Positions 1-64,000 of a stretch of DNA of 64,000 bases are shown one piece after another. The DNA is from an uncultured Pelagibacteraceae bacterium (GTDB lineage Bacteria > Pseudomonadota > Alphaproteobacteria > Pelagibacterales > Pelagibacteraceae): the NCBI GenBank assembly GCA_902616645.1, contig CACMTO010000002.1, positions 62,001-126,000 on the forward strand. Reading direction: 5' to 3'. The notes below the pieces were generated by a model, which ran no database searches, was not told where the DNA came from, and saw nothing but the letters and a program-made list of their open reading frames with translations. The position numbers and the translations under genes are program-made. Position 1 is the first letter of the stretch. Each line of letters opens with the position of its first letter.

Positions 1-622
1 AATTTATTTTACACCCTATTTTATTTAAAAAATTTACTAAATCCTTTATTTCAGGCTCTATCGCACAATTCGAGAGAATTGTTGTTCCTTTCGCAAGACT
101 TGCTGCAATAATCAAATTTTCAGTAGCACCAACTGAAATTTTAGAGAAAAAAATCTTGTTTCCTTTCAAACCTTTTGGTGCTGTTGCATGAATATATCCT
201 TGTGAAATTTTATATTTAACACCAAGTTTAGAAAGTGCTTTTAGATGGATATCTACAGGTCTTGTCCCGATAGCACAACCACCTGGTAGAGATACTTTTG
301 CAGAGCCAAATTTTGCTAGTAATGGACCTAGAACCAAAATTCCTGCTCTCATAGTTTTAACCAAATTGTAAGATGCAAACTTTTTAAATTGGTTTGAGTT
401 GTTTATTGTTAATGAATTTCCATGAAATTTAGTTTTGGATCCTAAAGATTCTAATAAATAAACCATCGTTTCAATATCTCTTACCCTTGGTAAATTTCTT
501 AAGATTATTCTCTTATTAGATAGAAGAGTTGCTGCAAGGATTGGTAAAGATGCATTTTTTGAACCAGATATTTTTACTTGCCCTTTGAGCTTATATGCCC
601 CAACGACCTCTAATTTTTGCAT
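1..622 (-). CDS. murA: UDP-N-acetylglucosamine 1-carboxyvinyltransferase, N-terminal part
   Basis: First committed step of peptidoglycan synthesis in the cytoplasm: transfers enolpyruvate from PEP to UDP-GlcNAc. About 207 codons are visible; the C-terminal half lies beyond base 1, so this is a window-edge partial, not a broken gene. Reading from the ATG at 622, residues 19-24 are SGSKNA (the K22/N23 substrate-binding pair of the E. coli enzyme), and GGCAIG with RPVD follows at about 114-122. Cys116 matches the catalytic, fosfomycin-sensitive Cys115 of E. coli. The start lies 2 bases after the dcd stop, so the two are probably co-transcribed. Family assignment is very secure. Confidence 0.95.
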   Translation of the reverse strand, partial: MQKLEVVGAYKLKGQVKISGSKNASLPILAATLLSNKRIILRNLPRVRDIETMVYLLESLGSKTKFHGNSLTINNSNQFKKFASYNLVKTMRAGILVLGPLLAKFGSAKVSLPGGCAIGTRPVDIHLKALSKLGVKYKISQGYIHATAPKGLKGNKIFFSKISVGATENLIIAASLAKGTTILSNCAIEPEIKDLVNFLNKIGCKIN

Positions 623-624
623 GA

Positions 625-1179
625 CTATACTTTTGGTAAAGTTACTCCAGTTTGACCCATATATTTTCCTTTTCTGTCTGCATAAGTTATTAGAGGTTTT
701 TCATTTCCTTTTAAAAAAATGAACTGGGCAACACCTTCGTTTGCATAAATTTTAGCTGGTAGAGGAGTAGTGTTGGAAAATTCTAAGGTAACATATCCCT
801 CCCACCCAGGCTCTAGGGGTGTTACATTGACTATAATTCCACATCTAGCATAAGTCGACTTTCCTAAACAGATTACTAGTACATCTTTTGGAATTTTAAA
901 CTTTTCTATAGTTCTAGCTAATACAAAAGAATTTGGAGGAATGATACATTCTGAAACTTTTTTGGTAACAAAATTTGTTGGTTTAAAATTTTTAGGGTCA
1001 ACAATTTCAGAGTTCACATTTGTAAATATCTTGAATTCATCAGCAACTCGTGCATCATAACCAAAGGAAGAAAGTCCATAAGAAATACTATCTCCTCTTA
1101 TTTGTTTTTCTTCAAAAGGAAATATCATATTCTCCTCACTAGACATTTTTTTAATCCATTTATCTGAAAGAACTGACAT
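625..1179 (-). CDS. dcd: dCTP deaminase
   Basis: Deaminates dCTP to dUTP, supplying the thymidylate pathway. At 184 aa it is close to the usual 185-195. Visible motifs are GYDAR at 40-44, GKSTYARCG at 106-114, and [14 protein letters not shown] at 123-136, whose Glu133 corresponds to the catalytic glutamate of the dCTP deaminase/dUTPase fold. The C-terminal [12 protein letters not shown] is the flexible nucleotide-closing tail. The gene sits 2 bases upstream of murA, and its start is overlapped by a 39-codon small ORF. I infer an operon of small genes, dcd and murA. Confidence 0.95.
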
Positions 1180-1279
1180 TATTTTTAATCTTTTTATTTT
1201 TTTTTTGAAATAATTTTCTTTTTTTTAAATTTTTTTTAAGAGCTAAAACCAATCGCTCGTTTTTAACTTTGTCATTCAT
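1160..1279 (-). CDS. small basic protein of 39 aa, murA-neighbour type
   Basis: A 39-codon frame starts inside the stop of the upstream 67-aa gene (ATGA overlap) and runs 20 bases into dcd. The product is basic. It contains the segment [15 protein letters not shown], which resembles the pattern R-L-x-x-A-L-x-x-N-L-x-x-R-K that I recall from very short conserved proteins beside murA in other Alphaproteobacteria. Translational coupling at the ATGA junction supports expression. Function unknown; perhaps RNA- or ribosome-associated given its charge, but that is only a guess. An accidental frame is possible in such A-rich sequence. Confidence 0.55.
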
Positions 1280-1479
1280 TCTTTATTTGGATTAGTGATA
1301 AAATCTAGAGTTATTGGTTTTGAGGCATCCAATGCTTTTTCTTTAAATTCCAACTCTTTCTTTGGTCCCTCTTTAGCCATTCGTTTTGCTTTTTTTTCAG
1401 CTAGTTTCCTTTCTCTTTTTGCTTGCTTTTCCATAAGCTTAGCACTTTTTGTAGATTTGTAATCGTAATGAATGCCCAT
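1276..1479 (-). CDS. hypothetical small charged protein, 67 aa
   Basis: Unrecognised function. The protein is strongly charged: a Lys/Arg/Glu/Ala-rich stretch at about 8-45 (repeats like KLMEKQAKRERKLAEKKAKR) is likely one long helix or coiled coil, followed by a less charged tail ending NPNKE. It has no signal peptide, membrane segment or cysteines. It heads a probable minus-strand run with the 39-aa frame, dcd and murA, and starts about 95 bases from the oppositely oriented tRNA-Thr. The long Met-initiated frame, stop-start overlap downstream and position argue that it is a real gene. Confidence 0.7.
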   Translation of the reverse strand: MGIHYDYKSTKSAKLMEKQAKRERKLAEKKAKRMAKEGPKKELEFKEKALDASKPITLDFITNPNKE

Positions 1480-1533
1480 AAATTTTCCTTAGTTAGATAT
1501 AAATCATATTAAGCTAAAAATTAAGGCAATAAT

Positions 1534-1563
1534 TTGAAAAAATGCTTTATTATACCATATAAA
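1534..1563 (+). promoter_or_regulatory. putative promoter of tRNA-Thr
   Basis: TTGAAA at 1534-1539 and TATAAA at 1558-1563 are separated by 18 bases and lie 11 bases before the mature 5' end of the tRNA. The match to the sigma-70 consensus is good, but the region is AT-rich, so chance matches are common. Confidence 0.4.
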
Positions 1564-1574
1564 AAATATTTTTT

Positions 1575-1650
1575 GCCCCTTTAACTCAGGGAGTAGAGTA
1601 TTTCCATGGTAAGGAAAAAGTCGTCCGTGCAAGTCGGGCAAGGGGCACCA
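1575..1650 (+). tRNA. tRNA-Thr (anticodon GGT)
   Basis: A 76-nt cloverleaf folds cleanly. Acceptor GCCCCTT pairs with AAGGGGC (1575-1581 / 1640-1646), D stem ACTC/GAGT, anticodon stem TTTCC/GGAAA with loop ATGGTAA giving anticodon GGT at 1608-1610, T stem GTCCG/CGGGC, discriminator A and encoded CCA (1648-1650). It reads ACC and ACT codons. Oddity: the T loop is TGCAAGT, so the normally invariant T55 (pseudouridine) is G at base 1629. All stems are intact, so it does not look like a pseudogene. Confidence 0.93.
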
Positions 1651-1663
1651 TAAATCGAAAATT

Positions 1664-2932
1664 TTATTCAACAAATTTTTTATGAAATTTGATTAAAGGA
1701 TGATCCTGAAAAATTCTTATACTTCCGTGATTGAATATAATCTTAGAGGAATTATATATTATTTTATATAACGAATTAGTTGCAATATCTCCAGTGATTA
1801 AAGTTTTGGGGTTCCAAAAAAAAGCGAAAAGGAAAAAAATTAATACTAAAAATATTTTTTTTTTAATAAAAAGTCTTGTGAAAAAATTGTTATGAAAATC
1901 ATTAGAAATAATTTTACTTTTAATCAAGTAAAAATATAAAAGAATAGATAAAGAATATGTTAAATGTATCCATCTACCCCAATCATGACCAAAGGCGAAA
2001 AGTAGAAGAATTGGTAAATAAAGACAAATATATAAATAAAAAGGTGAAAAATTATTTGTAATAAAGTTTTCTTTAGAGACAAACTTGTTTTTTAAAATAC
2101 TTAAATGAAGTGGAAAAAAACCTACTAGAAAAATAAGTATATATCTAAAGTAATGAGGAAAAAAGTTTACTTTTTCATGAATAAAAAAGGTATCGAAATA
2201 AATAGTGTTTTTAATTAGTAATTCTGCTGACATATAACACTTTTCGCCAAATTGAGTTTCTAAAAAACTACACATAACTGAATGATTAGTAATACTCAGT
2301 GGTAACAGAAAAATTACAATAATAGCCAAAATTGAAGGTAAAAAAATTACAAATAACTTTATGAAAGTTTCTTTAAAAAAATATAACTTATTTTTATTTA
2401 TTAAAATTACTGAGAAGAAAGGAGCGAACAATATAACTTGCTCCCATATGAAACATAAAATTGGAAAAAAAATAAATACATATGTATTTAGATAGACTGA
2501 TCTTAACCTTCCATCAGATAAAAACAAACAACTTATAAAAAAAAGAAAAATTAGAATTTCTTTTCTTCCTAGTGCCTCAAGCTCAGCTATTGGATATAAT
2601 AAAAATAACGGTGAAAAAAGAGCGAAAAATTGTATAATATCAAGTTTTAAATCTTTAATATATACAAACAATAATATTAAGTATGTGGAATGTGTTAAAA
2701 TTTGAATTGAGAGAATAGCATCCCTCAATGTAATTGAAAAAAAATTTGCTAGAAATATATTTATTTCACCACCCAGTCCTCTTCTTGTGAAACCTCCACT
2801 ATAATTTATAAGCCACTCAGATATTGATGTATCATTTCCAACATCATGTTTTAGATATAAATTAAATATTGAATAAAAAAGAATGAAAATGACAAAAATT
2901 AAAAATTTATTTTTAATTTGAATATTTTCCAT
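1664..2932 (-). CDS. polytopic membrane protein of unknown function, 422 aa
   Basis: I do not recognise a named family. There are roughly ten hydrophobic segments, beginning at about residues 9-26, so it is an integral inner-membrane protein. A soluble motif after the first segment, SEWLINYSGGFTRRGLGGE (about 37-55), carries conserved-looking Gly/Arg residues. A second polar motif, ELEALGRKE, follows at about 118. Multi-spanning glycolipid or polysaccharide transferases and polymerases can have this layout, but nothing catalytic can be assigned. The start codon abuts the stop of the upstream VTT-domain gene, suggesting co-expression. The stop lies 13 bases from the 3' end of the tRNA-Thr gene on the other strand. 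Confidence 0.8.
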   Translation of the reverse strand: MENIQIKNKFLIFVIFILFYSIFNLYLKHDVGNDTSISEWLINYSGGFTRRGLGGEINIFLANFFSITLRDAILSIQILTHSTYLILLFVYIKDLKLDIIQFFALFSPLFLLYPIAELEALGRKEILIFLFFISCLFLSDGRLRSVYLNTYVFIFFPILCFIWEQVILFAPFFSVILINKNKLYFFKETFIKLFVIFLPSILAIIVIFLLPLSITNHSVMCSFLETQFGEKCYMSAELLIKNTIYFDTFFIHEKVNFFPHYFRYILIFLVGFFPLHLSILKNKFVSKENFITNNFSPFYLYICLYLPILLLFAFGHDWGRWIHLTYSLSILLYFYLIKSKIISNDFHNNFFTRLFIKKKIFLVLIFFLFAFFWNPKTLITGDIATNSLYKIIYNSSKIIFNHGSIRIFQDHPLIKFHKKFVE

Positions 2933-3655
2933 TTAGTTTTTATAAAATAATTTCCTAAAAAAAATTGAGATTAATACCAAGCATATAAAAGCTGAGAGAG
3001 GTAGATATATATCTGGGGAAAAAATTATATCGATTATTTTTGGAGCTTCTATATTTTCTTCAATAATTTTCTCTAACCCACTCCCAATTGAAACTGCTAA
3101 AAAAATTTGTGGAATGATTCCTATAAAAGTTGCGAAAAAAAAATTTTTTACTTTAACATTAAACATAGTTGGTAAAAGACAACTTATCTGCCAAGGAATA
3201 CCTCCTATAAATCGATATATCAGTAAATATATAAATTCTGAATTTCTGAATTTTATTTCAAGATTTCCAAATTTATTTAGAAATTTTTCCCTTACAAGAT
3301 CTTTTAAAAAAAAATTACCAAACATGTATAAAAAAGTTGCACCAATGCTTAAACCTAAAACTACAATTAAAGTACCAATCCATTTTCCTAAAATAAATCC
3401 ACCCAAGATAGCAACTGGAGAACCAAAACCTAAAAGTGGAAATACCCATAAGATTGTTAATAATAAAAAAATTGATGATATTAGAATTAAATTTGAATTT
3501 TTAAGACTTAAAAAATATGTCCTGTTCTGTTTTATAAAATCATAGGAAGTTATTTCTTGGATGCTAAATTTTGAAAAAAAGAAATATAGAAAAAGGCCAA
3601 CTACCAACACATAAAATAAACCAATAAATAATTTAATTTTTTTAGCTTTTCTCAT
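2933..3655 (-). CDS. TVP38/TMEM64 (VTT-domain) membrane protein
   Basis: A 240-aa integral membrane protein of the VTT (DedA/TVP38/TMEM64, 'SNARE-associated') superfamily, whose studied members act in lipid scrambling and membrane homeostasis. After an N-terminal membrane segment (about 9-28) comes the core GFGSPVAILGGFILGKWIG, the Gly-rich re-entrant region, and later YRFIGGIPWQISCLLPTMF, the second family hallmark (R-x-x-G-x-x-P-W/F). It is transcribed away from rpmH and directly abuts the downstream 422-aa membrane protein, so the two likely form an operon. Specific substrate unknown. Confidence 0.85.
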   Translation of the reverse strand: MRKAKKIKLFIGLFYVLVVGLFLYFFFSKFSIQEITSYDFIKQNRTYFLSLKNSNLILISSIFLLLTILWVFPLLGFGSPVAILGGFILGKWIGTLIVVLGLSIGATFLYMFGNFFLKDLVREKFLNKFGNLEIKFRNSEFIYLLIYRFIGGIPWQISCLLPTMFNVKVKNFFFATFIGIIPQIFLAVSIGSGLEKIIEENIEAPKIIDIIFSPDIYLPLSAFICLVLISIFFRKLFYKN

Positions 3656-3685
3656 TTATTGTAATCGTAATCATAAATCTTATAT

Positions 3686-3714
3686 TTGCTATTTATATAT
3701 TTAATCACTATAAA
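3686..3714 (+). promoter_or_regulatory. putative rpmH promoter
   Basis: TTGCTA (3686-3691) and TATAAA (3709-3714) are separated by exactly 17 bases. A start site near 3721 would leave a leader of about 25 bases before the rpmH ATG. This fits a strong housekeeping promoter for the rpmH-rnpA-yidD-yidC operon. Confidence 0.6.
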
Positions 3715-3745
3715 GAGCGCAATTTAACAAATTTTTACTACATTT

Positions 3746-3886
3746 ATGAAAAGAACCTATCAACCCTCAAAAATTAAAAGAGCTCGAAAACATGGTTTTA
3801 GATCAAAAATGAAAACTAAGGGTGGAAAAAAACTTTTAGCGAGAAGACGTGCTAGAGGAAGAAAATCTTTAACTGTTTCTGGCTAA
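3746..3886 (+). CDS. rpmH: 50S ribosomal protein L34
   Basis: A 46-aa, highly basic protein beginning [19 protein letters not shown] and ending [13 protein letters not shown], which is unmistakably L34 of the large ribosomal subunit. Length is typical (44-46 aa). It begins a tight plus-strand operon: rnpA starts 4 bases after the stop, the classic rpmH-rnpA arrangement. In many bacteria this block sits near the replication origin, but no dnaA or DnaA-box cluster is visible here. Confidence 0.98.
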
Positions 3887-3890
3887 GTAG

Positions 3891-4232
3891 ATGAGAAGCA
3901 AAATACTGGCTCTTTCAAAGGGTGATGAATTCAAAACTTTGCTTTCAAAAAGAAAAATATCTAACAAATATGTCACAATATTTTTTGGTATTTTAAAAAA
4001 TAAAGATGTTAAGAGATTGAATATTAGCTTTGTCACGAAAAAAAAAATTGGAAATGCTGTAAAAAGAAATAAAATTAAAAGAAGATTAAGAAATATTATT
4101 AATGAAGCAGTAAAACAAATATCTCTCAAATTTAATTATTCATATCTTGTTATTGCAAAGTCTTCCATGTTAGATAATGATTATACTAATATAAAAGAAA
4201 CGTTGTTTCAGGAATTAAAAAAAATTAAATAA
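3891..4232 (+). CDS. rnpA: ribonuclease P protein component
   Basis: Protein subunit of RNase P, which helps the RNA subunit remove tRNA 5' leaders. It has 113 aa, near the usual 110-125. The RNR motif region is visible as KKKIGNAVKRNKIKRRLRN at about 60-78, which contacts the pre-tRNA and P RNA. The start ATG lies 4 bases after the rpmH stop, and the stop overlaps the yidD ATG by one base (TAATG), so translation is coupled along the operon. Confidence 0.96.
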   Translation: MRSKILALSKGDEFKTLLSKRKISNKYVTIFFGILKNKDVKRLNISFVTKKKIGNAVKRNKIKRRLRNIINEAVKQISLKFNYSYLVIAKSSMLDNDYTNIKETLFQELKKIK

Positions 4233-4483
4233 TGAAAATTTTGACTTTAATACTTATTAATCTAATTAAAGGATACAAATATTTGATAAGCCCTTTCTTG
4301 GGAAATTCATGTAGATATTTTCCGTCATGTTCAGAGTATAGTATTGAAGCAATAAAAAAACTCGGTCTATACGGAGGTATATTAAAAAGTTTTAAAAGAA
4401 TATTATCTTGTCATCCAATAAAATTTTTGGGTGGTGGAGAGGGTTTCGACCCAGTAATTAAAAGAACAAAGATTAAAAAATAA
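4232..4483 (+). CDS. yidD: membrane protein insertion efficiency factor YidD
   Basis: A small (83 aa) membrane-associated protein that assists YidC/Sec-dependent insertion of inner-membrane proteins. The family pattern is complete: an N-terminal amphipathic/hydrophobic helix, then Y-x-x-x-I-S-P, then CRYFPSCSEYSIEAI, with a later SCHP motif and GFDPV near the C-terminus. The ends overlap rnpA (one base) and yidC (one base), matching the conserved rnpA-yidD-yidC order. Confidence 0.96.
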   Translation: MKILTLILINLIKGYKYLISPFLGNSCRYFPSCSEYSIEAIKKLGLYGGILKSFKRILSCHPIKFLGGGEGFDPVIKRTKIKK

Positions 4484-6162
4484 TGGAAACAAAAAACGTA
4501 ATTGCAGCAATAGCAATGTCTTCGGCAGTAATTGTTTTGTATTCATTATTTTTTGTTCCTGAAAATACAAATACTAAACAGAATTTGGATGAAAAAAAAA
4601 TCGAACAAAATACTGATGCTCCAAGTCTAGATCAAAAAGAGAAGTTGGTTCAAGTTTCAAGGGAAGAAGCCTTAAAAGAAAACGGTAGAATAAAATTTGA
4701 GAACAAAAGTATAGTTGGATCAATATCTTTAAAAGGTGCAGCAATAGATGATTTAACATTCAAAAATTATAAAGTTAAGCTAGATAGTGAGGAAAAAGTT
4801 ACTCTCTTAAATCCAAGAAATGTTCCAAATGGGTATTTGATTGAAAGTGGATTTGTTACTAATGACAAAAATATAGATATGCCTAATTCAAATACAATTT
4901 GGCAAGTAGTCGGTAATAATATTTTGACAGACAAATCACCAGTAGAAATAATTTGGAAAAATAAACAAGGAATTATATTTGAAAAAAAGATATCGTTAGA
5001 CAGTAATTTCTTATTTTCAATAAATCAAAAAATAATTAATCCAACAGATAAGAAATATGACTTTTACTCCTATGGTCAGATAATAAGAAATAAAATCCCC
5101 GAGGGTCTATCAAATTTTTACATATTACATGAAGGTCCCATAGCAACACTAGATGACGAATTAATTGAAAAAGACTATGATGATATTCAGGATCAGAAAT
5201 TTTCTAAAACTGCACAAAAAGGATGGCTTGGAGTCGGTGATAAATATTTTATAGCATCTTTAATTCCACCAAAAAATAAAGAATTTAAAACAACATTTGA
5301 TTACAAAAATAAATTTAGAGCCAATTTTATTAATAGCGAACCCCTTGAATTGAATCAAGATGGTTTTATTGAGGATAGTTTAAAAGTAATTGTTGCTGCA
5401 AAAAGAGTAGATGTTATTGACGGTTATGCAGTGTCCCTAGGTATAGATAAATTTGATTTAGTGATTGATTGGGGTTTTTTATATTTTATAACTAAACCTT
5501 TATTTTTTGCCATTGATTATTTTTTCAAACTCTTTGGTAATTATGGTTTAGCAATTATAGCAGTAACAATTTGTATTCGTTTGGTTTTTTTTCCTCTGGC
5601 AAATTTTTCCTTTAAAAGCATGGCTAAAATGAAAGTACTTCAGCCAGAAATGGTAAGACTTAAAGAGCTTCACAAAAATGATAAAATGAAGTTGCAGCAA
5701 GAAATGATGGCTCTTTATAAAAAAGAAAAAGTAAATCCTATGTCTGGTTGTTTGCCAATACTTATACAAATCCCTGTTTTCTTTGCGCTATACAAAGTTT
5801 TATTTGTTACAATTGAAATAAGACAAATGCCATTTTATGGGTGGATACAAGACTTAAGCGAACGTGATCCAACAAGTATATTTAATTTATTTGGTTTATT
5901 GCCCTACGATGTACCATCTTTTTTAGTAATAGGGGCTTGGCCAATAGCAATGGGTGTTTCAATGTGGATACAGCAAAAACTTAATCCTGCTCCAACTGAC
6001 GAAATACAGGCAAAAATCTTTATGTTTTTTCCACTTTTTTTAACAATAATACTGGCTCCATTTCCAAGTGGATTAGTTATTTATTGGACTGTAAATAATA
6101 TCTTAACTATGGCTCAACAAGTTTTTATAATGAGAAAAACAACCGTAAAAACTGTAACATAA
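4483..6162 (+). CDS. yidC: membrane protein insertase YidC
   Basis: Inserts and folds inner-membrane proteins, alone or with SecYEG. At 559 aa it is the Gram-negative form. It has an N-terminal anchor at about 6-24, a large periplasmic beta domain (about 60-330), then the conserved insertase core with five membrane segments (about 345-555). The core includes GLAIIAVTICIRLVFFPLAN with its hydrophilic-groove arginine, and the stretch MALYKKEKVNPMSGCLPI, whose coiled-coil C1 loop precedes it. The ATG overlaps the yidD stop. A spacer of 27 bases separates it from argB; many relatives carry a ribosome-assembly GTPase gene there, which is absent. Confidence 0.97.
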   Translation: METKNVIAAIAMSSAVIVLYSLFFVPENTNTKQNLDEKKIEQNTDAPSLDQKEKLVQVSREEALKENGRIKFENKSIVGSISLKGAAIDDLTFKNYKVKLDSEEKVTLLNPRNVPNGYLIESGFVTNDKNIDMPNSNTIWQVVGNNILTDKSPVEIIWKNKQGIIFEKKISLDSNFLFSINQKIINPTDKKYDFYSYGQIIRNKIPEGLSNFYILHEGPIATLDDELIEKDYDDIQDQKFSKTAQKGWLGVGDKYFIASLIPPKNKEFKTTFDYKNKFRANFINSEPLELNQDGFIEDSLKVIVAAKRVDVIDGYAVSLGIDKFDLVIDWGFLYFITKPLFFAIDYFFKLFGNYGLAIIAVTICIRLVFFPLANFSFKSMAKMKVLQPEMVRLKELHKNDKMKLQQEMMALYKKEKVNPMSGCLPILIQIPVFFALYKVLFVTIEIRQMPFYGWIQDLSERDPTSIFNLFGLLPYDVPSFLVIGAWPIAMGVSMWIQQKLNPAPTDEIQAKIFMFFPLFLTIILAPFPSGLVIYWTVNNILTMAQQVFIMRKTTVKTVT

Positions 6163-6189
6163 TTTAATCTCAGTATTTCAAAATATAAA

Positions 6190-7038
6190 ATGGATATAGA
6201 AAATATACTTCCAAAAAATGGTCCTCCAACAAATGAAGTTAATAAATATATTGATAAATATAAAAATGACTTAATTGTTATTAAATATGGCGGAAATGTT
6301 TTAATTGATAGAAATATTTTTGATAATTTTATAACCGACCTAAGTATTTTAAATAAATTAGGCCTTTCAGTTATTGTTGTTCATGGAGGAGGGCCAAGAA
6401 TAAAAAGAGAATTAGATAAATCTAATATAAAATCAAAATTCATAAGAGGTTTACGTGTCACTGATGAAAAAATAATTAATATTGTCGAGTCTGTTTTAAT
6501 AGATTTTAATAATGATATTGTTAGTTCATTAGAAAAAAAAAATACACAGGCTGTTTCTATTCACACTAAAAGTAATAATATAATTGAGGTTATACCTGAG
6601 GCAAAAGAGCTTGGTTTCGTCGGCTTACCAAATAAAATTGATAATGATGTTTTGTTTGAAATAATTAAACTTAATAAAATTCCTATCATTTCACCATTAG
6701 GTTTGGATAGAAATCACCAAACACACAATATTAATGGTGATACTGCAGCTATGGCTGTGGCAAAATCAGTTAAATCAAGAAGATTACTATTAATGACTAA
6801 TGTTGATGGTGTTTTGAACAAAGAAAAAAAACTAATAGAGGAAATTACCTCATCTGAAATTTTAGAAATGGTAAAAGATGAAACAATCACTGAAGGGATG
6901 ATTCCAAAAATAAACGCATGCTTAGACGCTGTAAATAATGGTGTAACCGCTGCAGGTATAATTAATGGTACAAAACAACATTCCTGTTTATGGGAAATTT
7001 TTTCTGACAAGGGATCAGGTACATTAATAAGAAAATGA
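6190..7038 (+). CDS. argB: acetylglutamate kinase
   Basis: Phosphorylates N-acetyl-L-glutamate, the second step of the acetylated arginine pathway. It has 282 aa. Amino-acid-kinase motifs are KYGGNV (about 33-38), VHGGGPRI (about 64-71), the sugar/acetyl-binding RGLRVTD and the nucleotide-side NVDGV. The N-terminal extension before KYGGNV is of the type found in arginine-sensitive hexameric enzymes, so feedback inhibition is possible but not proven by sequence. The stop overlaps the next gene by 4 bases (ATGA). Confidence 0.96.
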   Translation: MDIENILPKNGPPTNEVNKYIDKYKNDLIVIKYGGNVLIDRNIFDNFITDLSILNKLGLSVIVVHGGGPRIKRELDKSNIKSKFIRGLRVTDEKIINIVESVLIDFNNDIVSSLEKKNTQAVSIHTKSNNIIEVIPEAKELGFVGLPNKIDNDVLFEIIKLNKIPIISPLGLDRNHQTHNINGDTAAMAVAKSVKSRRLLLMTNVDGVLNKEKKLIEEITSSEILEMVKDETITEGMIPKINACLDAVNNGVTAAGIINGTKQHSCLWEIFSDKGSGTLIRK

Positions 7039-7724
7039 ATCTCAAAGAAAAAAAATATCTACTACTTGATCTTGATGGCGTTTGTTATGGAAAGCATAAT
7101 AATTATTCTTTAGAGCGGGTATTCGGGCAAGTTTCAAGAAGAATGACAAAATTTATCTCTGAAAAACTCAATATTAATAAAGACAAAGCTAAAGAATTAC
7201 AAACAAATTATTTTTATAAATATAATACATCACTTAGGGGATTAATGGTCCATGACGGTATATCACCAGATGAATTTTTGTCATACGTTCACAAAATAGA
7301 TTTATCTTTTATGAAAAAAGATAAAATCATGAGAAATGAGCTTATACAATTAGATATGGAAAAGTTTATTTTTACAAATGGGAGTGCTGAGCATGCTGCA
7401 AATATATTAACACATCTAGGTGTGTATGATTTATTTGGTAGAGACAAAGTCTTTGATATTAAAGATGCACGTTATATCCCCAAACCTGAAGCAGAGACTT
7501 TTGATTTAATGGTTAAAAAATTTGGTATAAATCCAAAGGAGACTATTTATATAGAAGATATAGCTAAGAACTTAAGTATAGGTCATGAGCGAGGATGTAC
7601 AACTGTTTGGTTAAAAAATGATGAGCATTTTGGAAAGATGGACTCAGACAAAGATTATATCTCTCATAAAATTGAAAATCTGTCTTTATTTCTAAAGGAA
7701 ATAAGGCTATTAAAAAGTAATTAA
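7035..7724 (+). CDS. HAD-family hydrolase, pyrimidine 5'-nucleotidase type
   Basis: A 229-aa haloacid-dehalogenase-fold phosphatase. Motif I is LLLDLDGVCYG (about 9-19, DxD nucleophile and acid/base), motif II FTNGS (about 112-116), the Lys of motif III in KPEAETF, and motif IV YIEDIAKN. This gene lies between argB and dapD in many Alphaproteobacteria and is annotated there as pyrimidine 5'-nucleotidase (SDT1-like). The usual DxDNT is DLDGV here. The substrate cannot be read from sequence. It overlaps argB by 4 bases, and dapD starts 2 bases after its stop. Confidence 0.88.
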   Translation: MNLKEKKYLLLDLDGVCYGKHNNYSLERVFGQVSRRMTKFISEKLNINKDKAKELQTNYFYKYNTSLRGLMVHDGISPDEFLSYVHKIDLSFMKKDKIMRNELIQLDMEKFIFTNGSAEHAANILTHLGVYDLFGRDKVFDIKDARYIPKPEAETFDLMVKKFGINPKETIYIEDIAKNLSIGHERGCTTVWLKNDEHFGKMDSDKDYISHKIENLSLFLKEIRLLKSN

Positions 7725-7726
7725 AT

Positions 7727-8554
7727 ATGTCTTTAGAAAAAATTATTAATGATGCTTGGGAAATAAAAGATCAAGTAAATCAAAACTCAGATCAAAGTAT
7801 CAAGAATGCGATCAATCAAGTAATTAGTGATTTAGATAGTGGTAAATCAAGAGTTGCAGAAAAAATTAATGGGGAATGGGTAACTCATCAGTATCTTAAA
7901 AAAGCTATTATGCTAAGTTTCAGGATATATCCAATGGAAAACTTAAACGGTCCCTATAGCAGTTGGTATGATAAATCACATTTACTCAAAGGTAAGACAG
8001 CTGGATGGAGCAAGGCTGATCACGAAAAAGCAGGCTTCAGAATGGTTCCAAACTCACCAGTGAGAAAAGGATCTTATGTTGGAAAAAATGCAGTTCTAAT
8101 GCCATGTTATGTTAACATTGGAGCTTATATCGATGAAGGAACAATGATAGATACTTTTGCAAGAGCAGGCAGTTGTTGTCAAATTGGTAAGAATTGTCAT
8201 ATCTCAGCAGGCTCTGGAGTTGGAGGTGTATTAGAACCTGCGCAGGCTTTACCAACAATAGTTGAGGATAATGTATTTTTAGGTGCAATGTCTGAGGTAG
8301 TTGAAGGTGTAATTGTTGGAGAAGGTTCAGTTTTAAGTATGGGGATGTATATTGGACAGTCAACTAAAATAGTAGATAGAAAAACTGGAAAAATTTCTTA
8401 TGGTAGAATTCCACCTTATTCAGTCGTTGTTCCAGGGTCAATGCCAGACAGAAATAATCCGTCTGCGCCATCACTTTATTGTGCGGTAATAATTAAACAG
8501 GTTGATGAAAAAACAAGATCTAAAACATCTATAAACGACCTCCTTAGAGATTAA
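7727..8554 (+). CDS. dapD: tetrahydrodipicolinate N-succinyltransferase
   Basis: Transfers succinyl from succinyl-CoA to tetrahydrodipicolinate in the succinylase branch of diaminopimelate/lysine synthesis. It has 275 aa, the standard length. A helical N-terminal domain is followed by a left-handed beta-helix of hexapeptide repeats (about 105-225), visible as VGKNAVLMPCYVNIGAYIDEG and later GVIVGEGSVLSMGMYIG. The family segment GSGVGGVLEP binds the CoA/substrate region. It is followed 2 bases later by dapE, which removes the succinyl group two steps on. Confidence 0.97.
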   Translation: MSLEKIINDAWEIKDQVNQNSDQSIKNAINQVISDLDSGKSRVAEKINGEWVTHQYLKKAIMLSFRIYPMENLNGPYSSWYDKSHLLKGKTAGWSKADHEKAGFRMVPNSPVRKGSYVGKNAVLMPCYVNIGAYIDEGTMIDTFARAGSCCQIGKNCHISAGSGVGGVLEPAQALPTIVEDNVFLGAMSEVVEGVIVGEGSVLSMGMYIGQSTKIVDRKTGKISYGRIPPYSVVVPGSMPDRNNPSAPSLYCAVIIKQVDEKTRSKTSINDLLRD

Positions 8555-8556
8555 AA

Positions 8557-9714
8557 ATGAAAACTTTAAATGAATTAAAATTAGCCAAAGAGCTAATCAA
8601 GTTTCCTTCAATTACTCCAATTGATGCGGGTGTTATGAGATTTTTAGAAAAGAAATTAAAGAAACTAGGATTTAAAATAAAAATATTAGAATTTAAAGAA
8701 AAAGGTTTTAAACCGGTAAAAAATTTATATGCAAGAAAAGGAACTAAAGAACCTAATTTTTGCTTTGCTGGACATTTGGATGTCGTTCCGCCTGGAAGTA
8801 TAAAAGACTGGACGGTAAATCCATTTAAACCATCTGTCAAAAATAATCATTTAATTGGAAGAGGTGCAAATGATATGAAAAGTTCTGTTGCAGCCTTCGT
8901 TTCTGCTGTTAGCACTTTTTTGTCAAAAAATAAAAAATTTAATGGATCAATTAGTTTATTGATAACAGGTGATGAAGAAGGTGATGCAATAAATGGTACT
9001 AAAAAAGTTGTAGAATATCTAAAAAAAAGAAAAGAGAGAATAAATTTTTGCCTTGTTGGTGAACCTACTAATCCAAATAAATTAGGTGAAATGATTAAAA
9101 TTGGTCGTAGAGGTAGTATAACTGGTAAAATTAGAGTTATAGGTGAACAATGTCACGTAGCTTATCAATATAGAGGAAATAATCCTTCAACATCGTTGGT
9201 GCAAATCCTAAAAGAAATCAAAGATATTAAATTTGATAAAGGAAATAAACACTTCCAACCAACTAATTTAGAAGTTACTAAAATAAATATAGATAATAAT
9301 GCAGACAATATTATTCCTGGATCAGCGGAAGCTACTTTTAATATAAGGTTTAACAATATGCATTCTTCAAACTCTATTAAAAAGAGACTTAATAAAATTT
9401 TTAAAAAGATAACCAAGAAAAACAAAACAAAATTTAAAATTGATTATCACGTTTCTGGTGAAGCTTTTTTAACAAAGCCAAACAAAACGACATTTATGAT
9501 ACAAAACATAATTAAAAAAATTACTAAATTAAAGCCGAAATTATCTACTACTGGCGGAACATCAGATTTAAGATTTATTAGAAAAATATCACCTGGTTTA
9601 GAATTTGGTTTAGTAGGAAAAACTATGCATAAGATCGATGAAGCAGTGTCTGTAAAAGATTTAAAAAATCTAACAAGAATTTATGAGAACATTTTACAAA
9701 ATTATTTTAAATGA
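8557..9714 (+). CDS. dapE: succinyl-diaminopimelate desuccinylase
   Basis: An M20-family dinuclear zinc hydrolase that releases succinate from N-succinyl-LL-diaminopimelate. It has 385 aa. Metal and catalytic motifs are FAGHLDVVPPG (zinc His and catalytic Asp, about 68-78), the bridging Asp in RGANDMKS, GDEEGDA with the catalytic and metal Glu pair (about 139-145), the second zinc Glu in VGEPTN, and the last His in GKTMHKIDEAV. The dimerisation domain lies at about 180-290. The stop overlaps the deacetylase start by 4 bases, so the operon continues. Confidence 0.96.
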   Translation: MKTLNELKLAKELIKFPSITPIDAGVMRFLEKKLKKLGFKIKILEFKEKGFKPVKNLYARKGTKEPNFCFAGHLDVVPPGSIKDWTVNPFKPSVKNNHLIGRGANDMKSSVAAFVSAVSTFLSKNKKFNGSISLLITGDEEGDAINGTKKVVEYLKKRKERINFCLVGEPTNPNKLGEMIKIGRRGSITGKIRVIGEQCHVAYQYRGNNPSTSLVQILKEIKDIKFDKGNKHFQPTNLEVTKINIDNNADNIIPGSAEATFNIRFNNMHSSNSIKKRLNKIFKKITKKNKTKFKIDYHVSGEAFLTKPNKTTFMIQNIIKKITKLKPKLSTTGGTSDLRFIRKISPGLEFGLVGKTMHKIDEAVSVKDLKNLTRIYENILQNYFK

Positions 9715-10634
9715 ATACAGCGATAATAAATTCTGACTCTTATGAAAAACATGACACAGGTAACGGTCATCCTGAACAGCCAAAAAGAGTAGTTGCCATA
9801 AAAAAAAGATTAAAAAAAAGAAGCGATCTGATTTGGAAAAAACCAGATAATGTACCTGAAGATATATTGGCAATGACACACTCAAAAGAATATATTAAAA
9901 ATTTAAAGAATTCTTTTCCACAAAAGGGTTTAAAATTTTTAGATGGAGATACTGTCATATCACCTGACAGTAAAAAAGCGGTATTTGACGCTGCTGGTTC
10001 AACAATCAGAGCAATAGATGGAATAGAAAATAAAGAATTTAAGAATGCATTTTGTTTAGCAAGACCTCCTGGACATCATGCAGAAAAAGATAAGGCAATG
10101 GGATTCTGTTGTATATCAAATGCAGGGGTTGCCACTAATTATTTAATCAAAAAATATAAATATAAAAAAATTGCATGTGTAGATTTTGATGTTCACTGGG
10201 GAAATGGCAATTATGATGTTATGCGGCATAATAAAAATTCATTATATATTTCAACACACCAATTCCCCTTTTATCCTGGAGGAGGTACAGAAGAAGATAA
10301 AGGTGATTTTAATAATTCTTTAAATATACCCTTGCCAGCAGGTACAAACTCCGAGCAATATTTTAACGCATTTGATAGAGTTTTAGAGAGGTTAGTAGAA
10401 TATAAACCTGATTTTTTATTATTTTCAGCTGGATTTGATGCTCACAAAGATGATCCTTTGGCTCAATTTCAACTAAGCTCCAAAGACTTCTATGACATAA
10501 CCAAAAGGACATTGGCTGCAACAAATAAATTTACCAAAGGGAAAGTTGTTTCTATACTTGAAGGGGGTTATGACTTAAATGCATTATCCGAAAGTGCTAA
10601 TGAACATGTTAACGCACTTGTAGATTTCAATTGA
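9711..10634 (+). CDS. histone deacetylase superfamily hydrolase
   Basis: A zinc amidohydrolase of the arginase/deacetylase fold, related to acetylpolyamine amidohydrolases and class II HDACs. It has 307 aa. The active site is complete: tandem His122-His123 in PPGHHAE, zinc ligands Asp160 and His162 in DFDVHWGNG, Asp243 in SAGFDAHKDDP, and the transition-state Tyr287 in EGGYD. It could deacetylate polyamines, small amides or acetyl-lysine; sequence alone does not decide. It overlaps dapE by 4 bases and is followed 30 bases later by a SET-domain gene. Confidence 0.92.
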   Translation: MNTAIINSDSYEKHDTGNGHPEQPKRVVAIKKRLKKRSDLIWKKPDNVPEDILAMTHSKEYIKNLKNSFPQKGLKFLDGDTVISPDSKKAVFDAAGSTIRAIDGIENKEFKNAFCLARPPGHHAEKDKAMGFCCISNAGVATNYLIKKYKYKKIACVDFDVHWGNGNYDVMRHNKNSLYISTHQFPFYPGGGTEEDKGDFNNSLNIPLPAGTNSEQYFNAFDRVLERLVEYKPDFLLFSAGFDAHKDDPLAQFQLSSKDFYDITKRTLAATNKFTKGKVVSILEGGYDLNALSESANEHVNALVDFN

Positions 10635-10664
10635 TTTAAACCTGTAAAATAATAATTCATTTAC

Positions 10665-11141
10665 ATGAAACTTTATAGAATTAAGAAATCTAAAATTGAT
10701 AAAAAAGGCAAAGGTCTTTACGCTACACGTGATATCAAAGAGGGTACAAAGATAATAAACTACATTGGTAAAATTATTACGAATAAAGAAGTAGATGAAT
10801 CAAATAAATTCGACAACAAAAAACCTATTTACTTATTTACATTAAATAAAAGATATACTCTAGATGGAGACTTTTCATGGAATATTGCAGGTCTAGTAAA
10901 TCATAGCTGTGATAATAATTGTGATTACGATGGAAAAGGTTTTAAAGTATGGATTACAGCTATTCGTGATATTAAAAAAGGTGAGGAATTTACTTGTGAT
11001 TACGGTTTTGGTTATGATGAAGACTATAAACAATTTCCATGTAAATGTGGTTCAAAAAATTGTTGTGGTTATATTGTTAGACAAGAATCTCGATGGCGGA
11101 TAAATAAAAAATTCGCTATGAAAAATAAAAAAAATCAATAA
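10665..11141 (+). CDS. SET-domain protein (putative protein-lysine methyltransferase)
   Basis: A 158-aa SAM-dependent lysine methyltransferase consisting of one SET domain plus a short post-SET tail. Visible motifs are KGKGLYATRDIKEGT (SAM-binding start, about 14-28), NHSCDNNC (79-86), and GEEFTCDYGF (106-115) with the catalytic-type Tyr113. The post-SET cysteines are C126-x-C128-x4-C133, which with Cys82 would bind zinc as in eukaryotic enzymes. The target is unknown; a ribosomal or DNA-binding protein is plausible. The stop overlaps the convergent truA by 7 bases. A 30-base gap separates it from the deacetylase-like gene. Confidence 0.9.
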   Translation: MKLYRIKKSKIDKKGKGLYATRDIKEGTKIINYIGKIITNKEVDESNKFDNKKPIYLFTLNKRYTLDGDFSWNIAGLVNHSCDNNCDYDGKGFKVWITAIRDIKKGEEFTCDYGFGYDEDYKQFPCKCGSKNCCGYIVRQESRWRINKKFAMKNKKNQ

Positions 11142-11875
11142 ATAACTTTCGTTAAATAGAGACCTTCGGGTGGTGCGGGTGGTGCACATAAAGTTCTTTT
11201 TTTTGATTTTGTAACATCGTCAAATTTTTTTAAAGACCATTTTTTTTCACCTAAGAATTTTAAACAACCAACCATGGAACGTACTTGTTGTTGTAAAAAA
11301 GATTTAGATCTAAACTCTATATCGATTATATTTTTAGATGAGATTATCTTGACTAACTCCAACGTCTTTATTGGACTTTTTGCTCGACAGCTTGAAGCTC
11401 TGAAAGTTGAAAAATCTTTAGTTCCCATTAATATTTTTGCGCCCTCTTTCATTAAATTCAAATTAAGTTTTTTTATAACATGCCAACTTCTATTTTTATG
11501 TAAAACAGGAATACTTAAACGATTTATAATTTTATAATTATAAACCCGAATTTTTGCAGAAAACCTGGCATGAAAATTTCTATTTCTTTTTTTTATCGAT
11601 AAAATTGAAACATTTTCTTTTTTTAAAAAAAAATTTATAGATTTTAAGAAACTATCTTTTTTTTCAATTTTTGTTAAACAATCAAAATGAGCTGATTGTC
11701 CAATAGCATGCACACCACTATCCAATCTTCCGGCACCATATACAATTATTTTTTCTTTTAAAATTATTGAGACTTTTTCTTGAATTAATCCTTGAACAGT
11801 TTTACCTTTTTTTTGGATTTGCCAACCTCTAAAATTGCTTCCTGCATACTCTATTAATATTTGATATCTAGGCAC
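11135..11875 (-). CDS. truA: tRNA pseudouridine synthase A
   Basis: Forms pseudouridine at positions 38-40 of the tRNA anticodon arm. The catalytic Asp is in GRLDSGVHAIGQ. I chose the GTG at 11875 (protein starts VPRYQILIEYAGSNFRGW), giving 246 aa. Homologues begin just before this segment, and the longer ATG at 11926 would overlap fmt by 59 bases and add an unrelated leader. With GTG the overlap with fmt is 8 bases. It is downstream of def and fmt on the minus strand, a common alphaproteobacterial order. Confidence 0.93.
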   Translation of the reverse strand: MPRYQILIEYAGSNFRGWQIQKKGKTVQGLIQEKVSIILKEKIIVYGAGRLDSGVHAIGQSAHFDCLTKIEKKDSFLKSINFFLKKENVSILSIKKRNRNFHARFSAKIRVYNYKIINRLSIPVLHKNRSWHVIKKLNLNLMKEGAKILMGTKDFSTFRASSCRAKSPIKTLELVKIISSKNIIDIEFRSKSFLQQQVRSMVGCLKFLGEKKWSLKKFDDVTKSKKRTLCAPPAPPEGLYLTKVIY

Positions 11876-12800
11876 TTGATAATATTGTCCCTTTTTTAAT
11901 TTGAGATCCAAGCATAAATTCCTCAATTTTCTGAGGTTTTTTCCCTTGTCTTTGAATTATTAAAATTTTTATTGATTTCTTATTACCACATGCAATCTCT
12001 AATTTTTCATTGATTACTTCTCCAATTTTCCCTACGCCTTTACTAATTTCAGCTTTTAAAATTTTATATCTCTCAGAATTAAAATTAAAAAATGCCCCTG
12101 GAGTAGAGAATAAGCCATTGATTTTTCCCAAAATTTTAGTTGCATCATCACTCCAATCAATTTTTCCATCACTTTTTGAAATCTTTTTAGCATATGTTGC
12201 TTTTGAATGGTCTTGAGCTATAAATTTTACTTTATTATTAAAAATATCAGAAACATTATCTAAAATTTTGTCTGATGCTAATAAAGATAATCTATTTGAT
12301 ATTATCTGTGCATTTTCATTTTTACCCAATTTTATCTTATAAATGTTACTTACTGGGCCACTATCTAATTTTTCCTCTAATTTCATTATACTAATACCTG
12401 TCTGTTTATCTAAATTCATTATTGATCTTTGAATTGGTGCAGCACCTCTCCATCTGGGCAAAATTGAACCATGAACATTTATAAAACCTTTCTTTGTTAA
12501 ATTTAAATATTCTTTAGGGATAATTTTTCCATAGGCCACTACAACTGCTAAATCTGCATTCAAATTCTTAAAGAAGTTAAATTCCTCCATGTTAGATTTC
12601 AAATTTTTTGGAGTCCTTATTTTAATATTTAATTTTTCTGCAGTACTATGAATGGGAGATTTATTTATTCTTAAACCACGATTAGATTTTTGTGGTGGCT
12701 GTGTATATACAGTATTAATTGGATAACCATTTTTATGTAATGACTCTAATATCGGCACTGCAAATAAAGGTGTACCCAAAAAGATTATTCTTTTTTCCAT
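11868..12800 (-). CDS. fmt: methionyl-tRNA formyltransferase
   Basis: Formylates Met-tRNAfMet with 10-formyl-THF for initiation. It has 310 aa, the normal length. Motifs are FLGTPLFAVPIL at the N-terminus, the catalytic Asn/His in NVHGSILPRWRGAAPI and the catalytic Asp in KLDSGPV. The C-terminal OB-fold tRNA-binding domain starts near residue 205. It lies 2 bases after def and overlaps truA, so deformylase, formyltransferase and TruA are probably one transcript. Confidence 0.97.
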   Translation of the reverse strand: MEKRIIFLGTPLFAVPILESLHKNGYPINTVYTQPPQKSNRGLRINKSPIHSTAEKLNIKIRTPKNLKSNMEEFNFFKNLNADLAVVVAYGKIIPKEYLNLTKKGFINVHGSILPRWRGAAPIQRSIMNLDKQTGISIMKLEEKLDSGPVSNIYKIKLGKNENAQIISNRLSLLASDKILDNVSDIFNNKVKFIAQDHSKATYAKKISKSDGKIDWSDDATKILGKINGLFSTPGAFFNFNSERYKILKAEISKGVGKIGEVINEKLEIACGNKKSIKILIIQRQGKKPQKIEEFMLGSQIKKGTILSSA

Positions 12801-12802
12801 AA

Positions 12803-13327
12803 CTAAACTATTATTCTATCTGGGCTTTCTTTGAATTTTGAAATTTTTTTTATAATTAGATCCCTTTTTAATTTTGATAGATGATCAATTATCAGTTTGC
12901 CATCTAAATGGTTTATCTCATGTTGAAGACAAGTAGATAAAAGCCCGTCACATATTAAATTTTTCTTATTCCCTTCAATATCTATATATTCAACTTCACA
13001 CGTTTTAGGTCTTTCAATTTTAATAAAAGTATTAGGTATTGATAAACACCCTTCCTCATACACTGATGTTTCATCACTTATTTTTTTAATAGATGGGTTT
13101 ATAAAGCTCATAGGCTTTTTTTTTCCATCTTTAGTTGATATATCTATTACAACAATTCTCTTAAGTATACCTACTTGTACTGCAGCTAATCCTATGCCAT
13201 TAGAATTATACATAGTTTCAAATAAATCATGTATAAGTTTTTTTTCATTCTCTCCAACTTTTTCTATAGGTTCAGATATCTTCTTCAGGGTTTCATCGGG
13301 AACAGTAATTATATCTTTAATACTCAT
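12803..13327 (-). CDS. def: peptide deformylase
   Basis: Iron/zinc hydrolase that removes the N-formyl group from nascent proteins. It has 174 aa. The three family motifs are present: GIGLAAVQVG (about 44-53), EEGCLSIP with the metal-binding Cys (about 91-98), and CLQHEINHLDG with the HExxH metal/catalytic site (about 133-143). Its start follows the large periplasmic gene's stop by about 23 bases on the same strand, and fmt follows after 2 bases. Confidence 0.97.
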   Translation of the reverse strand: MSIKDIITVPDETLKKISEPIEKVGENEKKLIHDLFETMYNSNGIGLAAVQVGILKRIVVIDISTKDGKKKPMSFINPSIKKISDETSVYEEGCLSIPNTFIKIERPKTCEVEYIDIEGNKKNLICDGLLSTCLQHEINHLDGKLIIDHLSKLKRDLIIKKISKFKESPDRIIV

Positions 13328-13350
13328 GAAATAGATAAATAAACTAATTT

Positions 13351-15117
13351 TTAAACTTTTAAAGGAAGAACTTTGAGGAGAATTTTATTTCTAATAATAT
13401 CTATATTTAATTCGTTTAATGTTGCAATAATGAAATAAATTGTATCCTCATCAATTCTTTCTAAATCATCTTGACCAATAACTTCTGCAATTCTTAACAA
13501 TGCAGCCCCTTTTTCATTATTATTAATTATCACTTGTAAATCGGTTGGTATTTCAGAAGAATTAATCATATATAGATTGTCATATTTTTTATCAATTTTT
13601 ATTCCATCTGATTTCAAGGACTCGATTAGAATAATATCTTTTTTAGAAAGTGAATATTTTTTATTTTTTTTAACTTTTTTCAAAAAATTATTAATATCTT
13701 TTTCAATTTTATTTTTTGAAAAATCACCATTAAAATAATTAATTAACTTTGATTGATGAATTATTTCATTATTAAATTTAATTTTTTTGTTTATTTTTTT
13801 ATCTTTAACCATATTTTCAAGATAAAAACTTGTTAAATTAGATGGAATATCATCTATATCAATATCTTTTAAAAATTTTTTCAGTTCTATATCAAAAGCA
13901 TTTTCTTTATTTTCATTCGCAAAAGAATTTTTCAATATTTTCAAAAGCTCTAACTTCTCAATCATTTGCGACTCAAGCAAAATCTTTTGATAAATTAATG
14001 CACGAGCCTCGATGCTAGACAATGATTTATAGATAATTTTAGCGTTTAAAAGTTGATTAATATTAAACTGAAATCTTTTGTATAATTCATAAAGATCTTT
14101 CTCTGGATAATTTTTATTATGAACTGCTTTTTCGATTGTTGAAATTTTATCAAGTTCAGAAGTTTCAATATCTTTAAAGGATGTTAATAAATTTGATGAA
14201 GATAAATATTTCCAGATTATTTTTTTTGTTTTATCTTTTGGTTCAAATTTAAATTCAGGATCTGTCTGATGAGCTAAATGAAAATCTAAAATAGATTTTT
14301 CAGATACATCTTGTTTTATTTTTGAAGTGTATCCAAACAAATAATTTATCTTTTCATCAAAATATTTGTCATTAAAACCTGTTTCTTTTTTAAGATCGTA
14401 TACTAATTGAGCTTCATCTTTTTTATTAGACCAGAGTAGACAATAAATGTTAAATTTTGCCAGATAGTCATCATTAATAGGTTTTGAGTTTTTTGAGAAA
14501 ATTTCGCAAGATTTATTGATTTCAGCATTTGATAAATAATAATCAACTAAGTATCTACTTAATTTAGAACTTGTATTGAAGATCTCATTTTTAATAATAT
14601 ATTCTTCAATAAGGTCTAAATCTCCATTTTTAATCAACCAATCAGACTTAAATTTTAAAAACTCTTGTTCTGAAATATTTTTTTTTGGCATATACGAATT
14701 TGTTAATATTGAAATATTTAAAATTTCAGAAGCATCATTTGAAAGATTTAATTTTAATAATTTTGAGAATATATTTTTAAGTTGATCACCATCTGAATTT
14801 GACCACATATGGATATCTAGGTCATAATCCTCTGGATCAAAAAGACCAATAATCTTAAAATCCTTAGTATTTAAATTCTCATCGAATTGAATTTCTTTTA
14901 ATTGTTTAATTGGTTGTGTGCTGTAAATATTATTATCAAGTTTTTTCTCATTTTTATCTTTTTTAGAGTTATTATCATTGCTAGAAATTTCTTCTATTTT
15001 TTTTTTATCAATATTCCAGATATCAACAGGTTTTTCATCTGCCATAGCAGCTGAACTAAAAATTAAAAAAAAAATAATTGAAAAATATTTATTATTTAAC
15101 AACTTTAAAATTCTCAT
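13351..15117 (-). CDS. putative exported helical protein, 588 aa
   Basis: Function not recognised. Residues 1-26 form a signal peptide (basic start, hydrophobic core, small residues ending SSAAMA) with predicted cleavage before DEKPVDIW, so the protein is probably periplasmic. The remainder is Lys/Asn/Ile-rich and almost entirely helical in appearance, with repeating Leu/Ile and Tyr/Ser-containing segments reminiscent of TPR-like solenoids (about 120-420). No catalytic motif or cysteine pattern stands out. It sits between a small membrane-protein gene, whose 3' end overlaps its start by 26 bases, and def. A partnership with that small protein is an inference from coupling only. Confidence 0.8.
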   Translation of the reverse strand: MRILKLLNNKYFSIIFFLIFSSAAMADEKPVDIWNIDKKKIEEISSNDNNSKKDKNEKKLDNNIYSTQPIKQLKEIQFDENLNTKDFKIIGLFDPEDYDLDIHMWSNSDGDQLKNIFSKLLKLNLSNDASEILNISILTNSYMPKKNISEQEFLKFKSDWLIKNGDLDLIEEYIIKNEIFNTSSKLSRYLVDYYLSNAEINKSCEIFSKNSKPINDDYLAKFNIYCLLWSNKKDEAQLVYDLKKETGFNDKYFDEKINYLFGYTSKIKQDVSEKSILDFHLAHQTDPEFKFEPKDKTKKIIWKYLSSSNLLTSFKDIETSELDKISTIEKAVHNKNYPEKDLYELYKRFQFNINQLLNAKIIYKSLSSIEARALIYQKILLESQMIEKLELLKILKNSFANENKENAFDIELKKFLKDIDIDDIPSNLTSFYLENMVKDKKINKKIKFNNEIIHQSKLINYFNGDFSKNKIEKDINNFLKKVKKNKKYSLSKKDIILIESLKSDGIKIDKKYDNLYMINSSEIPTDLQVIINNNEKGAALLRIAEVIGQDDLERIDEDTIYFIIATLNELNIDIIRNKILLKVLPLKV

Positions 15118-15271
15118 TAGGAATAATTTTTTCTATTTCTTTTACTGGAGCAGGAAACTCTATTTTGTTAAGTAAAAAAATAATTGCTAGTATAATAACT
15201 AAAAATAAAGAAATTTTTATTGTCAAACCTATTAAACTTGGGCTTGATCTTGTTTTTTTTATAAATTGCAT
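15092..15271 (-). CDS. small single-span membrane protein, 59 aa
   Basis: A 59-codon frame from ATG at 15271 encodes a basic N-terminus (MQFIKKTRSSPS), one hydrophobic segment at about residues 13-34, and a short polar tail (KIEFPAPVKEIEKIIPNENFK) that would face the periplasm. It lies divergent to aroK (57 bases apart) and overlaps the start of the 588-aa exported protein by 26 bases, so the pair is likely co-translated. Clear membrane topology and no competing gene on this stretch support a real gene. Function unknown. Confidence 0.68.
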   Translation of the reverse strand: MQFIKKTRSSPSLIGLTIKISLFLVIILAIIFLLNKIEFPAPVKEIEKIIPNENFKVVK

Positions 15272-15328
15272 ATAACTTTAGTTATTTTCAAATTAAGACA
15301 TATTTGTGGTTTTTCAATATAGAAAGTT

Positions 15329-15853
15329 ATGAATTCAGGAAAAAACATAGTTTTTTTAGGTATGATGGGCTCAGGTAAGAGCTCTATTGGCTTGATGATT
15401 TCTAAAAAATTAAATTTAGAATTTTTTGATACAGATCAATGTATAGAAAATGAAATGGGTATGAAGATATCAAAAATATTCAAGGAAAAGGGTGAAAATT
15501 TTTTTAGAGAATATGAAAAAAAATTAACTTTAAATCTATTAAAAAAAAAAAGATCTATTATTGCGCTAGGTGGAGGGGGATTTCTTAATAAAGAGATCCA
15601 AAAAGCAGTATTATCAAGTAATCTCTCTTTTTGGTTAAATTGGGAAACAAAAATACTTATCGAAAGAATAATTGGTAGCTCCAAAAGACCAGTTGCTTTT
15701 AAATCAACAAAAAGTGAGCTGATAGAAATGATTAATTCACGTAATAAACAATACTCTAAAGCAATGTTTAAAGTTGATTGTAGTGATTTAACAAAAAATG
15801 AAGTAGTTAATAAAATAATAGACATATATGAGTCAAAAAAAACTGAAAATTAG
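15329..15853 (+). CDS. aroK: shikimate kinase
   Basis: Phosphorylates shikimate in the chorismate pathway. It has 174 aa. The Walker A loop is GMMGSGKSSIG (about 11-21), the shikimate-binding Asp is in FFDTDQCIE, and the family GGG motif is ALGGGGF. It begins a two-gene aromatic operon with aroB, overlapping it by 26 bases in another frame, an alphaproteobacterial arrangement. It is divergent from the small membrane gene at 15271. Confidence 0.96.
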   Translation: MNSGKNIVFLGMMGSGKSSIGLMISKKLNLEFFDTDQCIENEMGMKISKIFKEKGENFFREYEKKLTLNLLKKKRSIIALGGGGFLNKEIQKAVLSSNLSFWLNWETKILIERIIGSSKRPVAFKSTKSELIEMINSRNKQYSKAMFKVDCSDLTKNEVVNKIIDIYESKKTEN

Positions 15854-16931
15854 TGCAGGATCACAAAAATATAATGTGGTAATTGGAAATAATTTAATCT
15901 CAAAACTTCCAAAATTATTATCTGCCGATTCTATTGAGTTCAAGAAATGTTTGTTACTTATTGACAAAAGAGTACCAAAAAATCTTATTAATAAAATCAA
16001 AACATCCTTAAAATGTGAAAAAACTTTTTATCTTTTTAATGCCAATGAAAAAAATAAAAATATTAAAACTGTACAATCTATTCTTCAAATCTTATTTAAA
16101 AAAAATTTTTCTAGAGGAGATTGTTTAATCTCAATAGGAGGTGGAATTACAGGCGACATAGGCGGATTTACTGCAAGTTTATTTAAAAGAGGCCTCAAGC
16201 TTGTTAATATTCCAACTACTCTTTTAGCCCAAGTCGACTCTTCTATAGGAGGTAAAACAGGAGTTAATAATATATATGGAAAGAATCAAATTGGAAGTTT
16301 TTATCAACCAAACATTGTAGTAAGTGATATAGTTTTTTTAAAAACTTTACCTAAAAGAGAATTTATTTGTGGATATGGAGAAATTTTAAAACACTCATTA
16401 ATTGCAAATAAGAAATTATATCAATTTTTATGTAAAAATTTTGAAAATATTATCAACTTAAAATCGCCTTTTATAGAAAAAACAATTTATGAAAGTTGTA
16501 AAATAAAAAAATTTGTTGTTGAAAAAGATGAAAAGGAAAAAAATTTGAGAAAAATTTTAAATTTTGGTCATACATTTGCTCATGCTTATGAAGCTTCAAT
16601 AAATTTTTCTAATAAATTAAATCATGGTGAGGCTGTTCTATTAGGTATAAATGCAGCTTTAAAATTTAGTTTAAATAACAAAATATTGAAAAGAAATGAT
16701 TATAACTCTGTCATAAAACACATTAAAAAATCAAACTTACCACATAATTTGAAAAATTATTTTTCCATAAAAGATTGTAATAAAATCACTTCTTTTATGG
16801 TTAAAGACAAAAAAAATAGATCTAATATGATTAATTTAGTTCTATTAAAAAAAATTGGTTCTCCTATTATTAATAAAGAATACAAAAAACAAAAAATAAC
16901 TTATTTTTTAAAAAACCAGTTACTCAATTAA
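15828..16931 (+). CDS. aroB: 3-dehydroquinate synthase
   Basis: Cyclises DAHP to 3-dehydroquinate using NAD+ and a divalent metal. It has 367 aa. NAD-binding GGGITGDIGGF (about 104-114), then PTTLLAQVDSSIGGKTGVN, and metal-binding histidines in NFGHTFAHAYE and NHGEAVLLG are all present. It begins 26 bases inside aroK. The 3' end overlaps the convergent bolA by 12 bases, leaving no room for a terminator between them. Confidence 0.97.
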   Translation: MSQKKLKISAGSQKYNVVIGNNLISKLPKLLSADSIEFKKCLLLIDKRVPKNLINKIKTSLKCEKTFYLFNANEKNKNIKTVQSILQILFKKNFSRGDCLISIGGGITGDIGGFTASLFKRGLKLVNIPTTLLAQVDSSIGGKTGVNNIYGKNQIGSFYQPNIVVSDIVFLKTLPKREFICGYGEILKHSLIANKKLYQFLCKNFENIINLKSPFIEKTIYESCKIKKFVVEKDEKEKNLRKILNFGHTFAHAYEASINFSNKLNHGEAVLLGINAALKFSLNNKILKRNDYNSVIKHIKKSNLPHNLKNYFSIKDCNKITSFMVKDKKNRSNMINLVLLKKIGSPIINKEYKKQKITYFLKNQLLN

Positions 16932-17180
16932 TATTTGCAGAGAGTGTATAAAATCCCTCATCTCAAGACTTAAGATAGAATAGATTTTTTTATTACTTTT
17001 TATTCTATCCATTTTTTTTAAATCTTTTGATTGAATTGAAATCTTCAAATGAAATTTACCTAATTTGTTACCAGCATGGCCTTTGTGTAAGAATGATTTA
17101 TCCTCAACTTTAATTTTTTCAATGTTTATATCTTTTTCTAATTTCTTTTTAACAATTGAAATTAACTGATTTATATTCAT
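16920..17180 (-). CDS. BolA family protein
   Basis: An 86-aa BolA-fold protein. BolA partners monothiol glutaredoxins in iron-sulfur trafficking or acts as a morphology regulator. The central HKGHAGNKLGKFHLKI segment holds the family His residues; a second typical helix-turn follows (about 50-84). It is transcribed towards aroB and divergently from the J-domain gene, from which it is separated by 18 bases. The neighbourhood bolA / J-protein / cobS / cobT recurs in Alphaproteobacteria. Confidence 0.9.
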   Translation of the reverse strand: MNINQLISIVKKKLEKDINIEKIKVEDKSFLHKGHAGNKLGKFHLKISIQSKDLKKMDRIKSNKKIYSILSLEMRDFIHSLQILIE

Positions 17181-17198
17181 AAATAAGAATATTATAAC

Positions 17199-17726
17199 AT
17201 GAAAAATATCTGTGATTGGAATAATTGTAAAGAAATAGGAAAATATAAAGCTCCTGTGGAAAAGGATAATAGCAAAAAATTCAGAATGTTATGCCTAGAA
17301 CATGTAAAAGAGTTTAATAAAAATTGGAATTATTTTTCAGGAATGAGTGATAATCAGATAATGAATTTTTTAAAATCTGACATGATTTGGCATAAACCAA
17401 CACAAAGTTTTAGTTCTTCGGATAACTTTTTTAAGGTTTTATGGAATAACACTTTAAAAGATGAAAATGATAAAGATAATTTTAAAAGTGAATACAATCA
17501 TATGCGTCAATTTAAATTTGATCACAAGGATATTAAGGCTTTTGGTATTCTTGGTGTTTCAGTAGGTTTAAAATGGCACAAAATTCAAGCAAAATTCAAA
17601 ATACTTGTCAAAAAATTTCACCCTGATATGAATTCTGGTAATAAAAAATACGAGGAAAAACTTAAACTGATAACTTTAGCTTATACACAATTAAAAAACA
17701 CTTATAGGAATAGAATTGACACCTAA
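17199..17726 (+). CDS. J-domain protein (DnaJ-like)
   Basis: A 175-aa protein with a C-terminal J domain (about 112-172) containing HPD at 141-143, the signature that stimulates Hsp70/DnaK ATPase. It lacks the Gly/Phe, zinc-finger and substrate domains of DnaJ. The N-terminal 110 residues contain Cys5, Cys10, Cys32 and His35, which could bind a metal. It is followed directly by cobS, whose TTG start lies inside this gene's 3' end, so it probably serves the CobST complex or its assembly. That role is inferred from context. Confidence 0.9.
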
Positions 17727-18690
17727 TTTAAATATTGAGCCAGATATAAAAGTTTCAATCAAACAAACTTTTGGGATTGACTCTGAGATGGAGGTTAGTG
17801 CCTTTTCAAAAAAAACTGAGCATGTTCCTGAAATAGATAAAAATTACAAATTTGATAAAGATACTACCCTCGCAATAATTTCTGGCTTCGCTTTTAATAA
17901 AAGAGTTTTAGTTCAAGGTTACCATGGAACTGGAAAATCAACTCATATAGAACAAATAGCAGCTAGATTAAATTGGCCATGTATAAGAATTAATTTAGAT
18001 AGTCATGTAAGTAGAATAGATTTAATTGGTAAGGATGCTATTGTTTTAAAAGATGGAAAACAAGTCACAGAATTTAATGAAGGTATTCTTCCTTGGTCGA
18101 TACAAAATCCAGTAGCTTTAGTTTTTGACGAATATGATGCTGGAAGGCCAGATGTAATGTTTGTTATTCAAAGAGTTTTGGAGTCTGATGGTAATTTTAC
18201 TCTATTAGATAAAAATAAAGTAATTAAACAAAATAAATTTTTTAGACTTTTTGCAACATCCAACACTATTGGTCTGGGTGATACAAGTGGATTATACCAT
18301 GGCACACAACAAATTAACCAAGGGCAAATGGATAGATGGAACATTGTTACAACTCTTAATTATCTAAGTCTTGAGAAAGAAATGGAAATAATTTTATCAA
18401 AAAACAAAATTTTAGATAATGCAAAAGGTAAAGAAAAAGTTTCTAATATGATAAAAGTTGCTTCTCTGACTAGAAAAGGCTTTATGTCTGGCGACATATC
18501 AACTGTGATGAGCCCAAGAACTGTACTTCATTGGGCAGAAAACACTGAGATTTTTAAAGATACAGGATATGCATTTAGAGTCACTTTTTTGAATAAATGT
18601 GATGACATCGAAAAAAATACTATTGCGGAATATTATCAAAGATGTTTTGGTGAAGAATTACCTGAGTCTCTCGCAAATATTCAAATTTAA
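17716..18690 (+). CDS. cobS: CobS-type AAA+ ATPase (cobaltochelatase subunit)
   Basis: AAA+ subunit of the aerobic cobaltochelatase, where CobS and CobT form the motor for CobN. It has 324 aa. Walker A is GYHGTGKS (68-75) and Walker B VFDEYD (136-141). The N-terminal segment IDSEMEV...[12 protein letters not shown] is characteristic of CobS. The start is TTG at 17716, overlapping the J-protein stop; homologues extend this far, so the TTG is favoured over the internal ATG. The stop overlaps the cobT start by one base (TAATG). No cobN is present in the window. Confidence 0.94.
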
Positions 18691-20498
18691 TGACATACAA
18701 TCCTAAAAGTGAAAGCTTAAAAGAAAAATTAAGAACAGCTTTGAACTCTACAATCAAAGCTATTTCCGGCGAATTTGATACTTTTCAAAAATTAGATGAA
18801 AATCAAAAAATAAAAAAAGATGAAATTTTCGAAATAGATAATATCAATTCAAAATATGATTTTTTACGAGCACGAGCAGAAGCTGATATAGCTGCTTTAA
18901 AAAGAAAATTTTCAGATGAAGAAATTTATTATAAAAATCTTCCATCTAAGTCTTCTTGTAAATTGCTTTATTCTATAGCAGAAAAAATTAGATATGAGGC
19001 ACTAGGTTTTAAAATGTTAAGTGGAATTAAAAAGAATATTAAAGATAACTATAATGAAATCATAAAATCTAAAAAAAAAGATCAACTTCAAAAAAAAGAA
19101 GATGTGACGATCGCTGAAGCTTTCGAACTTTATATGCTTAAAAATTTTCACGATATTAAGTTAAATGATTTGAGTCAGAAGATATTGGATTTTTGGGAAA
19201 ATGATTTTGATAAAGCAATTAAAGACCACTCTAAATTTCTAAAGGAAAATTTTGAGTCTCAAAATGAATACTCAATAAGATTTTCTAAAATATTAGAGAA
19301 AATGGATGTACTTCATTCAGAAGATATTAAGGAAAACGAGAATAAAAATGAAGATAATCAGAATAACACTAGCTCAAACGAAAATAACGAAAATGATACT
19401 AATGATAAAGAAGAAGAAAATAGTGAAGATGATAGTAGTGGAAGTATGGACTCAGAATATGATATAGATGAATATAGATTAGATGACCAATTATTAGATA
19501 CAAACTTAGATCAAAAAGAAGAAAACCAGGTTGTCCAGAAAAAAAATAAAATAAATTTAAATTTAGATTACAAAATATTTACGACTGAATATGATGAAAT
19601 CATAAAAGCAGAAAATTTAGAAAATTCAAACGATGTCCAAAAACTCAGAAAAACATTAGACCAACAATTAATTAGTTTTCAAGATTTAATTACAAAACTA
19701 GCAAATAAACTTCAAAGACAACTGTTAGCTAAACAGAATAGAGCTTGGGAATTCGATCTTGAGGAAGGTTTACTTGATAGCTCAAAATTACCAAGAATTA
19801 TAATCGACCCCTATAATTCTCTGTCTTTTAAAAAAGAAAAAGACTTAGACTTCAAGGATACAATCGTTACTCTATTGATTGATAATTCAGGGTCAATGAG
19901 GGGTAGACCTATAACTATTGCAGCTATATGTGCAGACATTTTATCTCGGACACTTGAAAGATGTTCTGTTAAAGTTGAAATATTGGGTTTTACTACAAAA
20001 AATTGGAAAGGTGGTCAGAGTCGAGAGCTTTGGAATCAAAATGGTAAAATAAAGGCACCTGGAAGATTGAATGATTTAAGACATATAATTTATAAAAGTG
20101 CAGACACTCAATGGAGACAAGCAAAAAATAACCTTGGTCTAATGTTGAAAGAGGGGCTATTAAAAGAAAATATAGATGGTGAAGCTATATCATGGGCATT
20201 CAATAGAATTAAAAAAAGAAAAGAGGAGAGAAAAATATTAATGGTTATTTCTGATGGAGCTCCAGTGGATGACTCAACATTATCTGTTAACTCTGGTGAT
20301 TTCTTGGAGAAACACTTGAAAAAAATTGTGAAAAATATTGAGGATAAAACTGAAATTGAAATTTTAGCAATTGGAATAGGTCATGATGTTTCAAGGTATT
20401 ATAATAGAGCAATTAAAATTACAGATGTAAGTGAACTTGGTGATGTTATGATATCTCAATTAAGTGAATTATTTAATAAGAAAAATAAATTACACTAA
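18690..20498 (+). CDS. cobT: CobT-type VWA protein (cobaltochelatase subunit)
   Basis: Partner of CobS. It has 602 aa: a helical N-terminal region (about 1-205), a strongly acidic Asn/Glu/Asp-rich linker (about 211-260), and a C-terminal von Willebrand A domain with the MIDAS motif DNSGSM at 398-403. A later [10 protein letters not shown] segment supplies the third metal-ion loop. The acidic linker is typical of CobT. It is coupled to cobS through TAATG, and the stop shares bases with the convergent kinase stop. Confidence 0.94.
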
Positions 20499-21775
20499 AT
20501 ATTAAAAAGATCTTTATTTTTCCATTTAATAATTATTTCTGCACCAGTACGAGTTTTTGAATTGTTACAACTTACAGAAGCAAAATTTTTTTCAAGTAAA
20601 GTTTTACCGATGAATATGCCTAATCCTAAACCTGATTTTACCTTATTTTTTTTAGAGAACGATTTTAAATAAGGTTCTCCTATTTTGGATAAAATATCGT
20701 TAGAAAAACCAGGGCCGTCATCTTCAATTGAGACTTCAGTATTTTCACTGTCACTTTTTAAATTTATAAAGATTTTATCAATACTAAATTTATTTGCATT
20801 GCCAATGAAATTTCTTAAACCATAGACAATTTCTATAGATTTCGTCATTTTTTTTGGATTTGAATCTTGATCACAATTTAGTATAAAATTTTTTTTACTT
20901 GTCTCATTAAATGATAAAATTATTTCTTTTAAATAATCCCTTATACTAAAATCTTCATCAATAAATTCGTCTTCTTCATTGGGGTTTAAAGATAGTTTGG
21001 TCAAAATTTGATTACATCTCTCTACCTGGCTTGAAAGTAATTCAACATCTTGAATAATATTCTTTTGATCTTTAAGCTGTTCCTTAAGTTCTTGAGTTAT
21101 TATTTTGATAGTGGAAAGTGGTGTACCTAAAGAATGTGCTGCTGCCGCAGCTTGACCTCCTAATGATAACATCTCATGCTCATTAGCCATTATCTTTTCC
21201 ATTTTATTTAAAGCTTCCTCACGAATTCTAGACTCGGTTCCAAAAATAATTGCAAAATAGCACAAAAAAACCAAGGCTATAATTAATGCAATTGGTATCG
21301 AATAATAATAATAAGGATCGACGTGAAAATGTTCATTCAAAGGTTTTGGTAGCTCCATTGAAATAAATGTAAGAAAAATTATTATTAGTATTGTAATAAT
21401 AACTAATAAAATATTTGTCTTAAAACTTAAATTAGATGAAGCAAATATACTTGGAATAATAATAAAAATTATAAAAGGATTTGTAATCCCACCTGTTAAG
21501 TAAACTAACGCTCCCAACTGCAAAATATCGATAACTAAAAAAATTGATGCTGATTTTTCTGTTAATTGTATTTTTTTATAAACTGATATTAAGTATAAAT
21601 TACTTATTATCCCAATTAAAACTACAATATTTGCATAGAAAAAATCAAACTTAAAATTTAAGAAATAGTAAACAAAATAAATTGAGATTAACTGACCTAT
21701 AATACCAATCCATCTCAGAGTTACGTAGGTAGATTTTTTTAATGAATAAAATTTTGAAGTTTCAAAAAACTTCAT
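20495..21775 (-). CDS. regB: RegB/PrrB-type redox sensor histidine kinase
   Basis: A 426-aa membrane histidine kinase. About six membrane segments occupy residues 20-180, and GGITNPF at 95-101 matches the quinone-sensing box of RegB/PrrB. The H box is [14 protein letters not shown] with phospho-acceptor His214, followed by an N box ([10 protein letters not shown]), G1 (EDDGPGF) and G2 ([10 protein letters not shown]). RegB normally signals to RegA to control respiration and redox genes; no response regulator is adjacent. It lies 2 bases downstream of gyrB on the same strand and converges on cobT. Confidence 0.87.
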
Positions 21776-21777
21776 TA

Positions 21778-23859
<2,082 letters not shown>

Positions 23860-23920
23860 TCATAAATTATAGTATTTAAATACAGAAGTTTTAATATATG
23901 CTGTGTATTTACAAACCAAA

Positions 23921-24781
23921 ATGATTAAAAAAGGTATAATTCTTGCAGGTGGTTTTGGCACACGGTTAAGTCCATTAACTAAAGCTGTAAACAAACAGCT
24001 TTTACCTATTCACGACAAGCCAATGATATTCTATCCTTTGTCAATAATGATGCTAGCAAATATAAAAGTGATTTTAATGATTGTAAATCCTGGGCAAATA
24101 GAAAACTTTAAGAATTTGTTAGGAAATGGCTCAAGATTTGGTATCAAAATAATTTACAAAGTTCAGAGTAAACCTAGGGGATTGCCAGACGCATTTAATT
24201 TAGGAAAATCATTTATTGGAGGAGATAACGTTGCTTTGATACTTGGAGACAATTTCTTTTATGGACAAAGTTTGACTAAAAAACTTGAAAAATCATCTAC
24301 ACATAAAATAGGAGCTACAATCTTTTTAAAAGAGGTCTTAAATCCAAAAAACTATGGAGTTGCTACAATTAGAAATAATAAAATTGAAAATATTGTAGAA
24401 AAACCCAAAAAGTTTGTTTCCAACAAAGCAATCACTGGTTTATATTTTTTTGATAAAAATGTTTGCAAATTTGCAAAAAAACTAAAGCCATCCAATAGAG
24501 GGGAATTAGAAATAACTGATTTAATTAATGAGTATAAAAAAAATAATATGTTAAAATATGAACTTATTGGTAGAGGAGCAATATGGTCTGACGCTGGAAA
24601 AATGAATGATTTAACAAATGTATCAAACTATGTCAAATCAGTTGAAGAAGTTCAAGGAATTAAGATAGCTTGCTTAGAGGAAATATCATTATTAAAAAAA
24701 TGGATTGATAGAAAAAGAATTAAACAAAATATAAAATTTTACGGAAACTGTGAATATAGTAACTACTTAAAAAAATTATAA
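23921..24781 (+). CDS. rfbA: glucose-1-phosphate thymidylyltransferase
   Basis: Makes dTDP-glucose from dTTP and glucose 1-phosphate. I use the ATG at 23921 (MIKKGIILAGGFGTRL, 286 aa); a GTG six codons upstream is possible, but the family begins at this point. The nucleotidyltransferase signature GGFGTRLSPLT is followed by KQLLPIHDKPMIFYPL and the metal Asp in ILGDNFFYG. First gene of the accessory island after gyrB. The next enzyme of the dTDP route, RfbB (dTDP-glucose 4,6-dehydratase), is not in the window. Confidence 0.93.
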   Translation: MIKKGIILAGGFGTRLSPLTKAVNKQLLPIHDKPMIFYPLSIMMLANIKVILMIVNPGQIENFKNLLGNGSRFGIKIIYKVQSKPRGLPDAFNLGKSFIGGDNVALILGDNFFYGQSLTKKLEKSSTHKIGATIFLKEVLNPKNYGVATIRNNKIENIVEKPKKFVSNKAITGLYFFDKNVCKFAKKLKPSNRGELEITDLINEYKKNNMLKYELIGRGAIWSDAGKMNDLTNVSNYVKSVEEVQGIKIACLEEISLLKKWIDRKRIKQNIKFYGNCEYSNYLKKL

Positions 24782-24782
24782 A

Positions 24783-25679
24783 TTGAAAAAAAAAACAATT
24801 CTTATTACAGGATCGTCAGGTTTTATAGGAAATCTATTTTTAAAGCATGCACTTAGTAAAGGTTATAAAGTTATAGATATCTTAAGGAATAAAAACCGTA
24901 GAAACAAAAAATTGAACAATTTGAGGAAAAAATATCTAAAATCCTATAAATCTATTTTTTTTTCAAATTTAAAAGAAATAAACCCTAATCTAAAAAATAT
25001 AAAAATTGATTATTTTATAAATTTTGCAACTCTATATAAAAATTCTCATTTACACGATGAAGTACCATTATTTATTCAATCTAACATAACTTTTCCAAGT
25101 GTGATAATAGACACAATTCATACAAAAGTAGATAAAGTTATAAACTTTGGTACAATGATGCAACATATCCATGGAGAAGATCATTCACCCTCAAATTTTT
25201 ATGCGTCAACCAAATCTGCGTTTGAAATGATTTTAAATTTCTATTTATCAAGTAATTCAAAATTAAAATTTTATAATTTAAAATTTTATGAAAGTTACTC
25301 AGAAATTGATAATAGGCGAAAACTAATTCCAACATTAATCAAAAATTATAGAAATAAAAAATTAACTAATATTGTATCAGATAAACTTGAGCTTAATATT
25401 ATTCATGTAAAAGATATTATAAAAGCAGTTGATATCATCATAAATAAAAATTTTATGAGTGGAAATTATTGTTTAAAACAACCAAAAAATATTAACATTA
25501 AAAAGTTAGTCTCTAAGATTAATAAAGTATCGAAAAAAGAACTTAGAGTTAAATATTTAAATAAGAAGATATCTAAAATAAAAATGAGCAAAATTAAAAT
25601 TCTTCCTGGGTGGAAACCTAATTTGAATTTAGAAAATGATATAATAAGAAGATTTAAAGATGAAAATAGTAAAAACTAA
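24783..25679 (+). CDS. NAD(P)-dependent sugar epimerase/dehydratase (SDR)
   Basis: A 298-aa extended short-chain dehydrogenase. The Rossmann motif is GSSGFIG (about 10-16) and the catalytic Tyr/Lys motif is YASTK in SNFYASTKSAFE. It starts at a TTG one base after the rfbA stop and overlaps the next gene by 20 bases. It is paralogous to the SDR at 29956-30795, which shares the N-F-Y-A-x-T-K block. The most likely role is a 4-ketosugar reductase finishing a deoxysugar nucleotide; the precise stereochemistry cannot be read. Confidence 0.85.
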   Translation: MKKKTILITGSSGFIGNLFLKHALSKGYKVIDILRNKNRRNKKLNNLRKKYLKSYKSIFFSNLKEINPNLKNIKIDYFINFATLYKNSHLHDEVPLFIQSNITFPSVIIDTIHTKVDKVINFGTMMQHIHGEDHSPSNFYASTKSAFEMILNFYLSSNSKLKFYNLKFYESYSEIDNRRKLIPTLIKNYRNKKLTNIVSDKLELNIIHVKDIIKAVDIIINKNFMSGNYCLKQPKNINIKKLVSKINKVSKKELRVKYLNKKISKIKMSKIKILPGWKPNLNLENDIIRRFKDENSKN

Positions 25680-26175
25680 AATAAAAGATTTAGTACTTCT
25701 AAAAACATCAATCTACAGAGATAAAAGAGGTTTTTTTAAAGAAGTAGAAAAAAACAAGGTTTTAAAAAAAAAATTTATCTTTGATTGTTTTTCATATTCC
25801 AAAAAAAAAACTCTTAGAGGAATGCATTTTCAAAAAAAAAACAGTCAGGCAAAAATAATTACGGTCGTCCAAGGCAAAATACTTGATGTTGTTGTTGATT
25901 TAAGAAAAAATTCTAAAACATATGGTAAGTATTTTTCTATCAAAATTTCCCAAGACTCAGATTTTTCACTCTTTATTCCTGAAAACTTCGCTCATGGATT
26001 TTTATGTTTATCAAAAGTTTGTGCTGTTTATTATAAATGCACAAAGTATAGAGATGAAAATAGCGAAACAACAATAAAATGGAATGATAAAAAAATTAAT
26101 ATTAAATGGCCGATAAAAAAACCTATCTTATCTGACAAAGATAAAAATGGTATAAATTTTGAGGATTTTAAATAA
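25660..26175 (+). CDS. rfbC: dTDP-4-dehydrorhamnose 3,5-epimerase family protein
   Basis: A 171-aa RmlC-like cupin that epimerises C3 and/or C5 of a 4-keto-6-deoxyhexose nucleotide. Family features are DKRGFF near residue 21, the catalytic His in LRGMHFQ (about 57), VVVDLRKNS, IPENFAHGFL, and YYKCTKY with the general-acid Tyr region. All key positions look intact, unlike the paralogue at 30792. It overlaps the SDR upstream by 20 bases and the convergent methyltransferase by 8. Whether it works on dTDP- or CDP-sugars is unclear. Confidence 0.9.
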   Translation: MKIVKTKIKDLVLLKTSIYRDKRGFFKEVEKNKVLKKKFIFDCFSYSKKKTLRGMHFQKKNSQAKIITVVQGKILDVVVDLRKNSKTYGKYFSIKISQDSDFSLFIPENFAHGFLCLSKVCAVYYKCTKYRDENSETTIKWNDKKINIKWPIKKPILSDKDKNGINFEDFK

Positions 26176-27349
26176 TTTTTGGATAAGGAATATGGGTAAT
26201 AAACTTTCCACCAGATTTTATAAAATCTCTCTCTTTTTTAAAAATTTCTTTTTTAAAGTTCCATGCTCCCAAAAAAACATAATCAGTGACATTTTTTTTT
26301 AATTTTTTATATTTTTTGACCTCTATCTTGCTACCTGGCAAAAACTTACTAATTTTGTAAGAAGTTGTATCGTAGAAAAAATCAATTTGTTTATCATTAA
26401 TTTTACAATAATTTAAAACGGTGCATGACTTAGCAGTAGCTCCATATCCAATTATCCTTTTTTTATTTTTCTTTATTTTCTTAACTACTTGAATCAAACG
26501 TTTTTTTGAAAGTAAAACTTTATTTGCAAACCTTTTGTATGTTGAAAACTTGTGAAGACCATTTTTTTTTTCTACAACTATATTTTTTAGAACATTAGGA
26601 TTTAACTTATAAAAGGAATTTTTTTTTCTTTTTATGAAGTATCTATTTGAACCCCCATGAGTTTTGGTATTTTGAATATCAAATATTTCAAAATTAAATT
26701 TATCTAGTATTTTTTTCAATGCTATTGCTGAAAATACATAAATATGCTCGCAGTAAAATTGATCATAAGCAACATTTTTTATGCATTCCAATAGAGATGG
26801 ATCCTCTAGAATTAATATTCCCTTATCACTTAAAGATAAATTTACTGCCTTAAAAATCTCTGAAAAATTTTCAATGTGACTAAGAGTGTTCGCGGAATAA
26901 ATGACATCAATTTTCTTCTTTTTTGATATTTTCTTTGCTAATGAGACATCCCAGTATTCTGAAAATGTTTTGTAGCCCTTATCTCTTGTTATCTTTGCAA
27001 GATTTTTGCAAGGTTCAACTCCAATAACGCAATTTTTTTTAAAATTTTTAATAAAAGCACCATCATTACTTCCAATCTCTAAAATCAAATTTGGTTTAAA
27101 TTTTTTTTTTATTTCAACTGATAAATCTTTGAATGATTTTTTCATTGTAAGAGACTCTGAAGATTTATAGGGGTATTTATCGTTGAACATTTTTTCTTTT
27201 GGTATAGTGTTTAGAATTGAAACAAGGTAATTTTTTGGGTTAAATCCTACAATCAGTTTAAATTTTTTTTCTTTATGATTTAATTTATTTCTAGTGATGT
27301 AAGAATTTGCCAAAGGTTGTAATCCTAAATTCAAAAATTTTTTCATCAT
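26168..27349 (-). CDS. nucleotide-sugar C-methyltransferase (TylCIII-like)
   Basis: A 393-aa SAM-dependent methyltransferase of the NDP-hexose 3-C-methyltransferase type. The N-terminal segment FLNLGLQPLANSY and EKMFNDKYPYKSSES are hallmarks; the SAM loop is LEIGSNDGAF (about 92-101), and a C-terminal Rossmann-like domain contains IGYGATAKS. It should add a methyl branch to a 4-keto deoxysugar. Oddity: the N-terminal zinc site is missing. The first Cys pair is absent from the start, and the second is FNPKN where relatives have C-x-x-C. It overlaps the GT2 gene by 4 bases. Confidence 0.88.
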   Translation of the reverse strand: MMKKFLNLGLQPLANSYITRNKLNHKEKKFKLIVGFNPKNYLVSILNTIPKEKMFNDKYPYKSSESLTMKKSFKDLSVEIKKKFKPNLILEIGSNDGAFIKNFKKNCVIGVEPCKNLAKITRDKGYKTFSEYWDVSLAKKISKKKKIDVIYSANTLSHIENFSEIFKAVNLSLSDKGILILEDPSLLECIKNVAYDQFYCEHIYVFSAIALKKILDKFNFEIFDIQNTKTHGGSNRYFIKRKKNSFYKLNPNVLKNIVVEKKNGLHKFSTYKRFANKVLLSKKRLIQVVKKIKKNKKRIIGYGATAKSCTVLNYCKINDKQIDFFYDTTSYKISKFLPGSKIEVKKYKKLKKNVTDYVFLGAWNFKKEIFKKERDFIKSGGKFITHIPYPKII

Positions 27350-28167
27350 AATATTTTTTTTTTTATATAAAATTTTAAAAATTTTAAAATTCCACTTAGT
27401 AGCGCGAAATTCTTAAAAGCCTTTTTTAATTGAAAAAATAAAATATTAAAGATAAATAAAAATATATTTTGTATTAATTTTCTGAATATTTTAATAAATC
27501 TTAATTTGTTAAGTTTGTAATCATAAACAAATTCACCGTAAATAAAGTTCAATAACCTAATGTATTCTATTTTATAATTTCTTGATGACGAATTACTAGA
27601 ATCATGGTTTACTTTTGCATTAAGAGCAATAGCCATTTTATAATTAGATATATTTATTTTTTTCTCTAAAAAGATATCTTCCCAGTATAAAAAAAAATCC
27701 TCATCAAAAAAACCGATTTTCTTAAGCTTATTTACATCACATAAAATACATGAAAAATCTATTTTATTCTTTATTTGATATTCATTATTTTTAAATTTAT
27801 TCCATTTTTTTTTAAAATGATTAGGAGATACAAAAATCAAATTTTTATTTTGGAGAATAATTTCATACAATATGCGAATTGCCGATTCATTAATAAGAAT
27901 ATCTGGTTGTGTAAATAAACAATATTTTGTTTTAACTTTTGATAGCAATATATTAGAAGATTTAGTTAATCCGATATTTTGTTTTGACGCAAAATAATCC
28001 ACTTTTAGCTTAAGTTTTTTTTTTAAAAACTTTTTAGTATTTTGGTCTCCTTCTTGATCAAAAATTAAAATTTTGTAATTTTTGTAATTTATAAGATTAT
28101 CTAATTTATCTGTTGGTGTTTTATATAACGTCAGAATTATTGTAATATCTTTGTAATTTTTTTTCAT
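27346..28167 (-). CDS. glycosyltransferase family 2 protein
   Basis: A 273-aa GT-A fold glycosyltransferase, closest in look to rhamnosyl-type GT2 enzymes. It has the start ITIILTLYKTP, FASKQNIGLTKSSN (about 60-73), a DxD-like TQPDILI, and the acceptor-side motif GFFDEDFFLYWEDIFLEKK with its conserved Asp/Glu. The C-terminal basic/hydrophobic tail (about 225-270) suggests membrane association. It overlaps the C-methyltransferase by 4 bases (ATGA), so it may transfer the sugar the methyltransferase helps to make. It is divergent from rfbF. Confidence 0.87.
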   Translation of the reverse strand: MKKNYKDITIILTLYKTPTDKLDNLINYKNYKILIFDQEGDQNTKKFLKKKLKLKVDYFASKQNIGLTKSSNILLSKVKTKYCLFTQPDILINESAIRILYEIILQNKNLIFVSPNHFKKKWNKFKNNEYQIKNKIDFSCILCDVNKLKKIGFFDEDFFLYWEDIFLEKKINISNYKMAIALNAKVNHDSSNSSSRNYKIEYIRLLNFIYGEFVYDYKLNKLRFIKIFRKLIQNIFLFIFNILFFQLKKAFKNFALLSGILKFLKFYIKKKIL

Positions 28168-28230
28168 GATAATAAGTATATATAAATAGACTTAATCAAG
28201 AAAATTTAATAGAGGTGATTATTAGTAATT

Positions 28231-28938
28231 ATGAAATTAGTTATATTAGCAGGTGGATATGGTACTAGATTGTCTGAAGAAACTAAACTTAAACCAAAAC
28301 CCTTAATAAAAATTGGTTCTAAACCAATAATTTGGCACATAATGAAAATTTACTCATTTTATGGAATTAAAGATTTCATAATCTGTTTAGGTTACAAAGG
28401 TCATATGATTAAGAATTATTTAAAAAACCATTCTTCAAAAGAAAAATGGAAAATTTCTTATGTTAATACTGGTCTTCATACTATGACTGGTGGTAGAATA
28501 AAGAGAATTAAAAAATATATAGGAAATGATGATAATTTCTGTTTAGCATATGGTGATGGTCTCTCGAATGTTAAAATCAATAAAATAATCAAATTCCATA
28601 TTAAAAATAAGAAAATTGCAACATTAACTGCAGTAAAATATAAAAATCCTAAAGGAATATTATCAATCAGTAAAAATAATTTAGTTAAAAAGATAAAAGA
28701 AAAACCATTAGAATATATTAATGGTGGTTTTTTTGTTTTATCTAGAAAGATATTTAATTTCATTAAAAATGACAAAACTATATTTGAAAAAAATTGTCTT
28801 CCAAGGATATCGAAAATTAATCAACTAGTAGCTTTCAAACATAATGGTTTTTGGGCATGCATGGATACATTAAGAGAAAAGAAAGAGCTAAATAAATTAT
28901 GGGAAACTAATAAGTCTCAATGGAAAGTTTGGAAATAA
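28231..28938 (+). CDS. rfbF: glucose-1-phosphate cytidylyltransferase
   Basis: Makes CDP-glucose, entry point to CDP-deoxysugars. At 235 aa it is slightly shorter than the usual 255. Signature MKLVILAGGYGTRLSEET is followed by KPKPLIKIGSKPIIWHIMK, then GYKGHMIKNYL and the metal-binding YGDGLSNV. The GTRLSEET form and downstream CDP-glucose 4,6-dehydratase support cytidylyl rather than thymidylyl specificity. The dehydratase gene follows after 4 bases. Confidence 0.92.
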   Translation: MKLVILAGGYGTRLSEETKLKPKPLIKIGSKPIIWHIMKIYSFYGIKDFIICLGYKGHMIKNYLKNHSSKEKWKISYVNTGLHTMTGGRIKRIKKYIGNDDNFCLAYGDGLSNVKINKIIKFHIKNKKIATLTAVKYKNPKGILSISKNNLVKKIKEKPLEYINGGFFVLSRKIFNFIKNDKTIFEKNCLPRISKINQLVAFKHNGFWACMDTLREKKELNKLWETNKSQWKVWK

Positions 28939-28942
28939 AAAA

Positions 28943-29959
28943 ATGTATAAAAATTTAAGAAACAAAAAAATTTTAGTTTTTGGAAATTCAGGTTTTGTAG
29001 GATCATGGTTAAGTATTGCACTGCACTGTTTTAAGTCAAATATCTTGGGTGTTTCTCTTAAAATGACTAATAAGAATTACATTTCAAATACAAATCAGTT
29101 TAAGAAATCCATTAAAACTTTAAACTGTGATATAAACAATCTCTCGAAAATAACAAAAAAAATTCAAAAATTTAATCCTGAAATAGTTATTCACTTAGCT
29201 TCCCAACCAATAGTTCATGAAGGTTATCGTAACCCAGAAAAGACATTCAAAACTAACCTATTTGGAACAATACAAATATTTGAACTAATCAAAAAAATTA
29301 AATCAGTTAAGAAGGTAATAGTTTTTACTTCAGATAAAGTTTATTTAAATAACTACAAAACGTTGACAGAAAATTCTAATTTAGGTGGGTTAGATCCATA
29401 TAGTGCGAGTAAATCATGTCAGGATATTCTAAGTCAAAGTTATAACTCTAGTTTTTTAAATAAAGATATGATCATTATAAGATCTGGTAATATAATAGGC
29501 GGTGGGGATTGGGGTTCAAATAGATTAATTCCAGATATCATGAATTCTATAAAAAAAAAGGAATCAGTTAAAGTCAGATCTATTAATTCTACTAGGCCAT
29601 GGTTACATATATTAGACGTTATTAATGGAATTATATTATTAGTTTCTAAGAAAACTAATTCTGATCAAACAAATATCTATAACTTAGCGCCGAGAAAACA
29701 AAATCAAGTCAAGGTTAAAAAAATATTAGTTCTTGTTCAAAAAATATTATCAACTAATTTAAAAATATTAATAAAAAAAAATAAAATTAAAGAAAAAAAA
29801 TATCTAAAACTATCATCTAAAAAAATTTATAAAGATTTAGGTTGGAAATGCAAATTAGGTCTTAAAAAAAGTTTAGATCTAACTATCAAATTATATTTAA
29901 CTAAAAGAGATAAATTATTTGATAAAACAAAAGAACAAATTTTAGTTTTTTTTAATTAA
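28943..29959 (+). CDS. rfbG: CDP-glucose 4,6-dehydratase
   Basis: Converts CDP-glucose to CDP-4-keto-6-deoxyglucose. It has 338 aa. The Rossmann loop is GNSGFVGSWL (about 14-23); HLASQPIVHEGYRNPEKTF is the characteristic RfbG block, followed by FTSDKVY and the catalytic YSASK in DPYSASKSCQD. It lies 4 bases after rfbF, as in other CDP-sugar clusters, and its TTAA stop is shared with the convergent SDR. RfbH, the 3-dehydrase that leads to 3,6-dideoxysugars, is absent, so a different branch is implied. Confidence 0.93.
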   Translation: MYKNLRNKKILVFGNSGFVGSWLSIALHCFKSNILGVSLKMTNKNYISNTNQFKKSIKTLNCDINNLSKITKKIQKFNPEIVIHLASQPIVHEGYRNPEKTFKTNLFGTIQIFELIKKIKSVKKVIVFTSDKVYLNNYKTLTENSNLGGLDPYSASKSCQDILSQSYNSSFLNKDMIIIRSGNIIGGGDWGSNRLIPDIMNSIKKKESVKVRSINSTRPWLHILDVINGIILLVSKKTNSDQTNIYNLAPRKQNQVKVKKILVLVQKILSTNLKILIKKNKIKEKKYLKLSSKKIYKDLGWKCKLGLKKSLDLTIKLYLTKRDKLFDKTKEQILVFFN

Positions 29960-30795
29960 CCATCAAAGATCTTTTTAAGATCTTTCATAAGGTTATTTTG
30001 AATTTTCCAACCAGGATAATTAGAGAAATCCTTAATTGGTTTTAACGACTCGTTAGAACGATATTTAATATTTCCAACATTTACCATCAGTTTTTTATCA
30101 AGGATTTTCTTCAAATTATTTACAAGACTCAATAGTTTAATTGGTTTTTTTGAACTTACAGTATAAGTTTTAAAACCAATATTTTTTTTTTGTTTTAAAT
30201 TATTCAAAATTAAATCTATTAAAGTACATATATCGTCTATATTAACATAGTCTAAATATTGTTTACCATGAGTAATATTTAGCACTCGATTTCTTTTGTA
30301 GCATCTCAACAGATCATTTAAGAATTTTTTTCTTAAATCATTTTTACCGTACGTATCAAATATTTTTAATGAAATAATCGAAATTCTTTTATTAGAATAA
30401 AATTTAAAAAAACTTTCATTTGCTTGTTTTGTTGCTGCATAAAAATTTAAGGGCTCTTTTTTAGAATTTCCCAATTCCCATTTTGTACCAAAAGAAATAT
30501 ATGCTTTAAAATTTTTATTTTTAGTAGCTTGATCTAAAAAAAAAATATTAGAATACAAGTTTGACTTTAAAAGTTTTTTAATATTCTTATGTGAATAACT
30601 CAAATTTTGATATGCAGAACAATTGATTAAAACTTCTGGTTTTTTTCTTTTAATTTCGTAGGAAACTTTAGTTATCCAATTTTTTTTATTAGAATTAAAC
30701 GAAGAAAAAAGGGTTACTTTTTTTTTTCTTTTAACCAAAAAATTTTTTAAGTTTTTACCCAAAAATCCTGATGATCCAATTATTCCTATTTTCAT
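29956..30795 (-). CDS. NAD(P)-dependent sugar epimerase/reductase (SDR)
   Basis: A 279-aa extended SDR with GSSGFLG at about 7-13 and the catalytic YAATK in NFYAATKQANES. It is a paralogue of the protein at 24783-25679; both carry the S-F-G-T-x block before the active site. It overlaps the epimerase-like gene at 30792 by 4 bases. In the CDP branch it is the best candidate for 4-ketoreduction of the methyl-branched sugar, by analogy with other C-methyl deoxysugar pathways. Specificity is inferred from context only. Confidence 0.85.
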   Translation of the reverse strand: MKIGIIGSSGFLGKNLKNFLVKRKKKVTLFSSFNSNKKNWITKVSYEIKRKKPEVLINCSAYQNLSYSHKNIKKLLKSNLYSNIFFLDQATKNKNFKAYISFGTKWELGNSKKEPLNFYAATKQANESFFKFYSNKRISIISLKIFDTYGKNDLRKKFLNDLLRCYKRNRVLNITHGKQYLDYVNIDDICTLIDLILNNLKQKKNIGFKTYTVSSKKPIKLLSLVNNLKKILDKKLMVNVGNIKYRSNESLKPIKDFSNYPGWKIQNNLMKDLKKIFDG

Positions 30796-31322
30796 TTTTT
30801 AATTTTCAAAAATTCGTTAAGATTTTGTAAATTTCTATCTTTATTTGAAAAAATCAATTTCATTTTAGGGAGTTTTATATTTAATGATTTTAAATTTATC
30901 CCAAATTCTTTTTTTGGATTATATTTTGAAGAGCTTAAATTAAGAAGAATTGTATTTTTTTCTAAAACAATTACTCCATGAGCAAAACCTTTTGGGATTA
31001 AAATTCCAGATAAATTTTTTGGACTTATAATTTTCTTAAAAATTTGAGAATATGTTTTAGAGTTTTTTCTTAAATCGATCGCTATATCCAAAATTTTTCC
31101 CTTCACGCAATAAATAATTTTTGACTGGGAAAATTTACCACTCTGACCGTGTAACCCTCTTACTGAACCCTTTTTAGATAAACTTAAGTAACTTTCATAA
31201 CAATTAAATTTTAATATTTTATTTTTTTTATCAAAAACTTTAATTAAATTACCTCTTAAATCTTGTTTTTTTTTAAATTTTAAGATTTTTAAATCTTTAA
31301 ATTTTGTTGAATAAATAATCAT
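30792..31322 (-). CDS. RmlC-like sugar epimerase, second copy
   Basis: A 176-aa dTDP-4-dehydrorhamnose 3,5-epimerase family cupin. It keeps DLRGN, the catalytic His in VRGLHGQ, IAIDLRKNS and IPKGFAHGV. Where the first copy and RmlC have YYKCTKY, this protein reads LNLSSSKY, so the Tyr that normally acts as general acid appears to be replaced. It may therefore be a single-position epimerase, use another acid, or do something different. It is translationally coupled (ATGA) to the SDR downstream and divergent from the DUF4422 gene. Confidence 0.84.
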   Translation of the reverse strand: MIIYSTKFKDLKILKFKKKQDLRGNLIKVFDKKNKILKFNCYESYLSLSKKGSVRGLHGQSGKFSQSKIIYCVKGKILDIAIDLRKNSKTYSQIFKKIISPKNLSGILIPKGFAHGVIVLEKNTILLNLSSSKYNPKKEFGINLKSLNIKLPKMKLIFSNKDRNLQNLNEFLKIKK

Positions 31323-31366
31323 ATATTTATAATTGTTTTTATGCTTATAATTATAAATTTAATTGA

Positions 31367-32209
31367 ATGAAATCCAATAATTTAAAAATTTATTGTATCA
31401 CTAATAAATATTTTGATTTTCTAGATAATCTTGACATAAATATTATTGTGGGTGGTTCAATTAATCAAAAACAACAATTTCCAAAAAATTGGTTATTAGA
31501 TTCTACAAATGATAATATTTCAAATAAAAATCAAACATTTGGAACACTTACCTCACTATATTGGATATGGAAAAATGAATTACAGAAATATGGAAATGAC
31601 GATTGGGTGGGTATTTGCCATTATAGAAGATACTGGCTGAATGAAAATCATGAAAAAAAAATAGATGTCCATAATTTAAATGATAATTTAATGAAATCTA
31701 TTACTGGAAATAATTTAAAGTATGATGGTTTTGTAGTTTCTCCTCAAAATGTAACTGGTTATAAATTAATGAAAATTCTTAAAAAAGGAAAAAAAAATAT
31801 TTTGAGAAACCCTTTAATTCTTTTTAAAAAAAAACATCATACTATCAATTTACACTTTGATATGTTTCATATCTATAATGGTTTGAATAAAGCATCTGCT
31901 GTTATGCAAGAAACGGAAAAAAAACATTTTCTGAAATATATCAATTCAAAAACCCAATATCTTCCTTTTAGTATTTTTATCTTAAAAAAGGAAAAGTTCC
32001 AAAATTTATGTATTAATACTTTTGACTGGATTTTTAAATGCGAAAATCTATTCGATAAAGAAAAGTTGAAAGGTTATGGTCAAATTAGAATATTTGATTT
32101 TTTAGCTGAAAGATATTTTTCATTTTGGATAGAGAAAAATATTAAATATAAAATTTTACCAGGTATCTTTGTTGATATTAACAATAATGATAAATCTAAT
32201 TTTATTTAA
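31367..32209 (+). CDS. DUF4422-type glycosyltransferase
   Basis: A 280-aa protein resembling the DUF4422 family found in capsule and exopolysaccharide clusters, thought to be glycosyltransferases. Indicative segments are [10 protein letters not shown] (about 64-73), [10 protein letters not shown] (about 82-91) and the C-terminal [20 protein letters not shown]. No signal peptide or membrane segment. It is the last gene of the sugar island, between the divergent epimerase and the tRNA-Ser. Acceptor and donor are unknown. Confidence 0.8.
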
Positions 32210-32225
32210 TTTTCTTAAAATTTAA

Positions 32226-32315
32226 TGGCGGAGAGAATGGGATTCGAACCCATGAAAGAGTTTCCCCTTTACACGCTTTCCAAGCGTGCGCCTTCAACCA
32301 CTCGGCCACCTCTCC
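32226..32315 (-). tRNA. tRNA-Ser (anticodon GGA)
   Basis: A 90-nt tRNA with a long variable arm, as expected for serine. Read on the minus strand the acceptor is GGAGAGG pairing with TCTCTCC (one G-U), discriminator G and encoded CCA at 32226-32228. The anticodon stem-loop ACGC-TTGGAAA-GCGT gives anticodon GGA, reading TCC and TCT. The T arm GGGTTCGAATCCC is canonical. It marks the right edge of the sugar island and lies 8 bases from the 3' end of the oxygenase gene. Confidence 0.96.
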
Positions 32316-32323
32316 ATCTTAAA

Positions 32324-33190
32324 TTAATTGACTCTTTTTCTTTTCGTTTTTCCAGTTCTTAAGTAATTTTTTTCAAACTTCTTTAGATTTTGATAGAATT
32401 TAAAATTTCTTAACATATTTTTTAAATATTCTCTTTTAACTGAAACATCATTTTTATCTCCGTGGCGTCCCTTAAAAACTGTTGTATTTTTTTTTATAAC
32501 TTTTGCAATCTCACTTAATGGTCTTCCTCTTGAAAAATAATAAGTTGCAACTGATTTTCTAGACATATTTTTTGGGCACTTAAGCGGATTAGGATGTCCG
32601 TGATTAGTAAAATCATTTGTTGAAAAAATAACCATTGTGTTAAAATTTGGAGCTATTTTTTTAATACATTTATCCATACTTTTATTCCAAAGTTCTAAAT
32701 TTCCGCCATAGTTTTTTTTCCAATTTTTGTTCAAATAAATTAATACATTTATTCTTCTGTCAAGATTTTTAAATGGATGCTTGCTAAAATCCGTGTGTAT
32801 CTTCAAAACACCCCCTCTTTTTATTTCATGTAAACCACCACCACTTAAATGCGGATCAGGCAATATCTTTTCTTTTATTGATGTGACTTTCTGGAGAAAA
32901 TCTAAAAAATCTTTTGAATTTAAATAATCGAATAAAATTTTAGTATTCTTTTTAAAATTTTCTCTTTTGTTGTTTGCAAATTTAATCTCATTTTTATTAT
33001 TATAATTATTTGATGAATTTATTTTCGAAAGATTTGGAAATTCTTTAAGTACATTTGATAGGAATTTTTTATCAAAAAAATTTTTGACTACAAGATGAGG
33101 GTATGGCTTTGATTTCAAGTAAGTTTGCTTCTTATCAATTGCAAAATTATTTAATTTCTTAAATCTTTCAGAAATAATTTTAGTTCTCAT
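32324..33190 (-). CDS. 2-oxoglutarate/Fe(II)-dependent oxygenase
   Basis: A prolyl-hydroxylase-like dioxygenase. Iron ligands are His and Asp of IHTDFSKHP and the distal His of NHGHPNPL; the 2-oxoglutarate Arg is in MSRKSVATYYF. The layout (PYPHLVVKNFF near the N-terminus, GGGLHEIKRGG before the H-x-D) resembles Tpa1/OGFOD-type and sugar-cluster hydroxylases. I chose the ATG at 33190 (288 aa), which overlaps the GT17 stop as TAATG, the same junction seen between lepA and GT17; an ATG four codons upstream is possible. The substrate may be a protein residue or a glycan. Confidence 0.86.
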   Translation of the reverse strand: MRTKIISERFKKLNNFAIDKKQTYLKSKPYPHLVVKNFFDKKFLSNVLKEFPNLSKINSSNNYNNKNEIKFANNKRENFKKNTKILFDYLNSKDFLDFLQKVTSIKEKILPDPHLSGGGLHEIKRGGVLKIHTDFSKHPFKNLDRRINVLIYLNKNWKKNYGGNLELWNKSMDKCIKKIAPNFNTMVIFSTNDFTNHGHPNPLKCPKNMSRKSVATYYFSRGRPLSEIAKVIKKNTTVFKGRHGDKNDVSVKREYLKNMLRNFKFYQNLKKFEKNYLRTGKTKRKRVN

Positions 33191-33996
33191 TATAAAATCC
33201 ACTCTTTAAATTTGTTTTGGTTTTTTTGTAAATACTCTGGATATGTGTCATCTATATTTACTCTTTCAAATGTGTGTCCTCTATTAAATAAATCTATTTT
33301 TTGTTTAATCTTTTCTTTTATATTATTCTCATTAAAGTACTCCTCTTTGTCCCAACTGGTTTCGGCCAAACTCTTAAATTTTTTAGATATTTCATCCGGT
33401 CTAAGTAAATAATTAAAATGCCAACCTCCATCATTTATTATCTCAATGCTTTTTTCTTTATCAAATCTCCAAATTCCATATTTTAAATTTTTAGATACAA
33501 TTTTTTCTCTTAACCAATTTATTGATTTTAAGTCCTTTTTTTTGCAAATTCTAGTACCTTCCCAAGGAGACTCGAACTTATTAAATAAGTTTAATTTATA
33601 CGTATACATATTTTGAAAAAAAATTCCAAATTTTTTTTTTAAAACAATATTTTTAATTTTTTTTGGATTAGGTATTTCATCAGGGTCTGAAAACATTATA
33701 AAATCCTCGTCAACTGCATCTCTTATCCCTTCAAATATAAACTCTCTTTGATAGGATTGATTCTCCCAGGGAGTATTGTTTGTTGGAAATTTTTTTCTTA
33801 TAATAATGTGATCAATTTTGTCCTTTAATTCAGGAAAATTGTCTTTAGAAAAATTTAAATCTTTAAATTTTCCTCTATGATCATAAATAGACTCACATAC
33901 AACAAACTTATCAACAGAATCTTTTAAAATAGAAAATCTTAGTTTCATTAGAAGGTTTTCTTGGAAAAAAGTCACGCAATCATAAATTTTACTCAT
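33190..33996 (-). CDS. glycosyltransferase family 17 protein
   Basis: A 268-aa protein similar to GT17, the family of the eukaryotic bisecting beta-1,4-N-acetylglucosaminyltransferase III. Family features are the start KIYDCVTFFQENLLMKLR, VDKFVVCES (about 29-37), the DDE-like FSDPDEIPN (about 96-104) for metal/nucleotide binding, and GGWHFNYL. No membrane anchor, so the acceptor is probably cytoplasmic or on the inner leaflet. Its ATG overlaps the lepA stop by one base (TAATG), and its own stop overlaps the oxygenase start likewise, placing all three under common translation. Confidence 0.86.
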   Translation of the reverse strand: MSKIYDCVTFFQENLLMKLRFSILKDSVDKFVVCESIYDHRGKFKDLNFSKDNFPELKDKIDHIIIRKKFPTNNTPWENQSYQREFIFEGIRDAVDEDFIMFSDPDEIPNPKKIKNIVLKKKFGIFFQNMYTYKLNLFNKFESPWEGTRICKKKDLKSINWLREKIVSKNLKYGIWRFDKEKSIEIINDGGWHFNYLLRPDEISKKFKSLAETSWDKEEYFNENNIKEKIKQKIDLFNRGHTFERVNIDDTYPEYLQKNQNKFKEWIL

Positions 33997-35804
33997 TATC
34001 TTTCCTTGTTTATTTTTAAAACTCCTATGAATGCTTCTTGTGGTATTTCTACCTTTCCAAATTGTTTCGATCTTGCTTTACCCTTTTTTTGCTTTTCTAG
34101 TAATTTTCTTTTTCTATCAGTAGCACCGCCACCATGTATTTTTGTTAATACGTCTTTTTTAAAACCTTTTATTGTCTCACGAGCTATAATTTTTCCTCCT
34201 ATTGCAGCTTGTACGGGTATCATAAAATTATGTCTTGGAATTAAATCCTTTAACTTCTCACAAACTTCTCTCCCAGTTTTTTGAGCAAAGTCTTTATGTA
34301 TCATCATCGCTAGCGCATCAACTGGTTCACTATTTACAAGTATTCCAAGTTTGACTAGATTTCCCTCTCTATGCCCAATTATATCATAATCAAAGCTTGC
34401 ATATCCACTAGTCATAGATTTGATGCGATCATTAAAATCAAAGACTACTTCATTTAAAGGAAGTTCGTAGTTTAGAACAGCTCTATTCCCTGAGTAACTA
34501 AGATTTGTCTGAACTCCTCTCTTATCTTGACACAATTTTATAATGGATCCTAAATATTGATCTGGAGTGATAATTGTTGCTTTGATCCATGGTTCCTCAA
34601 TAAATTTTATTTGAGATGGATCAGGAAGACTTGATGGATTTTGTAAGTCTTTAACTTCACCATTAATAAGGTTTAGTTTGTAAACAACACCAGGTGTTGT
34701 TGTGAGTAAATTCACATCAAATTCTCTCTCTAGTCTTTCTGTAATTATTTCAAGATGTAATAATCCTAAAAATCCACATCTAAAGCCCAAACCAAGTGCA
34801 GATGATGATTCTGCCTCAAAAGAAAAACTAGAATCATTTAATTGTAGTTTTGCCAACCCATCTTTCAACTTTTGATATTCAGAACTGTCAACCGGAAATA
34901 GTCCACAAAAAACCACTGGTTTACTTGGTTTAAAACCTGGTAAGGGTTGGACTTTAGGTTTTGATGCATCACAAATGGTATCACCAACTTTTGTTTCTGA
35001 TAAAATCTTAATACCTGTCGTGATAAAGCCTATTTCACCGGTTTTTAGCTCTACAATATCTTTTGGTTTAGGCGTAAATACCCCTACTTTTTCAACTATA
35101 TAATCTTGATCTGTAGAGAGCATTTTGACTTTCATATTTTTATATAGTTTACCATTTATCACTCTTACTAAAATTACCACTCCTAAATATGTGTCGTACC
35201 AACTATCGACTAACAAACATTTAAGATCATCATTTTGTTTTCCGGTAGGTCCAGGTAATTGAGAGATGATTTGTTCTAAAATTTCATCTATACCCTCTCC
35301 AGTTTTTCCTGAACATGGAACAGCATTTTTTGTATCGATGCCTATAACATCTTCAATTTGTTTATTAGTTTTTTCCAAGTCGGAGGCGGGTAAATCTATT
35401 TTATTCAATACAGGTATAATTTCATGATTAATGTCTAATGCCTGATAAACATTTGCTAGTGTTTGTGCTTCAACGCCCTGAGTGCTATCAACTATTAATA
35501 TCGAGCCTTCACAAGCATATAATGATCTGCTAACTTCATAGCTAAAATCAACATGACCAGGAGTATCAATAATATTTAAAATATAGTCCTTACCATTCTT
35601 AGCTTTGTAATTTAACTTTACTGTTTGAGCTTTAATCGTAATTCCTCTCTCTCTTTCAATATCCATAGAGTCAAGAACTTGAGCTTTCATTTCTCTCTCT
35701 GTTAGACCACCACATTTATGAATAATTCTATCAGCTATTGTTGATTTGCCATGATCTATATGTGCAATTATTGCAAAATTTCTTATATTATCAATTTCAC
35801 TCAT
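33996..35804 (-). CDS. lepA: elongation factor 4 (LepA)
   Basis: Ribosome-associated GTPase that can back-translocate or aid 30S biogenesis. It has 602 aa, the standard length. G1 is AHIDHGKST (about 14-22), G3 DTPGHVDF, G4 NKIDLP, then EF-G-like domains and the LepA-specific C-terminal domain containing [19 protein letters not shown]. It follows pheT after 7 bases in the minus-strand translation operon. Two accessory genes are coupled directly to its stop codon, which is unusual for lepA. Confidence 0.97.
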
Positions 35805-35811
35805 TTAATTT

Positions 35812-38220
35812 TTAGGATCGTATTATCGCACCAGTCTCTTTTTCGACTGTTTCAATAATAAGTTTATTTATCTTTTCTAAGTCACTCTCCTTTAAAGTTT
35901 TTGACATTGACTGAATAGTTACGTTTAAAGCAATTGACTTTTTATTATCAGGAATATTATCACCCTCATAAACATCGAAAATATCGACATTTTTGATAAG
36001 TTCTTTGTCAATATTGTACACGAGCTCAATTAAGTCTTGGGACCTAAAATTCTTATTAATAATGAATGCAAAATCTCTTTCTGATTTTTGATAATCCGAA
36101 GCTTTATAAACGTCCTTCTTATCTTTAAGAGATTTTTTCTGAAATTCTAAATTATTTAAAAATATTTCGAATCCAACTAAGGCCTCGGTCTTTATATCTT
36201 TTTTTTTTAGAATACTAGGATGGATTTCTCCAAAGTATGCTGCTACTTTATTTTTTTCTTTAGTCAAAAAAATCCTTCCTGCTTTTCCAGGATGATAGTA
36301 ATTTGGTACTTTATCATCGATGAAAAAGTCTGATCTATTATTTCCTGCTTCCACTAAAGTTTGGATAACGTCTCTTTTAATGTCAAAAATATCTATATCT
36401 CTCTCTTTCTCAATCCAAGACATCCTTGAAACTTTTCCAGATCGTAAAGCACCTAAAACTGTTTCTTGATCACCTGGATTTATCCCAAAGAAAACAGGGC
36501 CAATTTCAAATAACGAGATATCTTTAATACCTCTGTCTAAATTTTTATTGAGATAAGTTATTAAGTTTGAAAAAATTGAATTCCTTAAAACATTTAGTTC
36601 AGAACTAATTGGATTTAAAATCTCAATATTTTTTTTATCATTTTTAAATAAATTGTTTGTATCTGAATCTGTAAATGACCAAGTTATAGCTTCCTGAAAA
36701 CCTTTCGAAGCGACCGATCTTTGTAAAAAATGGAACATCTTCTGAGTTTCATTGAGAGTAGATTTATCTCTCGTTTTAATAGGGTCAATTTTTTTTATCT
36801 TACCATATCCATATATTCTTATCAATTCTTCGACTATATCAATTGGTTGTTCTATGTCCGGTCTCCAAGAAGGGACTTGAAGGTCAAGAAAATTTCTATT
36901 TTTTTTTACTTTAAATCCCAAATTTTCCAAAATTTTTGTTATTTCTTTAATTGAAATTTTAAATCCAAGAGTCTTCTCAAGTAATTCTAATTCAAACTTA
37001 ATATTTTTTAATTTAAATTTTTCTGTTTTTTGAATGTCTATTTTACTAATTTCACCACCACAAATTTCTTTTATTAATTTTGCAGCTACCTTAAGGCCTT
37101 TTTCAACTGACAAAGGATCTATTCCCCTTTCAAATCTAAATTTTGCGTCAGTATCAATGTTGAGTTGTTTTGATGTTTTTCTTATTGATCTTGGATCAAA
37201 ATAAGCTGACTCCAAAAAAACATTTACAGTATTTAATTCAGTGCTAGATCTTGTACCTCCAATAATTCCACCCAATCCTAAGATACCTTCAGAGTCAGTA
37301 ATAACACAAGCTCCTTCCTCTAATTTGTACTCTTTATTGTCTAAAGCTTGAAATTTTTCACCCTTTTTTGAATTTCTAACTACAATACCTTTTTGAATTT
37401 TATCAGCGTCATAGGCATGGAGTGGTCTGTTTAAATCTATCATCACATAATTTGTAATATCCACGATGGCAGAGATGGGTTTCTGCCCTACTGAAATTAG
37501 CTTATCTATTAGCCATTTTGGGCTTTTAGTATTTTTAACATTTGTGATTAAACAACTTCCAAAAATTGAACATCCATGATTTTTTTCTTTTAAAATCTTT
37601 ACACCAATTTTTTGACTACCTTTGTGGTTGATTTTACCAAATTCAATATTCTTAAGCTTACCAAAGCCTGCTGTTGCTAAATCTCTAGCTATACCTCTTA
37701 CACCTAAACAATCTGGTCTATTTGGTGTGATAGACAAATCAATCAAATTTGATTTACTTTTTGTGAAGTATTTTTTTCCAATTTTATTTTGGTATTTATT
37801 TTGATTGAGTTCTACAATACCATCACTTTCATTAGATAAATTTAATTCACTTTCAGAACAAAGCATACCATAGGATGTAACTCCTCTTATTTTAGTTACT
37901 TCAAGCTTCATTTTATTTTTTGGGATAATAGAGCCTGGAGGGGCATAAATGGTCAAAAGTCCTTTATTAGCATTTGGGGCACCACATACAACTTTAATCA
38001 AATCATTTTTGCCAATGTTTACCTCACAAACTTTCAACCTATCTGCGTTAGGATGTTTCTCAACTTTAAGTATTTTAGCAACAATGAATTCATCCAGATC
38101 TGAAGTCGAGCTCTCAACTCCTTCAACTTCTAGACCTATATCAGTTAATTTTTGTAAAAGTTGATTTTCTGAGTTTTTTGTTTGAAGATGATCTTTCAAC
38201 CAATCATATGTAATTTTCAT
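35812..38220 (-). CDS. pheT: phenylalanyl-tRNA synthetase beta subunit
   Basis: Beta chain of the heterotetrameric PheRS. It has 802 aa. The N-terminal tRNA-binding OB domain (about 40-150) contains [17 protein letters not shown], followed by the B3/B4 editing domain (with GIIGG), B5 DNA-binding-like fold, a catalytic-like core (about 470-690) and a C-terminal anticodon-binding ferredoxin-like domain ending GAIIRS. The ATG overlaps the pheS stop by 4 bases, so alpha and beta are made in step. Confidence 0.97.
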
Positions 38221-39284
38221 CGACTTAATCCTCTATAATTAGTTGGAACATCTAATGGATCAAAACCAAAATGATTTAACCATCTGTAGTCACATTCGAA
38301 AAATGCTCTTAAATCCTTGATTCCATACTTAAGCATAGCTAGTCTATCTATTCCTATACCAAAAGCGTATCCTTGGAATTTGTCTGGATTAACTTTTACA
38401 TTTTTAAGAACATTTGGATGAACCATCCCACATCCTAGAATTTCTAGCCATTTGTCTCCTTCACCAATCACAATTTTTCCGTTTTTAATTTCATAACCGA
38501 TATCAACCTCTGCTGAAGGTTCAGTAAAAGGAAAATGGCTTGGCCTAAATCTCATTTTAATATTTTTGACTTCAAAAAATTCTTTTATAAAATAATTTAA
38601 ACAACCCTTTAAATGACCCATATTTATATCTGTATCTATATGAAGACCTTCTACCTGATGAAACATGGGTGTATGAGTTTGATCGCTATCAGATCTATAA
38701 GTTCTTCCTGGAGCAATAATCTTAAAAGGCGGCTTATCATTTAGCATGGTCCTTATCTGAACTGGTGAAGTATGTGTTCTAAGTAATTTTTCTTTTTTTG
38801 GATCGAGATAAAATGTATCATGCATATCTCTTGCTGGATGATTGTCTGGTGTATTTAAAGCAGTGAAATTATTATACTCATTTTCAACGTCTGGGCCCTC
38901 TGCAACACTAAAACCTATTTCTGAAAAGATCGAGGAAATTTCATCAATTGTCTGGGAAACGGGATGTATTTTTCCTCTTATAAAATTTCTTTCTGGTAAG
39001 GTAATATCAATCTTTTCTTTTTCTAATTTTTCATTAATTTCAATATTTTCAATTTCTCTTACTTTTATATTGATCAAATTTTGTAGTTCACCCTTAACTA
39101 AATTAAGTTCTGAAGCAAAATTTTTTCTTTCTGCCTCTGCAATTTTACCTATATTCTTAAACTCTAATGTTATATGTCCATTTTTTCCGAATAGATCTGA
39201 TTTAATTTGATTAATTTCAGAAAGATTTAATTTCTTACCAAGTTTTAATTTGAATTCATCTTTGATTTTTTTAAGATCAAGCAT
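38217..39284 (-). CDS. pheS: phenylalanyl-tRNA synthetase alpha subunit
   Basis: Catalytic alpha chain of PheRS. It has 355 aa. After an N-terminal coiled coil (about 1-90) come class II motifs: [27 protein letters not shown]-like [16 protein letters not shown] (motif 1 region), [30 protein letters not shown] (motif 2) and [12 protein letters not shown] (motif 3). It is downstream of rplT by 43 bases and coupled to pheT. It belongs to the thrS-infC-rpmI-rplT-pheST arrangement shared by many bacteria. Confidence 0.97.
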
Positions 39285-39327
39285 TTGTACAGATTATTTC
39301 TTCAGCAAAATAAAACAATAGTGAAGA

Positions 39328-39684
39328 TTAATTTAAAGCAGATTGTGCTTTTTGGACAATAGATTTAAAGGCTTCTGGGCTATCGTACGCTATTTCTGCT
39401 AGAATTTTTCTATCCATTTTAATTCCACATTTATTTAAACCATTAATAAACTTAGAATATGTTAAACCTTCAGCTCTGACACCTGCATTAATTCTCTGTA
39501 TCCAAAGAGATTTGAAATCTCTTTTCTTATTTCTACGGTCCCTATAAGCATATTGCATTGCTTTTTCCATTGCTTGCTTAGCTACCCTGATTGTATTTTT
39601 TCTTCTACCCCATTGGCCCTTAACAGCTTTAAGAACTTTTTTGTGTTTTGCTCTGCTAGTTACGCCTCTTTTAACTCTTGCCAT
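39328..39684 (-). CDS. rplT: 50S ribosomal protein L20
   Basis: A 118-aa basic rRNA-binding protein needed early in 50S assembly. Signature [19 protein letters not shown] at the start and [22 protein letters not shown] in the middle identify L20. It starts one base after the L35 stop. In other bacteria L20 represses this operon by binding the leader; I do not see a clear pseudoknot leader here, so autoregulation is not claimed. Confidence 0.98.
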
Positions 39685-39685
39685 T

Positions 39686-39892
39686 TTAACCCCTTAAACT
39701 GTAAGGCATGTATGATTTTACAATTTTACTATCTTGTTTTGACATTGTTGTTGTGCCTCTCAATTTTCTTATTTGTGAATTTGTTCTTTTAATCATACCA
39801 TGACGTTTACCTGCTTGAGCCATAATTACCTTTCCTCTAGCAGATATTTTAAATCTTTTTTTTGCTGAGCTTTTTGTTTTTAGTTTTGGCAT
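39686..39892 (-). CDS. rpmI: 50S ribosomal protein L35
   Basis: A 68-aa basic ribosomal protein beginning [15 protein letters not shown], with the family segment GKRHGMIKR. It lies between infC (53-base gap) and rplT (one base), the conserved infC-rpmI-rplT order. Confidence 0.97.
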
Positions 39893-39945
39893 AATTTTGC
39901 GATTTTATACAAAGAAAGAAATAGATTTACAACCTATATTAAAGC

Positions 39946-40491
39946 CTATAATGGCTGAATTACCATAATCATCTGTTTGCCATCAAATTTTGGGTGTAAT
40001 TCGACTTTACCAATATCTTTCATATCTTCTTTAATTTTAGACATCAACTCGTTGCCTAAGTGAGAATGCTGAAGTTCACGGCCTTTAAATCTTATAGTGA
40101 ACTTAACTTTATCTCCTTTTGCTATAAATTTTTTTGCGTTTTTTACTTTAAACTCATAATCATGAGTCTCTGTTACTGGTCTCATTTTAATTTCTTTAAG
40201 AGAAATAATCTTTTGTTTTTTTTTTGCCTGATTTGCTTTTTTTTGAGCATCATATTTAAATTTACCCATATCCATAATTTTACATACGGGTGGTTTAGCA
40301 TTTGGTGCAATCTCTATTAAATCTAGTGATTGATTTTTTGCCATTGAGATTGCTTCATTTGTATTTAATATACCAAGATTCTCACCATCGCTTGCAATAA
40401 CCTGAACCTCTGGTGAAGATATTCTGTTGTTAGACCTTGGGCCACGATCTTTAGTTCTTCTCTGAAAATAGTTTTGTTTGAAATCTGCCAC
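39946..40491 (-). CDS. infC: translation initiation factor IF-3
   Basis: Keeps the 30S subunit free and checks the start codon. It has 181 aa. The N domain contains NNRISSPEVQVI and ends with PPVCKIMDMGKFKYD; the C domain contains KEIKMRPVTETHDYEFK and FRGRE-like FKGREL. The start is GTG directly abutting the thrS TAA, and that in-frame stop rules out anything longer. The AUU-type autoregulatory start of enteric infC is therefore not used here. In the operon it precedes rpmI. Confidence 0.96.
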   Translation of the reverse strand: MADFKQNYFQRRTKDRGPRSNNRISSPEVQVIASDGENLGILNTNEAISMAKNQSLDLIEIAPNAKPPVCKIMDMGKFKYDAQKKANQAKKKQKIISLKEIKMRPVTETHDYEFKVKNAKKFIAKGDKVKFTIRFKGRELQHSHLGNELMSKIKEDMKDIGKVELHPKFDGKQMIMVIQPL

Positions 40492-42411
40492 TTAATTTGA
40501 AGGTGCTCTATTTAAAGCAGAAAATTTTTTAATAAATGTATTTAGATCCATATTTTCTTGTTTGTCTGAATCCAATCTTCTAATGGTTACAGAGTTACTG
40601 TCAACTTCTTTTTTACCACAAATTAATAAAATCGGGACTTTTGCAAGAGAATGTTCTCTAATTTTATAATTTAAATTGTGATTTTTTAAATCAACAATTG
40701 TACTAATGCCTGCTTGTTTAATCTTCTCAGAAACTTTTATTGCATACCCTTCAAAATCTTCTGAGATAGGAATGACAACTGATTGTAATGGAGAGATCCA
40801 GAATGGAAATTTTCCAGCATAATTTTCTATCAAAATTCCTATAAATCTTTCTAGAGATCCGAACAGAGCTCTATGTAACATAACTGGAACTTTCCTTGTA
40901 CCATCTTTGTCAACATAAGACGCCTCTAATCTTCCTGGTAAATTTAAATCAACTTGAAGAGTTCCACATTGCCAGTCTCTTCCGATAGCGTCTCTTAAAA
41001 CAAATTCTATTTTTGGGCCATAAAAAGCTCCTTCTCCCTTATTTATACTATATTCCAGTTTTGAGGCTTTAATAGCTTCAAGTAATGATGCCTCTGCTTT
41101 GTCCCAAACCTCATCTTCACCAACTCGTATTTCTGGTCTGTCAGCATACTTAAGCACAACGTTTTCAAATCCTAAATCTTTATAAATATCCAATATTAAA
41201 TTTGTTACGTTCAAACATTCACTAGTAATTTGATCCTCGGTACAAAAAATATGTGCATCATCTTGAGTAAACGCTCTTACTCTAAGAAGTCCATGAAGTG
41301 CACCGGAGGGTTCATAACGATGAACCTTTCCAAATTCTGTAATCCTTAGTGGCAAATCTCTATAACTTTTTAAGCCTTGATTAAAAACTTGAATGTGCCC
41401 AGGACAATTCATTGGTTTAATTGCAAAAACTTTTTCATCGGGTGTCTCTGAGGTATACATATTTTGTCCATATTTTTCCCAGTGTCCTGACTTTTCCCAT
41501 AGTAATCTATCTAATACTTCTGGTGTGTTTACCTCTCTGTAACCAGCTGCATCTTGTTTATCCCTCATGTAGCTAATTAGTTTTTGAAATAAAGACCAAC
41601 CCTTTTCATGCCAAAAAACGCTGCCTGGACTTTCTTCACGAAAATGAAATAAGTCCATTTCTTTTCCTAATTTTCTATGATCTCTTTTCTCTGCTTCCTC
41701 AATTTTATTTAAATAGTCCTCTAAGTCTTTTTGAGAAGCCCACCCAGTCCCATAAATTCTCTGAAGCATTTCATTTTTTGAGTCTCCACGCCAGTATGCC
41801 CCTGAAACTTTGGTGAGTTTAAAAGCTTTGCTAATTTTTCCTGAAGATACTAAATGTGGACCTCTACATAAATCATGCCAGGTATCCCCATGGTGATAAA
41901 TTGAGAGTTCTTCATTTACCGGTATACTCTTAATGATCTCAGCTTTATATTTTTCTCCAATTTTGATAAAATGACCTATTGCTTTTTCTCTGTCCCATAC
42001 TTCTCTTCTTGTTTTCACATCTTTGTCAATTATTTCTAACATTCTTTTTTCTATCTTATTTAAATCATCACTTGTAAAAGGTTCCTTTCTTGCAAAATCA
42101 TAATAAAACCCATTTTCTATCACTGGTCCAATCGTCACTTGAGTTCCAGGATATAACTCTTGTACTGCCATCGCCATAATATGTGCAGTGTCATGTCTGA
42201 TGACCTCTAAACCCTCAGGATCCTTTGAGGTAAAAATTTTTACAGAACAATCTTTATATATTTGAAAGTATAAATCTTTTAATTCTCCATTTACACTCAT
42301 CACTAAAGCATTTTTTGATAAAGATTTGCTTATTTTTTCTGCAATTTCTAATCCATTAACTACTTTTGAGAAATTTAAGCTTTTTCCATCTGGTAATTTT
42401 ATTACAGGCAT
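40492..42411 (-). CDS. thrS: threonyl-tRNA synthetase
   Basis: Class II synthetase of 639 aa. Domains: N-terminal TGS (about 1-62), editing domain with HDTAHIMAMAVQELYPG (about 74-90) and HDLCRGPHLVS, catalytic core (about 240-530) with the zinc Cys in PMNCPGHIQVF, motif 2 RYEPSGALHGLLRVR and motif 3 HRALFGSLERFI, then the anticodon-binding domain. It begins immediately after the GT4 gene stop and abuts infC downstream. It charges the tRNA-Thr class present in this window. Confidence 0.97.
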   Translation of the reverse strand: MPVIKLPDGKSLNFSKVVNGLEIAEKISKSLSKNALVMSVNGELKDLYFQIYKDCSVKIFTSKDPEGLEVIRHDTAHIMAMAVQELYPGTQVTIGPVIENGFYYDFARKEPFTSDDLNKIEKRMLEIIDKDVKTRREVWDREKAIGHFIKIGEKYKAEIIKSIPVNEELSIYHHGDTWHDLCRGPHLVSSGKISKAFKLTKVSGAYWRGDSKNEMLQRIYGTGWASQKDLEDYLNKIEEAEKRDHRKLGKEMDLFHFREESPGSVFWHEKGWSLFQKLISYMRDKQDAAGYREVNTPEVLDRLLWEKSGHWEKYGQNMYTSETPDEKVFAIKPMNCPGHIQVFNQGLKSYRDLPLRITEFGKVHRYEPSGALHGLLRVRAFTQDDAHIFCTEDQITSECLNVTNLILDIYKDLGFENVVLKYADRPEIRVGEDEVWDKAEASLLEAIKASKLEYSINKGEGAFYGPKIEFVLRDAIGRDWQCGTLQVDLNLPGRLEASYVDKDGTRKVPVMLHRALFGSLERFIGILIENYAGKFPFWISPLQSVVIPISEDFEGYAIKVSEKIKQAGISTIVDLKNHNLNYKIREHSLAKVPILLICGKKEVDSNSVTIRRLDSDKQENMDLNTFIKKFSALNRAPSN

Positions 42412-43566
42412 TTAATTTAATAATCTCTTATACTCTGAATAAGTAGAAAAACACATTTTTTCAACATTAAATTTTTTAATTACGTTTTTTCTTCCTTCTT
42501 TTCTTATTAAATCAAGGGATAGTTCATCCGTTGTTATGACTTGTATAATCTTTTTACTCAAAGAACTTGCGTTTCCAGAGCTAAATAAAAATCCAGTTTT
42601 TTGATCAACAATAGTCTCGTTTGATCCACCAATATCACTTGCAATTATAATTTTTTCCATAGATTGAGCTTCTACAGCTACTCTACCAAATGCTTCTGGT
42701 TCTACAGAAGCTGAAACAACTATATCAGAAACTTTGTATGCTAAAGCCATATCTTTACAATGATTTATAAATTTAACCTGTTTATTTAGTCTGTATTGCT
42801 CAGTTAATCGGATCAATTTTTTTTTATATAAACTTCTACCTTGATCACTTCCTAGAATAACGACATGAAAAGCTTCATAACCTAACTCAATTTTTACTAA
42901 ATTAATTGCATCTATAAATAGTTCTTGTCCCTTCCATGAAGTAAGTCTTCCTGGCATTAAAATAATTTTTTTTTCATTATTTATTTCCCAACTTTGAAGG
43001 AGCTTTTTTTCTTCGGTCTCTAATTTGGTTGATGGATCAAAATAATCAACATTTATACCTCTAAAAATTACTAAAAACTTTTTTTTGGTATCTAAAAACT
43101 CAGAATAATTTTCTTTAATATGTGAAAAAATAAAATTACTTCCAGCAATTATTAAGTCTGATCTTAACATTACAGAATTATAAAACTTTTTTAATTTTCC
43201 TTTAAAATTATATGTACCGTGAAAGGTTGTTACGAACTTTCTTTTTGTTAATCTGGTTGCAAAAAAACATGACCAAGCAGGTGCACGACTTCTAGCATGA
43301 ACTATTGAGATGTTATAATATAAAATTATACATACTAAAAAAATTGAATTTAAAAAAATCAGTACTGGATTTTTACTATGAACAGGTAATTTAATTAATT
43401 TAACTTTCTTTTTGTCAATAAATTTTATTAGTTCTCCTCCGCTTGTTACGATAAATGATTTACAATTTTTTTCGGCTAAATAATGGGCTATATCATAACA
43501 TCCAGTTTCTGCACCACCGTAACCTAATTTAGGTATGACCTGCAAAACTTTAATATTAGACGACAT
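42412..43566 (-). CDS. glycosyltransferase family 4 protein
   Basis: A 384-aa GT-B fold retaining transferase. It has the N-terminal Gly-rich GYGGAETGCYDIA (about 15-27), nucleotide-sugar site MPGRLTSWKGQELFIDA, and EAFGRVAVEAQSMEKIIIASDIGGSNE holding the E-x7-E motif. It is a likely lipopolysaccharide or exopolysaccharide transferase acting at the inner membrane. It is the first gene of the minus-strand run that continues with thrS, with which it abuts without a spacer. It is divergent from the hydrolase by 42 bases. Confidence 0.9.
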   Translation of the reverse strand: MSSNIKVLQVIPKLGYGGAETGCYDIAHYLAEKNCKSFIVTSGGELIKFIDKKKVKLIKLPVHSKNPVLIFLNSIFLVCIILYYNISIVHARSRAPAWSCFFATRLTKRKFVTTFHGTYNFKGKLKKFYNSVMLRSDLIIAGSNFIFSHIKENYSEFLDTKKKFLVIFRGINVDYFDPSTKLETEEKKLLQSWEINNEKKIILMPGRLTSWKGQELFIDAINLVKIELGYEAFHVVILGSDQGRSLYKKKLIRLTEQYRLNKQVKFINHCKDMALAYKVSDIVVSASVEPEAFGRVAVEAQSMEKIIIASDIGGSNETIVDQKTGFLFSSGNASSLSKKIIQVITTDELSLDLIRKEGRKNVIKKFNVEKMCFSTYSEYKRLLN

Positions 43567-43608
43567 TGAATAAGATTATATAATAATAGATAATACTAAT
43601 AAACTTTA

Positions 43609-44355
43609 ATGAGATATTTTAAATATTTAAAATTAAATAAATCAAAAAAAATCCGGTATTTGCATCTCAAAAAAAAGAATGGAGTTTATATCGTTTTTTT
43701 ACATGGATTTATGTCAGATTTAGAGGGGCAAAAACCTAAAACATTCCTAACATTTGCAAAAAAAAATAAACTTGGTTTCCTGGCTCTTGAATACTCAGGC
43801 CATGGGAAATCCTCTGGCAAATTCACTGATGGCAATATCTCAAAATGGACAACTGAGTCCAGATTGGTTATTAAAAAGATAATAAAAAAAAATAAATTTA
43901 TAGTTATTGGGTCCAGTATGGGTGCATGGATATCATTGAACTTATTTAAATATTATAAAAAACAAATAAAAGGTTTTTTAGGAATAGGTTCAGCTCCCGA
44001 TTTTTTAGAAAAACTCATGTGGAAAAAATTTTCAAAAAAAATGAAAAAAGAAATTAAGATTAAAGGAAAAATTTATCTCAAACATGGTAAATATGAATAT
44101 CCGATAACATTTCAATTAATAAAAGATGGAAGAAAAAATAAAGTTTTAAATAAAAAAATATACGAAAATATTAATGTTAGTATGATACATGGAAGTAAGG
44201 ATGAGTCTGTTCCTGTGATTTATTCAAGAAAAGTTCTTAAGATCTTTAAAAACGCAAAAAGAAAATTAATTATAATTCAAAACGGAGATCATAGTTTATC
44301 CAATTCAAAAGGCCTTAGAGTCTTAAAAAAAGAACTAAGTCTTATTCTTAACTAA
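43609..44355 (+). CDS. alpha/beta hydrolase
   Basis: A 248-aa serine hydrolase. The oxyanion region is FLHGFMSDLEG, followed by EYSGHGKSSG (about 61-70). The nucleophile is Ser103 in GSSMGA, with probable Asp in GSKDESVP and His in NGDHSLS. The layout resembles ABHD10-type thioesterase/esterase proteins common in Alphaproteobacteria. The substrate is unknown. Its stop overlaps the convergent gltB by 8 bases. Confidence 0.87.
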   Translation: MRYFKYLKLNKSKKIRYLHLKKKNGVYIVFLHGFMSDLEGQKPKTFLTFAKKNKLGFLALEYSGHGKSSGKFTDGNISKWTTESRLVIKKIIKKNKFIVIGSSMGAWISLNLFKYYKKQIKGFLGIGSAPDFLEKLMWKKFSKKMKKEIKIKGKIYLKHGKYEYPITFQLIKDGRKNKVLNKKIYENINVSMIHGSKDESVPVIYSRKVLKIFKNAKRKLIIIQNGDHSLSNSKGLRVLKKELSLILN

Positions 44356-47300
44356 CTTTTTTAATTTTTGATTTGTTTGAGATTGGATATTTAAGTTTAT
44401 CTATCATCTCTTTAGGACAAACTTGAACAAAGTTCTTTACCTCTTCTTCGAAATTATCGATTATTCTTTTCGATAAATGTGAACCTGTCTCAATTGAGTG
44501 CTCTAAAACAAGCTTTTTTAGAACATTTAACCAATATTCTGTTTCGATATCTTGCCAAACAACTGATTCTGGGTTTACTTTTTTTTCAAACTCTTTTGAT
44601 TTATCATAGATAAAAGCCATTCCACCTGTCATACCTGCAGCAAAATTATCACCTACATCTCCTAATATTACGACTGTTCCTCCCGTCATGTATTCACAAC
44701 CATTTGAGTCACATCCCTCTATTACAGCAGTTGCACCGGAATTTCTTACTGCGAACCTATCCCCAGCCTGTCCAGCAGCATAAAGTTTACCAGAAGTTGC
44801 TCCGTAGAGAACGGTATTTCCTATAATTGTATTTTGATTTGAAACTAAATTACTTTCCTCACTGAGTTTTATAGAGATTGTTCCACCTGATAAACCCTTG
44901 CCAACATAATCATTTGCATCTCCTCTAAGATTTAATCTTAAGCCCTTAATAGAAAAAGCTCCAAAAGATTGTCCTGCTGAACCCTTAAAGTTTAAAGTCA
45001 AAAAATTTTCTTTAAGTTTTCCATCACCATATTTTTTATATAAATAATGTGAAATTCGAGTCCCTACTGCTCTATTCGTATTTTTTATGTAAAATTCTTT
45101 TTTCATGTTTTCAGGTGCATCTAAAGATTTCTCTATTTCTGGCCAAATTTCCTGATCAAGTGTATCTGGGACTTTATTTATTTCTGGAATCTCACAATAT
45201 CTTTTATCATTTCCTGGATCTGCCTGTACAAATAATGGATTTAAATCTAAATCATCTAGATTAGGTGAAGCTTTACTTACTTGCATTAATAAGTCTGTTC
45301 TTCCAATAATATCGTTTAAAGATTTAAAACCTAAGCTAGCTAAAATTTCTCTTACCTCAGATGCAATAAAAGTAAATAAATTTACAATTTTATCAGGTGT
45401 TCCAGTAAATTTTTGTCTCAATTTATCATCTTGAGTACATACACCTACTGGACAGGTATTTGAATGACACTGTCTCACCATAATACATCCCATAGCAACT
45501 AAAGCTGTTGTTGCTACACCATATTCTTCTGCACCCATCATTGCAGCTATAACAACATCTCTGCCAGTTTTAATTCCACCATCAGTTCTTAAGGTTACTT
45601 TGTGTCTTAAATTATTTAACGTTAGAACTTGATTCGCCTCCGTAAGTCCCATTTCCCAAGGAATTCCTACATACTTAACACTTGTTTGCGGCGTTGCTCC
45701 GGTTCCTCCATTATGCCCAGAAATCAGAATAATATCTGCTTTTGCTTTAGCTACGCCAGCAGCGATAGTTCCAATACCAGATGAAGCAACCAGTTTTACT
45801 CCTACTCTTGCTTTTGGGTTTATTTGTTTTAAATCATAAATTAGTTGAGCGAGATCTTCTATTGAATAAATGTCATGATGAGGTGGTGGTGAAATTAATG
45901 TTACCCCTGGAGTTGAATGTCTAAGTTTAGCAATTTCTTTTGTCACTTTAAATCCTGGCAATTGACCACCTTCTCCTGGTTTTGCTCCTTGTGCCATTTT
46001 AATCTCTATTTCATTACAGTTATTTAAATAATCAATCGTTACTCCAAATCTTGCTGAGGCTATTTGCTTAACCCTTGAATTTGCACTATCCCCGCTTTCC
46101 ATAATTTTAAATCTATTAGCATCTTCTCCTCCTTCTCCGCTACAAGATGCTCCTTTTATTCTATTCATTCCAATAGCTAATGTTTCGTGAGCTTCTTTTG
46201 ACAATGCTCCATGAGACATACTTCCACTACCAAATCTTTTAAGAATTTTTTCTATTGGCTCGACTTCAGAAAGTTTTATAGATGGACCTAATTTTTTTTT
46301 TCTAAAATTTATTAAATCTCTTAAGTTAATTGGGGGTAAATTATAAATTCCCTCAGCATATTTTTTATATGCTTGATACGAATTAGAGCCCACAGCACTT
46401 TGCAGTAAATGAATAAGCTGACCTTGATATTGATGTGTTTCACCGTTTTTTCTATATCTATAAATCCCTCCAATTGGAAGAACAGTTTCTGTGCTCTCAA
46501 AAGCCTCTTTATGAATTTCTCTTATCTTTTTTTCAATACCGACTAAACCGATACCTGAAATTTTTGATACTACTCCGGGAAAATAGTCATTTACGATTGT
46601 TCTACTAAGCCCAACTGTCTCAAAATTACATCCACCTCTGTAAGAACTAAGGACTGAAATCCCCATTTTCGACATTATCTTTAATAAACCAGAATTAACT
46701 GAATTTATATATCTCATTATACACTCATCAAAACTATACTGACCAAAAAGTTTTTTTTGATAACGTTGATATAAACTATCAAATGCCAAATAAGGATTTA
46801 CAGTTGTTGCTCCAACTCCGATCAATGTTGCAAAAGAATGTGTGTCTAAGGCCTCACCTGACTGAACGTTTATGGAAACATAACCTCTGAGTTTTTTTTG
46901 TATGAGAAACGTGTTTACAGCTCCAACACTCAATAACATTGGCATGGGTAATTTCTTATTAGAAATTTCTTTATCACTTAAAACTAACTGTGTAGCGCCT
47001 TGTCTAACAGCAATTTCTGCTTCTCTTTGAATTCTGTTAAGGGATTCGAATAAATTTTCATTTTGTGAAAAAGTACAATCAATACCTACAGAATTTTTAC
47101 CAAAAAAATTAATAAATTTATTAAATTGTGAATTCGATAAAATTGGGCTGTTCAAAACGTATATATTTTCTTTTGTTAAAGTATCAAAATCTAAAATATT
47201 TCCTAAATTTCCAAATCTTGTCTTTAAACTCATTACTTTGCTCTCTCTCAATGAGTCAATTGGTGGGTTAGTGACTTGACTAAAATTTTGTCTAAAAAAA

Positions 47301-48853
47301 TGATATAGTGGCCTATATCTGTCTGATAATACCGCTAATGGAGTATCGTCGCCCATTGAACCAGTTGCCTCTTTTGCATCCTCAGCCATCGGATGTAGAA
47401 TAAGTTCAAGATCTTCTAAACTAATTCCAAATGTATATTGTCTTCTCCTTAAATTTTCTCCTTCGAAAATATATTTTTCGTTAATAACAGTTAATTTTTC
47501 ATCTAAATCAATTATCTGAGAATTAAAATGTTTAAACTCTTTTGCTAGATAATCTTTAATTTGACTGTTAAAAAAAACTTTTCCTTTTTCAATTCTTACA
47601 CCAATAATTTCGCCAGGTCCTAATCTTCCTTTAGTTAGAATTTTTTTTTCATTTAACTCTATCATTCCCGTCTCAGAACCAGCAAATAACATTTTATCTT
47701 TAGTGATTGCATACCTAAGTGGTCTCAATCCATTTCTATCGTTAGCAGCAATAACCCATTCATTGTCAGTAGCTGCTATTGCAGCTGGTCCATCCCATGG
47801 TTCCATAGTGCTGTTTAAAAAATTAAATAATTGTTGGTGGCTTCGTGACAGCGTTTTATTTTTTTTTGACCAAGCATCAGGGATCAGCATCAATTTTGCT
47901 AAGGGTGCTGATTGTCCAGACCTATTTAATAATTCGAAAACGTTATCTAAAGCAGCAGAGTCAGAAATCCCCTTTTGAATTACTGGTTTTAAGTTTTCTA
48001 CATTCTCAAAAAGTGGACTGCTCATTTCTTGCTCATGAACTTTCATCCAATTTTTATTTCCTTTGTAAGTATTTATCTCTCCATTATGAGCAATAGCTCT
48101 AAATGGTTGGGCTAAACTCCAACTTGGAGCAGTATTAGTTGAGAACCTTTGATGAAAAATTGCATACCTTGATTCAAACCTTTGATCTTTTAAATCCAAG
48201 TAAAATTCTGAAATCGCCTCTGCTAAATAAAGTCCCTTATAAATTATTGATTTTGAACTAATAGAACAAATATAAAAATTATTTAAAGATGCCTCAAAAG
48301 CTTTATTTTCAATTTTCTTTCTAGTCTCATATATTTTTCTCTCCAAATTTTTTTCTAGCAGTTTTGGATCATTAGATTTGAACAAAACCTGGATAATTTC
48401 TGGCATTGTTGATTTTGCTTTCTCGCCCAAAACTTTAGGATTAACAGGAACTTGTCTCCAACCATAAATACTAAAATCATTTTTAGTTAATTCACTTTCA
48501 ACTATTGTTTTACAAGCCTCTTGTGATGCATAGTCATTTCTCGGAAGAAAAATCATTCCAACACAAATTTCAGATTTATCATAATCGTGGCCAGTGACCT
48601 CAATTTTTTCTATAAAAAAGTCCTTTGGTATCTCAACATGTATACCTGCTCCATCACCAGTTTTTCCATCTGCATCTATTGCGCCCCTGTGCCAGACTGC
48701 TTTCAACGCTTCAATACCATATTCTACAACTGCTCTTGATTTTTTACCCTCTGTGGAAGCTATTAAACCAACACCACATGCATCATGCTCCATTTCTTCT
48801 GAATAAACATGATTTTCAGTCAACAATTTTAAGTTCTTTTTATAATTGTCCAT
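44348..48853 (-). CDS. gltB: glutamate synthase large subunit
   Basis: NADPH-GOGAT alpha chain: produces glutamate from glutamine and 2-oxoglutarate. It has about 1501 aa from the ATG at 48853 (a GTG one codon earlier is possible). A short propeptide precedes Cys26 in HDACGVG, the Ntn-amidotransferase nucleophile. The synthase domain contains GEGGEDANRF and FMN-site motifs including SGHNGGTGATPQTS. The 3Fe-4S site is CxxxxCHSNTCPVGVC, and the C-terminal GXGXG beta-helix closes it. It is coupled to gltD upstream by TGATG. Confidence 0.97.
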   Translation of the reverse strand: MDNYKKNLKLLTENHVYSEEMEHDACGVGLIASTEGKKSRAVVEYGIEALKAVWHRGAIDADGKTGDGAGIHVEIPKDFFIEKIEVTGHDYDKSEICVGMIFLPRNDYASQEACKTIVESELTKNDFSIYGWRQVPVNPKVLGEKAKSTMPEIIQVLFKSNDPKLLEKNLERKIYETRKKIENKAFEASLNNFYICSISSKSIIYKGLYLAEAISEFYLDLKDQRFESRYAIFHQRFSTNTAPSWSLAQPFRAIAHNGEINTYKGNKNWMKVHEQEMSSPLFENVENLKPVIQKGISDSAALDNVFELLNRSGQSAPLAKLMLIPDAWSKKNKTLSRSHQQLFNFLNSTMEPWDGPAAIAATDNEWVIAANDRNGLRPLRYAITKDKMLFAGSETGMIELNEKKILTKGRLGPGEIIGVRIEKGKVFFNSQIKDYLAKEFKHFNSQIIDLDEKLTVINEKYIFEGENLRRRQYTFGISLEDLELILHPMAEDAKEATGSMGDDTPLAVLSDRYRPLYHFFRQNFSQVTNPPIDSLRESKVMSLKTRFGNLGNILDFDTLTKENIYVLNSPILSNSQFNKFINFFGKNSVGIDCTFSQNENLFESLNRIQREAEIAVRQGATQLVLSDKEISNKKLPMPMLLSVGAVNTFLIQKKLRGYVSINVQSGEALDTHSFATLIGVGATTVNPYLAFDSLYQRYQKKLFGQYSFDECIMRYINSVNSGLLKIMSKMGISVLSSYRGGCNFETVGLSRTIVNDYFPGVVSKISGIGLVGIEKKIREIHKEAFESTETVLPIGGIYRYRKNGETHQYQGQLIHLLQSAVGSNSYQAYKKYAEGIYNLPPINLRDLINFRKKKLGPSIKLSEVEPIEKILKRFGSGSMSHGALSKEAHETLAIGMNRIKGASCSGEGGEDANRFKIMESGDSANSRVKQIASARFGVTIDYLNNCNEIEIKMAQGAKPGEGGQLPGFKVTKEIAKLRHSTPGVTLISPPPHHDIYSIEDLAQLIYDLKQINPKARVGVKLVASSGIGTIAAGVAKAKADIILISGHNGGTGATPQTSVKYVGIPWEMGLTEANQVLTLNNLRHKVTLRTDGGIKTGRDVVIAAMMGAEEYGVATTALVAMGCIMVRQCHSNTCPVGVCTQDDKLRQKFTGTPDKIVNLFTFIASEVREILASLGFKSLNDIIGRTDLLMQVSKASPNLDDLDLNPLFVQADPGNDKRYCEIPEINKVPDTLDQEIWPEIEKSLDAPENMKKEFYIKNTNRAVGTRISHYLYKKYGDGKLKENFLTLNFKGSAGQSFGAFSIKGLRLNLRGDANDYVGKGLSGGTISIKLSEESNLVSNQNTIIGNTVLYGATSGKLYAAGQAGDRFAVRNSGATAVIEGCDSNGCEYMTGGTVVILGDVGDNFAAGMTGGMAFIYDKSKEFEKKVNPESVVWQDIETEYWLNVLKKLVLEHSIETGSHLSKRIIDNFEEEVKNFVQVCPKEMIDKLKYPISNKSKIKKVS

Positions 48854-50292
48854 CACGCAACTTTAATTTTTTTAGCTTCAATATTTTGAAGATAATTTTT
48901 AATTGATAAGGCAGCATCTCTTCCATCTTTAATAGCCCAAACAACTAGCGAAGCACCTCTAACTATATCACCGGCCGCAAAAACACCCTTAAGGTTTGTT
49001 TCCATAGTATCAAAATCAGTTTTTAATGTTCCCCACTTAGTAACTTGAAGTTCTTTGGCATCAAATAAATACGGTAAATCCTCTGGATCGAAACCAAGGG
49101 CCTTAATAACCATATCAGCTTTTATTTTAAATTCAGAACCTTTTTTTACCTCTGGCTTTCTTCTTCCTGAATCATCTGGTTCCCCTAGTTGAATTTGATC
49201 AACAATTAAATTTTCTATTTTATTTTTACCCTCAAATTCTTTTGGACTTGAAAGCCAAACAAATTCAACACCCTCTTCCTCTGCATTTCCAACTTCTCTA
49301 GCTGATCCAGGCATATTCTCTTTGTCTCTTCTATATAGACACTTCACTGACTTAGCATTTTGTCTTATTGATGTTCTTACACAATCCATTGCTGTATCTC
49401 CACCACCAATAACAACAACGTCTTTTCCTTCAGCGTTTAACACTCCATCATCAAATAATTTTACCTTATCACCTAGTCCTTTTCTATTAGATGCAGTTAA
49501 AAAATCCATTGCAGGAAAAATATTTTCCAAATCATTTCCAGGTAAATCTATCTCTCTTGGTTTATATACACCTGTCGCAATTAATAATGCATCATGTTTA
49601 ATCTTAAGTTGTTCTAAAGTAGCATCTTTACCAACTTCAAAATTTTGAACAAATTCTATTCCTCCGTCTTTTAAAAGCTTTGTTCTTCTTTCAACTACGT
49701 GTTTTTCTAATTTAAAATTTGGAATACCGTAAATTAATAAGCCTCCAGCACGGTCGTAACGATCATAAACTGTGATTTTATAACCATTTTTTCTAAGTTG
49801 TTCAGCTGCTGCTAATCCTGCTGGTCCAGCACCAATTATACCAACACTTTGATCTTTTTCATACTCAACTTTAATTGGTTTAACCCAGCCTTGTTCCCAT
49901 GCATTATCAGTAATATATTTTTCCATTGATCCAATCGTTACAGTCCCATGACCTGATTGCTCTATTACACAATTTCCTTCACACAAACGGTCTTGAGGAC
50001 ATATTCTTCCACAAACTTCAGGCATATTATTTGTACTTTGTGATAATTCGTAAGCCTCTTTAAGTCTTCCTTCGGCTGTTAATTTAAGCCAATCAGGAAT
50101 ATTATTACTTAAGGGACAATGAACTTGACAAAAAGGAACCCCACATTGAGAGCATCTGCTGGATTGTTCTTGAGCCCTATTCGTTATATAATCATCGTAG
50201 ATTTCTTTGAAATCCTTTTTCCTACTATCAACTTCCCTTTTAGGTGGTGTTTGTTGACCTATTTCTACAAATTTTAACATTTTATCAGTCAT
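48853..50292 (-). CDS. gltD: glutamate synthase small subunit
   Basis: FAD/NADPH-binding beta chain delivering electrons to GltB. It has 479 aa. The N-terminal Fe-S domain has CSQCGVPFCQVHC (about 42-54) and CGRICPQDRLCEGNC (about 93-107); FAD loop GAGPAGLAAAEQL and NADPH loop GGGDTAMDCV follow. It lies upstream of gltB, the reverse of the enteric gltB-gltD order, with stop and start interlocked. A 165-base divergent region with a perfect inverted repeat precedes it. Confidence 0.97.
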   Translation of the reverse strand: MTDKMLKFVEIGQQTPPKREVDSRKKDFKEIYDDYITNRAQEQSSRCSQCGVPFCQVHCPLSNNIPDWLKLTAEGRLKEAYELSQSTNNMPEVCGRICPQDRLCEGNCVIEQSGHGTVTIGSMEKYITDNAWEQGWVKPIKVEYEKDQSVGIIGAGPAGLAAAEQLRKNGYKITVYDRYDRAGGLLIYGIPNFKLEKHVVERRTKLLKDGGIEFVQNFEVGKDATLEQLKIKHDALLIATGVYKPREIDLPGNDLENIFPAMDFLTASNRKGLGDKVKLFDDGVLNAEGKDVVVIGGGDTAMDCVRTSIRQNAKSVKCLYRRDKENMPGSAREVGNAEEEGVEFVWLSSPKEFEGKNKIENLIVDQIQLGEPDDSGRRKPEVKKGSEFKIKADMVIKALGFDPEDLPYLFDAKELQVTKWGTLKTDFDTMETNLKGVFAAGDIVRGASLVVWAIKDGRDAALSIKNYLQNIEAKKIKVA

Positions 50293-50346
50293 ATCAATTT
50301 TTAATTTAGGGCAAGATATACTTTGTTTTTATTAGTAAAAGAGTTA

Positions 50347-50371
50347 TTTAGGTCATAAAGATTGACCTAAA
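50347..50371. promoter_or_regulatory. 9-bp perfect inverted repeat between gltD and uppP
   Basis: TTTAGGTCA and TGACCTAAA flank a 7-base spacer in the divergent intergenic region, about 55 bases from the gltD start and about 105 from the uppP start. The symmetry fits a dimeric regulator's operator (spacing about 1.5 turns centre to centre) or a hairpin. A TTGACA at 50373-50378 just beside it may be a -35 for uppP. Identity of any regulator is unknown. The rest of the gap shows no gene. Confidence 0.5.
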
Positions 50372-50475
50372 ATTGACAATATATAGCTTTAATATTGATG
50401 ATTTTACGTTCTGCATACCTAATATGATTAAATCGAATTGTTTTAAATCGGTCCTTTTTGAGTTACGACAAGTCT

Positions 50476-51243
50476 ATGCTTCAAGAATTAATAGAAATCA
50501 TAATTTTATCTGCAATACAAGGAATATCAGAATTCTTACCAATTAGTTCCTCTGCACATTTGATACTCGTTTCAAATCTATACGATCTAAAAACAAGTTC
50601 TTTGTTGATTGATATTAGCCTACATCTAGGATCTTTATTTGCAATAATTTTTTACTTTAAAAGAGATTTACTAGACATAAAAAACAATAAAAAACTTATA
50701 CAATTAATCATAATTGGCTCCATTCCGCTGATAATTTTTGGTTTTATACTTTACAAAACAGAATTTATTTATCTTATTAGAAATGTAAAAGTCATAGCGT
50801 TTACCACTCTATTTTTTGCAATAATTTTATTTTTCTCTGATCAAAGAAAGTTTAATAAAACTATATCTGCAGATCTAAATTTTAAAACTATTTTATTTAT
50901 TGGTTTATTTCAAATTCTTGCATTGATACCGGGTGTTAGTAGAGCTGGAATTACACTAACAGCGGCAAGATTTTTAGAGTTCAATAGAGTAGATTCTTCT
51001 AAAATTTCTTTTTTATTATCTATACCAGCATTAGCAGGAGCAAGTTTTCTTGGGCTTAAAGATGTTCTAGGAAAACCTTTGGAAATAAATTATTTAATTT
51101 TTGTTGCTGTTATTTTATCCTTTTTATTTTCTTATATAACAATAAAATTTTTTCTAAATTATATTAATAAATTTTCTTTAAATCTATTTATTGTATATAG
51201 AGTTTTAATTAGTTTAATATTATTTTTAATAATATACAATTAA
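50476..51243 (+). CDS. uppP: undecaprenyl-diphosphate phosphatase
   Basis: Regenerates undecaprenyl phosphate, the lipid carrier for peptidoglycan and O-antigen sugars. It has 255 aa from ATG 50476 (MLQELIEIIILSAIQG); a TTG at 50458 would add six residues. The BacA-family motifs are EFLPISSSAHL (about 17-27) and PGVSRAGITLTAARFL (about 155-170), which build the active site between membrane helices; seven to eight membrane segments are visible. The stop shares TTAA with the convergent transporter gene. Confidence 0.94.
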   Translation: MLQELIEIIILSAIQGISEFLPISSSAHLILVSNLYDLKTSSLLIDISLHLGSLFAIIFYFKRDLLDIKNNKKLIQLIIIGSIPLIIFGFILYKTEFIYLIRNVKVIAFTTLFFAIILFFSDQRKFNKTISADLNFKTILFIGLFQILALIPGVSRAGITLTAARFLEFNRVDSSKISFLLSIPALAGASFLGLKDVLGKPLEINYLIFVAVILSFLFSYITIKFFLNYINKFSLNLFIVYRVLISLILFLIIYN

Positions 51244-52130
51244 GTATTTTTTTTTACCAAAGGTAATAATTGGGACAGCATTACACCAGATAAAATAAAT
51301 AAGCAGCCTAGTAAGTTATTTATATCTAAAATCTGATTTAGTATGAACCAAGCTGCAACTGTTGCGAAAACTCCTTCTAATGAAAAAATTATTGCTGCTG
51401 GAGCTGGCGTAATTTCTCTTTGTGCGTAAATTTGTAAAACAAATGCTAAACCACCAGATAAAATTCCGGCATATAAAATAGAATCTATTTCTTTAAATAT
51501 ATTTTCAATAATAAATTTTTCATAAATCGAACTTATTATAAATGAGAAAATTGCTACAATGAAAGTTTGAATTGCACCAATTGTTAGAGGAAGATTATAT
51601 TTTGATATAATCATACCAGTAAAAATAATATGTGTGCTCCAAAAAAAAGCACCAAAAATAACTAAAGTATCGCCCAGTCTAATAGTAGCATCGTGAAAGT
51701 TTGTTAAAAGGTATCCTCCTATTAGACATAACATTACAGATGGCCAAACACTCCAGTGAATTGATTTTTTTTTAAAAAAAAAAATTATTATTGGAACCAT
51801 TGGCACATAAAAGATTGTGAAAAAAGCCGCATTTGCTACATCTGTATAAAGTAATGCCACCTGTTGTAATGCTGAGCCTAAAAATAAAGAAATTCCAATT
51901 AAAAAAGATAGAATTATAAATATTTTGTCATCAAGTCTGTACTCAAACTTAATTTTTTTCGATTCAATTAATAAAGCTAAAGGGAGTATTGAAAGAAAAC
52001 CAACAAAAAATCTTACTGCATTGAATGTAAAAGGCCCTATTTCGTCCATACCAGTATCTTGCGCTACGAATGTTGTGCCCCAAATAAATGTACATAACAA
52101 TGCGCTTAATAGTGAAACGGTTTTTGACAT
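51240..52130 (-). CDS. EamA/DMT-family transporter
   Basis: A 296-aa inner-membrane protein with ten hydrophobic segments arranged as two EamA repeats (about 5-135 and 150-285). Typical landmarks are FIWGTTFVAQD in the first helix, FNAVRFFVGF, and PAPAAIIFSLEGVFATVAAWFIL in the second repeat. Drug/metabolite transporters of this kind export or import amino acids and related metabolites; the substrate cannot be predicted. It is 8 bases downstream of the aceF start region on the same strand, so possibly co-transcribed upstream-independently. Confidence 0.88.
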   Translation of the reverse strand: MSKTVSLLSALLCTFIWGTTFVAQDTGMDEIGPFTFNAVRFFVGFLSILPLALLIESKKIKFEYRLDDKIFIILSFLIGISLFLGSALQQVALLYTDVANAAFFTIFYVPMVPIIIFFFKKKSIHWSVWPSVMLCLIGGYLLTNFHDATIRLGDTLVIFGAFFWSTHIIFTGMIISKYNLPLTIGAIQTFIVAIFSFIISSIYEKFIIENIFKEIDSILYAGILSGGLAFVLQIYAQREITPAPAAIIFSLEGVFATVAAWFILNQILDINNLLGCLFILSGVMLSQLLPLVKKNT

Positions 52131-52138
52131 AATTTTTT

Positions 52139-53401
52139 TTAGATAGCTAATTTATAAGCAAAATTTTTTCCTAAATTTTCTTTCAACTCATTATTAAAAC
52201 GTGCTGCTTCTGCACCATCAATAATTCTATGATCGTAAGACAATGATAATGGTAACATAGTTCTTGTAACGAATTTTCCATCTAAGAAAACTTGCTTTTT
52301 TTCAGATCTTCCAATTCCTAAAATTGCAACTTCTGGAAAATTTATTATAGGTGTGAAAAAAGATCCACCAATACCACCTAAACTTGTTATTGTCATTGAT
52401 CCTCCAAATAACTCTTTTTTATCAATTTTAAGATTTCTACATTGAGCACTTAGATTTTTAAGTTCAGTGCTTATAATATTAATATTTTTGTTATCTGCAT
52501 TTCTTAGTTTCGGAACCATTAAACCATGTGGGGTATCCACTGCTATGCCTATATGATAATATTTTTTAATGGTCATTTTTCCATCATCAATATCATCAAT
52601 AGAGCTGTTGAAATTAGGAAATTTTTTCAATGATGCCGTCAAGGCTTTAACAATAAAGGCTAAGGGTGTGATTTTTTTTTTTTCTCCTGTATATATGTCA
52701 GTCAGAGAAGTTCTAAAGTCCTCTAGCTCAGTGATATCTGCTTCATCATGATTAGTCACATGTGGAATATTCGTCCAAGAATTTATCAAATATTTTGATG
52801 ACAATTTTTTAATTCTTGGTATTTCTTTTATTTCTACCTCTCCGAACTCTGAGTGGGTAAATTCTTGTTTTATCTTTTCATTACTCTTAATCTCTTTATT
52901 TGCAAAATTATTAGCTTTCGATGATGCTACGAATAATTTTACATCACTTTCAATAACTCTACCTTTACGTTCACTACCTACAACTTGATTAATGTCTACT
53001 CCAAGCTCTCTAGCAAATTTCCGGACCTTTGGACTTGCTGATGAAATATTAGAAACTTTGTTTTGCTTGGTTGGTATCTTTAAACTCTCTGGTTTTGTTT
53101 CCAAGGGTTTTTTTATTTCTTTTTCAATCGCTGGTTTTTTTTCAACTTTTTCAAGTGTATCGTTAATACTTTCTAAAATTAGAATTAAGTCACCCTCTGA
53201 AACTTTATCTCCTATCTTTATTTTTAAAGTTTTAATTTTACCATCAAAATTCGAGGGAATTTCTACGCTGGATTTATCACTTTCTATTGTTATTAAAGGG
53301 TCGTTTTTTTTTAAAGTTTGACCTTCAGAAACTAAAACTTCTATTACCTCTACATTTTTAAATTCTCCAATATTTGGTACTTTTACCTCTATTTCTGACA
53401 T
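52139..53401 (-). CDS. aceF: pyruvate dehydrogenase E2, dihydrolipoamide acetyltransferase
   Basis: A 420-aa E2 core of pyruvate dehydrogenase. One lipoyl domain (about 1-75) has lipoyl-Lys43 in ESDKSSVEIPS; a Lys/Pro/Glu linker is followed by a peripheral-subunit-binding domain (about 122-157, SPKVRKFARELGVD) and the catalytic domain with SLSYDHRIIDGAEAARF (catalytic His and Asp). It has one lipoyl domain instead of three as in E. coli, but E1 here carries another. Its ATG abuts the aceE stop by one shared base. No E3 (lpd) gene is in the window. Confidence 0.95.
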   Translation of the reverse strand: MSEIEVKVPNIGEFKNVEVIEVLVSEGQTLKKNDPLITIESDKSSVEIPSNFDGKIKTLKIKIGDKVSEGDLILILESINDTLEKVEKKPAIEKEIKKPLETKPESLKIPTKQNKVSNISSASPKVRKFARELGVDINQVVGSERKGRVIESDVKLFVASSKANNFANKEIKSNEKIKQEFTHSEFGEVEIKEIPRIKKLSSKYLINSWTNIPHVTNHDEADITELEDFRTSLTDIYTGEKKKITPLAFIVKALTASLKKFPNFNSSIDDIDDGKMTIKKYYHIGIAVDTPHGLMVPKLRNADNKNINIISTELKNLSAQCRNLKIDKKELFGGSMTITSLGGIGGSFFTPIINFPEVAILGIGRSEKKQVFLDGKFVTRTMLPLSLSYDHRIIDGAEAARFNNELKENLGKNFAYKLAI

Positions 53402-56400
53402 TATAATTTAGTTGGCATAGGTTTATTAACATCAATCTTGTATTTTTTAATTGCATCTTTAGCATATTTTGAGGGTATGAGTTGTTCTTTAGCTAATACA
53501 CTTAATCCATATGTAGCAACATGCTCCTTATCAACTTCGAAAAAATTTCTTAAATTTTTTCTTGTATCGCTTCGTCCAAACCCATCAGTTCCTAATGAAT
53601 AATAACTTTTACTTATGTAGGGCCTGATTTGATCTGAATTCATTCTCATGTAATCTGAAGCAGCCAAAATAGGTCCTTCCGTTTTACCTAAACATTTTTC
53701 AACATAGGATTTTTTTGGTTCTTTATCTGGATTTAAAAGATTATATCTTTCTACTTCAAGACCATCTCTTCTTAATTCATTAAAACTTGTTACGCTCCAG
53801 ATCTCACTATCTATTTGATATTCTTTCTGCAATATTTCAGCTCCAGCAATCATCTCTCTTAAAATTGTCCCAGATCCCAAAAATTGAATCTTAGTTTTTT
53901 TATGTTTATTAAACTCTTTAATTTTGTACATTCCTCTTAAAATTCCTTCTTCGCATGATTTATCCTTAGGTATATCTGGATGAGGATAATTTTCATTCAT
54001 AGTTGTAATATAATAGAAAATATTTTCTTTTTTTTCATGCATCCTTTTTAATCCATCTCTAAAAATAACTGCTAATTCATAATGAAAAGTTGGATCATAT
54101 GATACACAGTTAGGAATAGTTGAAGCGATAAGATGACTATGACCGTCTTGATGTTGTAGGCCTTCTCCTGCTAAAGTTGTTCTTCCAGCTGTAGCTCCAA
54201 TTAAAAATCCTCTAGACTGACTATCTGCCCCTGCCCATGCAAGGTCACCAATTCTTTGAAATCCAAACATCGAGTAAAAAAGATAAATAGGTATCATCTC
54301 AATATCATGATTAGTATATGAAGTTCCTGCTGCAATCCACGATGACATCGCTCCAGCTTCTGTAATTCCTTCCTCTAAAACTTGTCCACTTTTTTCTTCT
54401 CTATATGAACTCAATTGAGCAGAATCTTCGGGTTCATATTTTTGTCCTTCGTGAGCGTATATCCCTACTTTTTGAAAAAAACCTTCCATACCAAATGTTC
54501 TAGCCTCATCAGGAATAATAGGTACCAATCGCGGTGCAACATTTTTATCTCTTAGTAGATTTGTAAGCATTCTCACTAATGCCATTGTAGTAGACATTTC
54601 TTTTTTACCAGTTGAAACTTTCATATTGTCAAAAATATCCTTGGGAGGAGCTTTAATTGATTTTGCATAGGTAGTTCTCTCCGGAATAAATCCACCTAAT
54701 TGAAGTCTTTTTTCTTTGATATATTTTATCTCTGGAGAATTTTGATCAGGTTTATAATATTCAATATTTTTTACCTGCTGGTCAGTCAAAGGAACATCAA
54801 ACCTATCTCTATAATACATCAAGTCATCGACATCTAATTTCTTAGTTTGGTGAGTAGTATTAACACTTTCTCCACTCTTGCCCATGCCATAACCTTTGAT
54901 TGTCTTAGCAATTATGACTGTTGGACTACCAATATTTTTTGATGCTTTATCGTAAGCAGCAAAAACTTTATGAGGATCATGACCCCCTCTATTTAATCGC
55001 CAAATATCTTTATCTGATAGACTAGAGACTAATTCTTTAGTTTCTAAATACTTTCCAAAAAATTTTTCTCTAACATATGCTCCATCTCTTGCTTTCATTG
55101 CTTGATACTCACCATCAACTGTTTCATTCATTGTTTTTACTAAATGCCCTGTTTTATCATTCGCTAACAATGGATCCCAATAAGAGCCCCAGATTACCTT
55201 AATGACATTCCATCCTGCACCTCTAAAAATTCCTTCTAATTCTTGTATGATTTTTCCATTACCTCGTACAGGTCCATCCAATCTCTGAAGATTACAATTT
55301 ATAACAAATATAAGATTATCTAATTTTTCCCTCGCAGCTAAACCTATTGCCCCAAGAGACTCCGGTTCATCCATTTCTCCATCACCTAAAAATGCCCAAA
55401 CCTTTCTACCTTCATCTTTTATTAAACCTCTATTAATTAAATATTTCATATACCTTGCTTGATAAATAGCTAGCATTGGTCCTAAACCCATTGAAACAGT
55501 TGGGAATTGCCAGAAGTTTGGCATTAACCATGGGTGAGGGTAAGAAGACAAGCCACCTGGGTTAACCTCTTGTCTAAAACTGTCTAATTGTTTTTCACTT
55601 AATCTGCCCTCAAGGAATGCTCTTGCATACATACCTGGTGCACTGTGTCCTTGAAAATAAATTAAATCTCCACCAAATTTATTATTTTTAGCCCTCCAAA
55701 AATGATTCATTCCAACATCATATAATGTAGCAGCAGAGGCAAAGGTTCCTATATGACCTCCAAGTTCAGGAAATTTTTTATTTGCCCTTACTACCATGGC
55801 AGCAGCATTCCATCTTATTAAAGATCTTATCCTTCTCTCGATATTTTGATCACCATTTGATTTTTTTTCATCACTGACAGGGATCGTATTAATATAAGGA
55901 GTGTTTTGGGTGTATGGAATATTTGCTCCCTCTTTGTAAGCTTTATTGATTAATTCCCTTATTAAATAATGAGCTCTCTGGTTTCCGTCTTTGTCTATAA
56001 CATCTGACAGAGACTCTAACCATTCACTTGTCTCTAATGGATCGATATCTCCCTCATTTACAATCTGTATTATCTCAGGTTTTTCTTTTTTATTTTTTTG
56101 AATTATTTTATTTTGTTCTTGAACTTTTTCTAATGAGCTCTCAGCCTCTTGAATTAGATTTTCAGTGTTTTTTGGAACATCTTGTGAAACAGGAAGTTTT
56201 TGATCAATATTTGATATATTCAAAATTAAATCACCTTTTGAAACTTTATCACCAACTTTTACAGCTATAGATACAATTTTTCCTGAAAAAATTGATGGTA
56301 TTTCAACACTTGATTTGTCACTTTCTATGGTGACAACGGGGTCATTCTTTTTGATTTCTTGGCCTTCTTTAACTAGTAATTCTATTACCTCAACGTTTTC

Positions 56401-56439
56401 AAAATCACCAATGTCAGGAACTAATAATTTTTCATTCAT
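53401..56439 (-). CDS. aceE: pyruvate dehydrogenase E1 with N-terminal lipoyl domain
   Basis: Homodimeric-type E1 that decarboxylates pyruvate with thiamine diphosphate. At 1012 aa it is longer than E. coli AceE (887), because a complete lipoyl domain occupies residues 1-75 with lipoyl-Lys42 in ESDKSSVEIPS, followed by a charged linker to about 150. The E1 core includes the ThDP motif GDGEMDEPESLGAI...NLQRLDG and the characteristic FQRIGDLAWAGADSQSRGF. The lipoyl domain closely resembles that of the neighbouring E2, pointing to duplication within the operon. Confidence 0.95.
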   Translation of the reverse strand: MNEKLLVPDIGDFENVEVIELLVKEGQEIKKNDPVVTIESDKSSVEIPSIFSGKIVSIAVKVGDKVSKGDLILNISNIDQKLPVSQDVPKNTENLIQEAESSLEKVQEQNKIIQKNKKEKPEIIQIVNEGDIDPLETSEWLESLSDVIDKDGNQRAHYLIRELINKAYKEGANIPYTQNTPYINTIPVSDEKKSNGDQNIERRIRSLIRWNAAAMVVRANKKFPELGGHIGTFASAATLYDVGMNHFWRAKNNKFGGDLIYFQGHSAPGMYARAFLEGRLSEKQLDSFRQEVNPGGLSSYPHPWLMPNFWQFPTVSMGLGPMLAIYQARYMKYLINRGLIKDEGRKVWAFLGDGEMDEPESLGAIGLAAREKLDNLIFVINCNLQRLDGPVRGNGKIIQELEGIFRGAGWNVIKVIWGSYWDPLLANDKTGHLVKTMNETVDGEYQAMKARDGAYVREKFFGKYLETKELVSSLSDKDIWRLNRGGHDPHKVFAAYDKASKNIGSPTVIIAKTIKGYGMGKSGESVNTTHQTKKLDVDDLMYYRDRFDVPLTDQQVKNIEYYKPDQNSPEIKYIKEKRLQLGGFIPERTTYAKSIKAPPKDIFDNMKVSTGKKEMSTTMALVRMLTNLLRDKNVAPRLVPIIPDEARTFGMEGFFQKVGIYAHEGQKYEPEDSAQLSSYREEKSGQVLEEGITEAGAMSSWIAAGTSYTNHDIEMIPIYLFYSMFGFQRIGDLAWAGADSQSRGFLIGATAGRTTLAGEGLQHQDGHSHLIASTIPNCVSYDPTFHYELAVIFRDGLKRMHEKKENIFYYITTMNENYPHPDIPKDKSCEEGILRGMYKIKEFNKHKKTKIQFLGSGTILREMIAGAEILQKEYQIDSEIWSVTSFNELRRDGLEVERYNLLNPDKEPKKSYVEKCLGKTEGPILAASDYMRMNSDQIRPYISKSYYSLGTDGFGRSDTRKNLRNFFEVDKEHVATYGLSVLAKEQLIPSKYAKDAIKKYKIDVNKPMPTKL

Positions 56440-56473
56440 TTTTATGTCTTATACACTATAAAAAAGTTGTAAT

Positions 56474-56650
56474 ATGCAAATCTTAACACATTCTGCTCAA
56501 TTTTTTGACACTCTTTCCATGCATGCTTCAAAAATGATTAAAAAGTTATTAAAATCAATCATTCAGCCAAAAGTAAGCACTTATGTTGATGCTAAAATAT
56601 GGATACAAAAAATTTTATTAGAAGAAAAATACGGAAAAATTAATTCCTAG
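56474..56650 (+). CDS. possible small protein, 58 aa
   Basis: An ATG-initiated frame fills the gap between the aceE start and the end of the thiolase gene on the opposite strand, ending 4 bases inside the thiolase stop. The product begins MQILTHSAQFFDTLSMHASK and is amphipathic, with alternating hydrophobic and Lys residues and no membrane span. The beginning is faintly phasin-like, but it is too short to assign. The frame's fit to the gap and the overlapping-stop pattern used by other convergent pairs here are the only support. Confidence 0.4.
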   Translation: MQILTHSAQFFDTLSMHASKMIKKLLKSIIQPKVSTYVDAKIWIQKILLEEKYGKINS

Positions 56651-57822
56651 ATTCTCTCTACACATAGAGCTATACCCATTCCTCCACCAATACAAAGTGT
56701 TGCACAACCTTTATTTTTTTGTTGTCTTTTCATTTCATGTATCAAGGTTACGAGTATTCTTGCGCCTGAGGCACCAATAGGATGACCGAGAGCTATGGCT
56801 CCACCATTAACATTTACTTTTTTTTGATCAATGCCTAATTCACGGATTACTGCAATACTTTGAGATGCGAAAGCTTCGTTTATTTCAAATAAATCAATTT
56901 CATCTAAATTCCATTTTGCTTTTTTAATTGCCTCACGAACAGCCTCAATAGGTCCTAATCCCATTACCGATGGATCCACTCCAACCGAAGACCATGATAC
57001 AATTTTTGCTAATGGTTTTATCGACCTTTTTTCAGCTTCTTCTAATGAGGTTAATAATAAAGCTGCAGCTCCATCATTTATACCTGAGGAATTTCCAGGT
57101 GTAATAGTTCCATTATCTTGAAATACAGACTTTAATTTTTGTAAATCTGGCATTTTTAAACCTATTCTTGGATGTTCATCAATATTTAATATGTTTCCGT
57201 GATGATTTATCTTAACTAACTCTTCATCGAATTTATTATTGATAATAGCTAATTCTGTTTTTTTTTGAGATTTTAAGGCAAATTCATCTTGTTCTTGTCT
57301 TGTTATATTAAATTTTTTAGCAACATTTTCTGCCGTTACACCCATATGATAATTATTAAATGCATCTATTAACCCGTCATTAACCATTGTATCCAGCAAT
57401 TTATCTTCTGAAATTTTTTTATCATCTCTGTAAAAAATTGAATGTGGGGCTAAAGACATACTTTCTTGACCACCTGAGATGATATTTTTTGATTGTCCTA
57501 ATTTGATTGATTGATAGCCTGATATTACTGCTCTAAGTCCAGACCCACATACTTGATTAATCATGTGAGCTGGTTTTGAAATTGGTATACCAGCATTAAT
57601 TGCAGCTTGTCTTGCTGGGTTCTGTCCGGCGCCTGCGGTTAATACTTGACCCATTATTACTTCATCGACCTCTTCATTTACAAATTTAGATTTTTTTAAA
57701 ACTTCTTTTATTACTATAGATCCCAGCTGATCAGATCTCATATTTTTAAGTGAACCTCTGTATGTGCCTATTGGTGTTCTAATTGCGCTAACAATAACCA
57801 CCTCTTTTGCATTATTAATCAT
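56647..57822 (-). CDS. acetyl-CoA acetyltransferase (thiolase)
   Basis: Degradative/biosynthetic thiolase that condenses two acetyl-CoA to acetoacetyl-CoA or cleaves the product. It has 391 aa. The acyl-enzyme Cys92 lies in NQVCGSGLRAV; other catalytic residues are in NEAFASQS, GHPIGASGAR (His) and CIGGGMG (Cys377). The length and motifs match AtoB/PhaA. No PHA or beta-oxidation partner is adjacent, so the pathway direction is not fixed. It is divergent from tRNA-Arg. Confidence 0.94.
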   Translation of the reverse strand: MINNAKEVVIVSAIRTPIGTYRGSLKNMRSDQLGSIVIKEVLKKSKFVNEEVDEVIMGQVLTAGAGQNPARQAAINAGIPISKPAHMINQVCGSGLRAVISGYQSIKLGQSKNIISGGQESMSLAPHSIFYRDDKKISEDKLLDTMVNDGLIDAFNNYHMGVTAENVAKKFNITRQEQDEFALKSQKKTELAIINNKFDEELVKINHHGNILNIDEHPRIGLKMPDLQKLKSVFQDNGTITPGNSSGINDGAAALLLTSLEEAEKRSIKPLAKIVSWSSVGVDPSVMGLGPIEAVREAIKKAKWNLDEIDLFEINEAFASQSIAVIRELGIDQKKVNVNGGAIALGHPIGASGARILVTLIHEMKRQQKNKGCATLCIGGGMGIALCVERI

Positions 57823-57871
57823 AATATTTTAAATTTCTCTAATAGTTAAAATACACTAAAAATTGATATAC

Positions 57872-57877
57872 TATAAT
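57872..57877 (+). promoter_or_regulatory. putative -10 element for tRNA-Arg
   Basis: A consensus TATAAT lies 19 bases before the mature tRNA 5' end, the right distance for transcription to start just upstream of it. No good -35 sequence is visible 16-18 bases further upstream. Confidence 0.4.
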
Positions 57878-57895
57878 TAAATAAAAATTAAAAAT

Positions 57896-57972
57896 GCGCC
57901 TGTAGCTCAACTGGATAGAGCGCTTGGCTACGGACCAGGAGGTTCTGGGTTCGACTCCTAGCAGGCGCACCA
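57896..57972 (+). tRNA. tRNA-Arg (anticodon ACG)
   Basis: A 77-nt cloverleaf: acceptor GCGCCTG/CAGGCGC, D arm GCTC...GAGC, anticodon stem CTTGG/CCAGG with loop CTACGGA giving ACG, T arm CTGGGTTCGACTCCTAG (loop TTCGACT), discriminator A and encoded CCA at 57970-57972. The A34 would be edited to inosine by TadA to read CGU, CGC and CGA. No structural oddities. Confidence 0.97.
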
Positions 57973-57989
57973 TAACTAAAGGTATTTAT

Positions 57990-58088
57990 ATGTTGAAATG
58001 GTTAATAAAGTCTTCTCTTCAAATGTCAGTAATATATTTTTTTTTAATTATTTTTATAATTTTATTAATCCTAACATATGTATTATAA
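57990..58088 (+). CDS. possible tiny membrane peptide, 32 aa
   Basis: A 32-codon frame between tRNA-Arg and the thioesterase gene. AAAGG sits 8-12 bases before its ATG, a usable ribosome-binding site in this SD-poor genome. The product is a short basic/polar start (MLKWLIKSSLQ) followed by an unbroken hydrophobic stretch of about 20 residues, so it would be a single-span membrane peptide. It ends 6 bases before the thioesterase ATG. AT-rich DNA readily produces hydrophobic frames, so this is tentative. Confidence 0.38.
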   Translation: MLKWLIKSSLQMSVIYFFLIIFIILLILTYVL

Positions 58089-58094
58089 AAAAAT

Positions 58095-58493
58095 ATGCCT
58101 AATGAATTTGAACAAATAAGCTTAAAAAATGGTTTTATGAAACATAATGGAGGTGTTTTATTCAGAGGTATTTCTGAAACTGAATATGAATTTAAATCAT
58201 TAATTAATGAAAACCATTTAAATTCCGCAGGTATTACTCATGGTGGATATTTATCTGCATTAATTGATGCTGGTGCTGGAACTGCTGCTCATAGGACTGC
58301 TAATAACGCACCTTGTGTTACCATTTCGTTAGATTTAAAATTCATTGGTGCATCAAAAGTTGGTGATGAAATTATTGGGAATGTTAAAATTTTAAAAAAA
58401 ACAAAAACATTAGTTTTTTTATTTTGTGAATTGAAATGCAAAGACAAAATTATAACATCAGCCTCAGGAGTTTGGAAAATTTTAAAAATTTAG
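58095..58493 (+). CDS. PaaI-type hotdog acyl-CoA thioesterase
   Basis: A 132-aa single hotdog-fold protein of the PaaI/acyl-CoA thioesterase 13 type. The catalytic-helix motif is SAGITHGGYLSALIDAGAGTAA (about 42-63), in which the HGG loop forms the oxyanion hole and the helix Asp acts as the general base. A typical TISLDLKFIGASKVGD strand follows. The likely role is hydrolysis of medium or aromatic acyl-CoAs; the substrate is not decidable. It is followed by a 191-base gap with a candidate promoter for the helicase. Confidence 0.86.
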   Translation: MPNEFEQISLKNGFMKHNGGVLFRGISETEYEFKSLINENHLNSAGITHGGYLSALIDAGAGTAAHRTANNAPCVTISLDLKFIGASKVGDEIIGNVKILKKTKTLVFLFCELKCKDKIITSASGVWKILKI

Positions 58494-58531
58494 TTTTATA
58501 GATCCTTTGTTTTAAAATAAGTTAATTAATG

Positions 58532-58561
58532 TTGTTGATATTTTTTTAATTGTGTTACAAT
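58532..58561 (+). promoter_or_regulatory. putative promoter of the helicase-terB-fdxA-carD operon
   Basis: TTGTTG (58532-58537) and TACAAT (58556-58561) are separated by 18 bases; TTGATA at 58535 with 15 bases is a weaker alternative. Transcription would start near 58568 and leave a leader of about 117 bases before the helicase ATG. The leader contains a 24-codon frame from 58581. Otherwise the 191-base gap holds nothing I can identify. Confidence 0.42.
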
Positions 58562-58684
58562 CAATTCTTTAATATTTAAAATGAGAACTTTTGAGCCTCT
58601 GATTCGGTCATGTTTTAGTCTATTTTTGTTCTTTAATAGTCACTACATCTGGTAGATAAAAAAAGAGGCATACCAAAGATAGAA

Positions 58685-61165
58685 ATGAAAAAAAATAAAA
58701 TTACAGCAGTTCTAGGTCCTACAAATACTGGGAAAACTCATTTAGCAATTGAAACCATGCTATCTTTTGAAAGTGGAATGATTGGTTTCCCTTTAAGATT
58801 ATTGGCACGGGAAGTTTATGACAAAGTTACAAAAAAATTAGGTCCTGATAAAGTAGCTCTAATTACCGGTGAAGAAAAAATTATTCCTAGTAATTCAAAA
58901 TATTTTTTATGTACAGTAGAGTCGATGCCCATTGATAAACAACTTGAGTTTGTTGGTGTTGATGAAATTCAAATGTGTGCGGATCATGAAAGAGGTCATA
59001 TTTTTACTGATAGATTATTGAATATGAGAGGAAATAAACTAACAATGTGGATGGGATCTAACACTATAAAGAATATTATTTTGAAGCTTGATGATGATAT
59101 TGAGTTCATTAATAGGAATAGGTTATCTAAACTAACTTATGCAGGTCACAAGAAAATATCTAGAATTAGTAGAAAAACAGCAATAATTGCGTTTTCTGCG
59201 GAAGAAGTATATGCAATCGCAGAACTTATCAGAAGACAAAAAGGTGGGGCAGCTATTGTTATGGGGTCTTTGAGTCCAAAAACACGTAATGCTCAAGTTG
59301 ATTTATATCAATCAGGTGATGTTGATTTTTTGGTTGCTACTGATGCAATTGGTATGGGAATAAATATGAATCTTGAGCATGTTTATTTTTCAAATTTAAA
59401 AAAATTCGATGGGAGAAAGTTAAGAAAATTAAATTTATCTGAAATCGGACAAATTGCTGGTAGAGCGGGTAGATATTTAAATGACGGAAGTTTCGGAATA
59501 ACCGGAGAATGTAAAGAGATAAGTTCAGAGGATGTAGAATTACTTGAAAAACATAAATTTGAAGAAATACAATCATTATTTTGGAGAAACTCTAACCTTA
59601 ATTTTGATAATCCATTATCCTTAGTAAAATCTTTAGAAGAAAAGCCTGGTAAATATTGGCTAAGAAAAATTCATGAATGTGAAGACGAAAAAGCTCTCAA
59701 ATTTTTTCTAAGAGAGAAAATTTTTGAAAATATCGAGATTAATAAACAAGAATTAAGTTTATTATGGGAATGTTGTCAGATACCTGATTTTGTAAAAAAG
59801 ACATATGGTAATCATTATGATGTAATAAAAAATGTTTTTAAATTTCTAAATAGCAAAAAAGGTAAAATTACAGAGGACTACATGCATTTTCAACTTATGA
59901 AACTAGATAATTTAGAGGGAAATGTTGATTCTTTGTCAAATAGAATTGCAAATGTTAGAACTTGGTCTTATGTTTCAAATAAAAATAATTGGACAGAAAA
60001 CCAAGATTATTGGATTGAAAAAACGAAATTATTAGAGGATAGGTTGTCAGAAAGACTGCATGAAGAACTTACAAAAACTTTTATTGATAAACGGGCAAGC
60101 GTTCTAGCGAGAGGTTTAAAACAAGATATGGAATTTAAAACTCAGATTTTAGAAAACAATGAGGTTATAATTGATGATCAATTCATAGGAAAAATTAATG
60201 GTTTAAAATTAGAGTTGGATTTGAAAAAAGGCGCACTAGAGACAGATATAAAATCATTAAAAAAAGCTGCAAGACAAACTGTCAGTCCGGAACTAGAAAG
60301 AAGAATTCAAACTATTATAGATACAGGTCAAATTGAGTTAGAGGAAGATTTCAAAATATACTGGAACAAATTTTCAATTGCGAGGCTTATCCCTGGAAAA
60401 GATTACTTAAAACCCAATTTTGAATTAATTGTCGATGATATTATTGAACATAGTCAAAGACAAAAATTAATTAATTTTATTGATAAATGGATTAAAATTA
60501 AAATTGATACAACTTTGAAAAGTCTGATTGATTTGAAATATCTTCAAGAAAAAAATTCATCAATTAAAGCTCTTGCTTACCAGTTATATGAAAGTAATGG
60601 AGTCATTAAAAGAGAACAAGTAACTGAATATCTCAAAGATTTAGGACAAAATGAAAGGAAAATTTTGAGAGGCTTGGGAGTAAAGTTTGGTAGATATCAT
60701 GTATATCTCTATAAACTAATTAAACCAGAAGCAGTTTCGTTAAGAACTTTACTGTGGAAAAACTTTCATCAAAAATTTTTAAATCTGAAGCCACCAACCT
60801 TTGGTTTAAACTTTTTAAATGATATAAAATTCAAGAATAAAAATTTCATGCTTTTATGTGGATTTGAAAAATTTAATAATTTTTTTATAAGGATTGATAT
60901 TCTGGAGAGACTGTTTGTGCTTATAATAAATTCTAAATCTGAGGGAAAAAATGAAATTAAGTTAATACCAGAAATGCTAAATCTTTTGGGTTGTAATAGG
61001 AATGATTTTAAAAAACTTTTAAAAAATATGGGATATAAGATTAAAGAGAAAAATAACGAGGTTTTTTTTCAATATTTGCCATCCAAAAACAAAAGAAAAC
61101 TTATTAATAAAGACTCGGTTAAAGAGAGCCCATTCGGAATTTTGAAAACCCTTAATTTAAATTAA
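58685..61165 (+). CDS. SUV3-like superfamily 2 RNA helicase
   Basis: An 826-aa ATP-dependent helicase of the type that gave rise to the mitochondrial degradosome helicase SUV3. Motif I is GPTNTGKTH at 11-19, motif II DEIQ at 93-96, motif III region MGSNT, then the second RecA domain with TDAIGMGINMNL and QIAGRAGRY (motif VI). A long C-terminal region (about 350-826) includes SUV3-type segments. Alphaproteobacterial copies are usually followed by an S4-domain/ferredoxin/carD block; here terB-like, fdxA and carD follow in tight spacing. Confidence 0.92.
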   Translation: MKKNKITAVLGPTNTGKTHLAIETMLSFESGMIGFPLRLLAREVYDKVTKKLGPDKVALITGEEKIIPSNSKYFLCTVESMPIDKQLEFVGVDEIQMCADHERGHIFTDRLLNMRGNKLTMWMGSNTIKNIILKLDDDIEFINRNRLSKLTYAGHKKISRISRKTAIIAFSAEEVYAIAELIRRQKGGAAIVMGSLSPKTRNAQVDLYQSGDVDFLVATDAIGMGINMNLEHVYFSNLKKFDGRKLRKLNLSEIGQIAGRAGRYLNDGSFGITGECKEISSEDVELLEKHKFEEIQSLFWRNSNLNFDNPLSLVKSLEEKPGKYWLRKIHECEDEKALKFFLREKIFENIEINKQELSLLWECCQIPDFVKKTYGNHYDVIKNVFKFLNSKKGKITEDYMHFQLMKLDNLEGNVDSLSNRIANVRTWSYVSNKNNWTENQDYWIEKTKLLEDRLSERLHEELTKTFIDKRASVLARGLKQDMEFKTQILENNEVIIDDQFIGKINGLKLELDLKKGALETDIKSLKKAARQTVSPELERRIQTIIDTGQIELEEDFKIYWNKFSIARLIPGKDYLKPNFELIVDDIIEHSQRQKLINFIDKWIKIKIDTTLKSLIDLKYLQEKNSSIKALAYQLYESNGVIKREQVTEYLKDLGQNERKILRGLGVKFGRYHVYLYKLIKPEAVSLRTLLWKNFHQKFLNLKPPTFGLNFLNDIKFKNKNFMLLCGFEKFNNFFIRIDILERLFVLIINSKSEGKNEIKLIPEMLNLLGCNRNDFKKLLKNMGYKIKEKNNEVFFQYLPSKNKRKLINKDSVKESPFGILKTLNLN

Positions 61166-61169
61166 ATTT

Positions 61170-61580
61170 ATGTTTTTTAAAAAAAAAGATAATAAAAATA
61201 ATAATGATTTGGTTAAAGTAGCTGCGCTACTTATTCATGCAGCGAAAATTGATGAAGATTATTCCTATCAAGAGGAAAATATTATCAAAAAAGCACTTAT
61301 TAAGTTAGGAGCTAGCAATGAAGAATTGAATGATATATTGTCAGAAGGTAAAAAAGCCGAAACGAATTCAAATCAAATACTAGATTTTACAAAAGAGGTT
61401 AAAAACATGGAACCTCAAAGTAAAGTAAAGATTATAGAAACTTTATGGCAAATTATTTACTCTAACAAAGAAGCAGATATTTATGAGACAAATCTGATGA
61501 GACGACTTGCAGGTTTAATGTATATCGACAATAAAACCATGGGTGATATTAAAGAAAAAATAAAAAAAGAAAATTCATAA
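61170..61580 (+). CDS. TerB-like protein
   Basis: A 136-aa, all-helical protein resembling the TerB family (tellurite-resistance-associated, metal-binding, helix bundle). The typical pattern is visible: [23 protein letters not shown] near the N-terminus and a second similar repeat, [29 protein letters not shown]. Acidic residues in these repeats could bind metal. Many bacteria carry single TerB proteins without tellurite genes. It lies 4 bases after the helicase stop, and its TAATG overlaps fdxA. Confidence 0.84.
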
Positions 61581-61906
61581 TGACTTATTTAGTTAATGAC
61601 AAATGTATAAAGTGTAAACTCATGGATTGTGTAGATGTGTGTCCTGTAGATTGCTTTTATGAAGGAAAAAATATGCTTGTAATTAAACCTGATGAGTGTA
61701 TAGATTGTGGCGTTTGTGAACCAGAATGTCCGGTTGATGCAATAACTGCCGATACAGTACCTGGTAGTGAAAAATGGCTTGAATTAAATAAAAAATATTC
61801 TGATATCTGGCCTAACATAAACGAAAAAAAAGATCCTCCTGAGGATCACGAGAAATTTAGAAATGAGCAAAATAAGTTTGAAAAATATTTTAAAGAAAAC
61901 CTTTAA
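61580..61906 (+). CDS. fdxA: 7Fe ferredoxin (FdxA)
   Basis: A 108-aa low-potential ferredoxin with one [3Fe-4S] and one [4Fe-4S] cluster. Cys9, Cys17 and Cys50 match the 3Fe ligands and Cys21, Cys40, Cys43 and Cys46 the 4Fe ligands of Azotobacter ferredoxin I; Cys12 and Cys25 are additional. The C-terminal extension [17 protein letters not shown] is typical of the FdxA family. The start overlaps the TerB stop by one base. The carD start lies inside its last 44 bases, in another frame. Confidence 0.96.
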
Positions 61907-62741
61907 AAAAAAACCAAAGAATAAAATTAAAAAATCATCAAAAAAAAAAGTCACAAAATCGAAAAAGATAACACTTAAAAAAGTAAAAAAAGTCAGTAAA
62001 CCAAAAATTAAAAAATCCTTAATCAAAATTTCTGAAAAGAAAGTTAAAAAAGGTGTTAATAAACAAGATCCAAAAAAAGAAAATTTAAGGATTTCAAAAA
62101 CAAATGAAGTAAAGCCGGAAATAATTAAAATTAAAAAACAAGGCACTGAAAAAAAAATTTATAAAGTTAAAGATTTTGTTGTTTATCCGAAACACGGTGT
62201 TGGTCAAATTACAGAATTTAAAAAAATAAATATTGGTGGCATTGATGTCGAAACATATATAATTAAGTTTGAAAAAGATAAAGCTAATGGAATGGTTCCA
62301 GTAAATAAACAAGCTAATCTTAGACCTTTGTCAACAATAAACCAAGTGAACAAATGCATATCAATATTAAAAAGTAAACCAAAAATTAAGAGATCTATGT
62401 GGAGTAGGAGAGCTCAGGAATACGAAGCAAAGATATCCTCAGGAAAAGTTTATGAACTTGCCGAAGTTGTAAGAGATCTTAATAAAGGGGATGATATAAT
62501 GGTAGATCAATCATATAGTGAGAGACAATTGTTTGAAAAAGCATATGAAAGAATTCTATCTGAGTTTCAAATTGTTTTAAACAGCACTTTAGAAGAAACT
62601 CAAAAAAAACTTGATAAAGCTCTTAAAAGAAATCTTGAGGGACAAGTTAAAACTCCAACAGAAAACATTAAAACTACTTCAACTAATTTACAGGTTGATG
62701 AAAATGATACTGAAACAACAGTAGAACCAATTGAGGAATAA
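61863..62741 (+). CDS. carD: CarD-family transcription regulator with Lys-rich N-terminal extension
   Basis: RNA-polymerase-binding CarD/CdnL protein, which stabilises open promoter complexes. The CarD interaction domain starts at about residue 89 ([18 protein letters not shown]), followed by the helical DNA-contacting half (about 155-240) and an acidic tail. The first 90 residues contain about 36 lysines, resembling histone H1 tails, and would bind DNA non-specifically. The ATG at 61863 is the only usable start: the next in-frame Met is inside the CarD domain. The gene ends at a strong hairpin terminator. Confidence 0.92.
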
Positions 62742-62742
62742 A

Positions 62743-62784
62743 AAAAACGCCTCTCACACGTATATCGTTATGAGAAGCGTTTTT
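62743..62784. terminator. bidirectional intrinsic terminator
   Basis: AAAAACGC (62743-62750) and TCTCA pair with TGAGA and GCGTTTTT (62777-62784) around a 14-base loop and one internal mismatch (C/A). The A-tract on one side and T-tract on the other make it functional in both directions. It lies 1 base after carD and 19 bases after the stop of the opposing tiny gene, so it serves both. It is the clearest terminator in the window. Confidence 0.85.
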
Positions 62785-62803
62785 AATAAAGAATACTAAG
62801 ATA

Positions 62804-62881
62804 CTATCTTCTTCTTCTTCTTTTTTTAGCCTTCTTAGCTTTCTTTTTAGCTTTTTTAGCTTTTTTTCTTCTTTTAGCCAT
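62804..62881 (-). CDS. 25-aa Lys/Arg/Ala-only basic protein
   Basis: Below the usual ORF cutoffs. Apart from the initial Met the product contains only Ala, Lys and Arg: MAKRRKKAKKAKK..., ending in five arginines, with a KKA repeat. Support for a real gene is strong. It has GGGAG six bases before the ATG, a good Shine-Dalgarno in a genome where these are rare; a TTGACA -35 about 75 bases upstream; a hairpin-capable leader; and a terminator just past the stop. The composition resembles histone H1 tails or the tiniest ribosomal proteins. It may bind DNA or RNA; that is inference. It is tail-to-tail with carD. Confidence 0.72.
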   Translation of the reverse strand: MAKRRKKAKKAKKKAKKAKKRRRRR

Positions 62882-62902
62882 CTTTAGCTCCCTTTTAAGT
62901 TA

Positions 62903-62923
62903 AACGAATCAAAATGATTCGTT
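62903..62923 (-). promoter_or_regulatory. perfect inverted repeat in the leader of the tiny basic gene
   Basis: AACGAATCA and TGATTCGTT flank three A bases (plus-strand reading). On the minus strand it lies 21-42 bases upstream of the ATG, just after the predicted start of transcription. It could be a 5' stabilising hairpin in the mRNA or an operator for a dimeric regulator. Confidence 0.55.
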
Positions 62924-62932
62924 ATTAGTCTA

Positions 62933-62961
62933 TTTTTATTTTTTTATACACGTTATGTCAA
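62933..62961 (-). promoter_or_regulatory. putative strong promoter of the tiny basic gene
   Basis: Minus strand: consensus TTGACA (62961-62956), 17-base spacer, then TAAAAA (62938-62933). The start site would be near 62926, immediately before the inverted repeat. From here to the acyl-CoA synthetase stop at 63080 the sequence is AT-rich, and I see nothing else in it. Confidence 0.55.
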
Positions 62962-63079
62962 TTATTTAATTAAAGTTAAAAAGTTTCATTAAAAATTTTT
63001 AATTAAAAAAAAATTAAAATTATTTTTATGTGCTAAAAGTTAATGTTTACGCGCTTTATAATCCAATTTTTAAACAATA

Positions 63080-64000
63080 TTAATAAAGTTTTTCTAAATC
63101 TTGTTTAAAATTTTCTAAAATTTTTTTTCTTTTTAATTTTAACGTTGGTGTTAACATTCCATTTTCAATTGTAAATTCTTGTTTAATTAGTTTAAATTTT
63201 TTAATTTTTTCTATAATTTGCAAATTATTATTTAAATTTTCAATATAAAGTTGAATTTCTTTTTCATTTTTAAATGAGTCAGTAACAATTAATGCTACCA
63301 AGTAAGTTTTTTTATCTCCATAAACAAAACTTTGTTTAATTTTTTCATTCAGACATAATAAGTTTTCAATTTTAGTAGGTGAAATGTTGTCACCACCTAG
63401 ATTAACTATTATCTCTTTTTTTCTATCAGTTATCTTTAAATTACCTTCTTTAGTAATCTCACCAATATCACCTGTATGTAACCAACCATCTTTTAAAATC
63501 TCATCTGTTTCTTTTTTCATATTCCAATAACCAAGCATAACATTTTCACCTTTAACTAAAATTTCCCCATCCTGCGCGATCTTTACTTGATTTGTTTTGA
63601 AAGGGGGTCCTACAGTCTCAATCATAATTTTTTCAGGAATATTGCAGCTTACTACAGGAGAGGCCTCTGTAAGACCATATCCTTGTAAGGTTGGTAATCC
63701 TATAGAGTTTAAAAATTCTCCAATTTTTCGATCTAAGGCTCCTCCTCCAGATACAAAAGCTCTCAAATTTCCACCAAATTGGTTTTTAACTTTTCTTCTC
63801 ACTAATTTTTCACAGAAAAAATTTATAATTTTTTCTGTGAAACTAAGATTTTCACTATTCATTTTTTTTATCCCTAGTGAGATAGTTGATGATATAAGTT
63901 TTTTCTTAAATCCTGTTTGTTTGGAAAAATTCATCGAAATTTTACTATATAAATTTTGATAAAATCTGGGTACAGCAGTCATTATAGATGGTTTAGCAAC
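63080..64000 (-). CDS. long-chain acyl-CoA synthetase, C-terminal part
   Basis: AMP-forming ligase of the FadD15/long-chain type that activates fatty acids to acyl-CoA. The frame is open to the window edge (it reads VAKPSI before the first Met at 63982), so the N-terminal half is outside. Visible motifs are AVPRFYQNLYSKI, the adenylation motif GYGLTEASPVVS, GWLHTGDIGEI (Asp binding the ribose) and DRKKEIIVNLGGDNISP, then the C-terminal lid ending shortly after the catalytic-Lys region. It is followed by a 198-base gap and the tiny basic gene on the same strand. Confidence 0.92.
   Translation of the reverse strand, partial: VAKPSIMTAVPRFYQNLYSKISMNFSKQTGFKKKLISSTISLGIKKMNSENLSFTEKIINFFCEKLVRRKVKNQFGGNLRAFVSGGGALDRKIGEFLNSIGLPTLQGYGLTEASPVVSCNIPEKIMIETVGPPFKTNQVKIAQDGEILVKGENVMLGYWNMKKETDEILKDGWLHTGDIGEITKEGNLKITDRKKEIIVNLGGDNISPTKIENLLCLNEKIKQSFVYGDKKTYLVALIVTDSFKNEKEIQLYIENLNNNLQIIEKIKKFKLIKQEFTIENGMLTPTLKLKRKKILENFKQDLEKLY

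Follow-up and report, generated by a model that had tools for sequence, protein, structure and literature searches.

The window, i.e. the whole stretch of 64,000 nucleotides analyzed here from an uncultured Pelagibacteraceae bacterium, carries next to carD a tiny gene encoding the 25-residue peptide MAKRRKKAKKAKKKAKKAKKRRRRR (Table 1). Judging from the comparison of sequences, this is a real, conserved coding gene in SAR11 with a strong-looking leader, and we are inclined to regard its product as a miniature H1-tail-like protein binding nucleic acids, probably in the nucleoid. Lys and Arg account for 19 of the 25 residues, and five Ala and the start Met make up the rest. The first-pass annotation had described a peptide made only of Ala, Lys and Arg, which holds after the Met when the frame is read directly; the TTGACA box, the perfect 9-bp hairpin at the 5′ end of the message, the GGGAG six bases from the ATG and the terminator which it had listed are likewise all present in the sequence. 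Among the 1099 start-codon ORFs of 20–99 aa in the window (a count which includes nested starts), this is the only one in which K+R reaches at least 0.6. A loose peptide search detected a single copy of the peptide in the window's own genome.

Table 1. Positions of the small gene, its signals and the neighboring carD gene in the window.
Feature	Position	Strand	Basis or remark
-35 box, TTGACA	62956..62961	minus	sequence and relatives
Possible -10 box, TAAAAA (weak; 17-base spacer)	62933..62938	minus	sequence, putative
Perfect 9-bp leader hairpin, AACGAATCA-TTT-TGATTCGTT	62903..62923	minus	sequence, fold and relatives
Ribosome-binding site, GGGAG, 6 bases 5′ of ATG	62888..62892	minus	sequence and relatives
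Coding sequence, 25 aa, ATG to TAG	62804..62881	minus	read directly; orthologs
Terminator stem and T run between the small gene and carD	62740..62784	minus	8 T; 5 T on the carD strand
carD/cdnL, 292 aa, convergent neighbor (anchor, not part of the gene)	61863..62741	plus	Pfam CarD_TRCF_RID, CarD_C

Conservation and coding constraint

Genomes were scanned with a CarD alignment, and the best 80 of at least 576 stretches were taken; these 80 are assigned to the Pelagibacteraceae, Candidatus Pelagibacter, Pelagibacterales or SAR11. A small gene facing carD was complete in 79 of these best 80 loci, and the contig of the 80th (L188) ends within it. None of the 79 complete copies has lost the start codon, the ribosome site or the frame, a loss which the first-pass annotation had named among the observations that would speak against the gene; the ribosome site was counted as present in all 79, GG[AG] alone being required. 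In 78 of the 79 complete loci, the small gene and carD have their stop codons 25–74 bases apart. The exception is L137, from Candidatus Pelagibacter ubique: it has retained the small gene, but with an additional ORF of some 224 codons (at about 3621–4456) between this gene and carD, and the distance from stop to stop is 835 bases.

When 61 genomes of the genus were searched at the DNA level, the place was located in 49 of them (at least three being cut by contig ends), and no clear match was obtained at this place in the other 12, which are at most 83% complete. When the peptide was used as the query, the gene was found in only nine of the 61 genomes, far fewer than by DNA, and protein searches with a low-complexity query of the MAKRRKKAKKAKKKAKKAKKRRRRR type therefore say little. 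Among 385 genomes of the class, five matched a DNA pattern for the start of the peptide: two of the three genus members (the start of the third does not fit the pattern), both members of the sister genus, and an unrelated genome, in which a 37-aa ORF (MPKRRHKAKAAAPS...) was judged to be a chance match. The exact pattern of the leader start, GGGAGCTAAAGATGSC, was found in three of the 385, all belonging to the window's genus, and the genus's exact leader pattern GGGAGCTAAAGATGSCNAAR was found in none of the viral contigs searched.

After all loci had been pooled and duplicates, defined as identical leader-plus-CDS pairs, removed, the set comprised 115 distinct loci, 82 coding sequences and 56 peptides. 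Since these loci were selected by their composition, start and GGGAG, the constancy of those letters is by construction. The 56 peptides are 20–41 aa long, with a K+R content of 69–83%, and only K, R, A, T, P, G, and S occur after the Met; the differences in length consist of KKA/KKKA units and the Arg-rich end. The sister genus within the window's own family, represented by two genomes, has forms of 36 and 38 aa. Composition, frame and leader are kept across the 115 loci while the length drifts, and the earlier claim of a genuine conserved coding gene is borne out by this set. The comparison of synonymous and nonsynonymous changes that had been proposed as a check points the same way: across 28 disjoint closest pairs of equal length, 381 synonymous sites carry 47.5 changes and 1671 nonsynonymous sites carry 25.5, so that synonymous changes dominate, with a pN/pS of about 0.12. 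The ratio is 0.26 when only transitions are counted, which allows for the A-G changes in Lys and Arg codons (31 synonymous and 16 nonsynonymous changes on 684 and 1368 sites, p = 6e-6).

The gene is, as far as can be read from the sequences, found throughout the order as sampled. Twelve carD loci outside the order, searched over 1.5 kb with a composition filter, yielded no similar gene beside carD; they came from 15 mostly small, hand-picked genomes, three of which gave no carD match, and some of their flanks are cut by contig ends. A single short ORF passed the filter in L100 and another in L103, and neither resembles the small gene. Homologs may possibly exist outside the order, at other places and with other starts.

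Leader and 3′ side of the gene

The promoter box and a second element, CGAATCA, are shared by nearly all the relatives. In the window's family, 112 leaders are at least 100 nt long; of these, 110 have TTGACA and 111 have CGAATCA, and the two elements are 39–41 bases apart in 109 of the 111 leaders in which this distance could be measured. The last 60 nt of 123 leaders (114 from the window's family and nine from a sister family of the order) were scanned for stems with loops of 3–8 nt: the longest perfect stem was at least 6 bp in 113 of the 123, vs. 53 of 369 shuffled sequences, and GAATC occupies the 5′ arm in 103 of the 123. Base pairs were counted in the 109 of the 115 loci which fit GAATC...GATT[CT], letters which are therefore constant by construction. 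Among these 109 leaders, G-U variants occur at two pairs (in 40 and 12 cases), the outermost of the eight dyad pairs is unpaired in 41, and the length of the loop varies among relatives. In L085, L086, and L110, the 3′ arm has been replaced and a hairpin of 8–9 bp rebuilt from the ATCA of the CGAATCA element, the CGAATCA arm being kept even in the rebuilt hairpins of L085 and L086.

Because of the G-U variants and the varying loop length, the dyad fits an RNA structure better than a DNA operator, and the leader data would agree with a 5′-terminal stabilizing hairpin. Since the outermost pair is unpaired in 41 of 109 leaders and the arm is kept when the hairpin is rebuilt, the CGAATCA arm may still have a role at the DNA level as well. 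GAATC and GATTC also form two inverted GANTC sites (62906–62920), a few bases past the likely transcription start and inside the hairpin; GAATC is present in 112 of 112 leaders and in nine of nine of the sister family, and the second GANTC site has been lost in some of them. A GcrA gene is present in the genome, and no N6_N4_Mtase (CcrM-type) gene was found in it (the assembly is 89% complete). PF18284, which we took to be the CcrM domain, gave no match here and matched E. coli alone among the controls; it is probably the wrong family.

The terminator stem starts some 20 bases past the stop codon and is common to the small gene and carD. At least six pairs form within the 62-nt tail in the minimum free energy folds of the representatives of all 56 distinct peptides. 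The outer ACGC/GCGT and the stem are kept, and the inner sequence differs by subclade. Pairing between the CDS and the 3′ UTR, present in 54 of the 56 folds, was rejected as a feature, since a purine-rich CDS pairs with any U-rich tail.

The Rfam search of the whole window at gathering scores returned three tRNAs only. The Rfam rhtB element (RF01814) was present in five of the five loci searched, at L043:988–1070 and at the matching places of L044–L047. On the strand opposite to that of the Rfam annotation, these loci carry a hairpin, GATAGTCCTT...AAGGACTATC, whose loop contains CCGGGAGCTAAAGATGGCTAAG, upstream of an ORF on the same strand; CCGGGAGCTAAAGATGGCTAAG is the same ribosome-site-plus-start string as in the small gene. 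Perhaps rhtB is annotated on the wrong strand, or else the ORF of these loci may have an RNA signal in common with the small gene. The SAR11_0636 RNA element, as described in the accessible part of PMC2704228, has other neighbors and was dropped.

Long counterpart and known basic proteins

In the sister family, which covers three genera, nine of ten carD loci carry at the same convergent place a complete protein of 76–99 aa, and the tenth (L092) is cut inside it. This protein starts with ME(E/D)LK, continues with ..AKKKAAPKKK.. and contains AAPKKK and KKKAA repeats; in its sequence it resembles the tail of a histone H1. Its leader shares the promoter box and the dyad with that of the small gene, TTGACA and CGAATCA being present in nine of nine cases, 39–40 bases apart. 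The long form is linked to the 25-aa gene by place and leader, the start being different (MEELK) and the sequences not alignable. A profile of the long form matched none of 190 genomes, a set which included no positive control. Either form, the short one or that of 76–99 aa, may be the older, as the composition filter showed no similar gene at the 12 carD loci outside the order.

The histone H1-like proteins of bacteria (Hc1 and Hc2 of Chlamydia, BpH1 of Bordetella, and AlgP) are likewise low-complexity, Lys/Ala-rich and highly positive chains varying in length by repeat units; the sister-family form shares with them its AAPKKK repeats. The length of Hc2 varies by Lys-rich repeat units between 165 and 237 aa (PMC2848022, as far as the accessible text goes), compared with 20–41 aa in the window's family and 99 aa in the longest form found. 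The present proteins differ from the H1-like ones in their Arg-rich end, in their KKA/KKKA units, which are not pentamers, and in giving no Pfam match. With 25 aa in the window and 99 aa at most, these proteins do not reach the size of Hc1 and Hc2 and are too short for an N-terminal dimerization domain of the Hc1 type. Protamines are very short, very basic proteins with an Arg run and are dominated by Arg; the small protein is similar to them in size, basicity and its Arg run, but it is dominated by Lys and bacterial, and no homology is claimed.

The antimicrobial peptide MR-22 (MAKRRKKAKKKAKKAKKRRRRR-NH2), a synthetic peptide screened from UniProt, inhibits E. coli at 4–32 ug/mL (PMC10847306), and in the accessible part of that paper it is treated as a synthetic, amidated drug candidate without gene context. 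Five of the loci analyzed here (L039, L050, L054, L058, and L172) encode MAKRRKKAKKKAKKKAKKRRRRR, which is one Lys longer than MR-22. These loci suggest where MR-22 comes from: its source was very probably a UniProt entry from SAR11 (the accessible part of PMC10847306 names no organism of origin), and at least one relative of the gene is probably already a UniProt entry. Apart from this one sequence match, the literature searched yielded nothing on a SAR11 gene of this kind.

Possible roles of the peptide

The composition, the length changes driven by repeats and the H1-tail-like long form suggest that the protein binds nucleic acids through its charge, the nucleoid being the simplest place for this. 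In its action, the Lys/Arg miniprotein would correspond to the C-terminal tail of histone H1-like proteins. It would be disordered and usually end in the Arg-rich run, its KKA/KKKA units could fold into a helix that has the alanines on one side, and through its charge it would bind DNA, and probably also RNA, and so help to compact the nucleoid in a cell of very small size. The 5′ hairpin and the good ribosome site would probably make the mRNA stable and its translation high, and we infer that the gene is highly expressed. After residue 5, successive residues other than Lys and Arg show a spacing of 3 or 4 positions in 152 of the 206 gaps, and a spacing of 2 does not occur; taken as a description, this would set the alanines roughly on one helix face. 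The periodicity of Ala is 0.665 and 0.662 at 90–95 degrees, which is higher than the 0.608 obtained at the helical 100 degrees, where shuffled sequences had a mean of 0.388 and a maximum of 0.461 (the peptides are related and therefore non-independent). The genome has three HU/IHF-type genes and is thus not short of nucleoid proteins, which speaks somewhat against this reading; the peptide would add to these proteins and not replace them. Pfam and NCBIfam gave no relevant match for the 25-, 36-, 85-, and 99-aa forms, which is a weak test in the case of low-complexity chains. Of the functions suggested in the first-pass annotation, that of a nucleoid or charge-neutralizing peptide is favored by the form found in the sister family, and those of a ribosome component or RNA chaperone stay as rivals.

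The main rival, which we consider rather improbable, is that the peptide threads into rRNA or serves as a general RNA chaperone. The peptides eL41 and bTHX, tiny and basic, thread into rRNA, and they have in common with the present one a length of about 25 residues and a composition which is largely Lys and Arg. Size, charge and the strong-looking leader would fit such a role, the Arg run suits RNA binding, and RNA binding has been reported for Hc2 as well (PMC2848022, accessible part). However, in contrast to eL41 and bTHX, the peptide drifts by repeat units, and a drift between 20 and 41 aa together with an AAPKKK counterpart of 76–99 aa is unlike a peptide fitted to a fixed groove in rRNA; the solved chains in the PDB gave no match to the 25-mer at E ≤ 10 (a weak test for so short a query), and the 85-aa form matches ribosomal L29 only weakly (E = 0.52). 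That the RNA itself is the product, the ORF being incidental, is extremely improbable: the 5′ hairpin is conserved, there is a terminator, and when hairpin, CDS and most of the terminator are folded together, z is -4.5 against 200 shuffles, but the frame survives large changes in length, synonymous changes dominate and the composition of the product is kept. Many cationic peptides kill bacteria if added from outside, and a secreted antimicrobial peptide might be proposed in view of the near identity with MR-22 and its effect on E. coli. We regard this as very unlikely, since the 25 residues include no secretion leader, no export or immunity gene was recognized by eye among the ORFs at 60000–64000 (the neighbors there are a ferredoxin, an AMP-ligase-like ORF, identified by eye, and carD, identified by Pfam), the presence in nearly all the loci examined is housekeeping-like, and the activity of MR-22 falls with Na+ (PMC10847306, accessible part), which is a poor fit to seawater.

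The neighboring CarD bears on another alternative. The CarD of the window has an N-terminal extension of 99 residues, including 41 K/R and 6 D/E, and an acidic C-terminal tail of 36 residues with 9 D/E and 2 K/R. A Lys-rich stretch was also seen in the one CarD read from the sister genus and in the sister-family CarD proteins that were read (nine of the ten loci); eight CarD proteins read outside the order are 163–182 aa long without such an extension, and the other four loci there have open frames of 169–213 aa. The small protein might be a trans-acting partner of CarD and RNA polymerase; as a basic tail of its own, it would either cooperate or compete with the Lys-rich extension, in line with its near-constant adjacency to carD genes which, in those members of the order that were read, encode this extension. 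The CarD of Myxococcus works when its HMGA-like tail is swapped for histone H1 or for the H1 C-terminal region (PMC8156234, accessible part). We find this role unlikely: the genes are convergent, each with its own promoter, simple synteny could account for the adjacency, and at L137 the small gene is kept with another gene intervening. Two basic chains side by side are suggestive of a shared pathway, without being evidence of one. It is decidedly doubtful that this is a mini-histone, a 20–40-residue, Arg-ended poly-KKA chain made from a fixed cassette of promoter and hairpin, whose synthesis is tied to replication through GAATC and GcrA and which shares the coating of the DNA with the CarD extension.

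Coming back to the gene as such, it is overlooked by gene annotation, neither Pfam nor NCBIfam offers a family model for its product, and a chain consisting only of Lys and Arg would be cut into fragments too small for ordinary tryptic proteomics. Few cells on Earth are as numerous as the SAR11 bacteria, which also have some of the smallest free-living genomes, and yet nearly all the loci examined have retained this tiny protein. If it does act in the nucleoid, we know of no smaller histone-tail-like protein, and it would provide a handle on the neutralization of DNA in minimal cells.
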